From Mytilus galloprovincialis (lineage: Eukaryota; Mollusca; Bivalvia; Mytilida; Mytilidae): 64,000 nt of DNA. Positions 1 to 64,000 of this stretch are shown here, piece after piece. A model generated the notes under the pieces. It did no database searches. It was not told the DNA's origin and saw only the letters and a list, made by a program, of their open reading frames with translations. The translations under genes and the position numbers were made by a program. Position 1 is the first letter of the stretch. Each line of letters opens with the position of its first letter. The DNA lies in the NCBI RefSeq assembly GCF_965363235.1, contig NC_134838.1, positions 3,539,001-3,603,000 on the forward strand, read 5' to 3'.

Positions 1-212
1 TCTTTAACGTGCAAGTGATAGGGCTCTCTCTTAACATGGGTCAGCTATTTATCGTCCCCTTCCGACGGACTATCATCGTTTCCTCGAGACCATACTCGCA
101 AATGGTGTCAAGGGAGAGCCGAAAATTCAGTCCCTGAAATTTGCCTCCCAGACGAGAATCGAACCAGGAACCTTTGTGTTAGTAGTCCGATGCACTATCC
201 ACTACACCACGG
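1..212 (-). mobile_element. tRNA-derived SINE with a Deu-like core, cut by the window edge
   Basis: Read on the minus strand, positions about 212-130 resemble a tRNA: an A-box-like GTGGTGTAGTGGATAGTGC and a B-box GGTTCGATTCTC at the usual spacing. Downstream is a conserved-looking core with TCCGTCGGAAGGGGACGATA followed by GACCCATGTTAAG, which recalls the Deu-type core of metazoan SINEs. The tail runs off the window start. The anticodon arm does not fold cleanly, so this is a SINE head and not a working tRNA gene. The core assignment is from memory of the family. Confidence 0.6.
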
Positions 213-1371
213 CTTTTAAGAATTAACTGGTTGTTAGCTTGAACTATGGCAAATGGTGTGCAGAGCACTAAGTAAACTTGATCTTCATTTCCTAGAAGAG
301 GGCTGTTTAATTCCTTAATAGTCATAATACCAAATTGTATGTCACTCAGTCAGTATCTAAAAACTGTGCCAGAGTATAAAACACAACTTTAATAGAATTG
401 ATGGTAGATGTCAAAGGTGCTACTCTCTTTATTCCTATTCAACTCGATACAAGACACAGGAAAAAACAATCCTATTCTGGTTGGCTAAATGGCTACAAAT
501 TGTCAACACAATTTATAGCATTTTTTCCTCATTTATTCATTACACATAAACAAACATTTTAAAGACTTATAAATACATACAAACCAAGTACATTATTCAT
601 AAATAACGGCAAGATTTCCTTTTAAACCTGTTTAAAATATGTACATCTTTGCTAAACCTATCAACACTAAGAGATTAACTTTATTACTGATAGAAAATAT
701 TTAACGCAATGATGTAGTTCAAAATGGTATAGTCTTTGACACTACTTTCATGATAAACTGTATTTTGCAATTAAAGAAAATATCAGTCTATAAAGAAATA
801 GGAAAAAGTACAAATATTTATGAAAATAATCATTTAAAAATTCAGGTTGGATAAAAAGTAGAAAATAATAATAATCCTCCTAATGTCATACATGTTGACA
901 AAACAATATCAACATGTTATGAAGAAATTGTTTTCCCTATAATTAAGTATTTAAAAACTTATTTCATAAAACACACATAATTTTATCCTATGGACAACAT
1001 TTGACAAAATAAATATAATCATTTCCTCTGTCTGATTGTGTTTACATGAACAGATCCGCAACATCTATACTAAGTGAAAGACTGACATCAATGATGTCCA
1101 GGAAATAACTAGCTATCAAAGCACAATAAGTTGTAATAAAACACACCTCAGAAATGTAAAAAAATATAATTTGTGGGATTTGTACTAATTTGATTGATGA
1201 GTTTAAGATACAAGCGTCTCTAATTTCAATATAAACATCCATGTTTCAAATGTAACAGTTCAACTCATTCATACATACTTTATGTGCCTTTATCAAAACA
1301 ATTGGAAACGGTCACACTTTGGACATTTTTGCCCAGATACTAGCTTCCACAAATACACAAAACAAATAGAT
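213..1371. other. AT-rich stretch, probable 3' UTR and flank of the minus-strand small gene
   Basis: No coding potential is visible. On the minus strand, downstream of the stop at 1372-1374, AATAAA-type polyadenylation signals occur at 685-680 and 537-532, so the 3' UTR could end between roughly 660 and 510. Everything else is low-complexity AT-rich sequence. Confidence 0.35.
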
Positions 1372-1485
1372 TCAGTAATTATAGCCTTTTCTTTTTGCAA
1401 ATTCTTCTCTAACAGCATCTCTTTCATCCGGAGGAGGAATTGAAGGTTTAATGCCTCTGAACAATCTTTCCCAGCTTACACGATT
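1372..1485 (-). CDS. last coding exon of a small unidentified gene
   Basis: On the minus strand a pyrimidine-rich acceptor (ending CTTTACAG) precedes an open stretch of 37 codons and a TGA stop. The peptide begins NRVSWERLFRGIKPSIPPP and ends with DERDAVREEFAKRKGYNY. Its tryptophan, proline and charged pattern looks like a conserved C-terminus, not chance reading. The exon starts in phase 0, compatible with the phase-0 donor of the exon at 14142-14324, with which I pair it tentatively to give about 98 residues. I do not recognise the protein. The intervening 12.6 kb is repeat-rich and could hide further exons. Exon reality is well supported; the pairing is inference. Confidence 0.6.
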   Translation of the reverse strand, partial: NRVSWERLFRGIKPSIPPPDERDAVREEFAKRKGYNY

Positions 1486-1788
1486 CTGTAAAGATAAATA
1501 GAAACTATATCATTAAACTGTCATTTACATTGATCATTCTATAAATAAAGGCAACAGTACTAGTATACCGGTGTTCAAAGTCAAATCAAATATGAGAAAA
1601 CAAACTAAAACCGAGAGAAGCACATCAACTATAAGAAGAAAACAACAGTGCGACAAAAACAAACGCTAACATACATAGAAACGACATCTATGATATATAA
1701 AGCCTTATAAAATGTAAAAACACCTGCAACTCATAATCTCCGAAATACGTTTCTTCTTACCTAATGTGGAACCATATTAAAGTAGTTC

Positions 1789-1901
1789 TAGTCCGAGATT
1801 GCTCTGACGTCACGTCCAAACGTATTTTAACCAGACAAGCTTGGCCGTGGGAGCTTGTCTGGAAAGACACCCGTTGGTCGCCACTCAGAGCAATCTCGAG
1901 G
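1789..1901. mobile_element. 113-bp MITE-like palindrome with 11-bp target duplication
   Basis: CGAGATTGCTCTGA at 1794-1807 is answered by its exact inverse TCAGAGCAATCTCG at 1885-1898. Inside, CCAGACAAGCT (1831-1841) pairs with AGCTTGTCTGG (1852-1862). The unit is flanked by the direct repeat TAAAGTAGTTC (1778-1788 and 1902-1912), which reads as a target-site duplication. There is no coding content. Confidence 0.7.
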
Positions 1902-2230
1902 TAAAGTAGTTCATTTTAAATGACTGATGGAGATGGGGCTGATAATCTCCATTGATATGAGTAGTGATGTGTTAATACAACTACCTTTCAATTATCATTA
2001 GTATTAATCCGATCACATACAATGGCATTAACATTACATCCCAGCTCCTTTGTTCTAACAGGAGTGATCTGAGCCGGATCATCCCTACCAGATCACCCCA
2101 GTTTGAGTTTCTTTGTTATGCATGCTTTCCTTTGTTCTGTAACATTTTGGCGGGAATGTCAAATCCACTATAAAACTTATAATTAATTATACGGAAAAGA
2201 CTATCTATCAAAATTCACGTAGAAAAAATC

Positions 2231-2312
2231 CAGTGTATATGCTGGAATTCGAACTCAAGACCTTTAGCATATCAAGCCAAGATACATATACCACTACACC
2301 AGGATAACTGGA
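2231..2312 (-). repeat. tRNA-like SINE head or decayed tRNA pseudogene
   Basis: On the minus strand a TGGTGTAGTGGTATATGTATC A-box-like stretch is followed about 35 bases later by GAGTTCGAATTCC, a B-box-like sequence. The arms do not form a convincing cloverleaf. It lies in a repeat region between two inverted copies of TACATCCCAGCT (2035-2046 and 2846-2857). Confidence 0.4.
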
Positions 2313-2579
2313 TACGAACAAATAGTAATTTGACATACTTAAAGGAAGCAAGATCTTTTTATAAGTGGGGCGAGTTGTCAGACCATTATTCAGTGGGGTT
2401 TAAACCTTTTTCGTTAATAAGTGAGTTTTCAGACTGATTGGTCAATTTGATTTTACACTTTTTCAAAAGTGGGGCTAGTCGGTAAACAAGAGTGGGGGAT
2501 TTTTTATAAAGTGGCGATAGAGTGTGGGCCGATTGGCAAGTGGGCGATTTGACATTGTTTGATATCCACTCATAGTGTT

Positions 2580-2779
2580 TGGGGGTCATAAAGGGTATAC
2601 ATTATAAAGTAATATATAAAGTATATTGTTGGGGGTCATAAAGGGTATACATTATAAAGTAATATATAGAGTATATTGTTGGGGGTCATAAAGGGTATAC
2701 ATTATAAAGTAATATATAAAGTATATTGTTGGGGGTCATAAAGAGTATACATTATAAAGTAATATATAAAGTATATTGT
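2580..2779. repeat. tandem repeat, four copies of a 50-bp unit
   Basis: The unit starts TGGGGGTCATAAAGGGTATA and recurs at 2580, 2630, 2680 and 2730 with only one or two differences between copies, so the array is young or homogenised. Confidence 0.95.
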
Positions 2780-2858
2780 AATGGTTGTGTAGCGTTCTAA
2801 ACTAGATTTTATGAATTGTAAATGGTTTCTCGTCTAATCTAAAACAGCTGGGATGTAG

Positions 2859-2966
2859 AATAGTTATCCCATTCGGACTTGGTGTGTCAGTGTTAGATCA
2901 CCCTCTGGCCTCCGGCCATCGGGGTGATCTTACACTGACACACCACGTTCTTGTGGGATAACTATT
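2859..2966. mobile_element. 108-bp snap-back palindrome
   Basis: AATAGTTATCCCA (2859-2871) pairs with TGGGATAACTATT (2954-2966), and GGTGTGTCAGTGT with ACACTGACACACC further in. The loop region holds GGCC-rich short palindromes. This is the shape of a foldback or MITE element. No target duplication was identified. Confidence 0.7.
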
Positions 2967-3164
2967 AATGAACCATCTGAACCTAAGCAAATGTGTCAAA
3001 GACAAAAGCGTTTGTGTAACGTCCTCTATTTATAGTAACCATAACCACCTTTACTAGGAACAGAGGCAGATTTGAAATCAACCACTGGTCACAGTTACGG
3101 GATCATTTTGGCAGGGAACAGTGCGAGAAGTGGAAATTTGATTTAGATGCATGATTTTATTTTA

Positions 3165-3800
3165 TTAGTTGTTAGTATCATTCAAATATATACTTGGTGT
3201 CATTTTGTTGTTGGGATGTACCAGTACCTGTCAACGTCCATTTTTTGTCAGGAATATGACAGTTGTTAACCATTCGTTTGATGTGTTTGAGTTTTTGATT
3301 TTGCCATTTGCTTAGGAACTTTCCGTTTAGAATTTTCCTTGGAATTCTTGTTTTTTGTCATCTTACTTTTTGTTAGATCTATGTATTTCTATTGTATCCA
3401 TCGGAAGAGTTCAGCCTTTTTCAACTGATTTTATAGTTTGTTCTTATTTTGTACTGTTTCACCACTGTCCGAGGTTAGGGGAGGAATGGGCGCTCGCTAA
3501 CGTTTTTTACCCCGCCACGTTCAGTATGTGCCTGGCCGAGTCAGAAGCCTGCATTTCAGTGGACGCCGTTTGTTCCAGTGTTACATATTTGTTTCATACA
3601 TAAATTAGGGCGTTGGTTTTTCTCGTTTGAATTGTTTTACATTTGTCATTTCCGGGCCCTTCATAGCTGATTATGCGGTATGGGATTTGTTCATTGTTGA
3701 AGACCATACGGTGACCTATAGTTGTTAAATTTGGTGTCATTTTTGGTCTCTTGTGGAATGTTGTCTTATTGGCTATATACCACATTTTTATTTATATCTA
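3165..3800 (+). repeat. interspersed repeat family A
   Basis: It carries motifs found again at 4205-4440, 9890-12275 and, inverted, at about 22990-23190: CCCCGCCACGTT, CTCGTTTGAATTGTTTTACA, ATAGCTGATTATGCGGTATG and TGGTCTCTTGTGGA near the 3' side. Its 5' part also contains the ATTCGTTTGATGTGTTTGAG block shared with family K. No intact ORF; probably a non-autonomous retroelement copy. Confidence 0.65.
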
Positions 3801-4204
3801 CTCACAGTAATGGTTAGGAACAGTGGAAGAAAAGGTAACAACAACCTCTTACAATATTAGAAATCATGGTTGGGTACAATTGGAGAAGTGGGAACAACGC
3901 CTACTCATTAATTAACGGGGAACAGTAGATAATTGGAAACAACAACTGGTACATTTGTAACAGTAATGGATACCATCTTTGCTGGGAACAACCTTTACTC
4001 GTAGAAATGAATATCACATCGGCTTTGAACAGTTTGAGAGTTAGAGACAACCTCTGGTCACGGCAATAAAAAAAGTCTTGGACGGGAATAGGTGGTAATT
4101 GTCCAAAAACATTGGGAGCTGAAAAAAAATACTCTGGTAATGGTAAGAGGAATCAGCTTGGCTAGAACATTGATTTTGGTTGTCTTTGTTGCTATATATC
4201 ATAT

Positions 4205-4440
4205 GTGTTTGTGTTCATTGTTCTATTCATAATTCAGATAGTAAGTTTCCTGGTTCGAATTGTTTTACATTTTGTTATTGTTTGGCCTATTATAGTTTGT
4301 ATAGTTTGTATAGCTGACTATGCGGTATGGGTTTTGCTCATTGTTGAAGGCCCAATGGTGACCTACAGTTACCTGCTATGACATTTGGTCTCTGGTGGAG
4401 AGTTGTATCATTGCAAGCATACCACATCTGCATTTGTTGT
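4205..4440 (+). repeat. 3' part of interspersed family A
   Basis: It repeats the GAATTGTTTTACATTTTGTT, GACTATGCGGTATGGGTTTT and TGGTCTCTGGTGGAGAGTTG blocks of the copy at 3165-3800, and lies inside the 59-bp satellite. Confidence 0.6.
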
Positions 4441-5649
4441 ATTAACCTACAGTAAGTGAAATCATCTTCGCTGTGAACAGGGGAAGAAGTGGGGACAACG
4501 TTTATTCAAAGTTATCGAAATAGCTTTGGCTTGGAACAATGGGAAATGTGAAATAGAATACAACTTTTGGTCACAGCAACGGAAATCATTAAGAACAGTG
4601 GGATATATGGAATCAACATCTGATCATAGTACTAGAAATTATCTTGGCTAGGAAGAGAGGGAGTGGAAACAACTTCTGGACACACCGATAGGAATACTTT
4701 TGGACGGGGGTATGTGTAAATGGCTAAACTATTTCTTATACAGTTTTGGGAATCATCTTTACTAGGAACAGTTAAAGATGTAGAAACAAAAATTGCACAC
4801 AGTAATGGACATCAAATTGGATTTGGGCAGTTGGAGGTTGGGAAACGATCTCTAGCCGCAATAATAGATATAATCTTTGCTATGGACAGTGGGAGATGTG
4901 AAAAAATCTCTGGTCACAGTAATAGATATCATCATTGCTAGGAACAGTGAGAGGTGTGGAAACAACCACTCTTCGTGATAATTAAATTCGCATTTGCTGG
5001 TAAAATGGTGGTGCGGAAACAACCTCTAGTCTCGGCAATATTAAAAATCTTGGACGGGAACCGTTGGAAATGGCGAAACAGTAATTGATATCACATTGAC
5101 TTTAAACACGGGAGATGTGGAAACAACAGCTGGTTACAGCAACATGAGCAATGGAAATAATCTTGGACGGGAATAGGTGAGGGTAGCGAAATAACTTACA
5201 ACGTATTGTCCACAAACATAGGGAAGTAAACAAACCCTCTGGTGCAGGCAATGGAAATAATCTCGGCTACGATCCGTGGGGTATGTGGAAACAACATCTG
5301 GTCAGAGTTTAAAAGCAAATCGTATTGGCTTAGAACAGTGGGAGAAGTGGATACAATCGCCAACCTCTGCTCATAGAAATAAAAATCACTTTGACTAGGA
5401 GCAGTGGGAGATGTTTAAACAACCAATGTTGACGGTAATGGAAATCGTCTAGGTTTTTTAATGTGTTATCCAAAGGCCCTAAATATTAAGTCTTAATCCA
5501 TCAATCCGAAAAACAACTTCAAGATACTAGATGATTCGGTCAAGGAGTATTCCAGGCAAAGACTCAGGCGAATACGCTCTTTCCGAATGAATTAAGACCG
5601 TGTGATCATTGATCCAAATAAGAATTCTAAAACTGAGTTAGTCTACCAA

Positions 5650-5835
5650 TACACATGCTACACTAAATTGCAAATGTAAATGGGGAATGTGTCAAAGAGA
5701 CAAAAAACCGATCAAATAGCAAAAACAGTATAATGACACCAATGGGTCTTCGACACATGATTTTATGCTTTCATACTATAGGTCGGTGCTTCTCTGCGAG
5801 CACACCGGTTTCCTCCCCTTATAAAACTGAACGCA
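5650..5835 (+). repeat. interspersed family B fragment
   Basis: It contains GGGGAATGTGTCAAAGAGAC and CACCAATGGGTCTTCGACAC. The same family lies inverted at 6775-6910 and in a longer copy at 30355-30850. This pair flanks the reverse-transcriptase fossil at 5930-6765 in opposite orientations. Confidence 0.6.
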
Positions 5836-5929
5836 ACGAAATAGCACAAAAGTGTTGAAAGAAGTGTTTAACACCAATCAATTCACAAACCTGTTTCTAA
5901 GTCATCAACATAAGATTCATTGGTAATTC

Positions 5930-6765
5930 AAAACCGAGCTTCAAAGTTTTATGAAACTACCTATTCTAAAAGCGGCGGGAATGGGGGACGTGTTTTCAAC
6001 AAACAATCAACATTCCAAAGGGAACCAACTGTGTTCCTTTTCTTGTCGACTTTTTCCTTTATTCAAATGAGTCTGACTTTATACAAGAACTTATTTTTAC
6101 GAAGAATGAAAAGAAGCTAGCACTATCCTGTAACTTTACTTTCAACTACATATATGCTGTCCTCTCACTAAATTAGTGTGGTTACTATGTTGAACGCATC
6201 TATTCAATCAAACTGAAATCAAAGGATTTAACGAATACAGTTTAGTCTGCATTTGATTACATCTAGAAATTGACAAAATGAGTCGGTTGAGAACAAAATT
6301 TAATGACTAAAGAGATTTTAGCTTCTTAATTGAGAACTTTCAATTTCTATGTAGCAACATCCCAGCATCGCATCCGTATAGAGAATACAAATTTGCCAGT
6401 TAAAACGATGGCTTGATTTCCTATTATGATTTCGTTGATAGAGGGTTGCTGTTCACAAGAACATTTTTTACAAAGTCTTCCAAGTGATAAAGTCGAAATT
6501 ATCCTTTCGAAAACCTAAAGTACGCCAACTAGATTTGGTTGACTGTTGAGCAATATATGTTTCATAGATGACGATGGATATACAATCATCGCAACTGTGT
6601 AATCATGTCCTCTTCTTCCCCGAATTTGATCTACCTCATTTGACTCATCACGATTTTGTACTTACACGAGGACCACGACCGGTGCTACATCTGCTTAAAA
6701 TACCTTTCCGGAGCAACGGAGATTACTACAGGCAACAGGTGTTTGTGTTGCTCAGTCTTTAGTTT
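5930..6765 (+). mobile_element. reverse-transcriptase element fossil (Penelope-like or related), internally shortened
   Basis: Short blocks match the same element seen at 56120-58345 and 59557-61690, including a KFYETTYSKSGG block followed by palm-region blocks such as the VFNKQST stretch and, near the 3' side, the tail shared with family J. The mid part of the domain is missing and the reading is broken several times. The element class is judged from the RT blocks and is uncertain. An old, dead copy. Confidence 0.6.
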
Positions 6766-6774
6766 TTTATAAAC

Positions 6775-6910
6775 ATTGTGTTTTGTTTACTGAAGGACAC
6801 CTACGGGTGCGGGAGTTTTTCGCTACATTGAAGACCCATTGGTGGCCTTCGGCTGTTGTCTGCTTTATGGTTGGGTTGTTGTCGCTTTGACACATTACCC
6901 ATTTCCTTTC
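6775..6910 (-). repeat. interspersed family B fragment, inverted
   Basis: On the minus strand it reads GGGTAATGTGTCAAAGCGAC, then GGCCACCAATGGGTCTTCAA. It is the inverted partner of 5650-5835 across the RT fossil. Confidence 0.6.
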
Positions 6911-7424
6911 TTAATTGCTTGCTGGAAACATTCGGAAAAGTGTTAACATTCTCTACTCTCAATAATTGATATAATGTTGACTGGGATGAATGCTTACACT
7001 AAAGGAAATCATCATGGCTTTGAATAGTGAGAGAAATGGAAACACCTGCTCTCACATAAACGAAGACCTTCTTGGCTGGAATTAGTGGATAATGTCACTG
7101 TGGATACATCTTTTCACAAAAGCGGAAAACAGTTTTTCTAGGAAAATAGGCAGATGTGAAATCAACTTTTACTTACAGTAATGGAAATCAGTTTAACAAC
7201 ACAAGGAACATAGGCAGATGTGAAATCAACCTCTACTCCCAATAACTGGAAACAACCTATACTCACAGTAACAGAAATCTTCTTTACTAGGTACAGGGGC
7301 AGATGAGAAAACATCCTCTTCTCACAGTAATGGAAATCATTTTAACAACACAAGGAACTGTGGCAGATGAGAAACAACCTCTACTCCAAATAACTGGAAA
7401 CCACCTTCTCACAGTAAAGCCACG

Positions 7425-8077
7425 GTCACACCTTACCGGATAGCTCGAACGGACGACTTTTTTTTCAATCCGTTCTTATCCGTTAGCATCCGTCAAAACT
7501 TTGAACGGACGTCCAACGGATAAAATGTCCGTTGAAAGTCCGTTTGGCGTCCATTTTGTACGGTACTCGTCCGTTTCGTTTCCATTTTGTATCCATTACG
7601 TGTCCGTTATACATCCGTTGGAGGTCTGTATAACGAATAAAACGGATGATGAACGATCTGAAACGGATAAATGCAAATTGAAAATTCTTATTCAGACCTG
7701 ACACTGCCCTTTGGCGGAATTTTGAAGAATAAACCAAAACCAGTTACACAGAAACATTTTGAATATATATGTGATTTACATGTATTATTATTGTCGCCTT
7801 TGATTTTTCCGTATATCTTGTTCATCCGTCTTATCCAGTACGCTTCCGTTAGGTGTCAATTTTGTGCGGTACTCGTCCGTTGGATGTAGGTTCCACATCC
7901 GTTCTGTCCGGTCTGTTTCTCGTATGTTGCATATCCGGTGTGTGTCCGTTATGCATTCGTTACACATCCGTTTTATTCGGTCAGTACATCAACGGACTTC
8001 CAACGGATTACAATTTTGACAACGGACAACATTTATTTTCATCCGTTAGGCGTCCGTTCGTGCTATCCGGTAAGGTG
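7425..8077. mobile_element. non-autonomous TIR element E (copy 1), rich in TCCGTT motifs
   Basis: The left end CACACCTTACCGGATAGC, then GAACGGACG, is inverted at the right end as CGTCCGTTCG, then GCTATCCGGTAAGGTG. The interior is dominated by CATCCGTT/AACGGATG motifs in both orientations around a unique core containing CCAGTTACACAGAAACATTT. Short ORFs inside are by-products of the motif repeats. A second copy lies at 18310-19068. No transposase is visible. Confidence 0.75.
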
Positions 8078-8332
8078 CATTTTGGCTTGGAACAGTGGAA
8101 GATGTGAAATCGATCAACCCCTATTCTAAGTTTTGGCTGTGAACAGTGGCAGAGGTGAAAACAAATTTGATTCACAATCAGGGAAATCATCTTGGCTAGG
8201 ACCAGGGCAGATATGGAAACAACTTCTTCTCACAGTAAAGGAAATCATTTTGTCATGGAACAGTAGTAGATCAATGTGGCAATAACATTCACTCACAGTA
8301 ATCATGGTAATGGAAGAAATCTTAGCTGGTAA

Positions 8333-8614
8333 GGCAGCAACCATTTGATTTTCTGGGGGGGGGCTATGGTGTTTTTTTCTGTACAAACTTTTTTTTTCGC
8401 CTGTGGCGAAAAACAATCTATTTTTTTCGCGACAAGTCGAAAACAATTTTTTTCTTTCAATTTTAGCATTCCATATAGTGGCAGCTGAGGGTGAAACAAA
8501 CAATTTTTTTTTCTCAGAATCAAAAACAAATTATTTTTTTCTCCAAAAACTGGAAACAAACTTTTTTTTCCAAAAAAAACCATAGCCCCCCCAGAAAATC
8601 AAATGGTTGCTGCC
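8333..8614. mobile_element. 282-bp MITE with long TIRs and TAA duplication (Harbinger-like)
   Basis: GGCAGCAACCATTTGATTTT at the left is mirrored by AAAATCAAATGGTTGCTGCC at the right, followed inward by G-run/C-run and CTATGGT/ACCATAG. The element is bounded by TAA at 8330-8332 and 8615-8617, the target duplication typical of PIF/Harbinger elements. It sits inside the 59-bp satellite. Its poly-T interior creates meaningless ORFs on both strands. Confidence 0.8.
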
Positions 8615-8735
8615 TAACTGTGAGTGATGTGTAAAAACAACATCTCATAGTTATGCAAATTTTGGCTGGGATCTGTGGGAGATGTAGAAACAACTTCTCC
8701 TCGAAGTAATGGAAATCATCTTGTCTAGGAATAGT

Positions 8736-9889
8736 ATTGTGTTAATGCTGATAGAGAAACAAGAAAATACTTTGGTTCAACTTATTGTCTCAATGGATTT
8801 ATTATCAACCAAACATATTAATACACAACTAAACCTCATTTGTACTCAAATGTGTTATCATTAAAGGGGAATAATTGACCAATGTTCCTCTTTAATGTAG
8901 CTGATGATATATATTTTTCAAGATCAAGGGATCTCAGTGATAGTTCAAACAAATGTCAGAACCTTTTATTGTTGACTTTACAGTATGGCTTTTGGTTACT
9001 GTTAAAAGTTGTATCAGTGTATGATGACCTATAGATGTGTAAATCCACATCATTTTGACTTTAGTGGATACATGTAGTTGTGTCTTTTGCAATCATACCA
9101 CATACATGTACCATTTCACGTAAGTAACGAAGCACAATCATTCTTGAAAACAATATAACATGTTAGAATTTGGTGATGCTTGATAAAAAAAAATCAACTG
9201 TACATGTACAATGATCATGATGATGTATATAATGACTGAATAAGCTAAATATTTAATAGACATTTAGTTTAAAACAAAATCGCAAAAGTTAACTTAAACA
9301 AAACTATTTTGATTAAAATACTTGCCCAAAACTTGGAACAGTTTCTGTAATTTTCAAAATACATTTCACATCTACCTCTATCATAGCCATTATCTTCTAA
9401 ACATTGATATGACATTTCTTTTTCCTAAAATGCAAAAGATAAGAATATTCACATTCAATTTGACATTTCTATATTATACAGTGTACATATTATAGCAGTC
9501 ATGAGGCAGATAAAAATCAATATAAATGTTCAATAATTTGTCTTTAAATTTTCCTAAAAGCGATTTTGATATCTAGACTCTCCTTCTGTTGTAGACGTGT
9601 TCAGTTACATTAATTCATTACTCAAAATAGTTAATTTTAGATAAAAAATTCAACCATTCAAAGTGGGGGAAACAGTGGAATTCATGGACAAAAAAGAGGG
9701 GGAATATTTTCCATATGGTTTTCATCCTTTTTGCCCAAAAACCTAAGCTAACTAGTTTGCATGTACTTTACAAATTAAAACACCAAAGGTTCATGTGCAA
9801 TATGTAGTTATTTAAATATAATAAATCATGGAGGTAACATTAAAAACATAAAGTCAAATAAAAAAAGTAGGTGTAGTTCTGGTTTTATT
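8736..9889. other. AT-rich stretch without recognisable genes
   Basis: No exon-like reading, TIR or tandem array was identified. It lies within the putative long intron of the minus-strand small gene. Confidence 0.5.
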
Positions 9890-9943
9890 AAATATAAAAG
9901 GTCACAGATTAGGGGGAGGGTTGGGATCCTGCTTACATGTTTA

Positions 9944-11261
9944 GGCTTAAATTAAAATATTGATTGTTTGCCCTTTACCGACCGACCCTATAAATTCGTT
10001 GCGCCTGAAAATCTTTTATTTGTATTTACCAGCAAGATTTTATTTTATTTAATTTTTTCGTTCCTACCAAAAATCTTATATTTATATTTCCCGCTCAAAA
10101 CTATTTTATCCGGAATTCTCGGGTTTTAAATTTAACGTATAAGGTCAAGTCCGTTTGGAATCACCTGAGCGTTTGACATGAACACTTGCATTTGAAGTTT
10201 CAAAACATTTGTTTGAAATCGATGTTCAGCATGTGAACGCTTCCTGAAATCATGATATGACGTACGCTTCTCTGTACCTTTATACTTAAAGAGCAGGGTT
10301 TATTTACAAAAAAGTTCGTTTGATACAAAATTATCCACGGGTGTACAAACTAATTTGTAAACGGACGTTGTACCATTCTATGTAGGGATGGCCTTTTGTG
10401 ATCCGCAGATCAGGATGATTATGTTAACGATGCTGCTATATACACCTTATCGCTATTAGCCTACTCGGCCGCTTGACCTTTTGACGCATACAACAATCAC
10501 TTTTCCATTGTAGCATCAGATATTTTGTTTTATGATGTCAAAATTTTACGGGAACCTGGTAATGGCGGACAAATAGCGGTAAGGTGTATTATTTATATCT
10601 GATATGCATCAAAAGTGACAAAACCATGTAAAGTGGAGAATATCTGGCAGTAAAATCGCCAAGTTGTCCATACAGATCATTTATAAATGCGATGTAAAAT
10701 ACGTGACAATTGTCAGAGTTTTAAGTCTTGTAGCATTTTTATTGGAAACAAAGGCACACACGATGTTTTTAACACTCTAGGGACTTTTCTACTAGTAATA
10801 TATGTCTGCCCGGACATATCTTATCAGTACAAAGTTATCTTTTACAGAAAATCTTAAGGTAAGCATACAAGGTACGTAGTACAAAATATAAGTGCAAGTT
10901 CAAACTCTTCAAAGTTCCAGGCATATAAACGTTGAAGATATGCGGCACAGCTCTATATTTTGATATTTGAAAACAAAATAGTAGTGCATATGAATTAGCT
11001 TCACATTCTACGTGATATTTTTTTTTTAAACTAATGGTCCCAGAAAACTTATTTGCAAAAACAAAACGGACACAAATGACATTATGCAGAGTTTGTATCT
11101 ATAAAATAAAATATTATACCTACCTGCCTACCCATGACAAATAATATACCGAGCCAAATTATTTTTTGGGGGAAAAAAATAAAATATTTTACCTACCTAC
11201 CTACCCTGTTTCAAAACATAGGGTCGGAAAAGGGCAAACAAACAATATTTTAATTTAGGCC
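9944..11261. mobile_element. 1.3-kb TIR element with TTA duplication (Harbinger-like, non-autonomous)
   Basis: The left end GGCTTAAATTAAAATATTG is inverted at the right as CAATATTTTAATTTAGGCC, and the similarity runs inward over about 45 bases (GTTTGCCCTTT, CCGACCCTAT). TTA flanks both sides (9941-9943 and 11262-11264). The empty site is predictable because the target is family A (CATGTTTAACCC). No transposase ORF is present. A 148-bp MITE is nested inside. Confidence 0.8.
10441..10588. mobile_element. 148-bp MITE nested in the TTA element
   Basis: TACACCTTATCGCTATT at the left is inverted as AATAGCGGTAAGGTGTA at the right. The core shares GACGCATACAACAATCACTT and GGTAATGGCGGACAAATAG with a second copy at 13870-14040. 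Confidence 0.75.
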
Positions 11262-11369
11262 TTAACCCTGCCACATTCTTTATATATGTGTCTGTCTCTG
11301 TCCCAAGTCAGGAGTCTGTAATTCCGTGGTTGATATTTGTTTATGTGCTACATATTTGTTTTTCGTTAA

Positions 11370-12105
11370 TTTTTATACGCCTGTCAAAATTTTGCAATTC
11401 AAAATTTTGACGGGACGTAATATGGTATACAAATGTCCGGTGTCCGTCCGTCTGTCTGTCCAGCTTAAACATGTCGCACCGTTACTTGAGAACGACTTAT
11501 CCAAATTTCATGAAACTTAATATAGTTGTTTCTTATGATGGTCAAATGATCTGTATACTTTTTGAGTTACGGCACTTTGTAACTAAAACAGGGGGTGTTT
11601 TTTTTCACATGTCGCACCGTATCTCAAAAACGATTCTTGATTATGGCTTAAAACTTTAAACACTTCTAGTTATATTAATCTTAATATCTGTTTACTTTTT
11701 GGTGATGATTCAAAGTTTCATTTTTGAGTTATTGAGTATTTTGTAAAAAAGGGGGAGGGTTTTTTTACATGTTGCACCATATCTTTAGAACAATTTATGA
11801 TTATTGCTTAAAACTGTACACATGTCTTTGTTATATTAATCTTAAGATCTGTATACTTTTTGGTTTTGATTCATATTTTATTTTAGTGATATTTAGGTTT
11901 TGTAAAAAAAAAACAGGGTGGGGGTTTCACATGTCCCGCCGTGTCTCAAAAAGAATATATGGTTATTGCTTAAAACTTTCTCAGAAACTATTTATGATTA
12001 TTGCATAAAACTTTCTCAGAAACTATTGATGATTATTGCATAAAACTTCCACACAAGACGTCGGGCGTATCATGCGCTCGTGGCGCAGCTGTTTATTTGT
12101 ATTTA
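11370..12105 (+). repeat. tandem-core cassette C (about three diverged units)
   Basis: It starts with an inverted pair GTCAAAATTTTG/CAAAATTTTGAC, then shows units beginning CACATGTCGCACCGT and containing ATTATTGCTTAAAACT and TATTAATCTTAA. It ends with CGGGCGTATCATGCGCTC, then GTGGCGCAGCTG. It interrupts family A. The head/tandem/tail plan resembles the other cassettes of this window (D, H). Confidence 0.6.
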
Positions 12106-12275
12106 AATTAGGCCGTTAGTATTCTCGTTTGAATTGTTTTACATTTGTCATTTTAGGACCTTTTATAGCTGACTATGCAGTATGGGCTTTGCTCATTGTA
12201 GTTGTAGTTGTTAATTTCTGTGCCATTTGGTCTCTTGTGGAGAGTTGTCTCATTGGCACATCTTCTTTCTTATAC

Positions 12276-13865
12276 ATGTAGGTACGGATTAAATTATTTT
12301 TTTACATTTTTTTTTAAGAAAGAATGATATTCCCTTATCTTTATCACATTGATTGAAAATGTAGTTTTATACATGTAATCTCAATATTGGTTGATCCAAG
12401 GTGACCAAACCTCAGAATTTTAATTAGGTGTGACTTCTTTCTGAAAGCTAAACAGACAGGAGAGGTGACATGTGACATCTGTATATACATCACTAATATG
12501 CAAAGAGTCTAAGACCCATCTGACAAGCAAGTTTTAAATCAGTCATTCAACATGGTATTCATAGTCATATACCTCTTTGACTGCAGCATATTTAAAATGA
12601 ACATAAAGTGTCCTAATCAGTGTTTTATATTATAGGATGTGCAAAGGATTTCAGAAAACCTCTTCAAACTACATTTTTAATGTAACCAGCATAATGCCTT
12701 TATTGTTTGAATTTCAAGCATCCTAGACTTTATCTTATCATCATTTTTTTTTGTAGTTCCAAGTTTGAAATTATTCTTTAAATTGCTTGAGAAATTTTCA
12801 ACATACTCGTCTTGATCTAAGAAGGGACATTTTCATATAAGATCCTATCACAGACTGCTAACAAAGGATGTATGTCCCTAGCGAAATCAAAGAATACAAC
12901 TTTACAGGTGAAGATTAAAAGGATACAATTCAAAATCTTGAAGCCATTACTCAAGATATTTTTTAATTGAGAGAAAATTAAAAGCAATGTAATGTAAAAC
13001 TTTCATCACTTTCACTAATCAAACTTGAATGCAAAATAAACAGTTAACCCTCTTCCTGCGGGACACATGTGTCCACACTGGCTGTGCCGTAAGAAACATC
13101 CATGGTTTAACTTAGGCAAGCTTCTTATCATTGTATCTCTTTCAATTAAAAGACTGAGGATTAAACAGTGTAATATCCTAATATATATCATTATGGTGTG
13201 ACGTCATCAAATGGTCATATATCAAATGTAGTCATTATTGGGCATGTTGGGCATGTAACATTATAGATGTCTAGCTGTTGTATTTTTTGGCACACAAAAT
13301 GCAACCATGAAAAATAATTGGCAAGAAAAGGGTTTAAAACGGTGGTATTTCGAAAAAGTTTAAAAAGCATTAAACCAAAAATAATGCAAAAATGCTCAAC
13401 TGGTTAAAATATGCATAAAAAATACCCAATTCATTCCCCCCAAAAAAAATTATACAGAAATCCCCAAAAATGTAAACTACATTATATACATTTAAGTAAA
13501 TATTTCTTAACCATGTTGACAAACCCCTTATTTTTTTTGGCTTTTTTTTACTTGAATTCCATAAATGAGAGCGGTAATGTCAGAGGTACATTCATGAAGA
13601 ATAAAAAGTTAAAAAAAAAAATGCCAAATGAAATGAGGTTAACAATAATTTTTGGTGCATGACGATAAAAAATTAAAAGGGCACTTTCTTTTAGACGATA
13701 AAAAAAATCGACTAAGTTTGAAGAATCACATTATTTTTTTTCCAGTAATGATCATGATGATGGTAAGGATAATTATTTGAGACATATAATGAACCATGAT
13801 AAGGATAAAGGACGAATTACAGTGAATTTTAACTGATTTGATGCTAACGGTCCAATTAATGGCTG
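12276..13865. other. AT-rich non-coding stretch
   Basis: No gene, array or TIR element could be supported. The 83-residue ORF near 13411 is low in information (lysine-, phenylalanine- and leucine-rich from A- and T-runs) and I do not call it. Confidence 0.45.
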
Positions 13866-13869
13866 ACGG

Positions 13870-14040
13870 TAAAGGCATACACGTTATCCTTAATCCCAGC
13901 TGACCCGGCCGCTTGAAATTTTGACGCATACAACAATCACTTTTCCATTGTGGTGTCAGATATTTTGTTTTATGACTTCAAAATTTTTACAGAAACATAT
14001 ATGATATCCAGTAATGGCGGACAAATAGGGAAAAGGTGTT
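13870..14040. mobile_element. second copy of the 148-bp MITE family
   Basis: It shares GACGCATACAACAATCACTT, TTTTCCATTGTGG and GTAATGGCGGACAAATAG with 10441-10588. Its ends (CACGTTATCC / GGGAAAAGGTGT) are more decayed. It lies about 100 bases downstream of the first exon of the minus-strand small gene. Confidence 0.65.
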
Positions 14041-14141
14041 TTACTACCTCTTAAATACAGGTTCCAGACACAAAATGTCACGGCCTCTGTTATCAATGTG
14101 AGTGCTCAACTACTGAAAGGGCAATTAGTTAGTTGTCTTAC

Positions 14142-14324
14142 ACGATTGCATGGATGTCTTAGTACAGCTTCTAATTTTTCTTTAACCACTCTCTTTCTAT
14201 TTTCTTCTACAATCTCATTCACCCTCTTCCTCTTTTCTTCGATTGTTTTTTTCCGTCGTTCTTCGACTATCTCGTTCGCACTCTTATGTTTTTGGTCCAA
14301 ATCATCTGAGGACGTTTCTGGCAT
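14142..14324 (-). CDS. first coding exon of a small unidentified gene
   Basis: The ATG at 14324 opens 61 codons (MPETSSDDLDQKHKSANEI, then EKRKRVNEIVEENRKRVVKE and LEAVLRHPCNR) and meets a good donor, CGT|GTAAGA, in phase 0. The peptide is highly charged, predicted helical or coiled-coil, and contains two related blocks (NEIVEERRKK and NEIVEENRKR). A promoter-like patch lies 70-135 bases upstream, which supports this as a true 5' end. Joined to the exon at 1372-1485 it gives about 98 residues. Both exon borders carry the same 11-mer AATCGTGTAAG, which may be chance. Function is unknown; missing middle exons cannot be excluded. Confidence 0.55.
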
Positions 14325-14389
14325 ATTTTTAGTTATTTTTACTACTACTTATGTAAATGTCCTTCATTCGGTTGTTTGTTTACATTCTA

Positions 14390-14460
14390 CATGGGCGCTG
14401 CCATCTTGGAAAAGTGACGTAATTTTGTGTTGGCGATCCCATAATGCAATGCGATAATGG
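14390..14460. promoter_or_regulatory. candidate (possibly bidirectional) promoter
   Basis: On the minus strand CCAAGATGGCAGCGCC (14409-14394) matches the YY1-type element often found just downstream of start sites of housekeeping genes. Next to it is TTACGTCAC (14422-14414), a CRE-like site. The patch is GC-richer than its surroundings. It lies upstream of the ATG at 14324 (minus). On the plus side, AAGG|GTAAGAATC near 14530 could be the donor of a non-coding first exon for the PR/PLAG gene, whose first coding exon is itself preceded by an acceptor. Activity is inferred from motifs only. Confidence 0.4.
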
Positions 14461-14534
14461 CCATCATTGGGACAAAACCCTTCTTTGTCTACAAAACAAA
14501 AATAGAACGTCAAAGCTTTGGTTAATAAGGGTAA

Positions 14535-15485
14535 GAATCATATTAAAAAGTCTGTCCTTTGGTTCCTTGAAGCTTAACAGCTTTGAAGGAACGGATAATA
14601 ATGAAACTAATAACCCGTGCACCCGAAAATGCCTCTGAATGGTTGACCCCTCCCTGGTACCTCCACCGACTGTGTTGCTCGAGAGTGGATTCAAGGTTTC
14701 TAAATTATTCTGAATAAAATACTTTGAATTAACAACAAATTATTTCCCATAATCATTGGATTAACGTTTGTTGTGTTTTGAATATTTCAGTCTACAGCTG
14801 TTATGAAATTTTCTTTCATGAAATTGGGCTTTGTCAGCATATTGGTCATTAGAACATATGAATCAATATGCTGTGTGGTCTTATGGCCCCTAATAATCAT
14901 GATTATTTAAAGGGAACACACATTAAATGTAAATGGATAACTTTCAAATAAAAGTTTAAATGATTGCTCAAGATTACATAAAACCAATGAATGCAACTGA
15001 TCATAAAAGAGAAATCATATTTATAAAAAGAAAAAAAAAAGAGATTTATAATGAATAATATATAATGCATGTATGCATTTATTCAAAATTATGAAAATAA
15101 AAGTTAAATAGTTTTAATAAATTTTTAAGAGGGTAGAAATGGGGGTAATGGAATACATGTAGGGAATATTTAATTAATTTTTCATGAATTGGAACCACCA
15201 TACACCATGTGCAAACTAAATCAAATGAACCATTTGTTTTTTATTCGTGTGCAAATGAAATATTTGCCAGAATATTCATGTATATTTAGAATGTGGGTTG
15301 TATTTACAAGAATATTTTTTTACCAGTACTTTGGTTGTGTTGGTTTCAACTTTCAATTTATTGAACACTGTAGACTAAAATTCTTTCACTGTAAACAAAT
15401 TCCTAAAAGGTAAATGCTTAAATTTCCTTTTGATATAAATCATACATAAAATAAAAGAAGTTTATGGTAAAACACTCATCATTTT
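14535..15485. other. AT-rich non-coding stretch
   Basis: No exon with conserved-looking content or clear repeat structure was found. It is possibly 5' intron of the PR/PLAG gene. Confidence 0.4.
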
Positions 15486-16352
15486 TGTCGAGCCTTCGAC
15501 TTTAGTCGAAAAAGCGAGACTGAGCGATCCTACATTCCGTCGGCATCGGCGTCGTCGGCGGCGTCCACAAATATTCACTCTGTGGTTAAAGTTTTTGAAA
15601 TTTTAATAACTTTCTTAAACAATACTGGATTTCTACCAAACTTGGACAGAAGCTTGTTTATGATCATAAGATAGTATCCAGATGTAAATTTTGCAAAAAT
15701 AAAATTCCATTTTTTCTGTATTTTACTTATAAATGGACTTAGTTTTTTTCTGCGGGGGAACATTACATTCACTCTGTGGTTAAAGTTTTTAAAGTTTTAA
15801 TAACTTTCTTAAACTATCCTTGGTTTGTACCAAACTTGGACAGAAGCTTGTTTATGATCATAAGATAGTATCCAGAAGTAAATTTTGTAAAAAAATAAAT
15901 CCATTTGTTCCGTATTTTACTTTTAAATGGACTTAGTTTTTCTGCGGGGAAACATTTCATTCACTCTGTGGTTAAAGTTTTTAAAATTTTAATAACTTTC
16001 TTAAACTATCCTGGGTTTGTACCAAACTTGGACAGAAGCTTATTTATGATCATAAGATAGTATCCAGAAGTAAATTTTGTAAAAAGATAACTCCATTTTT
16101 TTCTGTATTTTACTTTTAAATGGACTTAGATTTTCTTCCAGTTAACATTACATACAGTCTGCAGTTAAATTTTCAAAACATTTATTAGATTCATTAACTA
16201 TCCTAAATTTTTACCAAACTTGGACAGAAGCTTCTTACAATCATAAGATAGTATCAAGAGGAATATTTTTATTGATTTTTTTCCTCATTTTTGTTGAGCC
16301 TGCGATTTACATCAAAAGTAGGCGAGACACTGGGTTCCACGGAACCCTTACA
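15486..16352 (+). mobile_element. tandem-core cassette D, copy 1 (Helitron/pearl-like plan)
   Basis: The head is GTCGAGCCTTCGACTTTAGTCG followed by a GC-rich GTCGGC-repeat stretch. Four tandem units of about 193 bp follow, each with TTCACTCTGTGGTTAAAG, TAACTTTCTTAAACTATCC, CCAAACTTGGACAGAAGCTT and AAATGGACTTAG; the CTCTGTGG mark recurs at about 15578, 15772 and 15964. The tail is GTAGGCGAGACACT and a perfect hairpin GGGTTCCACGGAACCC (16332-16347). A second, longer copy lies at 34142-35378. The layout matches bivalve 'pearl'-type non-autonomous elements; the Helitron link is inference. Confidence 0.7.
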
Positions 16353-17900
16353 AATTTTTTTTTTACTCACTGATTCGACATAAGATGTATACATTTACAG
16401 CTGAGCCTGAAGTGAAGTGAACAGAAGAAATTTTGCGTAACGTACTCAACTAAATATTTCCAATTTTAACATACATGTAGTCAAAACAGATTAATGGCCA
16501 TTATAAACATTAAAAGAAATTCATACCTGTCGGCTCTGATATCAATTTATAAATTAAAAAAATAAAAGGAAGAAGTTTTACATCATGTATGAAGATTATA
16601 TGCATATATATACAACTTTGTTATTTTTTCAACACAAAATTTTGCCACAGTAAAACTTAATTCATGTATCTTACTTTCTCTCTCAATTTTTTTTCTGAAA
16701 AATAGAAAAATCTCATAATTTATAGAATTCAATAAAATTTTACTATCATGCCTAACTGATTTTCTGTGGACTATTTTTACCATTTTTACACAATTTATTT
16801 TTCATTTTTAGATTTTAGATCAAGTGAAAACTTCATAAGATAGGGCAAAGCAACTAGAAATCAAAATGACAAAATGGTCAGTCAACTCTTTATAAAAGTA
16901 ATTGCCCTTGAATGAGAAAATTTCCAATTTTTGCCCCTTTTCACAGAAGTAGTCTTATTGCATTCTACCTAATATGGCAGGGTTACCGTTTATGCAACAA
17001 TGAGTCAATGATACATGAACACACAGGCTCCTTGGTTAAGATAAGATATACATGTTATTAACATGATTAAGAAAATTATACTTATTTATACATGTACATG
17101 GCCGGTTCTCAGGAGAATTACATGTTACATTAAATTGTTGCTAATCTTTGATTTTAAAATATGAAGGGAAGTTAGAATACACTTCAGGCTTGCAGTCGTT
17201 GCAGAAGTGAATTTTATTACTTTATTGTTTTAATTTGACAATTAAATGATAAGTTTTTTGCTTACAATAAATATAAATCAATGTAATTAGTACATGTAGT
17301 AAGGTACATGTACATTGTAGGTTTTACATTAACTGTGGAAATCTGGACCTGGTGCAAATAAAATTTAAACACCTCATGTTTGTGGTTTACCATCTTTGCC
17401 GCAAGTTTGTTGTTTTATGTTTGGTATTAAATTAGTAATAAACATGATAAAGATCCATTTTGTTACATCTTTGGGATCAATTTATTTATATTTTGGCAAT
17501 CGTTTATGGCAGTAAGTTGGGTTTAAGAACATCAGTTGTTCGACCTGTTAGTTTTGTTGAAATATACCTTTTCAATCATTTGGTCATTTTGGAAAATGTT
17601 GTTTGTGCTGTATTTAGACCCCTCTACAAGGAAATTTGTTTATATATTAGGTAGAATGCAATAAGCCTAACTTGACATCTGCACACATATAAAAATTGCA
17701 GTTTTTATCCAACGCAATCATAGGTTATAACTTTCAAGTTTTCAAGTTAGACTTGTATATATATATTCATATGATCACATTGTACATGTAGTTGTACAAT
17801 GTACATGCATACATGTATATAAACATTTTATCAAGCACATTGTGTTGGCTTTTCTTATATATATATCTACATATCATATTGTTTTTTTCTTTCATTTTAG
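16353..17900. other. non-coding stretch upstream of the PR/PLAG coding exons
   Basis: AT-rich, with short inverted CATGTACATTGTACA-type repeats near 17780-17820. The pyrimidine-rich tract ending TTTCATTTTAG at 17900 is an acceptor, so at least one untranslated exon must lie further upstream. Confidence 0.45.
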
Positions 17901-17929
17901 TGTCTACAAATAGGATTGGCTAAGTAGCC

Positions 17930-17957
17930 ATGTCATCCCACAAACAAGATGAGTTGT
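17930..17957 (+). CDS. PR/PLAG gene coding exon 1
   Basis: The ATG gives MSSHKQDEL plus the first base of a tryptophan codon, before the donor TGT|GTAAGT. An acceptor at 17900 and an in-frame TAG shortly before the ATG support this start. Only with the next exon does the expected W-C-x2-C start of the knuckle appear, which confirms the join. Confidence 0.75.
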
Positions 17958-20900
17958 GTAAGTAAAAAAAAACAAATATAAAGCAGCACATGTACATGAA
18001 AAGGACTGAAGAAAGTAGAATATATATATATCTAAATACAGTACAACCCTAAAACAGATAATTTTTTATAATGATACAATCTTCCCATAAGCATAAGTTG
18101 GTGATTGCTTTAATAAGTGCTTCAAAATCTTTCAATGTCTTGACTATGATTAAGGCCTAGAATGGAATGCAACAGACATTTCAGCAAAAAATAAATAATT
18201 TGGAAATGAGAGGAACCATTAAGATTACAATTACAAGCAATGTGTTGCTATTAGTATTACATGTACTTAAAACATAGAATCATCATGTACATGATGTAAA
18301 AAGCCAAACATTTTCATTTAGCATACGTTTTATCCGTCTATATCCGTTCTGTCCATTTGAAAATTTTGAGCATGTTCAAGGATGAAATGTCCGTTGAACG
18401 TCCTTTTTGTACGGTACTCATCCGTTTCGATTCCGTTTTGTATCCGTTACGTGTCCGTTACACATCCGTTGGAGTCTGGCAGATAAATTCTCCAACGGAC
18501 TTCTAACGGATGAAACGGATGTTGAACGAATGTGAAATGGATGTATAACGGATAAAACGGATGATGAACGGATCTGAAATGGATAAATGCCAATTGAAAA
18601 TTTCACGTCAGAAATACCAATTAGATTTCTTAAGGTTCATGAATTCTTATTTTTCACAATCGATCTTAGAGTAAGGGCACGTCTTCACAATCAAGCAGAT
18701 CTTATTCAGACCAGACACTGCTGTTTGGCGGTATTTTGAAGAACAAACCAAAACCAGTTACACAGAAACATTTTGAATATTTATGTGATTTACATGTATT
18801 ATTATTGTCGCCTTTTATTTTTCTGTATATCTTGTTCATCCCTTTTATCCAGTACATGTCCGTTGGATGTACGTTTGACATCCCTTCTGTCTGGTACGTT
18901 TCCATTTCTCGTACGTTTCTCTCGTGTGTGTCCGTTATGCATTCGTTAAGCGTCTGTTTAATGTGCTCAGTACATCAACGGACTCCCAACGAATAACAAT
19001 TTATGTCAACGGACAACTTTTATTTTCATTTGTTAGGCATCTGTTCGTGCTATCTGGTAAGGTGTGACAGAGGCGAGGCTTTAAAAGAATATGTTTTATC
19101 ACATGGAGCATAGTACAATATAAGACATTAATAAACAATAACAAAAATAAACAACAATAGTCTAGTATATGACTAGTATATGATCAATCTGAAATTTTCT
19201 CTATTCATTAAGATATCCATGCATTGTATGTTTTTAGGACTAATGCAATTACAATGAGACAAGGTAAAGAGAAGATGTTTATAATTATTTCCTTTTTTTA
19301 ATAGGGTGCCATGACTGTGGGAAGAGTGTACCAGGAATATGTAAGAAACATGGTGGTTTTACACAAGTTTTTGATAATGCCATACCATCAAGGGCAAGAC
19401 TAACATGCCCAGCTGGTCTTGTTATTAAGCAAGTGAAGACGGAAGATGGTAAAACATGTGAGTATATCATTGTCATTGTGTATGAAAAGATACACCAAAA
19501 AGTAACCATTGTAACTGTTAAATTAATAAAACAATTCAGTGAAAATTTTGTTTTGTATTTAAGAATTTCATTGGAGGTTTGCAGTTACAAGGAACCGACA
19601 GGAAATTAAATAAATTTATCATCTTTATAAAATTTAATGTTGTGATAGGATTGCCAATGAGAAAAGAGCTGTCAATCAGAGACTAAACAATGAAAAGACA
19701 CTAGCGGCTACAGGTCACTGTCTGAAAGTAGTTCTGTAAATTATTTGTGGTTTGTGTTGCTAATACAGGGAACATCTGGTAAATAGAAAACTTCATACAT
19801 AGATTTAACTGCATTGATACATATTGATGAACTTTTGTTTTAATTAATTTTGCATTTCAATACTTTTGTTTTACAGCTTATGGTATCTTTGCCAAAAGAA
19901 TAATACAATGCAGATCCCAGTTTGGACCTCTCTATGGACAAGTTAAATCTACAGAAAAACATACTCCAAAGAAAGAGACTACAGATGTTAGTGGAGATGA
20001 AAAACCAGCAAAGGAAACCATTGAGGAAGGAGCACCTAGTGTTCAACTCATTGAGCCAGAAATAAATAACCAAATTCCACAAAATATTCCTCAAAATTCT
20101 CAGCAACAAGAAGCTGACATTCAAAGACAATTAAGCATTGAACCCCAGCAACAACAACAACATATTAACAGTTCTGAAATGATCCCACACAATGACGATG
20201 GGCATTTATTGTTACAAAACATTGACGGGTTTGATACTGCTAATATGCAACAACAGTTAGTATCTCAGCAATATTCACAACAAAACAACAATACTTTTAC
20301 ACTTCAACATCCGAACATTGACAAGGCTACACAGATAATGAATATCCAGAACTGTTTACATGCTGGTCCTTACGGGGATGCCGGACTACAACATCTAGCT
20401 GGTGGCTATACTCCACAGCAGGCGTTAGACATAGTGACAACCTTGTCTGGAGATACAGCTGCCAGTCAGTTTGAACAGCCACAATTGTCACAAGACCTAA
20501 CATTGCAAGCTTCTATTGAGGCTGGAATAACACCAGCTGATAGTTACGTTAGTGAGGGATTAACAGAAACACAGCTCTTAGAGCATCAAATAGCTGTAGC
20601 CACACAGGAACTTCAGAATATGACTTCTGATCAACAACCCTTACCACCAAGTAGTATGTCTCTTTCTTCACTGGAGAATACTACTTTACCTTCAACTGAT
20701 CACATGCAACATAATACTACTGAGTCCTTACAACAAAATGCTGTGCTTGCCTCAACTGAACCTTTGCCTACAGAACTTACTAGTGAATCAGAACAACAGC
20801 CACAAAATTCTGCAGATCAGCCTCTTGCCACAGAAGTTACAGAACAGACAGGTGAAAAGGAAAAAGAAACAGAAAAAAAAGAACTAGATTATACCTACGA

Positions 20901-23900
20901 GATTAAGGTTCGGTTTTGAAACATTTTTCAACATTAACACTTTATGAATCACATTCATTTTGTTAAAAGGTTTTGAGTTGTTGAAACAATGATTCTTACA
21001 CTCTCTTTTGCTCAGATTTATTATATAAAAACTGTGCTTTCTACTACAAATTCATGTACACCTAACCCTAGGACAGTGGTCATACAGAACAATGTACAAA
21101 CAATTAACCAAAAACAAATATGTTAAACTTAAAAATCAGCAGTCAACAACCTCTCTAGATCAATTACAGTCTAAATTGTAGTTTTTTTTTTAGAACAACA
21201 AGTTTCACCATCCAAACACCTGAACTCTGTTTGGTCATATAGCTCCTTTACATATCTTTGGCTTTGTAATGTTTAGGTTTGATTGTTCCTGATGAAGGTA
21301 AATGTACTTCAGATGCACACATTTTATAAAGTGTTAATTTGATTGACAAGTATTATTTAATATCATGCATGTATTTGATAAGGATAAAGGTTTTGTTAAT
21401 GCTTTTGGTCCCTTTTCAGTTGAACTAAAAACCAATTCTTATCAATTACAGATATTTAAGGATGATGGCTTTGTTGATAATATTGATATCTCAGATGAAG
21501 ATAAAAGTAACTGGATGATGTTTGTTAGACCAGCCAGAAATACAGCTGAACAAAATGTTGTTGTCTATCAACAAGACGAGCATATCTTCTTTGTATCTAT
21601 AAAGGTTTGTACATGCAATATTTTTAACCAAACTCATATATTTGAATATATTTTAGTTAATCTGTCCCTGAAGGGCTATTTGAGCTTAAAATACACAGAG
21701 AGTGTTGTGATTCCGATACCGTGCTCACCTAAAACTGCAGCATGTTCATGCAGTGGTAGAATATTAACAATTCAAACAAAACTACAACCATTCACATATT
21801 TTACATTTAGAATGCATGCATCCTGCAACAGTGGGTTGTTATATACAATGGTAGAAAAGCTTTCAAGGAAAATAACTCATTCATGACAAGAGAGAGTGAC
21901 GAAAGATGCCAGAGGGACAGTCAAACTCATCAATCAAAATAAACTGACAACGCCTTGGCTAAAAATAGGGGAGACTAACAGACAAATAATAATACACATG
22001 ACACAACATAGAAAACTAAAGACTCAACAACACGAACCCCACCAAAAACTAGGGGTGATCTCAGGTGCTCAAGAAGGGTAAACAGATCCTGCTCCACATA
22101 TGGCACCCATCGTGTTGCTTATGTTATTACAAATTCAGTAAATAGTCTAATTCGGTAGGTCACATTCATAAAAAGGGAAGGGGTTTTGTAGTTACAACAT
22201 AAGGAACATATCTGATATCATCAGTGAAACGGTTATTCCATAACGGTCAACCAACTCATGATGGCGTGACTGGCGTCTGTAAAATTTACGAAGTTCATAA
22301 CAAGTTTCATATGTAAAAGTTAATTTCAGTGTGACTGATTGACTACATCATAAGTTTACTGTGTGTCAATGCATTCACTACAAAAATTCATACTATACAT
22401 GTGTCTTAGTCATACACAGGTGTTAAACAAATTAAAATTTTGAAAAAAAACTTAATATGTCATGTTTTTTAAAGTTCCAGGACATAGATAGTATGATTTA
22501 TGTATGAATTTTAGGGAAAATTTCCCTTGAAAGAATGAGTAGGTGAAAGTACATTTCAGAATTTTAATTGATAAATTTTTAATTCTTCTTTAAAACAGCC
22601 AATTCCCTCTAACACTGAGATAAAAGTTTGGTATTCTGCTGAGTATGCTGAGATGATGGACAAACCACTTCTCCCTGATCCAGAACCTATCATCACAGAA
22701 ACACCGGATCAGGAAGCTACAGGTACAGTGGCTATTACCTACATGTAGTTAGAGTGCTTGGTATATAGTTTTTGATCTGTCTACCAGTTCTCAAGTAAAA
22801 GTCTGTTTATCAGTCTGTTAGTTGTTATACTTATAGTTAGATACTTGAACAAAATTGAAAGACCCACAGAAATATCATGAATATTTATACTTCCTTAGTT
22901 AATTTAAAAAACACACTTCACAATATTATTATGTGAACTATGTAAATATGATGGTTACTGTTGTTAGCAATTATAGGATTCAAGTCTTAACAGTCTTTAA
23001 TTCATTTAATTGTAAAATAGAAGATGTGGTATGATTGCCAATGAGACAACTCTCCACAAGAAACCAAATGACACAGAAATTAACAGCTATAGGTGACCGT
23101 ACAGCCTTCAACAAAGAGAAAACTTATACCACATAGTCAGCTATTAAAGGCCCTGAAATAAAAAATGTATAACAATTCAAATGAAAAAAACTAAGAGCCT
23201 CATTAATGTACTTAAAAATGATAAAAAACAAATATGTAACACATGAATTTAAAGTTAGAATGAGTAACCATGGAAGACATCTTTAAAATAAATAGCTCCA
23301 AATGTTGCATATTGAAAGCTCTCCTTACACTAGAAATAGACAACAATTGTTAAGTAAGGCACTATTACACTACCAGGGTTCTCACTAGGAATTTTTCATG
23401 GTGAGTCCTGGGACTCATCACTTTTAGAAATGGTGAGTCCCAAAAGATTTTGATGAGTCCAGGATGCATGTATTTTTTTGTGTCATAATATAATGAAATA
23501 TGACGAAATACAACTGAAACGATGCGTGTTGGGTTGGTAGTTTTTATTAAATCAATAAAAATTATGACCTCTTAAAAGTTATTGCTCAAAATATATACAT
23601 GTAACAGACTTCTTTCTGGGTCTATCATATTCTTGATGTGGGGCCACATTGAAAAAAAAATGTTGGTTTGTCAAAAACAGAGTTCCATAAAAAACATAAA
23701 AAAGATCAGGGCGATAGGTAGGGTTTTATTTTTTTTTTTTAATATGAATGGACTATTTAATAGTAAACTCAGTTAAAGAATTTGTCTTGTCATTTTTAGT
23801 TACCAAAATTTATTAAAATTACAAAAAAAAATAACCTTACAAATTAACCCCTTCCCCTCTACACCCTTTTCCCAATTAAATAAGTGTAGAATGAATTATA

Positions 23901-26627
23901 AACACCAAGTTTAACTACTTTCATGGCACTACCATATCAGCTGTTTGTTTTAAATGTCTATAAAATTATAAATATCCAGACAGAGTTGTCTGTTACTTAG
24001 GTGTTTCCCCAAGTATTTTTTCCCGCCTAAAATGATCATGTGACATGTTTGTCAACAAAAGAAAACATTTGGTCAAGGAATTCATTTAATTTCTGGATTA
24101 TTCTGCTTTTAATCCATTTAAGGTAAAGTCAAGTATTTGTATTTAAAAAAATAGTTTGCAAACAATTTTTACTTTCAATTTGACAAATGTCTCATGATCA
24201 CCGTTCATTGGCTTGTTCAACCATGCAGACAATGTAAATTATGTAAATTATAAATCTATCAGCTGTCAAAAATATTGATCTACACATCACATCGATGTTT
24301 TGACATCGACTTCCGGTTTAGTTTCTAATCAAAACAACGGCTCAAAACAATGTCATATCATAAATCTTCTAGGCAAAACGATGTTTCTGGGACTCAGGGG
24401 ATACAATCAGGACGCGTCCCATGGACTCGCGGGTTTTAAAAATGACGCGTTCAGCTCGATTCCCATGCGTCCAGGACGCGTATATGCGTCTTAACGAGAA
24501 CCCTGCACTACCAATGCTTTGAAATGTATTGGTACATGTATTGTTATATAATTTGTTGTCATTGTGAAGAGAATACTATTTTGCATTTTAGGTGTGGCTG
24601 CAAAGTGGGTGTGTTCAGTCTGCTATGATGGTTTCAGTGCTTTTGCTGACCTAGAAGCCCACTTGTGTCCAGGATTACCACCTGACAGTCGTAGATTGAG
24701 GGGCAGACCAAGGAAAGGGAGACCAAGAAAGTATATCAAACCATCTAAAACTTGGAGAGCTAGATTGGAGAAGTCAAGAATGTTAAAAGCTAAGGTTGTA
24801 GATCCTTCTCAGTCTCAGCCTCTTCCGCCAAGGAGGAGAGGGAGACCACCCAAGAATAAACGACCTGCCTTAGATATACCTCCACCCCTACAAGTGGAGG
24901 AGACACCTGATGATCAGGTATTAGACGGGGAACCAGAAGATAAAGCGTACATGGAACAAGTCATGGATGATGATGAAGATGAGGAGAAGACTACTACAGA
25001 AATGTTAGATGAAATATTGGGAGCAGACGAAGATTATCCTGAACCTATGCCACGTAGGCGTGGTCGTAAAAAAGGAAGGATTCCACGTGGACCAAGGGCA
25101 TCTAGACGGGAACCAATGCAATGTCCTCATTGTACAGAAACATTTACAAAAGAAGCATTGTTTGTAATTCATGTGTCCGACCATACTGGAGTCAAACCGT
25201 TTATTTGTGAAGTTGCTGAATGTTCTAAGGGATTTATGTCCAAATTTAAGTTAGAAAGACATCGCTTGATTCATACATGTCCCCGTCATCACAAGTGTCC
25301 ATATTGTGACAAGTCATTCAATCGTAAAGATCACCTAAAAAATCACATGATTACTCACGACCCAAATAAGAAAAGATGGGTGTGTGAAGAGTGTGGCAAG
25401 GAATATTCTTACAACTTTTCCTACAGAACTCACAAGGCATTTCACGATGCTGATGCAGGAAGGTCTACAGAGTGTGGAATCTGTCACAAGCAGCATGAGA
25501 CAAGGGAAGAACTATTGTATCATTTGAAAGTACACAGTGGCGCCCGTTCAGTCAAAAATTGTACAGAAAAAATACATGCTTGCCCTGAATGTGGAAAGAA
25601 GTTTTATACGAGGAAAGATGTGAGAAGACACATGATTACGCATACAAAGAAAAAAGACTTTCTATGTCAATACTGTCCACAAAGATTTGGACGTAAGGAT
25701 CACCTGACTCGTCATTTGAGATCCTCTCATAGTGGTGACAATGCTAATAAACCTCCTAGAGCTCCTAGAGGTGAGAGGAAAGAAAAACTGAAGGAGTATG
25801 AAAAAGTTAGTGCTGCAGTGTTTCAAGCTCTTAATATTCCGAGAGAAGATCCAACAGTGCTGGTCACATCACAACCAAATATTAACAGCATTTATCATAC
25901 CATGCAAACAGCTGACGGACGTGAATTAGCCGTTCCTATTCAATTGTATGAAAATAATGCTCAGTCAGTGATTAATATGTCAAATATGCAGAATATACAC
26001 CAACAACAACATATACCTGCTCAAATGCAAAGTATGCAGGTAACTTCAATTGGATCACAGATGCAGCTAACAGATCAGAGATACATAGATGTCAGTGGGG
26101 GTGCCATACGTCACCAACAGCAAGGTATGGATCCAAACGCCCAAACTAACGAGTACCGACAACATCAGGTGCAAACACATGGCACAATGTACCTGACAAA
26201 CCAACAGCAGCCGGCACAACAACAAATTATAAACAAAGATGTTAATTTAGATATGATTAGAACAAATGGTGTCATACCGGCTGAATACCAAGTGAACCGT
26301 GACCAGACCAATCGACCAACCGTTGTGCAGACAAATGATAATAGACAACAATCTCAGACATTTTCCACACTATTAGGATACATGGAGACTTTAAGATTTT
26401 TAGAGAATCTACCAACCACTGCCCAAGGTGGTGTAATAGCTCAGATAGAAGGGGGACCCCCTACGATGGTACCTATCCAGTCGTCAGCGTATGCAGGTAA
26501 TGCTCCACTTAATATGAGCCATCAAAATGAGATGCAAAAACGTATACAAATACCTGTGTCACAACAGATTATACAACAACAACAGCAACAACAACAACAG
26601 CAACATACTTATCAACCACAGACATAA
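17930..26627 (+). CDS. PR-domain protein with PLAG1-type zinc fingers (six coding exons)
   Basis: Coding exons 17930-17957, 19305-19457, 19877-20907, 21452-21604, 22599-22722 and 24592-26627 join in frame to 1,174 codons plus TAA; split codons at the junctions fit (TGG, TCT, phase 0 twice, GGT). Order: a C-x2-C-x7-C-x2-H knuckle (residues 11-25); a PR domain starting near residue 36, interrupted by a glutamine-rich insert (about 90-395), and resuming with NWMMFVRPARN (424-434) and EIKVWY (462-467), closest in memory to PRDM10/15; a degenerate finger (504-522); AT-hook-like RGRPRK and RRRGRPPK motifs; an acidic patch; seven C2H2 fingers (674-876) matching PLAG1; and a glutamine-rich tail. Likely a nuclear DNA-binding regulator. 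Methyltransferase activity cannot be inferred. The donor at 20908 (AAG|GTTCGG) is the weakest border. A single transcript is inferred from splice phases and domain completion. Confidence 0.85.
18310..19068. mobile_element. non-autonomous TIR element E (copy 2), in intron 1 of the PR/PLAG gene
   Basis: It shares the TCCGTT/AACGGA motif field and the core CCAGTTACACAGAAACATTT with 7425-8077. The right end TGTTCGTGCTATCTGGTAAGG is preserved; the left terminus is eroded. Confidence 0.65.
19305..19457 (+). CDS. PR/PLAG gene exon 2: zinc knuckle and PR-domain start
   Basis: It encodes CHDCGKSVPGICKKHG and then FDNAIPSRARLTCPAG, as in the N-terminal region of PRDM10/15-like proteins. It is bounded by TTTTTTTAATAG and GTGAGT. 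It begins with GG completing tryptophan and ends with T of a serine codon. Confidence 0.85.
19877..20907 (+). CDS. PR/PLAG gene exon 3: PR-domain middle with glutamine-rich insert
   Basis: It begins SYGIFAKRIIQCRSQFGPLYG, a canonical PR-domain strand, and ends DYTYEIK, which leads directly into the next PR block. Between them lie about 300 residues rich in Q, N, S, T and E (several Q-runs, no predicted fold) in one uninterrupted 1,031-base exon. The insert is far longer than the linker at this place in vertebrate PRDM10 as I remember it. The reading extends upstream of the internal methionine at 20179, so that ATG is not the start. Confidence 0.8.
21452..21604 (+). CDS. PR/PLAG gene exon 4: PR-domain core
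   Basis: Fifty-one codons, phase 0 at both ends, from IFKDDGFVDNID through NWMMFVRPARNTAEQNVVVY to FFVSIK. NWMMFVRPA-N and EQN-x-V-x-Y-Q are hallmarks of the PRDM10/15 PR domain. Acceptor CAATTACAG, donor AAG|GTTTGT. Confidence 0.9.
21885..22135 (-). mobile_element. family J: 5'-truncated tail of the RT element, in intron 4
   Basis: In plus orientation it reads GCCAGAGGGACAGTCAAACT, ACGAACCCCACCAAAAACTA and CAGATCCTGCTCCACATATG, the same blocks as 49975-50155 and, inverted, 45170-45400 and 49485-49650. The blocks also follow the coding remnants of the RT fossils, so these solo copies are 3' tails. Confidence 0.6.
22599..22722 (+). CDS. PR/PLAG gene exon 5: end of PR domain
   Basis: It begins PIPSNTEIKVWYSAEYAEMM, the last strand and C-terminal helix of the PR fold, then an acidic proline-rich linker. 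Acceptor TTTAAAACAG; donor ACAG|GTACAG in phase 1, completed as glycine by the last exon. Confidence 0.9.
22990..23190 (-). repeat. interspersed family A fragment, intron 5
   Basis: On the minus strand it carries ATAGCTGACTATGTGGTATA and TTTCTTGTGGAGAGTTGTCT, the 3' blocks of family A. Confidence 0.6.
23374..24505. mobile_element. 1.1-kb hAT-like non-autonomous element in intron 5
   Basis: The ends CAGGGTTCTC and GAGAACCCTG are perfect inverse copies and of the CAGGG type used by hAT elements. CACTAC lies directly outside both ends (extending to CACTACCA if the boundary is shifted), consistent with a 6-8 bp duplication. Subterminal GACTC/GAGTC and GGACGCGT motifs repeat near the ends. There is no transposase reading; a 64-residue ORF near 24300 has no recognisable content. 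Confidence 0.75.
24592..26627 (+). CDS. PR/PLAG gene exon 6: AT-hooks, seven PLAG-type fingers, Q-rich tail
   Basis: Starting at VAAKWVCSVC, it encodes a degenerate C-x2-C...H-x-C finger, basic AT-hook-like segments, an acidic block (DDDEDEE) and seven C2H2 fingers. The third has SFNRKDHLKNH, the sixth FYTRKDVRRH and the seventh CQYCPQRFGRKDHLTRH, nearly identical to the matching fingers of vertebrate PLAG1, as is the linker HDPNK. The C-terminus is rich in Q, N and M and ends with a CAA/CAG run. The methionine at 24564 is in the intron and is not a start. Confidence 0.92.
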
Positions 26628-29600
26628 ATAATTAGCAGTGTCGTTACACCACTATATGTCTAGAATTCATAATTAAGTTGATTCAAATGTCTCAATTTAA
26701 AGGTTATGATTTTCCTAAATGTTGGAGAATTTTAATATTTTTGTTTTGTTTTCCATTTATTTTAAGTTATCAGAGAGAGTCGTTTTGCAGTTTCACTTAT
26801 AAACATATGATTATCATGATTATTTTACTCAAAATTTCTTTTTTTTTCTGAAACTGTCAGTATTAAAATGAAATATAACTTTTATACAACAATTCTATTT
26901 GTATTCAGATGTTTTAACAGATAAATTCCTCAAGACAATGCAAGAGGTCAACAGTTTCCATTTTATAATATTTTAAATGATTTTAGTCAGCTTTTTGTTT
27001 CTAAAATTGTTAGTGCCTTAAAACCACATATTTTGTTGGAAAATGTTTTTTATATTGGTTTTCACTTTATATACTTGAAAAATCCTTTATTTTTTTTATA
27101 TGCAAACGTCACAACATTGTCAAAGTTGAATATGAATACATGTATATTCCTACAGTTCATGGAATATTACTGTTCCATTATTGTTGTTTATTCATTTAAG
27201 TACATAATTAATATTTGATATTTTAAGGTCTGAAATCATACATGATTTACCAACTGTCTTGCATGTATTCATTGCTATTTTGATTTTATCAGAAGCTGTT
27301 TTAAAATATATCACATTTTGGAAACAAATTTTCTATGGTTGAAATTTGGATCAATCTAAATCTCAAAGTTGTAAAGGTTGAGTCTTCTGATATTTCCTAA
27401 ACATGCAACATGACTTGAGAAATATCAATATAATACAATTTCTTGAAGCAAAGGTTAAAAATCAAATTAAACTATATTGTATTAAACAAAATAAGTAAAC
27501 ACATGTATGATATTTGGTGTGAGGTTATACTATTTTCCATGTATAAGTAACTTTAATAACAATTTATCCCTGTGAGCTCATTAAGCTGCATGGCTGTAGT
27601 TGATATTGGACTTTATCCCTGTGCGCTTACTCAGCTGAAAGGTTGTGGTACTGTTTGTTCACATGTTTTTTAAATGAATCATTATTTGCATTGTAAAGTC
27701 TACATTCAAATAAAATCATTCATTGCCATTTCAAAGACTTGATGGATATTCAAGATTTGTATAAGCTAGCTAGGTTAGATGGTCGGGTTTTTAATCTACA
27801 CAAAATACCAGACCAGACACATCACAATGTACAGTAACCATATTATCATTAAATATTTGTGCCATAAAGAGGTGATCATTCATCATATATATTCATTGAA
27901 AATCTGTCCTTAAATTTAGACTAATATTCCTCTTTTTTTATCCAATTGTGTCAAACAGTATATACTTCAAGGCTGTGTACAAATTGCAATTTTTCATTTA
28001 TGTGTTTATTTTGTAGTAAATCAATGAAAACACATGAGCAAAATTATCTTTTTGAATCGAGAAAATTGTCAACTTACTACTGCTGAATTTTGTTGATTTT
28101 TTTTTCGGTCTGAAACTTTCAATTATTTAATCTGATTATGTGTTGTAAACAATGTATCAGTTTGTGATCAGTTTAAGAGGAAACACTTATAATAAGTCAA
28201 TGATGGTTGGTTGGTATGCACCTGTATTGACATTGTCTCATCTCATTTCCATAAGAATATATTGCCTGGAAACTTAAGCATGTTCAGTCACATTTCATTG
28301 ACTTGGAAAGTTTTGTATAATTTTCCTTTTAGTATTACAAATTAATTTCAACATTTGCATGCTATCAAAACTGAACAAAAGTGAGACCTAAATATATGTC
28401 AACATTTTTTAAAGGTAAATAGGGCTTCTAATCTAATACTTGCATAAAACATTTTTTGTAATTAACAAAATGAAGAAGACTTAAATTTACAGTTATTGAG
28501 ATATGATTTTTCAGTTGGGACTAAAGGTTAACATGTTGTACATGTATAAACACTGTTGTAAGATACTTCATGTTGTCCTCTAAATATTTTTGCTATTTTT
28601 GTTTCCGGTTTGCTGTCTCATTAACATTTACATCCTTTCTGTTAGTATATAAATTTATAAATCTAATTTAACTTGATTCATTTTGGCATTTATCCAGGCT
28701 CTTAAAACATTTAAGAGTTTATAGAACAACAATTATTTAGAATTTCATTTCAGATGCTTTTTTTGACAAGTTTGATGCAAAATTTTATTTTGAAAAGGTG
28801 ACAGTTTATTATATTTTTTTTCTAAAAGTTTATGCATTTATATTCAACTGACATATTTTACAATGTACATTTATATAGCTCTTGAACATAAAAAGATGAT
28901 AAAGCATGCCATCAATTTCTGTTTGAGTAAGTGTAACAGCTGGATATTTTGTATACTTGCCATAGTTTAAATGTACTTCTTATATCATGAAAAAGATGGA
29001 AAGTTTGGTAAAGATTTTTGTCAGACTATCTGGTGATGGTTATACATGGCTGCTTTGTATGATATATACATGGGGAATAGGTGCTTTACTACATCTCTCA
29101 TTCAAACATTGTTATAGGCAACATTAACATCCTGGTCCTTTTCAAAGGATATTAAATGGGTCACATCTTTTTATATGGAATTAATATAATATATTTTTTT
29201 TCAATTTCTGCAGTCCGTTGTATGAAAATGATTCCTTAAGAAGTGTTGTATAAAAAATGAAATGTAAGAGCAATATATGATTAATAAGACATAATAAATA
29301 AAGGTTACATCAATTTTATATAGGTTGTTTTTTGTTTGAAATGTTTGTTATTGATAACCTGGTATTCTGTATAAATAAAAACTTTTTTCTTTTGACTCCT
29401 ATACTTATAATGCTTGAATGAAATTGTTACCGTGTACAAATAATGTAGATAATGTAGACAATATTGTGTTTGCATTTAAAGTTACATATTATTAGAATGT
29501 ATTAAATGTGAATATCAGATTTTATTGTGAAATTACAGCTTTAAATTATGTATGAGATGTGATAATTAAGACTTTTTAAAAGAAAATATTCATCTTATCT

Positions 29601-30350
29601 TGTTAGATGTCATCATCTTTAGTCATGCTTGAAAAGAAAAATAAAAACTGGAGTAAATTCTTGTGTTTAATAATTGTTTTACATATATATGGATGTTATG
29701 CATGGGGTTTCTGTCAGCACTGATAGAAAAAAAAGAGGTTGGAACATATAATCTGATAATTTACACAGCAGATATTCAATGAGCAAGGTTCTTGATTTGG
29801 AATCTGTACCAATATGTATAGTAGATAAGGTCTTGTTTTAAGAAAAAATATTTAGTCCAATGAAGTTGAAGGGGACTTCTGTACTCCATCTGTGAGCTGT
29901 CTGTCCATTCTTCAGTCCTTCAAATCAGTTCTCTGCAATAATTTGTACATTGTTTTATCATGACAAGTTACAGATCAAGTTATAATTGTGTTTCAGTCTG
30001 AAGATTTTGTGCAGTTAACCGTTGACAACACAAGACTTAAGATTTTCTAGGCTGCACTTGTGTAATAATTGGTTTTTACTGATACAGATATCAATTTCTA
30101 GTAATGAAAGCTTACCCCAAATAACTCAATTTGTGGAAGTAAAACCTTATTTTCATGTAGGCCAAGCATGAAATACAATACTGTTATCTTCTAATTATCT
30201 TCAGATACTGTTAATATCTTTTAATTGTACTCAGATACTAGTTTGTACTATAAAACTTAAGTATAATATACAAAAAGCAAATTGCATCTGTTGGGTTTCA
30301 AGTGTCGCCCATTTATGAAGTTAGAAAGAAATTGTATTGTATGAATAAAA
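26628..30350 (+). other. 3' UTR of the PR/PLAG gene and AT-rich flank
   Basis: No coding reading is recognisable. AATAAA signals occur at 27709-27714, 29293-29302 and again near 29374 and 29640, so the transcript could end at several places. A short direct repeat around TTTATCCCTGTG lies near 27565 and 27610. Which signal is used cannot be decided from sequence. Confidence 0.4.
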
Positions 30351-30354
30351 TTGA

Positions 30355-30850
30355 GAATGGAAATAGGGAATGTGTCAAAGAGACAACAACCCGACCATAG
30401 AACAGACAACAGCAGAAGGTCACCAACAGGTCTTCAAAGCAGCGAGAAATTCCCACACCCGGAGTCGTCCTTTAGCTGGCCCATAAACAAATATATATAC
30501 TAGTTCAGTGACAATGAACGCCATACTAAACTCCAAATTGTACACAAGAAACTAAAATTAAAAATAGTACAAGAATAACAAAGGCCAGAGGCTTCTGACT
30601 TGGGACAGGCGCAAAAATGAGGTGGGGTTAAACATGTTTATGAGATCTCAACCCTCCCCTACACCTCTAGCCAATGTAGAAAAGTAAACGCATAACAATA
30701 CGCACATTAAAATTCAGTTCAAGAGAAGTCTGAGTCTGATGTCAGAAGATGTAACCAAAGTCTAAAGAAACAAAATGACAATTATACATAAATAACAACA
30801 GACTACTAGCAGTTAACTGACATGCCAGCTCCAGACATCAATTAAACTTA
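30355..30850 (+). repeat. interspersed family B, long copy
   Basis: It starts AATAGGGAATGTGTCAAAGA and continues with CAACAGGTCTTCAAAGCAGC, CCAGAGGCTTCTGACTTGGG and AACTGACATGCCAGCTCCAG. Fragments of the same family lie at 5650-5835, 6775-6910 and 53420-53550. Non-coding; probably a non-autonomous retroelement. Confidence 0.65.
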
Positions 30851-31138
30851 TTGAAAGATTATGTCTTCATTATATGAATATCAGGCACAATTCTTCCTGT
30901 TAGGGGTTTAGTATCATACCATCATTATTTATAATTCTTGAAAAGCATCATATTATACAAATCATAATGCAATACTGAGCCTAATATAGCTGTATGAAAA
31001 ACACAATGTCTGCAGACAATCAAAATATGAACCAATGCTGCTTATTTAACACAAAAAGTCAATTTGATCACTTTGAAACTGTATTTGTCTACTTCACAAA
31101 ATATTGTCAAACACTATTGTAGGAATTACACATGAAAT

Positions 31139-32194
31139 TTAACACCCTGTAATGACCATCTTGTAAAATCTAGTGGAGCTATTTACGCAATGCATATATA
31201 ACACATTGAATGATCCTTCTGTAGTGATGGCTAGCTGTTCTGGCAAGTATATTTCTATGTCCGTGGTATTGTAGGTGGTTAGTAGATAACTACTGTTATT
31301 CAGTATGTGTAATGTATGAATTTCCATGTCAACCACAATAACATTGTCAATTGGTGTGGTAGCTACTGATGATGGGTAGAATCTTCTTTTCCAACTGTAG
31401 TTAACTGTACAATTTTCTCTATAGATATTGATGATTTCTGTCTTCCCAAACACAACCACTTTATTTTCACCTGCCACAAATATATTCCCATTATTGGTGC
31501 TGGTAATGTATGTTATTATACGCCTGAATAGTGGTTCATTGTCATTGTCCTTTTCATACCTTGTTAGATGTGTACCATCTGTATCCATAACAACGACCAC
31601 AAAATCTGCTTCTACTATCACTCTTCTATCTTTTGTCACATGCACTATGACTACACCATTTGATCCTAAGAAGTATATAGAATCAGTTACTTTATTAGAT
31701 CCAGCCTTGATCTACTTCAGTCTTGGGTCAAATGTAGCCAGTAGAATATCATTGCCAGGAGTAACATCTACACAAAATGCAATGATGTAAAAACTTGATA
31801 TGGCTTTTACTTTATCTCCTGAAAGTTTAACATTATGTAGTGCTGGTGGTGTTGTAAAAGGAGGGGAACCTTTTACCTCTTCTCCACCAATCCATAGAGA
31901 ATTATCATTGGCTACTGTCAAATTCATGTAGTAATAATCAATAGTCGGATATTCCGTCACATCTAAAATCTTTACTTGGATTGTTGTAATGCCAATAACA
32001 ACATGTCCATTTGCAGAACGATCTTTGTCTTTACATCTGTCACACAACATTGAGGCACATTTTTCACAACTCCATTTGCCACACTTACAGCCAATAGGAA
32101 TTTGTTCTAGCTTAAATGGCTCTACTGAACACTGTGACCAAGGCTGGGCCTGCGGCTGGGTCTGAGGCTGGGCTATAGATGTTGATGATCCCAT
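31139..32194 (-). pseudogene. B-box/beta-propeller (TRIM-like) protein gene, interrupted by one in-frame TAG
   Basis: An acceptor (TATTTTCAG) two codons before the ATG at 32194 opens a reading of 352 codon positions to the TAA at 31139. It has a short P/Q repeat, a small cysteine cluster (CKCGKWSCEKC, then CDRC) resembling a degenerate B-box, and a C-terminal region with propeller-type repeats: VHVTKDRRVIVEADF, ITSTNNGNIFVAGENKVVV and IDNVIVVDMEIHTLHILNN. This matches, from memory, bivalve-expanded TRIM-like/NHL-like proteins. A single TAG at 31714-31712 splits the frame; both sides stay in the same frame with no other damage, so it is a young pseudogene, an allele, a sequencing error or a read-through gene. 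Upstream exons are not identified. Confidence 0.65.
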
Positions 32195-32289
32195 TATCTG
32201 AAAATATGATATAAAAGTTATATATATATAAGCAACTAAATCTAAACAAAAACAACATAACACGTTATACAGAAAATTCATTAAACTGG

Positions 32290-32373
32290 AGTCTATGATA
32301 GTGATGATGATGACAAAAACAGCAATAGAAATGAGGAACAGAATATAGAGGAACAAGACCCTGTACAAACATA
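32290..32373 (+). repeat. coding-like scrap, inverted relative of 33650-33848
   Basis: Plus-strand reading YDSDDDDKNSNRNEEQN, then IEEQDPVQT and a stop. It matches the minus-strand reading YDSNDDKENDNRNKDRN, then IEEQDPVQ at 33848-33650. Source gene unknown. Confidence 0.5.
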
Positions 32374-32380
32374 ATTCTGT

Positions 32381-32860
32381 GTCATTTTATATAGGGTCTT
32401 CACTTTTCTGCTTGACATTTATTTTGATAGGATCTATCTTTAAAAATAAATTTCAAGCAGAAAACTTGAGCGTTGTCTCATTGGCACTCATACCACATCT
32501 TCTTATATCTATAAAAGTAATATGTAGCTTCGTAAAAAATTTCATTGATCAATCACAAGTGGATCCTATTAAAATAACTTTTAAACAGAAAATTGGAGAG
32601 TTGTCTCATTTGCACTCATACCATATCTTCTTATATATATGATAGTAATATGTAACGTCATACAAAATATCATTGATCTATGACAAGTAGTTCTTATCAC
32701 TGACTGACTTAATCAGAAAAAATACTAATTAATTCAAAGTCACTAGAACATGACTTCAAAATTTTAACTAAACTGATATGAACTGATAGTAATACAACTT
32801 TATATTATACAAAATATCATTGATCTATCACAAGAAGATCCTATCAAAAAACTTCCAAGC
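32381..32860 (+). repeat. diverged direct repeats, about four units
   Basis: Blocks of the form TACAAAATATCATTGATCTA, then TCACAAGNNGATCCTATC, recur near 32425, 32535, 32660 and 32810. Two are followed by GAGTTGTCTCATTTGCACTC-type sequence. An inverted piece lies near 33855. Confidence 0.55.
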
Positions 32861-33244
32861 AAAAAAACTTAACAATTGTTGACCAAGGTCACAGTGGATG
32901 GAAAAGCAATCCCCATGTCTCGCATTCCAAGATCTTCTTCACAGGCTAGACAAAAATAAGCTCAATATGTGAACATGTATAAGTTAAATTAAAATGTGTT
33001 CTGTTAAATTGTAACGCGATGATGACTGTTGACTGTTTTGTTTATTGTGTCTGTAAGTGTTGATTTCAAGAGATTTTCAAAGATTAGCCAAAAATCAATA
33101 GAATGGAACTTAACATAAATTTGTTCTGTACTATGTGACGTATACATTTTCTGACGTCAGACAACGAAGCAATGAATGTGTTTTTAATTTGATAGATGCT
33201 TTTGTGCTTTTTTTGTAAAATTGTTTCTTTTAAAATTGTTACAC

Positions 33245-33545
33245 AGTGATGACTGCCGTACCCATGTTTTGACTATTTTATTTATTATGTCTGTTTTGTT
33301 CATGCATCGTTGTAAATATAACGAAATTTGACGAGACTGTTGTACAAGTGAGATGTTTAGCGCTATAAAACCAAGTTTAATCCACCATTAATGCCTGTAC
33401 CAAGTCAGGAATACTAGTATGACAGTTGTTGTCTATTCGTTTGATGTGTTTTGTCATTTGACTTTGTTATGTGATTAGGAACTCTCCGATTGAAATGTCC
33501 TCGGAGTTCAGTAGTTTTGTGATTTTACTTTTTATCATAGTTGAC
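33245..33545 (+). repeat. interspersed family K
   Basis: It shares GTGATGACTGCCGTACCC, ACAAGTGAGATGTTTAGCGC, CCTGTACCAAGTCAGGAATA and GTCTATTCGTTTGATGTGTT with 42115-42345 and 58985-59290, and partly with 43640-43760 and 3230-3345. Non-coding in this window. Confidence 0.6.
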
Positions 33546-33649
33546 AAGGTTAAAATTAGACAGTTGTTTTGTTTTCTTAAATATTTTAAATACTCGCATG
33601 GAATAAACCATTAACATTTCAAGTTTTATTTTTTTTTTGTTGGCCAAAC

Positions 33650-33848
33650 AGGCTGTTCATGGTAATCAAATGCTGCTTCAGGTGCAATATTTTGATTTAC
33701 TTGTTCATTATCATCATTTTGCATTTGAGGAAGCTGTATATTTTGCTGATGATCACTTTCATTTTGTACTGGGTCTTGTTCCTCTATATTCCGGTCCTTA
33801 TTTCTATTGTCGTTTTCCTTATCATCATTACTATCATAGATTCTACTT
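33650..33848 (-). other. acidic Q/N-rich coding-like stretch, unassigned
   Basis: The minus-strand frame is open for about 65 codons: SIESRIYDSNDDKENDNRN, IEEQDPVQNESDHQQ, IQLPQMQNDDNEQVNQNI and FDYHEQPVWP. It ends in an A-run followed by a stop, as a reverse-transcribed piece might. Base composition and amino-acid use favour real coding ancestry. It could be a lost upstream exon of the propeller gene or a transposed fragment; I cannot decide. Confidence 0.35.
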
Positions 33849-34141
33849 TCGATAGATCAATGATATTTTGTATGAAGTTGTATTAGTATCAGTACATATT
33901 AGTTTTAAGACTATGTTAAGGCCCTGACCCCTAGGACATAATAGGAATAAACAATTGTTAATATCAAGTTTTCCTCTTTGTATTGATAGGAACTTACAAT
34001 ATTTTCTATAATTAACACTTTCTGACCATCTATTTCTGTTGACCATTTTCAGGCCCTGTTCATGGTCAAGTAATTCAATTAATTAATAAGCAATGATTCT
34101 GTCCATCAGATTGTCTTTATTCTATTCTTTATTTTATTTAT

Positions 34142-35378
34142 AGACTAAGCGATCCTACATTCTGTCGGCGTCGGTGTCGTCGTCATCGTAGTCGTCGGCG
34201 GCGTCCACAAATATTCATTCAGTCTGTGGTTAAAGTTTTTGAAATTTCAATAACTTTCTTAAACTATACTGGATTTCTACCAAACTTGGACAGAAGCTTG
34301 TTAAAATAATCATAAGATAGTATCCAGAAGTAAATTTTGTAAAAATAAAATTTCTTTTTTTCCGTATTTTACGTATAAATGGACTTAGTTTTTTCTGCGG
34401 GGAAACATTACATTCACTCTGTGGTTAAAGCTTTTAAAATTTTAATAACTTTCTTAAACTATCCTGGATTTGTACAAAACTTGGACAGAAGCTTGTTTAT
34501 GATTAAAAGATAGTATCCAGAAGTAAATTTTAAAAAAAATAAATCCTTTTTTTCCGTGTTTTTCTTTTAAATGGACTTAAATTTTCTGCCAGAAACAACA
34601 CATTCACTCTGTGGTTAAAGTCTTTAAAATTTTAATAACTTTCTTAAACTATCCTGGGTTTGTACCAAACTTGGACAGAAGCTTGTTTATGATTAAAAGA
34701 TAGTATCCAGAAGCAAATTTTGTAAAAAAATAAATCCATTTTTTCCGTGTTTTTCTTTTAAATGGACATACATTTTCTGCCAGGAAACAACACATTCATT
34801 TTATGGTTAAAGCTTTTAAAATTTTAATAACTTTCTTAAACTATCCTGGATTTATACCAAACTTGGACAGAAGCTTGTTTATGATTATAAGATAGTATCA
34901 AGAAGTAAATTTAAAAAAAAAATAAATCCCTTTTTTTCTGTATTTTACTTTTAAATGGACTTAGATTTTCTGCCAGGAAACAACACATTCACTCTGTGGT
35001 TAATTTTTAATTTTTTTTAATAACTTTTTGATACTATTTTTAATTTGAACCAAACTTGGACAGAAGCTTGTTTTTGATGAAAAGCTAGTATCTAGAAGGA
35101 TATTTTGTTAATACTTTGTACCTGTGTATCTGTATTTTACTTATAAATGGACTTTTTTCTTCCAGTTAACATTACATACAATCTGCAGTTAAAAATTTTA
35201 AAACATTTATAATGTTCATAAACTATCCTGGATCTTTACCAAACTTGGACAGAAGCTTCTTACAATCAAAATATAGTATCAAGAGGAATATTTTTATTGA
35301 TTTTTTTCCTCATTTTTGTTGAACCTGTGATTTACAGCAAAAGTAGGCGAGACACTGGGTTCCGCGGAACTTTTACAA
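34142..35378 (+). mobile_element. tandem-core cassette D, copy 2
   Basis: Same plan as 15486-16352 but with about six units of about 195 bp (CTGTGG marks at about 34224, 34419 and onward) and the tail GTAGGCGAGACACT with hairpin GGGTTCCGCGGAAC at 35357-35370. The head is shortened, starting at ACTAAGCGATCCTACATTC. Different unit numbers in the two copies show expansion or contraction of the core. Confidence 0.7.
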
Positions 35379-35446
35379 ATTTTTAAAACATTTACGAGTT
35401 GACATCCAACGACACAGCTCAGTAGTTTTCATTGTAGCTTGTTTAA

Positions 35447-35714
35447 GGTGGTACCCAACACCATCACCAAAATTAATTTGGCTCGTTTAATTTTAATAAA
35501 ATTTTGAGAAAGTATTTACCATTTGACAAAAATATAAAAATTTCAAAAAATTTGAACCAACCATTTTATCAGAAAAAATACACTGGTTATATAGCAGTTT
35601 GACAAACACTAATTTTGATCATTGAGAAGCTTAATATTCCTTTAACAACACAACGTAATTAAAATGTTTAGCTGATTTTTAAAGAGTTATCTCCTTGTAG
35701 TGTTAGGTACCACC
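35447..35714. mobile_element. 268-bp MITE with TTAA duplication (piggyBac-like)
   Basis: GGTGGTACCCAACAC is inverted as GTGTTAGGTACCACC (one mismatch). The perfect palindrome TTAA flanks both ends (35443-35446 and 35715-35718), as required by piggyBac-type insertion. Non-coding. Confidence 0.8.
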
Positions 35715-36564
35715 TTAAATACTCAAGTTTAATTAGAACTTTTAAAAATATTGCATTCACCATTCAAAGAGTGCAGAAGTCCCATATAGTAGACAAAAAA
35801 CATGAAATAACTTTCAAAGTTCGTTAGAATTGATTATTTTTTTATTAGGGGAAACATTTATTATTTGATATCTTATTGTTCTCAATTTAAATTTATGTTT
35901 TATAATAAATAAGTTTTAATTTTTAAAAAAAAGTTTAAATGTTGTAGTCATTTCTAGTTTGGCAAAGTTTCAAACTATGTACACTCATGTTAATTTAACC
36001 GTCCTTCAGTGTTTTGGATAAATGATTTCATATTAAGTTTAATAGGCTGCAGTTTTGTAGCTAGCTACCAAGGAGGCCTTTTTTACATACATTTAGCCTT
36101 TAAAACTGTGACATGATGTTTTGCATTACTTTTGATTGAAAAAATAGAGTTGACCAATTATTTTTACAGGAGTTGTGCCCATGAACATATATATATATCT
36201 TATGTCTTGGGTGAATTTCAAAAACAGTGCTCTGATCAAATATTTTTACATGAATTACTTCCCTTCACATGTATTTTATTATAGAAAGTAACATTTTTTT
36301 TACAAACTAAATCATTTTGTTAGAGTTTTAAAGGTGATCCAGAAAAATAACAATTTTTCTTCTAATTTACTTTCAATTTCATAATATCCAATGGTCGACT
36401 GCATTATTGTAATAAAATTGCATCCTTAAACTTTTCTTGCCCAAATTTGGAGTATGTTGGCGGTGCAGGATTAAGAAATATGCAGCCAAGTCCAAATCTG
36501 ATTGTGGATGTTAAATGCTCGGCCTCATATGTAGGGAAAGTACTGTTATCTCAGCAATTTTTAT

Positions 36565-37596
36565 ACGACCAACAAATATTTTGGGTTCGTATAATGCTAT
36601 GATGATGTCATTGTCGTCTGTGAAATCTTCAATTAAACTGCACTGTGTTATAGATTTTTAAGATCATTGACCACATTTTGTGTCAGAAAGCTGTTTTACC
36701 AATTTATGTCAAAAATTTGATCACAATCAAAATTCAGACAGTATCAAGCTTGAATATTGTGTCCAAATTTGCCCCAACTGTTCAGGGTTCAACCTCTGTG
36801 ATCGTATAAGGCTACGCTTTGTGGAGCACTTTATTGGCTTATATCTCTGAAACCAAAGCATTAAGAGCAAAGCTGACTATGCTAAAAGGTTGATCAGGTT
36901 GACATCTATCTGGCCTCAAAATTTCAGATGAATCGGGCAATCCGTTGTTTGATTGCTGCCCCTGAATTGGTAATTTTAAGGAAATTTTGCCGTTTGAGGT
37001 TATGATATTGAATACTTTTTTAGATTGAGATAAACTGTAAACAGTAATTATGTTCAGCAAAGTAAAATTTACAAATAAGTCAACATAATCAAAATTGTCA
37101 GTTGACCCCTTAAGGAGTTATTGCCCTCTATAGTCAATTTTTAACATTTTTTTGTAATCTTTTACAAAAATCTTCTTTTCTGAAACTTCTTGGCCAAATG
37201 AAACTGAACTTGACCACAATCATCATTAGGGTATTTAGTTTTAAAAATGTGTCCGATGACCCTGCCCGCCAACCAAGATGACCGACATCGCTAAAAATAG
37301 TACGTAGGGGTAAAATGCTAGTTTTGGCTCATATCTTTTAATCCAAAGTATTTAGAGCAAATCTGACGAAGGTAAAAAAAAAATAATTTGTCAAGAACTA
37401 TCTGCACTGAAATTTTCAGACCAATCATGCAGCCTGTTGTTGGGTCGCTACCCCTAAATTGGTAATTTTAAGAAAATTTTACAGTTTTTGGTTGTTATCT
37501 TCAATATTATTATAGATAGAGATAACCTGTAAACAGCAATAATGTACAGCAAAGAAAGATCTACAAATAAGCCAATATGACCAAAATGGGCAATTA
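36565..37596 (+). repeat. tandem cassette G, left part
   Basis: Units of roughly 370 bp contain TTGACCCCTTAAGGAGTTAT, TTGCCCTCTATAGTCAATTT and AATTGGTAATTTTAAG. The sequence breaks off at GGCAATTA, where the 3.5-kb transposon begins, and resumes at 41133. An inverted piece of the same family is at 53555-54140. Confidence 0.6.
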
Positions 37597-40500
37597 GTGG
37601 GGCGGCTTAGTACCGAAATTTGACAAAATCATGCAAATGGTGATACAAGCAAGGGATTTGGCATAGACGTTCATTAGGGAGTACTTTATTATATTAGAGG
37701 GGTAGCCATCATGATTTTGATTTTTTTCACGGCGGCCATCTTGAATTCAAAATTGACATCATTTTGCTCAATCGTAGAGATTGAAAAACTGTCCTAACCA
37801 TTTTCAACACTATATATATGTCATAAAAACTATTTGATATACAATAAACTGATATGAAAATATGTCAAACAGACAACAATTGTAAAAATAAATCACCACT
37901 TCCGGTTTGGGTCGTAAAAATTCATACACTCGAATGAAATAATAGTGGTATAGATATACGATAAAAATGTCCGTTTGATATATCGGTAATTATGAAGGAC
38001 ATGCTGGAGGATCGATCAGAGTAATAATCTACGATATTTACGATGTATTCCGTTTTAACAGCTACATGAACACAATGTTGTACAGGTCAAGCCAGATTTG
38101 TAACACTTACCAGAACAAGTTTTCTTGCAGCCACATTTGTGTAACTCCTGGAAAGATGCAGCTATTGCTGCTAATTGTGTCCAATGAGGAATCCACATTC
38201 CATCTGCTTTTTTCTTAACTCATCCCCAATCACCAGGACTAGGTAGATGTTGATCATGTGTGACTGCCTGTCCCCATACATGGCGACCTTGGTATGTAGC
38301 TCGTTTGGTATGCTCAAGTAGTGCAGCTCTAGTGGGTGGAATGGTGTCATATTGTCTTTGTTTGCGTGCAAACAGTTCAAGTCTGGATTCGTTGATGTCA
38401 AATGTTGTTGTAGTTCTGTCGTACATAACCACAACAAATGCCTCTATCAACTCCATATCAGCTTCACTGACTAATACAGGTTTCTTACTTAATCGTTTAA
38501 AAACCTCGGTTACATCATTAAATATTTCCCACATCTGCCATGCCGATTTTCCCCCTTTCCATGAAAAGCGGAGACCGTGTCACATCCAGTGAAAAAATGA
38601 AAAAAAGGCAAAGCTTCTGATTTAGAACCAAGAGCATGATTAATTTCGTGATTCGGACGCCATCTCAGGTCTTTTCCTTTTCCAAAGGCAACCCAAAGTG
38701 TAGGTGGTATTTACTGATTCCTTCTAACGCCGATATTATCTTTCATTGGATGTTGAAAAATAGAGATTCCGGTCCCACGAAAAGATGATTTTGATGTTGC
38801 TGAGCTTGGGTTGTGATCTATGATGTCGACTGCAGCTGTGGTAAACACTTTGCCCTTTAATAAAGGCGGGCATACCACACCTTTATTTAAATAACGTTCA
38901 ACAACAGCTTCACATAGTTGAGTTGATATTTCCAGTACCCGATCGTAAGAGATACATAACCCATGTTGAAATAATGTATCTATTAGATGTCTCTTCCTGG
39001 TTTTTGCAAAGAGTAACAGTCCAAGATACACACAAAATGGTGTCTCGCGATCAGCTGAATGTCTTTGTTGAACTGTAACCTTTTGCCTGTTTGGATGATA
39101 ATTAAACATTAAAAGTTGGGCCAGAGCTGAGTCAGACTTTATAGAAACGTTGTCTAACTGCGATTTAATATCAGGTCCATGTTCTATCTTTTTCACCAAC
39201 TGTAACAAAGGAGGGGTTATGCTATCATCGATATCTTCAGAGACCAAGAATCCTGAAAATGTTGTCCTCTTTGTAGCTAATTGGCAGCGAATCAATTCGG
39301 CCGTCTTTGCCATATGCATGGTGTCATTATAATCACAAGCAAACACTATAGCTGGTCCTATTTCTTATTCATACATCAAAAGTACATCTCTGCCCTTTGT
39401 GTGTGCTTCTAATTCAGGCATCTTCTGCAATAGCTTGTCCTTCAGTTGAGTAGAATGTACCTGTGAAGAAGAACCAAGCTGTGCCAATTTTTTCTCGTAC
39501 AGGTTTGCCAAGTCTGCTTATCGAAACACAACCGACTCTTCAGAGTTTCTTTGAGTTTCAAAAATGTATGTAACCAGCTCAGCTAATGCAGTTTCTTTCA
39601 TTATAGTTTCCTCCTGTGTGCAACTTTTTTCGATCTCTAGTTGTCTCTTCTTTGATCTCTCTCTGTTATATACAGCTGCTGCATTACTAGACGGATAATA
39701 CTTCATCTCTTGTGCTATAACATCACCACTACTCAGCTTTGCCAACAGTTGTTTATCCTGAAGAGCTGTTGCACAATCCACTAGTCGTTTGTTTAGTTTC
39801 ATTGTCATTACCTCTCTTAAGACAGATAAAGGCGACTCTTTATCACAAATGAAACATTTATGCACATTTTCAGCTGGATTTTGTTGTTGATATTTAGAAC
39901 GAAGTGTACACCTAAAAAGTTTAGGAGACGTACAGTCACTAGAAGTTCAAGATGGTATCGGTGACATATTGCGTTTCTGGGCTCACTCAAGTTTAGTATT
40001 ATTGAACTTTATCCTACACAAAGTATGGTACTTGATATTTTCTTTTTTCATTGTGCTTTCAATACCCTCTCCATGGTTTAATCGCCGAATATCAACAGGG
40101 ATAGGGAGGGCATTTAATACATGAAAAAGAGGGATATTTTTGCCTAACATTGTATATCCTTCGTCTAACGATTTCAGTAGGTCTGCTGTGAACTCCTGAC
40201 ACAAACAACATTTTGTTCAATCAGTTTCCCAACTATCTGCTGAGGAAGCTGATAAGCGAATTCGTTTCGCCATTTCAAAAACTAAGTAACTTTTATATAA
40301 ACAAAAGTAATCAACAATGAACTAATAGAACAATGACGCAAATATTATCTGAGCAATGAATAAATGCAACAAAAAACTCGAACCGAGTGAAACTAATCAA
40401 CTATTAGAGAAGTGCACAAAGTGTGTGTGTCTGTAACATGAATACATTTACGCAACATAGAGTAACGTAAAATTCTAGAAATTGTATACATTTCAAGATT

Positions 40501-41132
40501 ACTTTTCTAATTATGTTATTTGATGTATTAACAACATTATTATTATAGAATTGTGTTAGTAATAGGGATAGAATTCCTTCAAATCAATATCCGATCAGAA
40601 TTGCAAATAAAACTTCGTAACTAAAAATATGAACGGTGGATAGACAAATACCGAGACACGTCTTATAACAACGAGAACACACACTCTTTAAAAAAGGTTA
40701 ACTAGAATAAAATTGCGCCCTCTATTGCCTATAACCTATCGAACCTAATGTAGCAATCGAAGATTAGTCGAAGATTTGTGGAATATAAAGACTGACATTA
40801 TTCGGGTTATAAAACAGTCATATTCGGGATATTCATAAAATCAGGAGTGAGTTATCGACCGATATTTGACCGAAAGTGATGCTTTATCTTATATAACAAT
40901 GATTTACTCCATTTTGTAACATTTTGGATACAATACAAGCAAAACGGATCATACATATAATGTCTTTTCTCTGAGAAGACGCCATTTCGAAAATTCAAGA
41001 TGGCCGTCATGATCGGATGATTTTTTTTCGTGGCTACCCCCCTAATATCATTACATACACCCAAAGGCATGTCCTTACAAAGTTTCATGCTTGTATCACC
41101 ATTTGCATGATTTGTGTGGTAAGCTGCTTAAC
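37597..41132. mobile_element. 3.5-kb TIR-bounded DNA element carrying an uncharacterised protein
   Basis: The ends are imperfect inverted repeats over about 150 bp: AATCATGCAAATGGTGATAC, then AAGCA near 37632 is inverted as GTATCACCATTTGCATGATT ending near 41112. The GGGGTAGCCA and GGCGGCCATCTTGAATT blocks are likewise mirrored as TGGCTACCCC and AATTCAAGATGGCCGTC. The outermost bases are G...C, flanked by TA on both sides (37595-37596 and 41133-41134). The flanking family G sequence joins smoothly across the gap. Its only coding content is the minus-strand reading at 38055-40273. No known transposase signature was recognised. Confidence 0.75.
38055..40273 (-). pseudogene. element-encoded protein of an uncharacterised multicopy family, decayed
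   Basis: Colinear minus-strand segments: a start MAKRIRLSASS at 40273; cysteine pairs CCLCQ and CFICDKE; VDCATALQDKQLLAKLSSGD; then LIDTLFQHGLCISYDRVLEI, AVDIIDHNPSSATSKSSFRG and GISIFQHP; later FFTGCDTVSAFHGKG, DTIPPTRAALLEHTKRATYQ and PSPGDWG; and a cysteine-rich end CGCKKTCSGKCYKSG with CTTLCSC. From memory this order matches uncharacterised proteins present in many copies in marine invertebrates. The copy has several interruptions and seems shorter in the middle than intact relatives, so it is dead. The GCDT-x-S-x-F-x-G-x-G motif resembles the helix-hairpin-helix part of PIN/FEN-type nucleases; this is inference. Confidence 0.6.
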
Positions 41133-41345
41133 TAAATTGACCACTTTAGGAGTTATTGCCCTTTATAGTCAATTTTGTAAAATTTTGTAAATTTTTACAA
41201 AATATTTTCCCCTGAAACTACTGGGCGAAGCAGCAAAAATATTCAGTGAAGTAAGATCTACATACACATCACCATGACCAAAATACAATTTTGTCATGAA
41301 TCCATGTGTGTCTTTTGTTTAATATGCACATAGGCCAAGGTGAGC
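41133..41345 (+). repeat. tandem cassette G, right part
   Basis: Continues the repeat interrupted at 37596 with TAAATTGACCACTTTAGGAG and TTGCCCTTTATAGTCAATTT. Confidence 0.6.
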
Positions 41346-41364
41346 GACACAGGTTCTTTGTAGC

Positions 41365-41835
41365 CTCTAGTTTCAATGAGCTTTGAACTTTTAAGTATTT
41401 TGGCCTCGAGCATCACTGAAGAGACAATGATTCTTGAAATACGGATTTGGTGCAGAAATGTTATTATTTTAAACTTCTCAAATAATGCATCATGTTGGTG
41501 TGGAGTTTTAATTCCCCGAGGTTATCACCAGCACAGTAGTCAGTACTTCTGTGCTGACATGAATAATAATTGGTACAGATATATTTGTAAATTAACTGTT
41601 TACAACTCTTTCGTTTTTTTTTTGTCTCGAAATATTAAGGCTTTTCTACCTTAGAAATAGACTACCTTAGCTGTATTTCGCAAAACAATTAGGAATTTTG
41701 ATCATCAGTGCTCTTCAACTTTGTACTTTATTTGGCCTTTTAAACTTTTTTTGATTCGAGCGTCACTGGTGAGTCTTTTGTAGACGAAACGCGCGTCTGC
41801 AGTAAATACAAAATTTAATCCTGGTATCTATGATG
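41365..41835 (+). repeat. interspersed family I
   Basis: It contains GAGCATCACTGAAGAGACAA, GGAGTTTTAATTCCCCGAGG, then GTCTTTTGTAGACGAAACGC and TTTAATCCTGGTATCTATGA. Fragments recur at 47815-47900, 48540-48670 and near 51540, and inverted at 60440-60900. Confidence 0.6.
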
Positions 41836-42114
41836 AGTTTACTTAAAGTATATATTCTAGATACTGATATTCTTTATCATTTTAATTAAATGTAATGATG
41901 CTTTTGTTATAATTTTAACCCCTTCTGTTTAATTCATTTTTAGACATACACTTTTAGCGTAGATTAATTAGTACTTAAACATGCCACCATTGTGTTATTA
42001 TTTTGTATACTTGTTTTTTAATTAGTACTTTGTATATAGAGTGTATATAACCAATTTCGTTTTTCTAAGTTGAAATAGTTGAAAAATTTTCCTATAGTGA
42101 TTAAGATTATATAA
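41836..42114. other. AT-rich stretch, nothing recognised
   Basis: No exon-like reading or repeat ends were found. Confidence 0.4.
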
Positions 42115-42345
42115 TAATGTTGACTGCTGTACCTTAATTTTTTTTAAACGTTAACTTATACTATCTGTTTATTTTGCTCACACACCGTTGTCAATATAAT
42201 GGGATTTTATGCGATTGTCATACAAGTGAAAGGTTTACCTAGCAGTTAAATGCACCATTGTGTATCTTCGGACATGACTGTACCAATTTAGTAATATGAC
42301 ATTTGTTTACATTCGTTTGATGCATGTGAGCTTTTGATTTGTTAT
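42115..42345 (+). repeat. interspersed family K
   Basis: It shares TGACTGCTGTACC, ACAAGTGAAAGGTTTA and ATTCGTTTGATGCATGTGAG with 33245-33545. Confidence 0.5.
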
Positions 42346-43204
42346 TAGCCCTTTTTAAAACTTGGTTCAACAGATCTTATAGCCACCAAACTATTACAGA
42401 AAAGGCTTTAGAAAAAAATTCTATTTAACCTGTTGAAAAGTCGTACATTAACAATTTTCAACTCTCTCAGCATCATGATCATCGGTAACTGATACCGATA
42501 CATTATAAACTTGTACGGGTTGTGTAATCAATGTAAGACGGCAATTGACGTCATTATACATTATACATTTCAGTTTTAGATACAGTCTTCTATTGTTCAT
42601 TTCCTCTCCAAAGGAATACACATGCTGAGAAATGTTGATGGAAGAAGGAATATATTGATCAAAATCACCCTTTTACTCTTTACTGAAATTTAAAAATATA
42701 AATTCTGATGATAAATGTAAGGTGTTTTTGTTCAGTTCTAAGAAGCACGTGTCATCACTGAGCATATTCCTGGATCTTTTAATTAAAAACATATATAAAA
42801 AAGCGAACATAAGGTATGTAATCTTATTACAGTAAGCTAGAGATGTGAAGATTTAAGTTGCTTTTTCTGATATGTTATTTGATTATTTATATTCTTTATG
42901 CGTTTTCTGTTTTAGCGGTTCTTCAAAGTTTTATACAATTCATAACACTATTTAGATATCCAAAATGTATCGTTATGGTGTATTAAAATTTGAATCGTTA
43001 ATGAACTTGTACTAATCAGTTACCAAAAATAAAACATTGTAATACCGAGTAGCTAAAAGAATTAATTGATAAGTTACCAAAAGGAGTGTTGTATTTCAAA
43101 AGAACAATCATAAATTATCGTACAACATGGTAACCAAATAATTACACTGTAATACAAATCAAGTAAGCAACAAATGAAATAGTTCTGAAATTAAACGATC
43201 TAAC

Positions 43205-43412
43205 TGAATAATTTCTTGACCTGTTTCCGATTTTATGCAATATGTAAATATTCATCAATTAAGCAAAAGTGTGAAGGTTAATATCAAACAATGGAAAAAT
43301 AAAGGCCAACAAAGAACACATGTGTTTGGATAACTGAATAATTTCTTAACCTGTTTCCGATTTTATGCAATATGCAAATATTCATCAATAAAGCAAAACT
43401 GTAAAGGTTAAT
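43205..43412 (+). repeat. direct duplication of about 80 bp
   Basis: CTGAATAATTTCTTGACCTG, then TTTCCGATTTTATGCAATAT, recurs about 128 bases later with few changes, followed in both by AAATATTCATCAAT and GGTTAATATC. Confidence 0.8.
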
Positions 43413-45169
43413 ATCTTCATTTCATTTCTGTTTATATAGCAAGTGACGCGTTGTTACTCTGTCGACGCACTTAATCTCGCCGCTTAAAGATTTACAGCGA
43501 TTCCGCCAGTTATTGTTTGTTTTCTTGATTTGTCTATTCTTAATTGATTTGCGATATTTGAACATCGATACACTACTTTCAACTAAATGTTAATTATAAA
43601 TTTAAGATGGACTAATCCACAAATGTCTACATAAAGAAATGCCTGTTCCAAGTCAGGAATATGACAGTTGTTTCCCATTCGTTTGATATGTTTGAACTTT
43701 TGATTTTGCTATTTGATAAAAGACTTTCCGTTTTGAATTTTCCGTAGAGTCCGGTATTTTTCTTTGAAATATCTAATCAATATGAATGCGAAAAAATGAT
43801 CCAAATAAACTCATCAGCGTTTGCAGACAGAACAAATAACTTTGTTATTAGAATGTCAGCGTGTCACTAGAAATGATTCATTAACGGATTTAAGTTTGCA
43901 TGCATAAAAGGTCATCCACACATGAACCCTAATTTGATGCTTCAAATCCTACGCGTAGGACAAGTATTTATCTCTTTGGTTGTCGTTTGTATTTGTGTAA
44001 CAGATTTGTTTTTCGTGAAATTTTGTACATGAATAAGGCCGAGACAATTATTTTTTTTAATTTCTCATTTCAACTTAGTTTCAAATTTTTGAGGCAAAAC
44101 ATGCTCACAATTCCACATGATTTATATGTGACTGTTTCGTGTCAGGTACTTAATCAGTAGATATCATATTGTAATTTCAAATAGTTCAATGAAAACAAAT
44201 TCACCACAATTATGTGTACACTTTAATTTAAACTGTAATTGTACTGCTCCTCGGGGCGTCTTGATTGACAAATACAAAAATGCTGACGTTGTTGTTACGA
44301 GGTTTAATAATAATATGTGTCTGTACAATTACTGAAGTGGTTGAGTCTGACATACTGTTGGGTTGCCGTCTCATGCATTTCCACTATGATTTAATTATTC
44401 TAATTTCTTCTGAGTGTCAGGAAAACAAAAACTCAATCAGGTGCTCTTCTTGAACATGCATGAAATATTTGTCACTGGAAGTTAAGAAACCAACACTCAA
44501 TCAATTGTCGATCAGAAACAGACGTGACTAGCGCACATACTACGTATAATGATATTGCTTTTTATCGTAGACTTCATTTCACATTCCCACTGCTTTACAT
44601 CTGTCTACAACGTATATCTTTTACATAACGATCTGTATAAACTTAAGATTAAGTTTATCATCATGTTGTGAACTGAATATTTTTTGCAAAAGTACAATTA
44701 ACTATAATAGCAAGTAAAAAAAGATTACCAAGAGTCTTAAGTTATCTGAGAAAATTTGTTGAAATGTCATAAACACATTATGTGATAAATCTATAAGTAT
44801 TTGATAGTTCATCATTTTATTTTTTCACTTTTGTTGTGTCGTTTATTCAGCAGTATGGATTTAGTTTATAAATTTCTAAACTTAGCATTTTATCCATATT
44901 CATTCGTCTAATTTGACCTCAAACACCTATGTGCTTGAAGTTTAATGTTTACTGTCGTTTAGTCTTTTCATCGAGTCAAGAAATTATATACAAGTACAGT
45001 CCTACTTAACATAATTGTTCTTTTTTATGTTTTCAAACTTTAAATAATGTTTTATGATTTGATTCGTTCGGTACAATTTTATATCGCGAAAATAAAAGTC
45101 TTTAGAGAGACAGAAATATCAAAGACTTATTCAAATTCATAAATAGAAGGCAAACTCAACGAAATGCGA

Positions 45170-45400
45170 AAAAAAAACACGACGGGCGAAACATGCGAAG
45201 CAGGATCTACTTACCCTTCCGGAGCACTTCCAGCCCCCAGTTTTTGGTGGGGTTCCTGTTGCTTAGTCTATTTTTTTTTATGTTGTGTCTCGGTACTATT
45301 ATTTTTCAGTTTGTTTTTAGATTTATAATTCTTTAATGTCCCTCTGGTATATTTCGCCCCTCTTTGAAGAGTACGTCTGTCGTGCTATGCATACATTACA
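45170..45400 (+). mobile_element. family J: solo 3' tail of the RT element
   Basis: Blocks CCCTTCCGGAGCACTTCCAG, TTTTTGGTGGGGTTCCTGTT and AATGTCCCTCTGGTATATTT match the other J copies. Confidence 0.55.
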
Positions 45401-45705
45401 CTCAATGCAGAACTCATTAAAGATGTCACACTCGGTAATAGGAAACAATCAATATCTTAGGATGTCATGCCTTTAATATTACCTTCTTTTACATTCTAAA
45501 AAAATTTAGATTATTAAATTAAAGTAATTTAAACTTACATCGTTGACGACATTTCTTGAAAATATTCAAATAATGTAGATGTTCAAGTGTTGAACACAAA
45601 CTCTTTATGTGAATACTTTTGTATGTACAAAATTGATCTTATTTTCCAATTTGATGTCTCCTCATATTTTACATATTCATAGTCTTATCCAATGATATAG
45701 TTATG

Positions 45706-45730
45706 TATATATATATATATATATATATAT
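45706..45730. repeat. TA dinucleotide microsatellite
   Basis: About twelve uninterrupted TA units. Confidence 0.95.
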
Positions 45731-46529
45731 CCCCGAACAATTCAATTATCACACATGTTATAAAAATCATAAATACAAACGGACAAAATATGAACATGCA
45801 TAGACATCATGTGATTACAAGAAAGCAAGGACATACACCATGTACACGTAGTTAATGCAACCTCAAGAAAAATGTGAGGAAAATGTGATTTGAATAAAAC
45901 TGACAATCAATCAACCCGTCATAAAGTTACTTTTTCTTCATTTAGATACCATATATAGCAGTCTATACACGTCATAACGTAAAACAACAAATATTTCTTG
46001 TCACTTGATTGAATGCCAAGTAATCCCCAAGACAATTGTACAAACGAGTCACAACACCAATGTACATCCAAGACGTTTTGCACGTTTTACTTCAAACTGG
46101 AGTTCTAAGGACGGAACAATAGTTTTCTGATGGATTGGCCGGTAAATATTACGTTTAATTTATTTATAATGAACAAAAAAATGACGTTTATCTCTTTATT
46201 AACTGTTATTCCAGCGGTATAATGACGTTAATTTCCAGTTATAGACATGTAGAAAAAACTCGTTAGCTAAGAGGAATGACGAAGAAAACAATACTACATT
46301 CAACTAAAGATTAAGCAACACGCAACCTACCAAAACTAGTTATAGACGCAGTTTCTCCAGCAGGTTGTGGAATATCTAAGATCATAAAACTCAATATAAA
46401 TAGTTAAGTTAAATATATGATATTCAACTGAGTTAGAATTTAAAGAGTCAAGACGTTTTTCCTATCACAACCAATTCTATATGTTTGTATGTGTGTTTGT
46501 TTACTGATGACAGATGAACTTTACCTAAG

Positions 46530-46662
46530 ATGAACGAGACTGTAAATAACGAGTCAGATAGAAGCCTGGTACAAACAGCTGAAATCTTGTTGAATCGTGA
46601 GGATCAATGGGTATACCTTGCAGTTGGTCTAGTCACACTTGTCATCGCAGCTGGTTGTGCAG
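46530..46662 (+). CDS. GPCR coding exon 1
   Basis: MNETVNNESDRSLVQ through WVYLAVGLVTLVIAAGCA, ending in phase 1 at the donor GCAG|GTATGT. This is the extracellular N-terminus and most of TM1. The Asn-rich start fits a glycosylated ectodomain without a signal peptide. Confidence 0.8.
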
Positions 46663-49600
46663 GTATGTGAACTTTTTCCTATTTGTTAAGAACAATAACT
46701 TCTAATTTTCGGAATCAGCATTTTCACTTTTGCCCCATAAAAATGGTGGCATGAGAAATGCAAAATAATTTTTTTGAAAAATATCTGAAACTGTTAAATC
46801 CGATATCTTCTATTATGTGCGGAATGATAGCCTTTATTTTTCTCTAGCGATTCAATAACTTTTCATATGGTAAAGTATTCAAAATCGATTGACAATTTCA
46901 GATAAAAGAAGTCAAAGACACAATCATTAATAAAAATGTCCTGTATCAAGGCAGGAATGAGGCAGTTGTTATAAATTAATAGTCCGTTATAAGTATGTTG
47001 GCTTTTGATTATGGTGCAGTTCAGTGTTTATGTTGTTCCGTTGTTTTCCTGTTATAGTTGATGTATTTTCGAATTAGTTTTAGTTTGTAACCCGTTGTTT
47101 TCTCTTAATCTTTTGACCTTTGAAGAGCGATATACTTCTGTTGCCTTTATTTATATTATTTGAAATTTTGCAGAGAAAAAAACCTATTGAAAATGAGGTA
47201 TACATTTCTTGATTGAATGTCCTCAATATAACACAATTAGATGTAATTATAAAATCAGTGATATTAATTCAAATAATTGGGATGAGAATTTTATCAAAAT
47301 TTTGAATCCTATGTCTTATATATGTGTTTGTGTGTTTTAAGTAAAATCATGAAAATCTACAATAATCATGCTGTATATGTGTATAATGGTTTTACTGTGA
47401 GTTTTGAATGTTATGGTGTCCATATAATTTACTTATAACTTGTTGTTTTATGGATCTATATGTTGTTGTTTAAATATATCATTGTCTGTATTTGGATCAT
47501 GCCTCTATTGTGCTCTTTTTAATAAATATTCAATTCAATTGAAAAAAGAATATCAATGGAATATTCACTATCACAAGTCGAAAACAAATAAACAAAGCAA
47601 TGGCACAAAAACACCCCAAAACGACGAAACACAAACAGTACCCAAACAAACAAATAAACAAAGCAATGGCACAAAAACATCCCAAAACGACGAAACACAA
47701 ACAGTACCCAGACAAACAAATAAACAAAGCAATGGCACAAAAACACCCCAAAAATTTAGAAATGTGTCTCCCTGGCGAATCGACTTTTTTCCTTCCCATT
47801 TGGTTTTATCAGTTGATCAACATTTGTATTATCTTTTGGAGTTAGGAATTTTCGTTCATCACTGAAGATATGTTGTTTACCCAAATGCGCATCTAGTGTA
47901 AACATACCGTTTATGTTATAATGTTGCATGTTACATACATTTGATAATGAAATAAGGATACATTTAGGAGTTTTAAGCAGTGAAAATGCTATGTATTGTA
48001 TATGGGGAAATCGGGGAAAGTTATACTAACTCTTGTGGAACAGTTTTTTTATTTTTATGTCGCCTTACAAAGAGTACTTCAATTGTCTTATATCTTTTAA
48101 ACTGACCGAGTTCTATATCTCAATATGAACAGTCTCAATTTTACTAAAATAAACTGTCGCGCTTCCTTGAATAAAATTTCATATGATCTTATCTTTCCAC
48201 AATTTCTAAGATAAAAGCATACCCTATTTTGTTCAATTAAACAATTACAAATAAGATCATTCTTGTTCCGTTTTAAATATCCATTCTTTGTCGGTTTTCA
48301 ATAACTCATTATTTTTCAATCTTGCAGTGCCAAAGTGGAGTGCGATAATGACAATTAGGTGGAACAATTTTATTTAACAAAAACAGAAGGTTATCGTTCT
48401 TTCTTTTGTATCTCTCATTTTTAGTTGGTTTAGTCTTTGGATGGGTATGCTGATCTGTCATCAGTTGTATTAACATGAAGGCAAAATGGCCAGGTGTTAA
48501 AAAAAAAAAGTTTTCATAAATACATCCAAGGTTGGTGGAGTCAATAAAACCAAATGCTCATTATTACTGTTTGTACCTTTTTATTCCACGAGTCAACGAT
48601 GATTCTTTTGTAGACAAAAACGCGTCTGGCGTACACAATTATAATTCTGGTATATATGATGAGCTTGTTTATACAACTGTGATATTATGGATAAGTACCT
48701 CCTCTTTTTATACATGAGATATATGGTGTATTCATACCTGTATAACATGGTCTATAGCTTAACATAAGTCAAATGGATCTTTTGTGGGTGCTTTCAAATG
48801 GATTTATGAGGACCACACAAGACAAAATTTTCATATATTCACAATTGCTGTGTTAGCATTTCTACATATATGGTTTCAGAAAACTCCTCCGTGCCAATGT
48901 GGGCAGCAGAATAAGAAGTTCTTTATTGACAATATTTAAGATGCCTATAATGACCAACAAATAAGAGATATTATGGATAAATGTATGACACAAAACCCCT
49001 ACACTTAAAAAACTCAAGCCAAAGGTATGATTCATTTTTATGATGACAATTTCAATGGCATTGACATTATCAAAACTGCAAATAATTGATTCAATGCTTT
49101 ATACAACATATCAATATCTCCCTCAACAGTTGACATAGTAAACTTAATTGTTTTATCGCGTGTTAAAATATTGTCTAGTGCAATAAAATGCAAGATATTA
49201 TCGTTTTAATTTGGATCTAAATTAAATGTGACAAATCATAATACTAAAAAAAATTAAAAGCAACACAATAGTCATATCTTTGAGTTCAATTTTATAACGC
49301 ATAATAAATATTGTTCAAGAGAAGAAAAAAAAAGATAAGTCATACTAAGTGTATATTTTAAGTAGAACGTCTGCAGATTCTTATTCATATTCGATTGCCA
49401 TGGCAAGAATTATTTATCTATAACGACAATAGGTTCAGATTAGTGTATTATAGTTGCCAATAATTTATAAAATTAAAGATCACCACAAGCTTTTGGTGAG
49501 GTTATTGTTGCTTAGTCTTTAGTTTTCTATGTTGAGTTCTCTGTACTATTGTTTGTCTGTCAGTCTTTTTTCATTTGTAGCCATGGCGTTGTCAGTTTAT

Positions 49601-52600
49601 TTTCGATTTATGAGTTTGAATGTCCCTCTGGTATCTTTCGTCCCTCTTTTATAAAACGATTATATTTTGAAAGTTGTATAGCATGTATCTCATCAAACTA
49701 TCATTGATATTTAAGACAAAAACGAGTTAAATTCACTTAAACAGTCGCTTTTCGTACGGAACCCAAACGATTTTAGAAAAATCTACCTTTCTTCTAAACG
49801 ATGACGCAAACCTTGTTATAATGTTGGTCAGATATAGTAAATGTCCCTTTTTTCTCTCAATTGGTTAGTATGTGTATATTCTTATTTATAATTACACACA
49901 AGTCTTTAGTAGATGAATACATCAAATTAGATGGATAGTCCGTGGATTGTTTGAATTCACAATCAAATTACATAAAAGAGGGGCGACAGATACCAGAGGG
50001 ACAGTCAAACTCATAGATAGACAAATAATAGTACACATGACACAACATAGCAAACTAAAGACTAAGCAACACGAACCCCACCAAAAACTGGGGATGATCT
50101 CAGGTGCTCCGGAAGGGTAAGCAGATCCTGCTCCACATGTTGCATCAGTCGTACTGCTACATAAAATGTACTTGTGTCAAATTCATGTGTCTTCTTACAA
50201 AACTTTCATCATTTAAACGTTATGAGTCCTGTAAAAAGTTCCAGATTTTTTAATGTTTACATTTCAGGAAATGTTATGGTTTTGTTAGCAGTAAGGAAAG
50301 TAAAGAAACTACAAACAGTGTCAAATATCTTTGTGATGAACCTGTCGGTCTGTGATTTGCTCAGTGTTTTATGCGTACTACCCTTCAATATATATACATA
50401 TGTAGCCGATGGATGGTTTATAGCAACGTCTTTATGCAAATTTATAGGATTTCTAGGGTACACATTAACTGGTTAGTTGCATTAAACTAAAATATCACAC
50501 CTCAAGAAATAAACAAAAACCAACAACAAATACAACGAAATAACCATCAACGAATAAAAAAACAAAAGCGATAACCAATAAAACAACAGAAAGCAGACAA
50601 GACGTAGAACGTTTTTTTTTAATATTTATAATGGCAAAAAGAACTTCTTAAGGTAGATGGGGTGTCTAAATTATAATCCATAGATTTTTTGGATAATTTG
50701 CCAAAATGTAGTTTATATTCTGCTTGTTTAAAAACCTTAATAAAAATAATGGGTCACGGGACTTATTTTCAAACTACATGTTGTGCAAAATTGACAGATT
50801 TTGTATAGATTATGCATGGAAAACCCAGTTTTCCGCCATAAAACCAAAAACTACACCATAGAATTTTGAGATAAAATATGAGAACATAGCTCCAATATTA
50901 TGCTTTCAGATAAGAAAAAGAAAAAACGGGGTCATCGGACTCATTTTCTTGCTACATACTAAAATGGGTAAATTCCTAACACAGTCTATTGTAAAAGTAA
51001 CACTATTTATATTATCTGCCCTTGCATTTGAGTTGCCTCCCCTTGTTTGCAAAGTTGGAAAAAATTGAATCAAACAAAAGTATTCGGGTTTTTGTAAAAT
51101 ACAACCATAAAGATGATTAAAACATGGCATTTTCTATATCATAATGAACATTCTTACACATGAATTACCTACTACTACTCAAAATTTACACATCTTATCA
51201 AAGATCTAAACCTTTATTTCTGGTATTTCAAAATCCAAGATGGAGGAAGACACCCTATCTACCTTAAAAAATCTCCAAAAAGTAACTCTTTGCTATTACA
51301 CAGCTATAATAGAGAAAATCTTTTGATATATGTTTTTCTTAAATATAATCTTACGTACAGTTATTTCCACCATGTCAAAAATCAAATGATTTCCAGATTT
51401 CTGACGTATTATTCATTACCTTTATATAAAACAGTATGAAAAAAATATAAGTCTATCTATTTTCTTTCAAATATAAATGCCAATTTCTATATAGCTTATG
51501 TCATCACTTTATATTTGATTTGGCTATCTAACTGTTTTGATTCGAGCGTCGCTGATGAGTTTGATGTTAACGTGATGCAATTATGATGTACAAATGTATC
51601 TTTAATGTGTTTTTGAACTTCTTTGATAAACAGAACAGTATATTTAGAATTGAATTGATTTTTGGTGTAAACTATATTATTCTATGTAGACAGTATTTCC
51701 CAAAGTGTTTTTTCTACCTAATGAAAGATATGTATAGATGTCAAGGTTTTGGTTCAATATATTTTGATTAAATCGTATGTTTTTTTCTTAATGGAATGTT
51801 TTCTTCTTTACATCATCTATATTAACGGCGTTACTTTTTACTTAAGATCCATTTGTACAAACAGTTATCCTGGAAGAATTTCATGAAATGGTTTCATATA
51901 TCATGCTTATTGACACATACAGTAATGCCATGACTAAGGTGTGATTTTACTTATGACTAAGGGGTCATTTTGTATTGCTAGATGACGTAGTTTCGCACTT
52001 CATAGTAAGCTGTAATAAAAACAAAGTAGATGCTGCATTATTGAAATGGATTAAGGATTTAGACGATCTGTAATTATTGAAGACAATTGAGATAAAAGTA
52101 TAAATTTTATGTTTGTACTAATAAATTTATTATCAATCTATATTTTAGGAACGACAATTATAACTATAACCTTGATAGCATACAATCGATGTAAACTTGT
52201 ACTGGATCCAGGTGGCTATAAGACATTGTACACAAACCGGAACATCACTATAATGTTAGTTATTGCTTGGTTTGTACCAGTCCTATGTTTAGTTCCAGCG
52301 CTTACAGGCGTTTGGGGGAATTTTGGTTATGTTGCCATGATGGTGTCATGTAATTTATTACTGGACCACAAAAATCAACTTTTTAAAATATTTCTTATGA
52401 TTGTCAGAGCGGTGATTCCATGCGTACTTATTGTCTTTTACTATGTGAGAATATATCATACCACGTTGAGAAGTCATCACCGTTTAAAACAACAGAGTCG
52501 ACAGCTTTCGTCGCTTGGTATTCATAACCAGCGATTAGAAATGCGCATGACAAGAATGATGTTGATAATATTTATAGTGTTTGCTCTTTCCTATTTTCCA

Positions 52601-52810
52601 TGTACAATTACTGGTATTGTGGACTGGAATACAGTTTTATCGAAGCAGTTTCACATGTTTTGCCAGTTATCTGTATGCATAGGAAGCGCTATAAACCCAA
52701 TCATATATGGCTTGATGAATTTGCAGTTTAGAAATGCATATATTCGAATATGTTGTTTGAAAAAACTATCAGAAACGGAACTCAAATCAAGGACACTCAA
52801 CCGCATATAA
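46530..52810 (+). CDS. rhodopsin-family GPCR, Tre1/moody-like (three coding exons)
   Basis: Exons 46530-46662, 50268-50471 and 52149-52810 join in phase 1 to 332 codons plus TAA; both junctions restore a glycine. The short N-terminus has an NET glycosylation site. Seven membrane segments are visible: TM1 ends AAGCAGNVMVLLAV, TM2 holds NLSVCDLL (Asp 74), Cys 101 at the start of TM3 can pair with Cys 180 in loop 2, TM6 holds FALSYFPC, and TM7 has the NPIIY motif (295-299). The DRY position reads NRC (125-127). NR in place of DR is, from memory, typical of insect Tre1/moody and related invertebrate receptors. A plasma-membrane receptor; ligand unknown. Both introns are filled with repeats. Family call is firm; the subfamily is tentative. 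Confidence 0.88.
47590..47755 (+). repeat. 66-bp tandem repeat, about 2.5 copies, in GPCR intron 1
   Basis: GCAATGGCACAAAAACA starts recur at about 47597, 47663 and 47729. Because the period is a multiple of three and stop-poor, several overlapping ORFs appear on both strands (for example QTNKQSNGTKT repeats). They are repeat artefacts unless expression is shown. Confidence 0.9.
48540..48670 (+). repeat. interspersed family I fragment, GPCR intron 1
   Basis: TTCTTTTGTAGACAAAAACG, then CGTCTGGCGTACAC and TTCTGGTATATATGATGAGC match 41365-41835. Confidence 0.5.
49485..49650 (+). mobile_element. family J: solo 3' tail of the RT element, GPCR intron 1
   Basis: TTGCTTAGTCTTTAGTTTTC, then TAGCCATGGCGTTGTCAG and GAATGTCCCTCTGGTATCTT. 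Confidence 0.6.
49975..50155 (-). mobile_element. family J: solo 3' tail, opposite orientation, GPCR intron 1
   Basis: In plus orientation it reads ATACCAGAGGGACAGTCAAA, CACGAACCCCACCAAAAACT and GCTCCGGAAGGGTAAGCAGA. With 49485-49650 it forms a tail-to-tail inverted pair about 300 bases apart. Confidence 0.65.
50268..50471 (+). CDS. GPCR exon 2: end of TM1 to TM3
   Basis: Acceptor TTACATTTCAG, donor ACTG|GTTAGT. It encodes NVMVLLAVRKVKKLQTVSN, TM2, loop 1 with DGW, and the start of TM3 with the disulfide cysteine. Reading upstream of 50268 is intron despite being open from an ATG at 50174. Confidence 0.9.
50652..51263. mobile_element. 612-bp TTAA-flanked TIR element (piggyBac-like), GPCR intron 2
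   Basis: GGTAGATGGGGTGTCT is inverted as AGACACCCTATCTACC (one mismatch), with TTAA at 50648-50651 and 51264-51267. The interior holds mirrored TCATCGGACTCATTTTC-like and GGGTCACGGGACTTATTTTC stretches. No transposase is seen. Confidence 0.8.
52149..52810 (+). CDS. GPCR exon 3: TM3 to C-terminus
   Basis: Acceptor TATATTTTAG. It encodes the rest of TM3 with AYNRC, then TM4-TM7 and a short tail with CCLKK after helix 8, a possible palmitoylation site. It stops with TAA at 52808-52810. Confidence 0.92.
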
Positions 52811-53415
52811 TCTAAGATAATTTTATCTGGAGACGAACAGCCAAAAATTATCTGAATACTTCCAATAGATCAACTTCTAAATTTGAAATTAAAAAAACGG
52901 GTAATGCATTTAGTCATTATGAAATATGTAAAGTATATCGAACAATAAATAGCTTGATATATCCGTTCTCGAAATAAAAGAATACAAAATAACCCTGCAA
53001 TGACTCGCCTCTTAATAATTTTAACTTCAGAAATGTACGACGTAAATACGTGTTTTTTTAAAACTCTTTAAATGATATTGATATAAAATTCATTGGGTCC
53101 TGATTTTGGTTCCCGAATGAATCGTATATGTCAAATCTTTTCCCAACTTACATTAAATTGAAACTCCAGGAAAAGATGCGTGTCTAGAAATGTCCTTTGT
53201 AAATCTTATTTTTACCAAGTTGGTGGAAACTTGAGATGAAACAAAAATATTGGTAATGAACTCACTTTGTCAAAGCTAAAGTCAGCAGATTTAAAGACTG
53301 GAGTTTGGGAACGTTTTCGTTTTCTAGATAATTTAACATGAACTGACAACAGAGTGGTGATTGCTTTACTATTATAATGTGAAATTTATACTGCATAAAT
53401 CAATGATTATTAGCT
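52811..53415. other. 3' flank of the GPCR gene
   Basis: AT-rich. Plus-strand AATAAA-type signals occur near 52945 and 52974, so the GPCR 3' UTR is probably short. Nothing else recognised. Confidence 0.4.
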
Positions 53416-53419
53416 TGAG

Positions 53420-53550
53420 AATGGTATTGAGGAATGAGTCAAAGAGACATCAACCCGACCATAAAGCAGAAAACAACTCAAAGCCATCAATTGGTCTTCA
53501 TGCATTACACAGCGAGAAAATCCCGCACCTTTGCCCATAGTTTCAGAGGA
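53420..53550 (+). repeat. interspersed family B fragment
   Basis: GAATGAGTCAAAGAGACATC, then ATTGGTCTTCATGCATTACA and AGCGAGAAAATCCCGCACC. Confidence 0.6.
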
Positions 53551-53554
53551 AAAT

Positions 53555-54140
53555 ATTTTGGAAAAAATTTACAAAATTTATCATGTTTATGAAAATTTAT
53601 AAAAATTGACTATAAAGGGCAATAACTCATTAAGGGGTCAACTGACAATTTTAGTCATGTTGACTTATTTGTAGATCTTACTTTGCTGAACATTATTGCT
53701 GCTTACAGTTGATCTCTATATATAATTATATTCAAGATAATAACCAAAAACGGCAAAATTTCATTAAAATTACCAATTCAGAGGCAGCAACCCAAGAACG
53801 GGTTCATCTGAAAAATTTCAGGGCAGATAAATCTCAACCTGATGAACATTTTTACCCTTGTCAGGTTTGCAGTAAAATGAGTAAATGCTTTGGTTACAGA
53901 GATATAAGCCAAAAACTGGATTTGACCGCTATGTTCTATTTTTAGAACCATAGTAGTTGGTTGTCGGGTCATCGGACACCTTTTAAACGAAATATCCTAA
54001 TGATGATTGTGGCAAAGTTTGGTTAACTTTGGCCAAGTAGTTTCAAAGGAGAAGACTTTTGGAAAAGTAAACGAAGACGGACGACGACAGACGCCAAGTG
54101 ATAAGAAAAACTCACTTGGCCCTATGGGCCAGGTGAGCTT
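53555..54140 (-). repeat. cassette G fragment, inverted
   Basis: In plus orientation TTGACTATAAAGGGCAATAA, CTCATTAAGGGGTCAACTGA and AAAATTACCAATTCAGAGGC are the inverse of blocks at 36565-37596. It ends with ACTTGGCCCTATGGGCCAGG. Confidence 0.6.
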
Positions 54141-54204
54141 AAAATATTCATAAGGTCAATGAACGTCATACTTAACGTCAAACCATGTGAATGAACTAAA
54201 ATTA

Positions 54205-55650
54205 AACAAGAGTGTACACGCTGAAATGTCTCGCTTTCTTTAGTAATCATTGATGTTATGTTGATAGTTCTAAATATAAAGCTTTACTTCAACTATCACA
54301 TTAACTTAACTTAATCCAGGAAAATGAGGTCAAGGTCATATACACCAAAAGAGATATAAATGCACACCTTACAATCATTCAATACACTAAATATAGTTGA
54401 CTTTATACTAATAGTTTCTAAGAAACAGACCTTACAAAATAAAAAAAACTAAACATTGACCAATGAACGTTAAAGTCAATTGAACCATACTAGGCAGACA
54501 TGTGCAGCTCACAATCCTTCCAAAGAAGAATATAGTTGACCTATTGCTTATAGTTTAGGAGAAACAGACCAAAACACAAAAACTTAGCACTGAGCAATGA
54601 ACCGTAAAAATGAGGTCAAGGTCAAATAAAACCTAAGAGAGTGACATGTACATCATAAAATGTTTTCATACACCAAATTGTTAGACCTATTGTATATAGT
54701 ATTAGAAAAAAAAATCAAAAATTCAAAAACTTAACTTTGACCACTGAACCATGAAAATGAGGTAAAGGTCAGATGACACCTGTCAGTTGGACATGTACAC
54801 CTTACAATTATTCTATACACCAAATAAAGAAGACCTATTGCTTATAGTATAAGGAAATCAGACCAAAACACAAAAACCTACAAATAACCACTGAACCATG
54901 AAAATGAGGTCAAAGTCGATGACACCCGCCAAATATACTAGACCTATTGGTTATAGTATCTGAGATATAAACTTGACCACCAAAACTGAACCTTGTTCAC
55001 TGATCCATGAAATGAAGTCAAGGTCAGATGACAGCTGCCGGTTGGAGATGTTCACCTACCATCATTCCATAAACTAAATATAGTAGACCTATTGCATACA
55101 TTAAAAGAAAATCAGACCAAAACATAAAAAACCCAACTATAACCAATGAACCATGAAAATGAGGTCAAGGTCAGATGACATTTACACCTTACAATCCTTC
55201 CATTCACCAAATATATTAGACATATTGCTTATAGTATCTGAGATATAGACTTGACCACCAAAACCGAACCTTGTTCACTAATCCATGAAATGAGGTCGAG
55301 GTCAAGTGAAAACCGTTTGACGGGCATGAGGTCCTTGCAAGGTACGCACATACCAAATATAGTTGTCCTATTACTCATACAATGAGAGAAATAAACATTA
55401 AAAAAATATTTCAATTTGTTTTCAAGTAGTCACTGAACCATGAAAATGAAGCCAAGAACAATGGTCATGTGATAGACGGAAACTTCGTAACATTATGCAT
55501 CTATATATAAAGCCTGAAGCATTCAGGTATTTCACCTTCTAAAATATAAAGCTTTTAAGAAGTTAGCTAACGTCGCCACCGCCTCCAGATCACTATCGCG
55601 ATGTCCAGCTTTTTGCGACAAAAGTCGCAAGCTCGACAAAAATATAAACA
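54205..55650 (-). mobile_element. tandem-core cassette H with AGGTCA-type half-sites
   Basis: Roughly nine or ten diverged units of about 145 bp contain CACCAAATATAGTAGACCTA, TTGCTTATAGTATCTGAGA, ACTGAACCATGAAAATGAGG and TCAAGGTCAGATGACA. Exact TCAAGGTCA occurs at 54330, 54616, 55018 and 55165. The right end, GTCCAGCTTTTTGCGACAAA then AGTCGCAAGCTCGACAAAAA, is the inverse of a head like that of cassette D. A second array of the family is at 61815-62340. The mobile nature is inferred from this shared head. Confidence 0.65.
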
Positions 55651-56119
55651 AGACTGACATAGAACAGAGGCTACTGACTTTGGACAGGAGTGGATATATC
55701 TATCCAATATAAAATATGTCTCTTCCGTGATTTTCGAGGTCTAAAATATTTGGAAATTCAAAACTTATTAAGAAGATGAAAAGCTATAAACTTAAAAGGA
55801 CAAAATTTGTAGCCAAAGCCAGGCAAGGAACCAGAGCTTTGCATGAGGGAGATACATTCCTTATTTTAAAATAATTTCAATAACACAAAACCAATACGTA
55901 CAATTAAACTCACATTTGGACCTATGTTTAGAATCGATATATAGATTAATAACCTTTCACAAATAATGGAGCTATCCAATTATCTTGAAAAATATGGCTA
56001 TTCTCAAGATTTTATATATCGTGTTATTTCCTTGTTCAGTTCAGTAATGATGGAAGGTTATTATGACTGAAGAAGAATATCAGATATGATTTCTGACACA
56101 CTTTTGCTATAATGGCCAA
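55651..56119. other. non-coding stretch with a family B scrap
   Basis: AGAGGCTACTGACTTTGGAC near 55665 belongs to family B. The remainder is unremarkable and AT-rich. Confidence 0.4.
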
Positions 56120-58345
56120 TCAGCTCATGATTGCGACCGTAAAAGTTCTTGAGCGATGACCTTAAATGATTCATAGCCCTGCCTTAGCAACTTTAGAGAA
56201 AGCAGTATTCCTCGTTCAACAAAATCAACGTTCTTTGAGCTAGCTCTAGAGTAACGTATCAATTGAGACACATATACTCCATATGCTGATGCCGCTGGGA
56301 TGTTGCTACACAGAAATGGAAAGTTGACTATATGAAAATTTAAATTATCGTGTTTGTCATAAATGTTGGTATACAACCTACCATCAGTAGTCATTTCGAG
56401 AAAAAAGTCTAAATATGAAGCAGACTTATCTGTGTCGGTAGTATCTTTAATTTCAAGTTCACTTGGATATATTAAATGTAATTGATCACTGAATCTATTA
56501 TTATTAGAGACAGTACATTATCAATATACCGAAAGGTGAAATTAAAAGACTGAGCTTATCTTTTCTGTACAAGCCCTTGGAAAAACTCAGTTTCATAGGA
56601 ATACAAAAAAAAAAATCTGCAAGAGGAGCGCAATTGGTACCCATTTGGGATTCCAATAGTCTGTTGGAAGACCAAACCTCTAAATTCAACAAATATGTTG
56701 TCCATTAAAAAGTCCAGCATGACAGTGATATCCTCTTCGGTGTATTTTTTTCTTGATTCTGTATGATTTTTCACAAAATAAGCTGAATTCCTGCCCAAAA
56801 CTAGATATTTAAACGTCTAGTGCCCTTTTTGTTAAAGAAACATAAGCTGACGAGTTCTTTCAGACGAGCTTTAAATTAAGTATGTGGAATAATTGTATAA
56901 AGAGTTGAACAATCAAAGGTTTTAATGTTGGTACAATGTTTTAATGATTGTGATTGTAAATTCACCAATAACTCTTTTGAATTTTTCAGTATCCACATCT
57001 GATTAACATCACTTCTTGAATATGCCGTTTCGGAATATTTAGGAAGTCCTTCTTTTACTGTAGTGAGTATGGCAGTAAGAACTTTAGAAAGGGGTTTAGT
57101 GGAACGCTTGGAAGAACCTGCAATATACCTTTCCTTATGAGGATTCTTGTGAAGCTTAGGAATCCAATATAAGGATGGAATATCCTGGTCTTTATCTTTT
57201 GGATTAAAACTAAAGGAGATTAGAACCGATTTGTGGTTTTCGTGGATCTCCTGCTTCGTAAGAGTACTTAGTGTATATGTAGGATTTCCAAGTGTGTTAT
57301 TTATCCCGAGTTCCTTAATCAGGCAGTCAATGTAGTGTTTCTTGCAAACAAAAACGATATTGTTTGAGGCTTTGTCAGCTGGAACGATAACATATTTGTC
57401 ATGGAGGCAAGACAACTCCTCTATGACTTGAGGGTCTTTAAAGATGGAAGGAGCTAGGGTGCTCATTGACCCTTTATGCTTACTTACTCTTATCTGAATC
57501 AATGACTTCACTGATTTTACCCACTCCGAACGAGTGTCAACCTCAACCTTTTCTCTTTTTGCCCAACAGAATCTTTTAGTTGTTTGGAGTTCTGTTTTCA
57601 ATTGATTGGCTATGGCTCTGTATTTCGGACCCTTGGACAAAAGTTGTCTCAACTTGTAGTTGTTGACTGTTTAGGTCTCCAGAAAATACATGGTCAGCAG
57701 GATTATACACGAAATGGGAATGTGAACAGGCACAAACAGGTGATTTAGCTTTGAGGTCATCAATTTTTTTTTTTTTTTTTGTGTGATTAAAATGTTTAGA
57801 TGCAACAGAGTTGGTGTAGGAAAACGATACTATAGGAGAAGAGTGATCCTTAAAGTAAGAAAGAATGTTGCCTTTTACTCTTTAATGGTGAAGAATAAAT
57901 TGAAGAATGAACGTTTTTTGCAGTTTCTCCGAATGTTCAAAAACGGGTCTGAATAATCTATGGTTAGCAATATCCATCACCAAGGCAACTATTTTATACT
58001 TCGTAGATCGCCTATCTGTAGTGTGGCATTCTTCACACACTTTCAATAGAGAGTTCAGTCTTGAAAGCGGAAGTGACTTCAAGTGAGTACAGTTTAGAGC
58101 GAATGTGATGAAGGTTTATTGATATGTTCGGCAAGGCCATCTATAGAGACATCATGCATATCAGGTGAATTATAGCGACGATGTCCATGTCTCCTCGGCC
58201 GACGAAGAGACCTATTGAACAAATCCATCACATTTACTGAACTACAGATAAGGGTACTCAAATTACCTGATGTATCTATTTTATCGTTACATCCATAAGG
58301 TGTTGCAGTACCTAATTCTGATCCAGTACTCTTCTCTTTGTCTGC
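56120..58345 (-). mobile_element. reverse-transcriptase element (Penelope-like or related), most complete but broken copy
   Basis: Minus-strand segments in order: an N-terminal part with LFNRSLRRPRRHGHRRYNS; a middle part with CLHDKYVIVPADKASNN, SLYWIPKLHKNPHKERYIAG and FDCSTLYTIIPH; a palm/thumb part with the FVEFRGLVFQQTIGIP region; and a C-terminal part with FPFLCSNIPAASAYGVYVSQ and LIRYSRAS. The IPKLHK and FD-x-STLYT blocks are reverse-transcriptase motifs; the lack of a visible endonuclease leaves the class open between Penelope-like and a related group. Several breaks; inactive. Moderately old. Sequence to about 58540 may still belong to its 5' side. Confidence 0.75.
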
Positions 58346-58984
58346 GAAACGGTGTACTTAATGTTGGATTATTGGTGTGGTGATAATTTTTTTTCTAAAA
58401 TGCGAACTTTAATGGAATTTCCTGAATGGTCAATTTGGTTGAAATGTTGGTAAACGATTTGTTGGTTATGAATATCGTTCACACAATGAAGAGTTTTATA
58501 TTTATGAAAATCATAACCATTGATAACTAATTCAGTGTGTGAAAAAGACTCAAGGTTTTTGTTCTGCTTTTTATGAATTGCAATCTGTACCGAAGAGTCA
58601 TGAAATTGATCATCTTGATAACGTGTTATTATTTTTTGTTTGTCTTTGTGAATATTACTTTTACTGTTTGGACTGTTCTTTAAATGGTATCCATTTGACG
58701 TGGCTCTATACTTCCCGTCTTTGTGTTATTGTTCTATGATAATATTTGTATTCTCGTCTTAAATTTTTGCTTTTATGCTTTTTCTGATTCATGGTTACAC
58801 ATGATGTGGCTCTGTACTTATACAACCCGTCATTGTTCTATGATAATTTCTGTATTGATCTCTATTTTTTGCTTATGTAATTTGTATGTGTGCCTTTTTG
58901 CGTTTCTTGCATATAACGTTGCTCTCTACTCATACAGCCGTCATTGTGTCATACTAAATATTTGTTTATATAATTGTTTGTCTT
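58346..58984. other. non-coding stretch with TATGTGGCTCTGTACTT-type internal repeats
   Basis: Three diverged repeats of about 115 bp, around GTGGCTCTATACTTCCCGTC, GTGGCTCTGTACTTATACAA and GTTGCTCTCTACTCATACAG (near 58695, 58807 and 58915), explain the cysteine- and leucine-rich ORFs here. Confidence 0.5.
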
Positions 58985-59290
58985 TACAGTGATTGAGATT
59001 GACTGCAGTACGCCTATTTTTGACATTTTTACCTGTTATGTCTGTTTGTTTTGTTCACACATCATTATCAATATAATATAATTGTATACGACGGTCATAC
59101 AAGTGAGAGGTTTAGCTAGCTATAAAACCAGGTTTAATCGAATTTGTTCTATCTGTAGAAAATGCCTGTACCAATTCAGGTACATGGCAGTTGTTGTCTA
59201 TTCGTTTGATGTGTTGGAGCTGTTGATTTTGCCATTTGATTAAGGACTTTCCGCTTTGAATTTTCCCTGTAGTTCAGTATTTATGTTAAT
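58985..59290 (+). repeat. interspersed family K
   Basis: ACTGCAGTACGCCTATTTTT, ACAAGTGAGAGGTTTAGC, ATGCCTGTACCAATTCAGGT and GTCTATTCGTTTGATGTGTT match 33245-33545. Confidence 0.65.
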
Positions 59291-59556
59291 TTTCTTTTTG
59301 CAAAGACATGTATAACTTTGTATACAAAACATCAAATTGATTTTTAAAATACTTGATAACACTCAAAGGTCACAGTAGCTTTAATAGTCTAAAAAGGTCA
59401 CCTTAAGGTTTTCATCTTATTTACCATGAGTTGTCAGAAGGCATCAATACAATAGTGCTCATGCTGAAATGTGGTCAAGGTAAGATATTCGAAGCCAAAA
59501 AAACATGTACATCTTACACAAAAATAGTTGATCTATAACAAGACTTCGTACTGCTA

Positions 59557-61690
59557 GTGGATTCAGTCGAGGATCAGGCAATAGCTAAAACGCGAGAACG
59601 AAGGCGTAAAAAATCTTTTCAATGGTTGAAGGCTGTGAGGTCGTTGAAACAAATCAGAATTAGAAGACGAAGTCGGTCTAAAAATACACATGATACATTA
59701 GTCTTGAAAAACCAAAATGTTGCAAAGCACCTGTACTTTCTTCATGACAAATATGTTGTTATCCCCGTATTACATTAACTACTAGATAAATAAATTAAGT
59801 ATTGACAATTCACTTGGAAACTCAACATAAACCCCAACGACACTTACCAAGGAGGAAATCCTGGATAATTATGTAAAGGTATGTTCACTGTTCCTTTGGA
59901 ATTTTAACCAAAGACGAGGAACTAGATCTTCTTTCACTGTATTGAAACCTCATTTACACGCGTGTACTTACAGACAGCGTTTCAAGTGATCCACCAAATA
60001 TCTTTCTAGATTATTAACATCAATCAGCAATCAAAAAATGGAATTCAAAATTATTTTGAAACTACATATTCTAGAGGCGGGATGGATCAGATGTGGATAC
60101 TTAAAATTGCAAATATCTATGACAGTACATACAATCTAAGACTGTGTAATCTTGCTATAGTCTTAAAACATTTGACTTTTGTACACTTTACACAAAATTT
60201 CGCCATTTTAAACGAAAAGACAAATTGAAAGAGTTGTTCCCACTTGGTTTTATGAAAAAGAATGGCCAAACGAAGATACAAGTATCTCTTCTTGAGGAGG
60301 AAACAATCATAATATGTACAAATGAACTCATCATAGATTAAATTTTGTATTTCTGATTCAAACAAACAATTTTCTGAAATTGACATCAACAATAAACTCA
60401 TCATAGATACCAGAATAGAATTTTAATATTTAAGTAAAAAAGACCAAATAAAGTAATGAAGTTGAAGAGCATCGAGGACCAAAATTCCTAAAAGTTTTGC
60501 CAAATACAGCTAAGGTAATCTATTCCTTAGGTAGAAAAGCCTTTGTATTTCAAAAATTCAAAGTTTTGTTAAAGGTTAATTTGTAAATATGAACATATCA
60601 ATGATAACTCAAGTCAACTCAGAAGTGCCGACTACTGTACTGGTGATACCTTCGGGGAATTAAAACTCCACCAGCAGTGGCATCGACCCATCACTGACCC
60701 AGTGGTGGTAAATAAACTCATAATAGATACCAGGATTGAAATTTTATATTTACGCCAGACGCGCGTTTTGTCTACAAAAGAGACTCGGCAGTGATGCTCG
60801 AATAAAACAATGTTAAAAAAGGCAAAATAAAGTACGAAGTTGAAGAGCATTGAGGACCAAAAATTGCTAAAAGTTTTCCTTAATACAGCTTAAATCAATA
60901 TTTGTTAGCTTTTGAAGACTTTTCAACAAACAATCAGAATTTCCATAGGAAGCAACTGTTCACCTCCCCTCGACCATTGTTCCTTCATTGATGAGGCTGA
61001 TTTATTACAGGCACTTCTTGTGGGAAGAATGAAAACACTAGCACGATTCATTTCTCTATAGAAATAATGTATTCTCACTCAATAATTCAATGTTAACCTT
61101 TCTTTAGTAACAATGTTGAATGCACCTATCCCATCGAACTTGAAATGAAGTTAACAACAGATACAATTAAGGCTGTCTTTATATCTTGATTTACATCTAG
61201 AAATTGACAATGGTCAGTTGAGAACAAACTTGACGACAAGAGATTATTTCTACTTAATTCCCAATTGTGAACTTTCCATTTCTACGTAGCAAAACCAAAT
61301 AAGCATCTGAATATGTATTATATATCTCCCCGTTGATAAGATATTCCTGGACTTGTATTTCCTATCATGATTTCCTTGATAAACGGTTGTTGCTCACAAA
61401 TGACCTGTTAAACCAGGAGTTCCAAAATGTGGAGTTGAAATCATCTCTTTACAAATCTAGATGCCACCACGAGTTGGTTGACCATTATGAAATGTTTCAC
61501 AGATGACGAAGGATATGTTCCAATTGTCCTAACCATAACATCGTCATCCTTTTCCTCAAAGGCGACCTACTAAAGTAGACTTATCACAGAGTTTGTACTT
61601 ACACAAGCAACACCTTAGAGGTCGCCCCCTTTTTATTCGTGGGGTTCATATTGCTCTGTCAGTAGTTCTCTATGTTGTGTTTTGAATACT
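59557..61690 (+). mobile_element. reverse-transcriptase element fossil, interrupted by a family I insertion
   Basis: Plus-strand blocks match the minus-strand copy at 56120-58345: LKQIRIRRRSRSKNTHDTL and FLHDKYVVIP near 59650-59775, YFETTYSRGG and QMWILK-like stretches near 60050-60110, palm-region remnants from about 60905, and the shared 3' tail from about 61600. The insertion at 60440-60900 splits it. Heavily eroded with many breaks, so older than the minus-strand copy. Confidence 0.6.
60440..60900 (-). repeat. interspersed family I, inserted in the RT fossil
   Basis: In plus orientation GAAGTTGAAGAGCATCGAGG, GGGGAATTAAAACTCCACC, then ATACCAGGATTGAAATTTTA and CGCGCGTTTTGTCTACAAAA are the inverse of 41365-41835. 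Two overlapping copies seem present (60450-60540 and 60640-60890). Confidence 0.65.
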
Positions 61691-61814
61691 GTTGCTTGTA
61701 TTTGTTTCTTTTTCTTTTTCCCTGGCATTGTTTATTTTCTCATTTGAGTTTGAAGGTCCCTTTAAGTATCCTTTGCCTCTGTTGTAGTATCCCAGAAATA
61801 GACTTCAGATACAG

Positions 61815-62340
61815 ATTATGTCCACCTTATAGTCATTTCATACACCAAATATAGGTGACCCAACTGCATACTGTAGTTGAAAAACAGACTGAAAAAAACA
61901 AAACTTCATCTTGAACACAAATCCATGAAAAAGATGTCAAGGGCAGATAAAACCTGTAAAACAGACATTAAAACCCTGCAATCACTTCAAATACCACATA
62001 CTGTATAAAGTATTTGAGAAATGGACCTTACCATGTAACTTTAGGCTTGATCACTTATCCATGAAATGAGGTCAAGGTCAAGGTCAGGTAAACCCTATCT
62101 GACACACATGTAAACCGGAGACCTTGCAAGGAACCCATATACTAAATATATCCATGTATGTGAAAAACTAACATGACAAATATCTATTCTATACAGTTCT
62201 TATGCAGTGGCTGAACCATAAAAATAAGGTTAAGACTATAAATCTACATGTGACAAACGACCACATATTGAAACTTCATAATAAAAGGCATCTGCAGACA
62301 AGGTATCAATCAATTTACCTTCTGAATTACAAAGCTTTAT
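61815..62340 (-). repeat. tandem-core cassette H, second array
   Basis: CATACACCAAATATAGGTGA and TCCATGAAATGAGGTCAAGG units as in 54205-55650. It carries overlapping TCAAGGTCAAGGTCA at 62072-62086. Confidence 0.6.
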
Positions 62341-63174
62341 AAATATGGTTTAAAACACCATTCTGAGAATTTTGATGCAACAAAACAGACAAAAACAAAC
62401 TAAGACAGGTGATTTTGTTCCTGTATCTGCACACTGTGAAATTGTTTAAGATGTGGTAATAGTCATAGTTTGAAGGATTAAAAATAGAAATAAAATTGAG
62501 AACCTGTTTATTATATAATATAACTAACATTATAAAGAAACATTTATATAAGATATATAAGATATGATGAAGATAAGGAGCTGCTACAAAATTGTAATCC
62601 TTATGTCTCACATTTTGAAATTTCATAGCAGGCAAGTCAAAAATGATTATTATTTATCTATATATTCTTTTTTTGATTTCTTTGACAGAAATAGAAAGGT
62701 TTTTGATATTCTGATTTTTTTTATTTATCATAACTTCTAGACATGCACAATCTTTTTTAAATGTTTACTCAAATTACTACTTTAAGATAATTATTTAAAA
62801 CTTAATATTTCTTTTGAATACTTTGCTGGTATCAAATAAATGATAGTCTGGACCTGTAAAATCAAACATATATAGAATTTATATTTTATGCTTATTCAAA
62901 ACTCTTTTTCTGTATAAAATTTCTAAAAGGTGATATAACATTTTTTAAGGCACTTACATGACTTATCTTCAATGTCTATGTATTAAGGCACTTATCTTCA
63001 AAGTCTATGTATTTTAACTAAACAGGATGCTAACTAATCAAATTTTAAAATGTACAAAGTTGTATTAGCTGTTGTTGAAGAAAACCAAGAGATTTGAGGA
63101 AAATCTCGCAATATTAGATATTTTCTTATGAGACTTTCAAGTCTGGATGTATACTTCTAATACACTTATATAAT
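62341..63174. other. AT-rich stretch, probable 3' flank of the gene at the right edge
   Basis: No gene or repeat structure was recognised. A duplicated GGCACTTA...TCTTCAATGTCTATGTATT block lies near 62950-63010. The poly-A site of the minus-strand gene is expected here. Confidence 0.4.
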
Positions 63175-64000
63175 TTATGACCTTTTCACCATGCCAACTA
63201 TACTGTTTAATAGTTTACTCTGTTTTATCATTTCTCCAATAGCCAGATGGGTCAAGTTTACAACTGATGCATTCTCAAAACTAATGTTTCCATTTAATGT
63301 GTAAGTATCACACTCTTTACTTGCAATAATGAATGTAACATGAAGATGTACAAAGCCGTCCATCACACTTTTTAATACCTTTAGAGATTCTCCTACAGAT
63401 CTACCTGTATCTATGGGACCTGTTGTCACTTTTACTAAATGTAATGTGGGCAAGCTCTCTTGTCTATCTTTCTTTGCCTTTTTTGCTCCATCATTTGCGG
63501 TTTCTGTGCAATTGTACAATATATAATCAACACCTTTCATGCTATCTATTGTTGGATGAACAATTAGGCAGCGCTCTATATTCTTTTCAATTTCGTCCTT
63601 TAAAAAGTATGCCATTTTTTCAACATTTCTGTTACGACCTTGACATTTTAATTTGGCAGAGACTTTTTCCAGATGAGATGCTGTAAGATTTATATAAGTT
63701 ATCTCCCTTAGATTTGAAATGATTGCTACAGATTGACACTGAGGTAATACACATCTGACTGATACATCCGATATCTTACACTTGGTTTCAGAGGTTGAAT
63801 CCCTAATATCACCAGGAACAATTAGTGTCCTTAACTGATACTGTAAACGAACAAGTTCATTCTCCATTTCTTTCCTAATTCCTTCTGAATGAAAACAAAT
63901 ATCTAACATGTTTTCAACCATTATTGCATCTTTGTTTTCAATAATAGAATGTACATCAAAGGGAAATAACTTCTCCCAATGCTTCAATAGCGCTGTAGGT
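63175..64000 (-). CDS. 3' end of an unidentified gene (partial)
   Basis: A minus-strand reading is open from the window edge through about 275 codons to a TAA at 63177-63175; no start lies inside, so this is the last exon, or part of it, of a gene continuing to the right. The predicted C-terminal region starts near LKHWEKLFPFDVHS, is mixed alpha/beta in character, has several cysteines (DVSVRCVLPQCQ, LKCQGRN) and ends IVGMVKRS. Hydrophobic strands such as HLHVTFIIASKECDTY suggest a folded intracellular domain. No membrane segment or repeat is seen. I do not recognise the family. Length and balanced composition make it a real coding exon. Confidence 0.75.
   Translation of the reverse strand, partial: PTALLKHWEKLFPFDVHSIIENKDAIMVENMLDICFHSEGIRKEMENELVRLQYQLRTLIVPGDIRDSTSETKCKISDVSVRCVLPQCQSVAIISNLREITYINLTASHLEKVSAKLKCQGRNRNVEKMAYFLKDEIEKNIERCLIVHPTIDSMKGVDYILYNCTETANDGAKKAKKDRQESLPTLHLVKVTTGPIDTGRSVGESLKVLKSVMDGFVHLHVTFIIASKECDTYTLNGNISFENASVVNLTHLAIGEMIKQSKLLNSIVGMVKRS

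Follow-up and report, generated by a model that had tools for sequence, protein, structure and literature searches.

The balance between PR-plus and PR-minus forms of PRDM proteins matters in cancer. Several PRDM members are described in both forms (PMC4009873, PMC13113268), and PRDM genes are known to yield PR-less products from inner promoters (PMC4009873). PRDM10 combines a PR domain, ten fingers and a C-terminal glutamine-rich domain, and each of its ends, together with the fingers, activates (PMC7368010); Table 1 of PMC4009873 enters "no" under histone methyltransferase activity for PRDM4, PRDM10 and PRDM15. In a bivalve, Mulinia lateralis, 11 PRDM genes are reported (PMC10451705), named from SMART and CD-Search calls. 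PLAG1, which has a role in cancer and growth (PMC6557853), is built differently, with a finger block that starts at residue 34 and a C-terminus rich in serine (PMC7762056). It binds DNA through fingers 3, 6 and 7 (PMC12317869, PMC7762056) at the motif GRGGC(N6-8)GGG (PMC6262857).

The gene of Mytilus galloprovincialis described here, termed PR-PLAG, joins the two designs. Our leading reading, held with slightly better than even confidence, is that of a single animal gene, in which a PRDM4/10/15-type PR domain is combined with an orthologous PLAG array and which most likely comes from an old PRDM subfamily. Among the publications listed in literature searches, judged by titles and the opening parts of abstracts, none joins PLAG with a PR domain, and the word "Plag" is absent from PMC2889900 and PMC2082429.

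Gene structure and the PR domain

PR-PLAG occupies the + strand of the window (the whole stretch of 64,000 nucleotides analysed, to which all coordinates refer), from the ATG at 17930 to the end of the stop codon at 26627. Its features are the following.

17930..17957, + strand: exon 1, coding part, from the start codon to position 1 of the codon for the knuckle tryptophan; donor GTAAGT
19305..19457, + strand: exon 2, putative zinc knuckle (aa 10-26), then the beginning of the PR domain
19877..20907, + strand: exon 3, PR domain to FGPLYGQVKS, then the glutamine-rich insert, then YTYEIK
19966..20880, + strand: insert in the PR domain, 305 residues (aa 91-395), 15.4% glutamine
21452..21604, + strand: exon 4, continuation of the PR domain after the insert, including NWMMFVRPARN (PRDM2_PR, aa 392-477)
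22599..22722, + strand: exon 5, last portion of the PR domain (EIKVWYSAEYAEMMDKP)
24592..26627, + strand: exon 6, segment following the PR domain, basic stretches, the seven fingers of PLAG type, tail rich in glutamine, and stop
24606..24668, + strand: degenerate finger just after the PR domain
24696..25091, + strand: three basic stretches (24696-24731, 24831-24866, 25053-25091), putatively AT-hook-like or nuclear-localisation-like
25047..25049, + strand: in-frame ATG located 25 codons ahead of the finger 1 array's first Cys, at which a PR-less product may start
25122..25730, + strand: seven-finger PLAG-type array, with finger starts at 25122, 25206, 25296, 25383, 25473, 25581 and 25665
25743..26624, + strand: C-terminal tail, 18.4% glutamine

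The claim of the earlier note that these exons form one gene with matching splice phases is borne out: the six exons, spliced, give one stop-free genomic frame of 1174 residues, and all five introns are bounded by GT and AG with phases that fit in every case. All five motifs quoted in that note, among them NWMMFVRPARN, EIKVWY, RKDHLKNH and FYTRKDVRRH, recur in the spliced translation. As in PRDM proteins, a PR domain is thus followed in the same predicted protein by C2H2 fingers, the full order starting with a putative knuckle and the PR domain, continuing with a degenerate finger and seven C2H2 fingers, and ending in a glutamine-rich tail. The 677 codons of exon 6 would remain free of stops by chance with P = 5.0e-20, and the 305 codons of the insert with P = 4.7e-9, given the base composition; the insert is open in one of six frames, and 15 to 59 stops fall in each of the other five frames over the insert and exon-6 stretches. 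An in-frame TAA is present upstream of the exon 1 ATG. By eye, the donors of exon 3 (GTTCGG) and exon 4 (GTTTGT) look weak. Among 10 neighbouring open frames compared with Pfam, two match a GPCR family and eight have no match.

The PR domain clears its Pfam threshold by a wide margin: PRDM2_PR (PF21549) matches with an E-value of 2.3e-31 and 108.5 bits (cut-off 27). The Pfam SET family matches with 24.6 bits (cut-off 22.4), and zf-C2H2 with 76.5 bits. When the knuckle-plus-PR part, with the 305-residue insert removed, was compared with PDB sequences, PRDM10 and PRDM4 came out best at 84.1 bits each (E = 1.2e-22), followed by PRDM1 (75 bits). The knuckle is visible in the PR alignment, its scores against Pfam Zn_ribbon_PRDM4 (E = 0.25) and PDB 2l9z (E = 0.46) being non-significant. 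The PR alignment continues through the degenerate finger, and over the PR and post-PR segments together PRDM15 scores 96.7 bits, the best of four, and PRDM10 82.4 bits, both from provisional copies of the sequences. The domain had been labelled PRDM10/15-like; its closeness to PRDM4, PRDM10 and PRDM15 stands, and the label is too narrow because PRDM4 ties with PRDM10. The post-PR finger, which occurs in the provisional PRDM9 sequence as well, marks PRDM proteins rather than PRDM10 and PRDM15 alone. The 305-residue glutamine-rich insert that splits the PR domain is new relative to the earlier note.

In a small unrooted tree, built under two models from the PR domain of PR-PLAG and six others, the former lies on the side of PRDM4, PRDM10 and PRDM15 with support of 89/89. 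One tree sets it with PRDM10 and PRDM15, apart from PRDM4 (88.2/82), and in the other its position within that side is unsettled; of the rows aligned for the tree, PRDM4 is the most similar to it, with 39% identity across 165 columns. The PR-PLAG row is the longest branch (2.02 under one model and 0.87 under the other) and is flagged as unsure. Under WAG the paths from PR-PLAG to human PRDM10 and PRDM15 measure 1.92 and 1.81, against 1.51 between PRDM10 and PRDM15, so that the PR-PLAG domain does not look like a fresh copy of either.

The seven-finger array

The PLAG1, PLAGL1, PRDM15 and PRDM9 sequences and the fingers of PRDM10 and PRDM4 used in these comparisons are provisional copies rather than database records; the PLAG1 copy agrees with the published protein at all three checkable residues and at the end of the finger block. 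Against this PLAG1 the array scores 232 bits in BLASTP, with 51% identity over 204 residues, and none of 200 permutations of the PLAG1 finger order reaches that score (the best gives 204). The score of the co-linear chain between the array and PLAG1 is reached by 3 of 3000 shuffles. The array has seven fingers and both odd spacings of the PLAG family, namely C-x4-C in finger 2 and the long linker between fingers 5 and 6, in agreement with the earlier claim of a complete PLAG1-type array matching in order, spacing and linkers. In phmmer, judged by the best single stretch, PLAG1 scores 219.4 bits, PLAGL1 211.9 and the generic array of ZNF568 94.3. Searched alone and as an alignment, the array has no relative among viral contigs and bacterial and archaeal genomes, collections whose composition leaves the search silent on animals.

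Base-reading positions are identical to those of PLAG1 at 12 of 12 sites in fingers 3, 6 and 7, and at 3 of 16 elsewhere (Fisher p = 1.5e-5); the same 12 also match PLAGL1. These identical contact residues predict binding to GRGGC(N6-8)GGG. As in PLAG1, fingers 6 and 7 would contact a core resembling GRGGC, and finger 3 would contact a GGG cluster at a distance of 6-8 bases. The PR domain, the glutamine-rich insert and the tail may recruit cofactors and mainly activate, as the ends of PRDM10 do; by analogy with PRDM10, the C-terminal tail is probably an activation region.

Similarity by eye between the PLAG and PRDM10 arrays (RKDFLC and the last two fingers) was rejected as evidence of kinship after the chain test and a comparison with ZNF568. 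Co-linearity of the PLAG1 and PRDM10 arrays is not significant, its score being reached by 249 of 3000 shuffles with six PRDM10 fingers and by 894 of 3000 with nine. For the PR-PLAG array the counts are 496 and 518 of 3000 with PRDM10 and 2841 of 3000 with PRDM15. The chain test is weak, since for the unrelated ZNF568 the count is 98 of 3000 when it is set against PLAG1 and 52 of 3000 when it is set against the PR-PLAG array. With the last two PR-PLAG fingers alone, the comparison with PRDM10 yields 41.9 bits and that with ZNF568 37.2.

Ancestral architecture or fusion

The presence of a PR domain and a PLAG array in one gene suggests that PLAG arose from a PRDM gene after loss of the PR domain. 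Within the old PRDM subfamily so envisaged, PR-PLAG would have kept the PR domain, and PLAG1, PLAGL1 and PLAGL2 would be the members without the PR end; on this view vertebrate PLAG is a PRDM gene permanently in the PR-minus state. That the PLAG genes of vertebrates derive from a PRDM4/10/15-type PRDM gene, with PR-PLAG as the living orthologue that retains the PR domain, has in our opinion an even chance of being correct. PR-less PRDM products from inner promoters and the tree distance of the PR domain from human PRDM10 and PRDM15 were counted in favour of such ancestry. The spread of the human PLAG1 fingers over two exons, against one in PR-PLAG, was counted on the other side, as were the long, unsure PR-PLAG branch and the non-significant co-linearity of the PLAG1 and PRDM10 arrays.

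A fusion confined to this lineage, in which a PLAG gene acquired the PR end of a PRDM gene and the PLAG genes of vertebrates have always been without one, is a serious alternative that we consider distinctly less probable. PLAG1 fingers from residue 34 onwards (PMC7762056) leave no space for a preceding PR domain, the PLAG and PRDM10 arrays lack detectable co-linearity, and the long PR-PLAG branch also fits fast change after a fusion. None of the 11 Mulinia genes, as tabulated in PMC10451705, has the length and finger number of PR-PLAG; however, the SMART and CD-Search calls by which they were named could have overlooked a PR domain interrupted by 305 residues. A recent copy is also hard to reconcile with a PR domain whose distance to human PRDM10 and PRDM15 exceeds the distance between those two, and the post-PR finger would have had to come along, and it sits in the exon of the array. 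Between ancestral architecture and fusion, ancestry is modestly favoured.

Two further readings deserve mention. That a PRDM gene ends before exon 6 and an adjoining PLAG gene starts within it is improbable, even though exon 6 has in-frame ATGs ahead of finger 1, intron 5 spans 1.87 kb and reading past exon 3 terminates the protein three residues on. Exon 6 by itself carries both a PRDM-type post-PR segment, beginning with the finger, and the seven PLAG fingers in one open frame, and five of five introns are phase-matched; as read from the sequence, the locus appears to be a single transcription-factor gene and two genes are unlikely. The idea of a plain PRDM10 or PRDM15 orthologue whose fingers merely resemble PLAG draws on the PRDM10-like PR domain, post-PR finger, basic stretch and glutamine-rich tail, on the top rank of PRDM15 among the four for PR plus post-PR, and on BLASTP scores of the array of 118 bits to PRDM15 and 99 to PRDM10. 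It is very improbable: the same BLASTP gives PLAG1 232 bits, phmmer places PRDM15 (54.5 bits) and PRDM10 (37.8 bits) below the generic ZNF568, and Mulinia has a distinct PRDM10 with 12 fingers and PRDM15 with 20 (PMC10451705).

If descent from a PRDM gene is correct, the union of a PR domain with a full PLAG array would place the PLAG genes in the PRDM family and identify the cofactor domain of the PLAG ancestor. The gene also opens the origin of PLAG to a direct test, for which domain searches of a small number of invertebrate genomes would do.

Comparison with PLAG and PRDM genes

PR-PLAG shares with the PLAG family (PLAG1 and PLAGL1 compared) the seven C2H2 fingers in equal order, spacing and linkers. 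It departs from the PLAG arrangement of fingers near the N-terminus without a PR domain. Unlike PLAG1, it has 668 residues before the array; for this reason, it is assigned to the PRDM genes, as one that bears a PLAG array, and not to the PLAG genes in the strict sense. Its tail is glutamine-rich, whereas the C-terminus of PLAG1 is serine-rich, and all seven fingers lie in one exon, whereas human PLAG1 has fingers 3-7 in one exon and its remaining fingers in the preceding exon (PMC12317869).

Among PRDM proteins, PRDM4 resembles PR-PLAG in an equally well-fitting PR domain and a putative knuckle before it, but in the provisional copy differs in the finger array and in the segment after the PR domain. 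With PRDM10 and PRDM15 the gene has in common the putative knuckle, the PR domain, the finger soon after it and a basic stretch, and with PRDM10 also the glutamine-rich tail. Unlike both, it contains the large insert, none of comparable size being present in the sequences compared, and its array is not that of PRDM10 or PRDM15, to whose fingers it is no closer in phmmer than to a generic C2H2 array.

Gene model and domain layout

The spliced frame claimed in the earlier note is present at exactly the following coordinates, as a coding sequence of 3525 bases (1174 residues) with no inner stops, and its six exons have GT-AG borders and matching phases at the joins in the genomic sequence.

17930-17957, + strand: exon 1 (coding part)
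19305-19457, + strand: exon 2
19877-20907, + strand: exon 3
21452-21604, + strand: exon 4
22599-22722, + strand: exon 5
24592-26627, + strand: exon 6

The encoded protein has the following parts.

aa 10-26, + strand: zinc knuckle, by eye
aa 38-85 and 399-478, + strand: PR domain, in two pieces flanking an insert
19966-20880 (aa 91-395), + strand: glutamine-rich insert in the PR domain, flanked by FGPLYGQVKS and YTYEIK (305 residues, 15.4% glutamine)
aa 502-522, + strand: degenerate finger after the PR domain
between degenerate finger and array, + strand: three basic stretches
aa 674-876, + strand: seven C2H2 fingers (the array), exon 6
C-terminal, + strand: tail (294 residues, 18.4% glutamine)

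By base composition, the chance of an open frame is 4.7e-9 for the 305-codon insert and 5.0e-20 for exon 6; in both regions, each of the other five frames contains 15 to 59 stops. Pfam detects PRDM2_PR (108.5 bits, cut-off 27), SET (24.6 bits, cut-off 22.4) and zf-C2H2 (76.5 bits), and the knuckle, discernible by eye, gives no significant match (Pfam E 0.25, PDB E 0.46). With the insert removed from the query, the PR part matches the PDB sequences of PRDM10 and PRDM4 equally (84.1 bits), followed by PRDM1 (75), PRDM11 (68.5), PRDM12 (66.7) and PRDM9 (63); PRDM15 is absent from these 16 matches. The description of the PR domain as PRDM10/15-like is thus too narrow, PRDM4 being tied with PRDM10. 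The insert might cause standard domain callers to overlook or split this PR domain.

Two neighbouring genes would be an unlikely alternative to one, although the splice donors that follow exons 3 and 4 look weak on visual inspection and read-through past exon 3 would stop the protein after three further residues. The strongest argument for one gene is that exon 6 opens with WVCSVCYDGFSAFADLEAHL, a PRDM-like segment rather than a PLAG one, and continues in the same frame into all seven PLAG-type fingers; the two are therefore joined without any splice, which bears out the proposed union of a PR domain and a PLAG array. The PR alignment runs on through WVCSVCYDGFSAFADLEAHL to PRDM15 (96.7 bits) and PRDM10 (82.4 bits), reaches the finger there in PRDM4 (76.6 bits) only over 27 gap positions, and ends ahead of it in PRDM9 (54.7 bits), all four being human sequences entered at least partly by hand. 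The PRDM9 sequence so entered likewise carries a finger after its PR domain. As judged from the genomic frame, the gene is genuine and its remarkable domain combination is well supported.

Elsewhere in the window, a same-looking 192-base tandem repeat forms two arrays (15573-16259, 3.6 copies; 34216-35284, 5.6 copies). A near-identical word of ~35 bases, found by eye on opposite strands in intron 5 (about 23015-23060) and in the tandem array 32443-32688, probably represents a repeat dispersed through the genome. Plus-strand open frames 50165-50473 and 52091-52807 match the start and remainder of a rhodopsin-type GPCR (Pfam 7tm_1) and are probably exons of a single receptor gene. On the minus strand, 31142-32386 contains two adjoining open frames of 224 and 190 aa, neither having a Pfam match at E 0.01; a Cys-rich stretch lies in the first.

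Identity and predicted DNA reading of the fingers

The PLAG1-type character of the array is upheld by BLASTP against hand-entered sequences: PLAG1 scores 232 bits (51% identical across 204 residues), PLAGL1 224, PRDM15 118 and PRDM10 99. In phmmer, the best single stretch scores 219.4 bits for PLAG1, 211.9 for PLAGL1, 94.3 for a generic ZNF568 array taken from a PDB alignment, and 54.5, 51.6 and 37.8 for hand-entered PRDM15, PRDM4 and PRDM10, whose whole-protein scores, which sum many fingers, are 138.9, 86.9 and 78.9. None of 200 permutations of PLAG1 finger order matched the true score (best, 204). A set of 55 PDB matches includes no PLAG chain. The hand-entered PLAG1 agrees with PMC7762056 at Ser147, Lys184 and Arg197, Gln455 lying outside the part entered; its last finger likewise ends at residue 236, and its first Cys falls two residues after the published finger start, residue 34. 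By sequence, the array is a PLAG array.

In PLAG1, finger 3 touches the G cluster, and the core of the site is contacted by fingers 6 and 7 (PMC12317869); PMC7762056 reports no clear DNA binding by fingers 1-5 by themselves. At the base-reading positions (-1, 2, 3 and 6 of each finger), the window protein is identical to hand-entered PLAG1 in 12 of 12 cases in fingers 3, 6 and 7 vs 3 of 16 in fingers 1, 2, 4 and 5 (Fisher p 1.5e-5 between groups). The retained fingers are the DNA-reading ones, which leads us to predict the binding site of PLAG1; GRGGC(N6-8)GGG, recognised by PLAG1 and PLAGL2 (PMC6262857), would be the target.

Ancestry or fusion

Descent of the PLAG genes from a PRDM gene that lost its PR domain is plausible, albeit unproven. 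Forms lacking the PR domain are known for PRDM1, 2, 3 and 16, some made via inner promoters (PMC4009873), which suggests an easy route for such a loss in PLAG. The window gene contains a potential start:

25047-25049, + strand: in-frame ATG with a basic stretch after it, 25 codons ahead of finger 1

Initiation here would yield a protein with the layout of vertebrate PLAG1.

Alternatively, a PR end may have been joined to a PLAG gene in this lineage. An unrooted PR-domain tree of seven sequences (window protein, PRDM1, 4, 9, 10, 11 and 15; PRDM2, 5, 12, 14 and 16, likewise hit by the PDB-sequence search, are omitted) groups the window protein with PRDM4, 10 and 15 against PRDM1, 9 and 11 (89/89). 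Within that side, one model gives the window protein no fixed place and a second puts it with PRDM10 and 15, PRDM4 apart (88.2/82); in both, it is the longest branch, flagged unsure. Since the second tree's paths from the window protein to PRDM10 (1.92) and PRDM15 (1.81) exceed that between PRDM10 and PRDM15 (1.51), the PR domain of the window protein was not recently copied from either, although rapid change after a fusion would give equally long paths.

Against descent from a PRDM gene, co-linearity between the PLAG1 and PRDM10 arrays falls short of significance (249 of 3000 shuffles attain the score when six PRDM10 fingers are used and 894 when nine are), and the window and PRDM10 arrays give 496 and 518 of 3000, respectively. 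With the unrelated ZNF568, as few as 98 of 3000 shuffles attain the score against PLAG1 and 52 of 3000 against the window array, which makes the test weak in both directions. Moreover, the fingers of human PLAG1 are spread over two exons, with 3-7 in exon 5, whereas the window gene has all seven in one. Finally, a survey of the bivalve Mulinia lateralis (PMC10451705) has 11 PRDM genes, none combining the window gene's length and finger number (PRDM4-like, 881 aa/4 fingers; PRDM10, 1481 aa/12; PRDM15, 1619 aa/20); since PRDM10 and PRDM15 are separate genes there, the window gene would be additional. Scans of viral-contig and prokaryote collections gave no relative, as expected. Judged by their titles and abstract starts, none of the papers listed links PLAG with a PR domain, an absence that is not proof.

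Proposed mode of action and comparison with PRDM10

PRDM10 has a PR domain, ten fingers and a glutamine-rich domain at its C-terminus, and it activates a reporter through either end combined with its fingers (PMC7368010). By analogy, our best guess is that the window protein would act as an activator at PLAG sites, and that its PR domain, insert and tail may recruit cofactors. Methyltransferase activity is not assumed, because Table 1 of PMC4009873 marks PRDM4, 10 and 15 'no'. The layout is that of PRDM10, but with a PLAG array in the middle and an extra, second glutamine-rich block within the PR domain.
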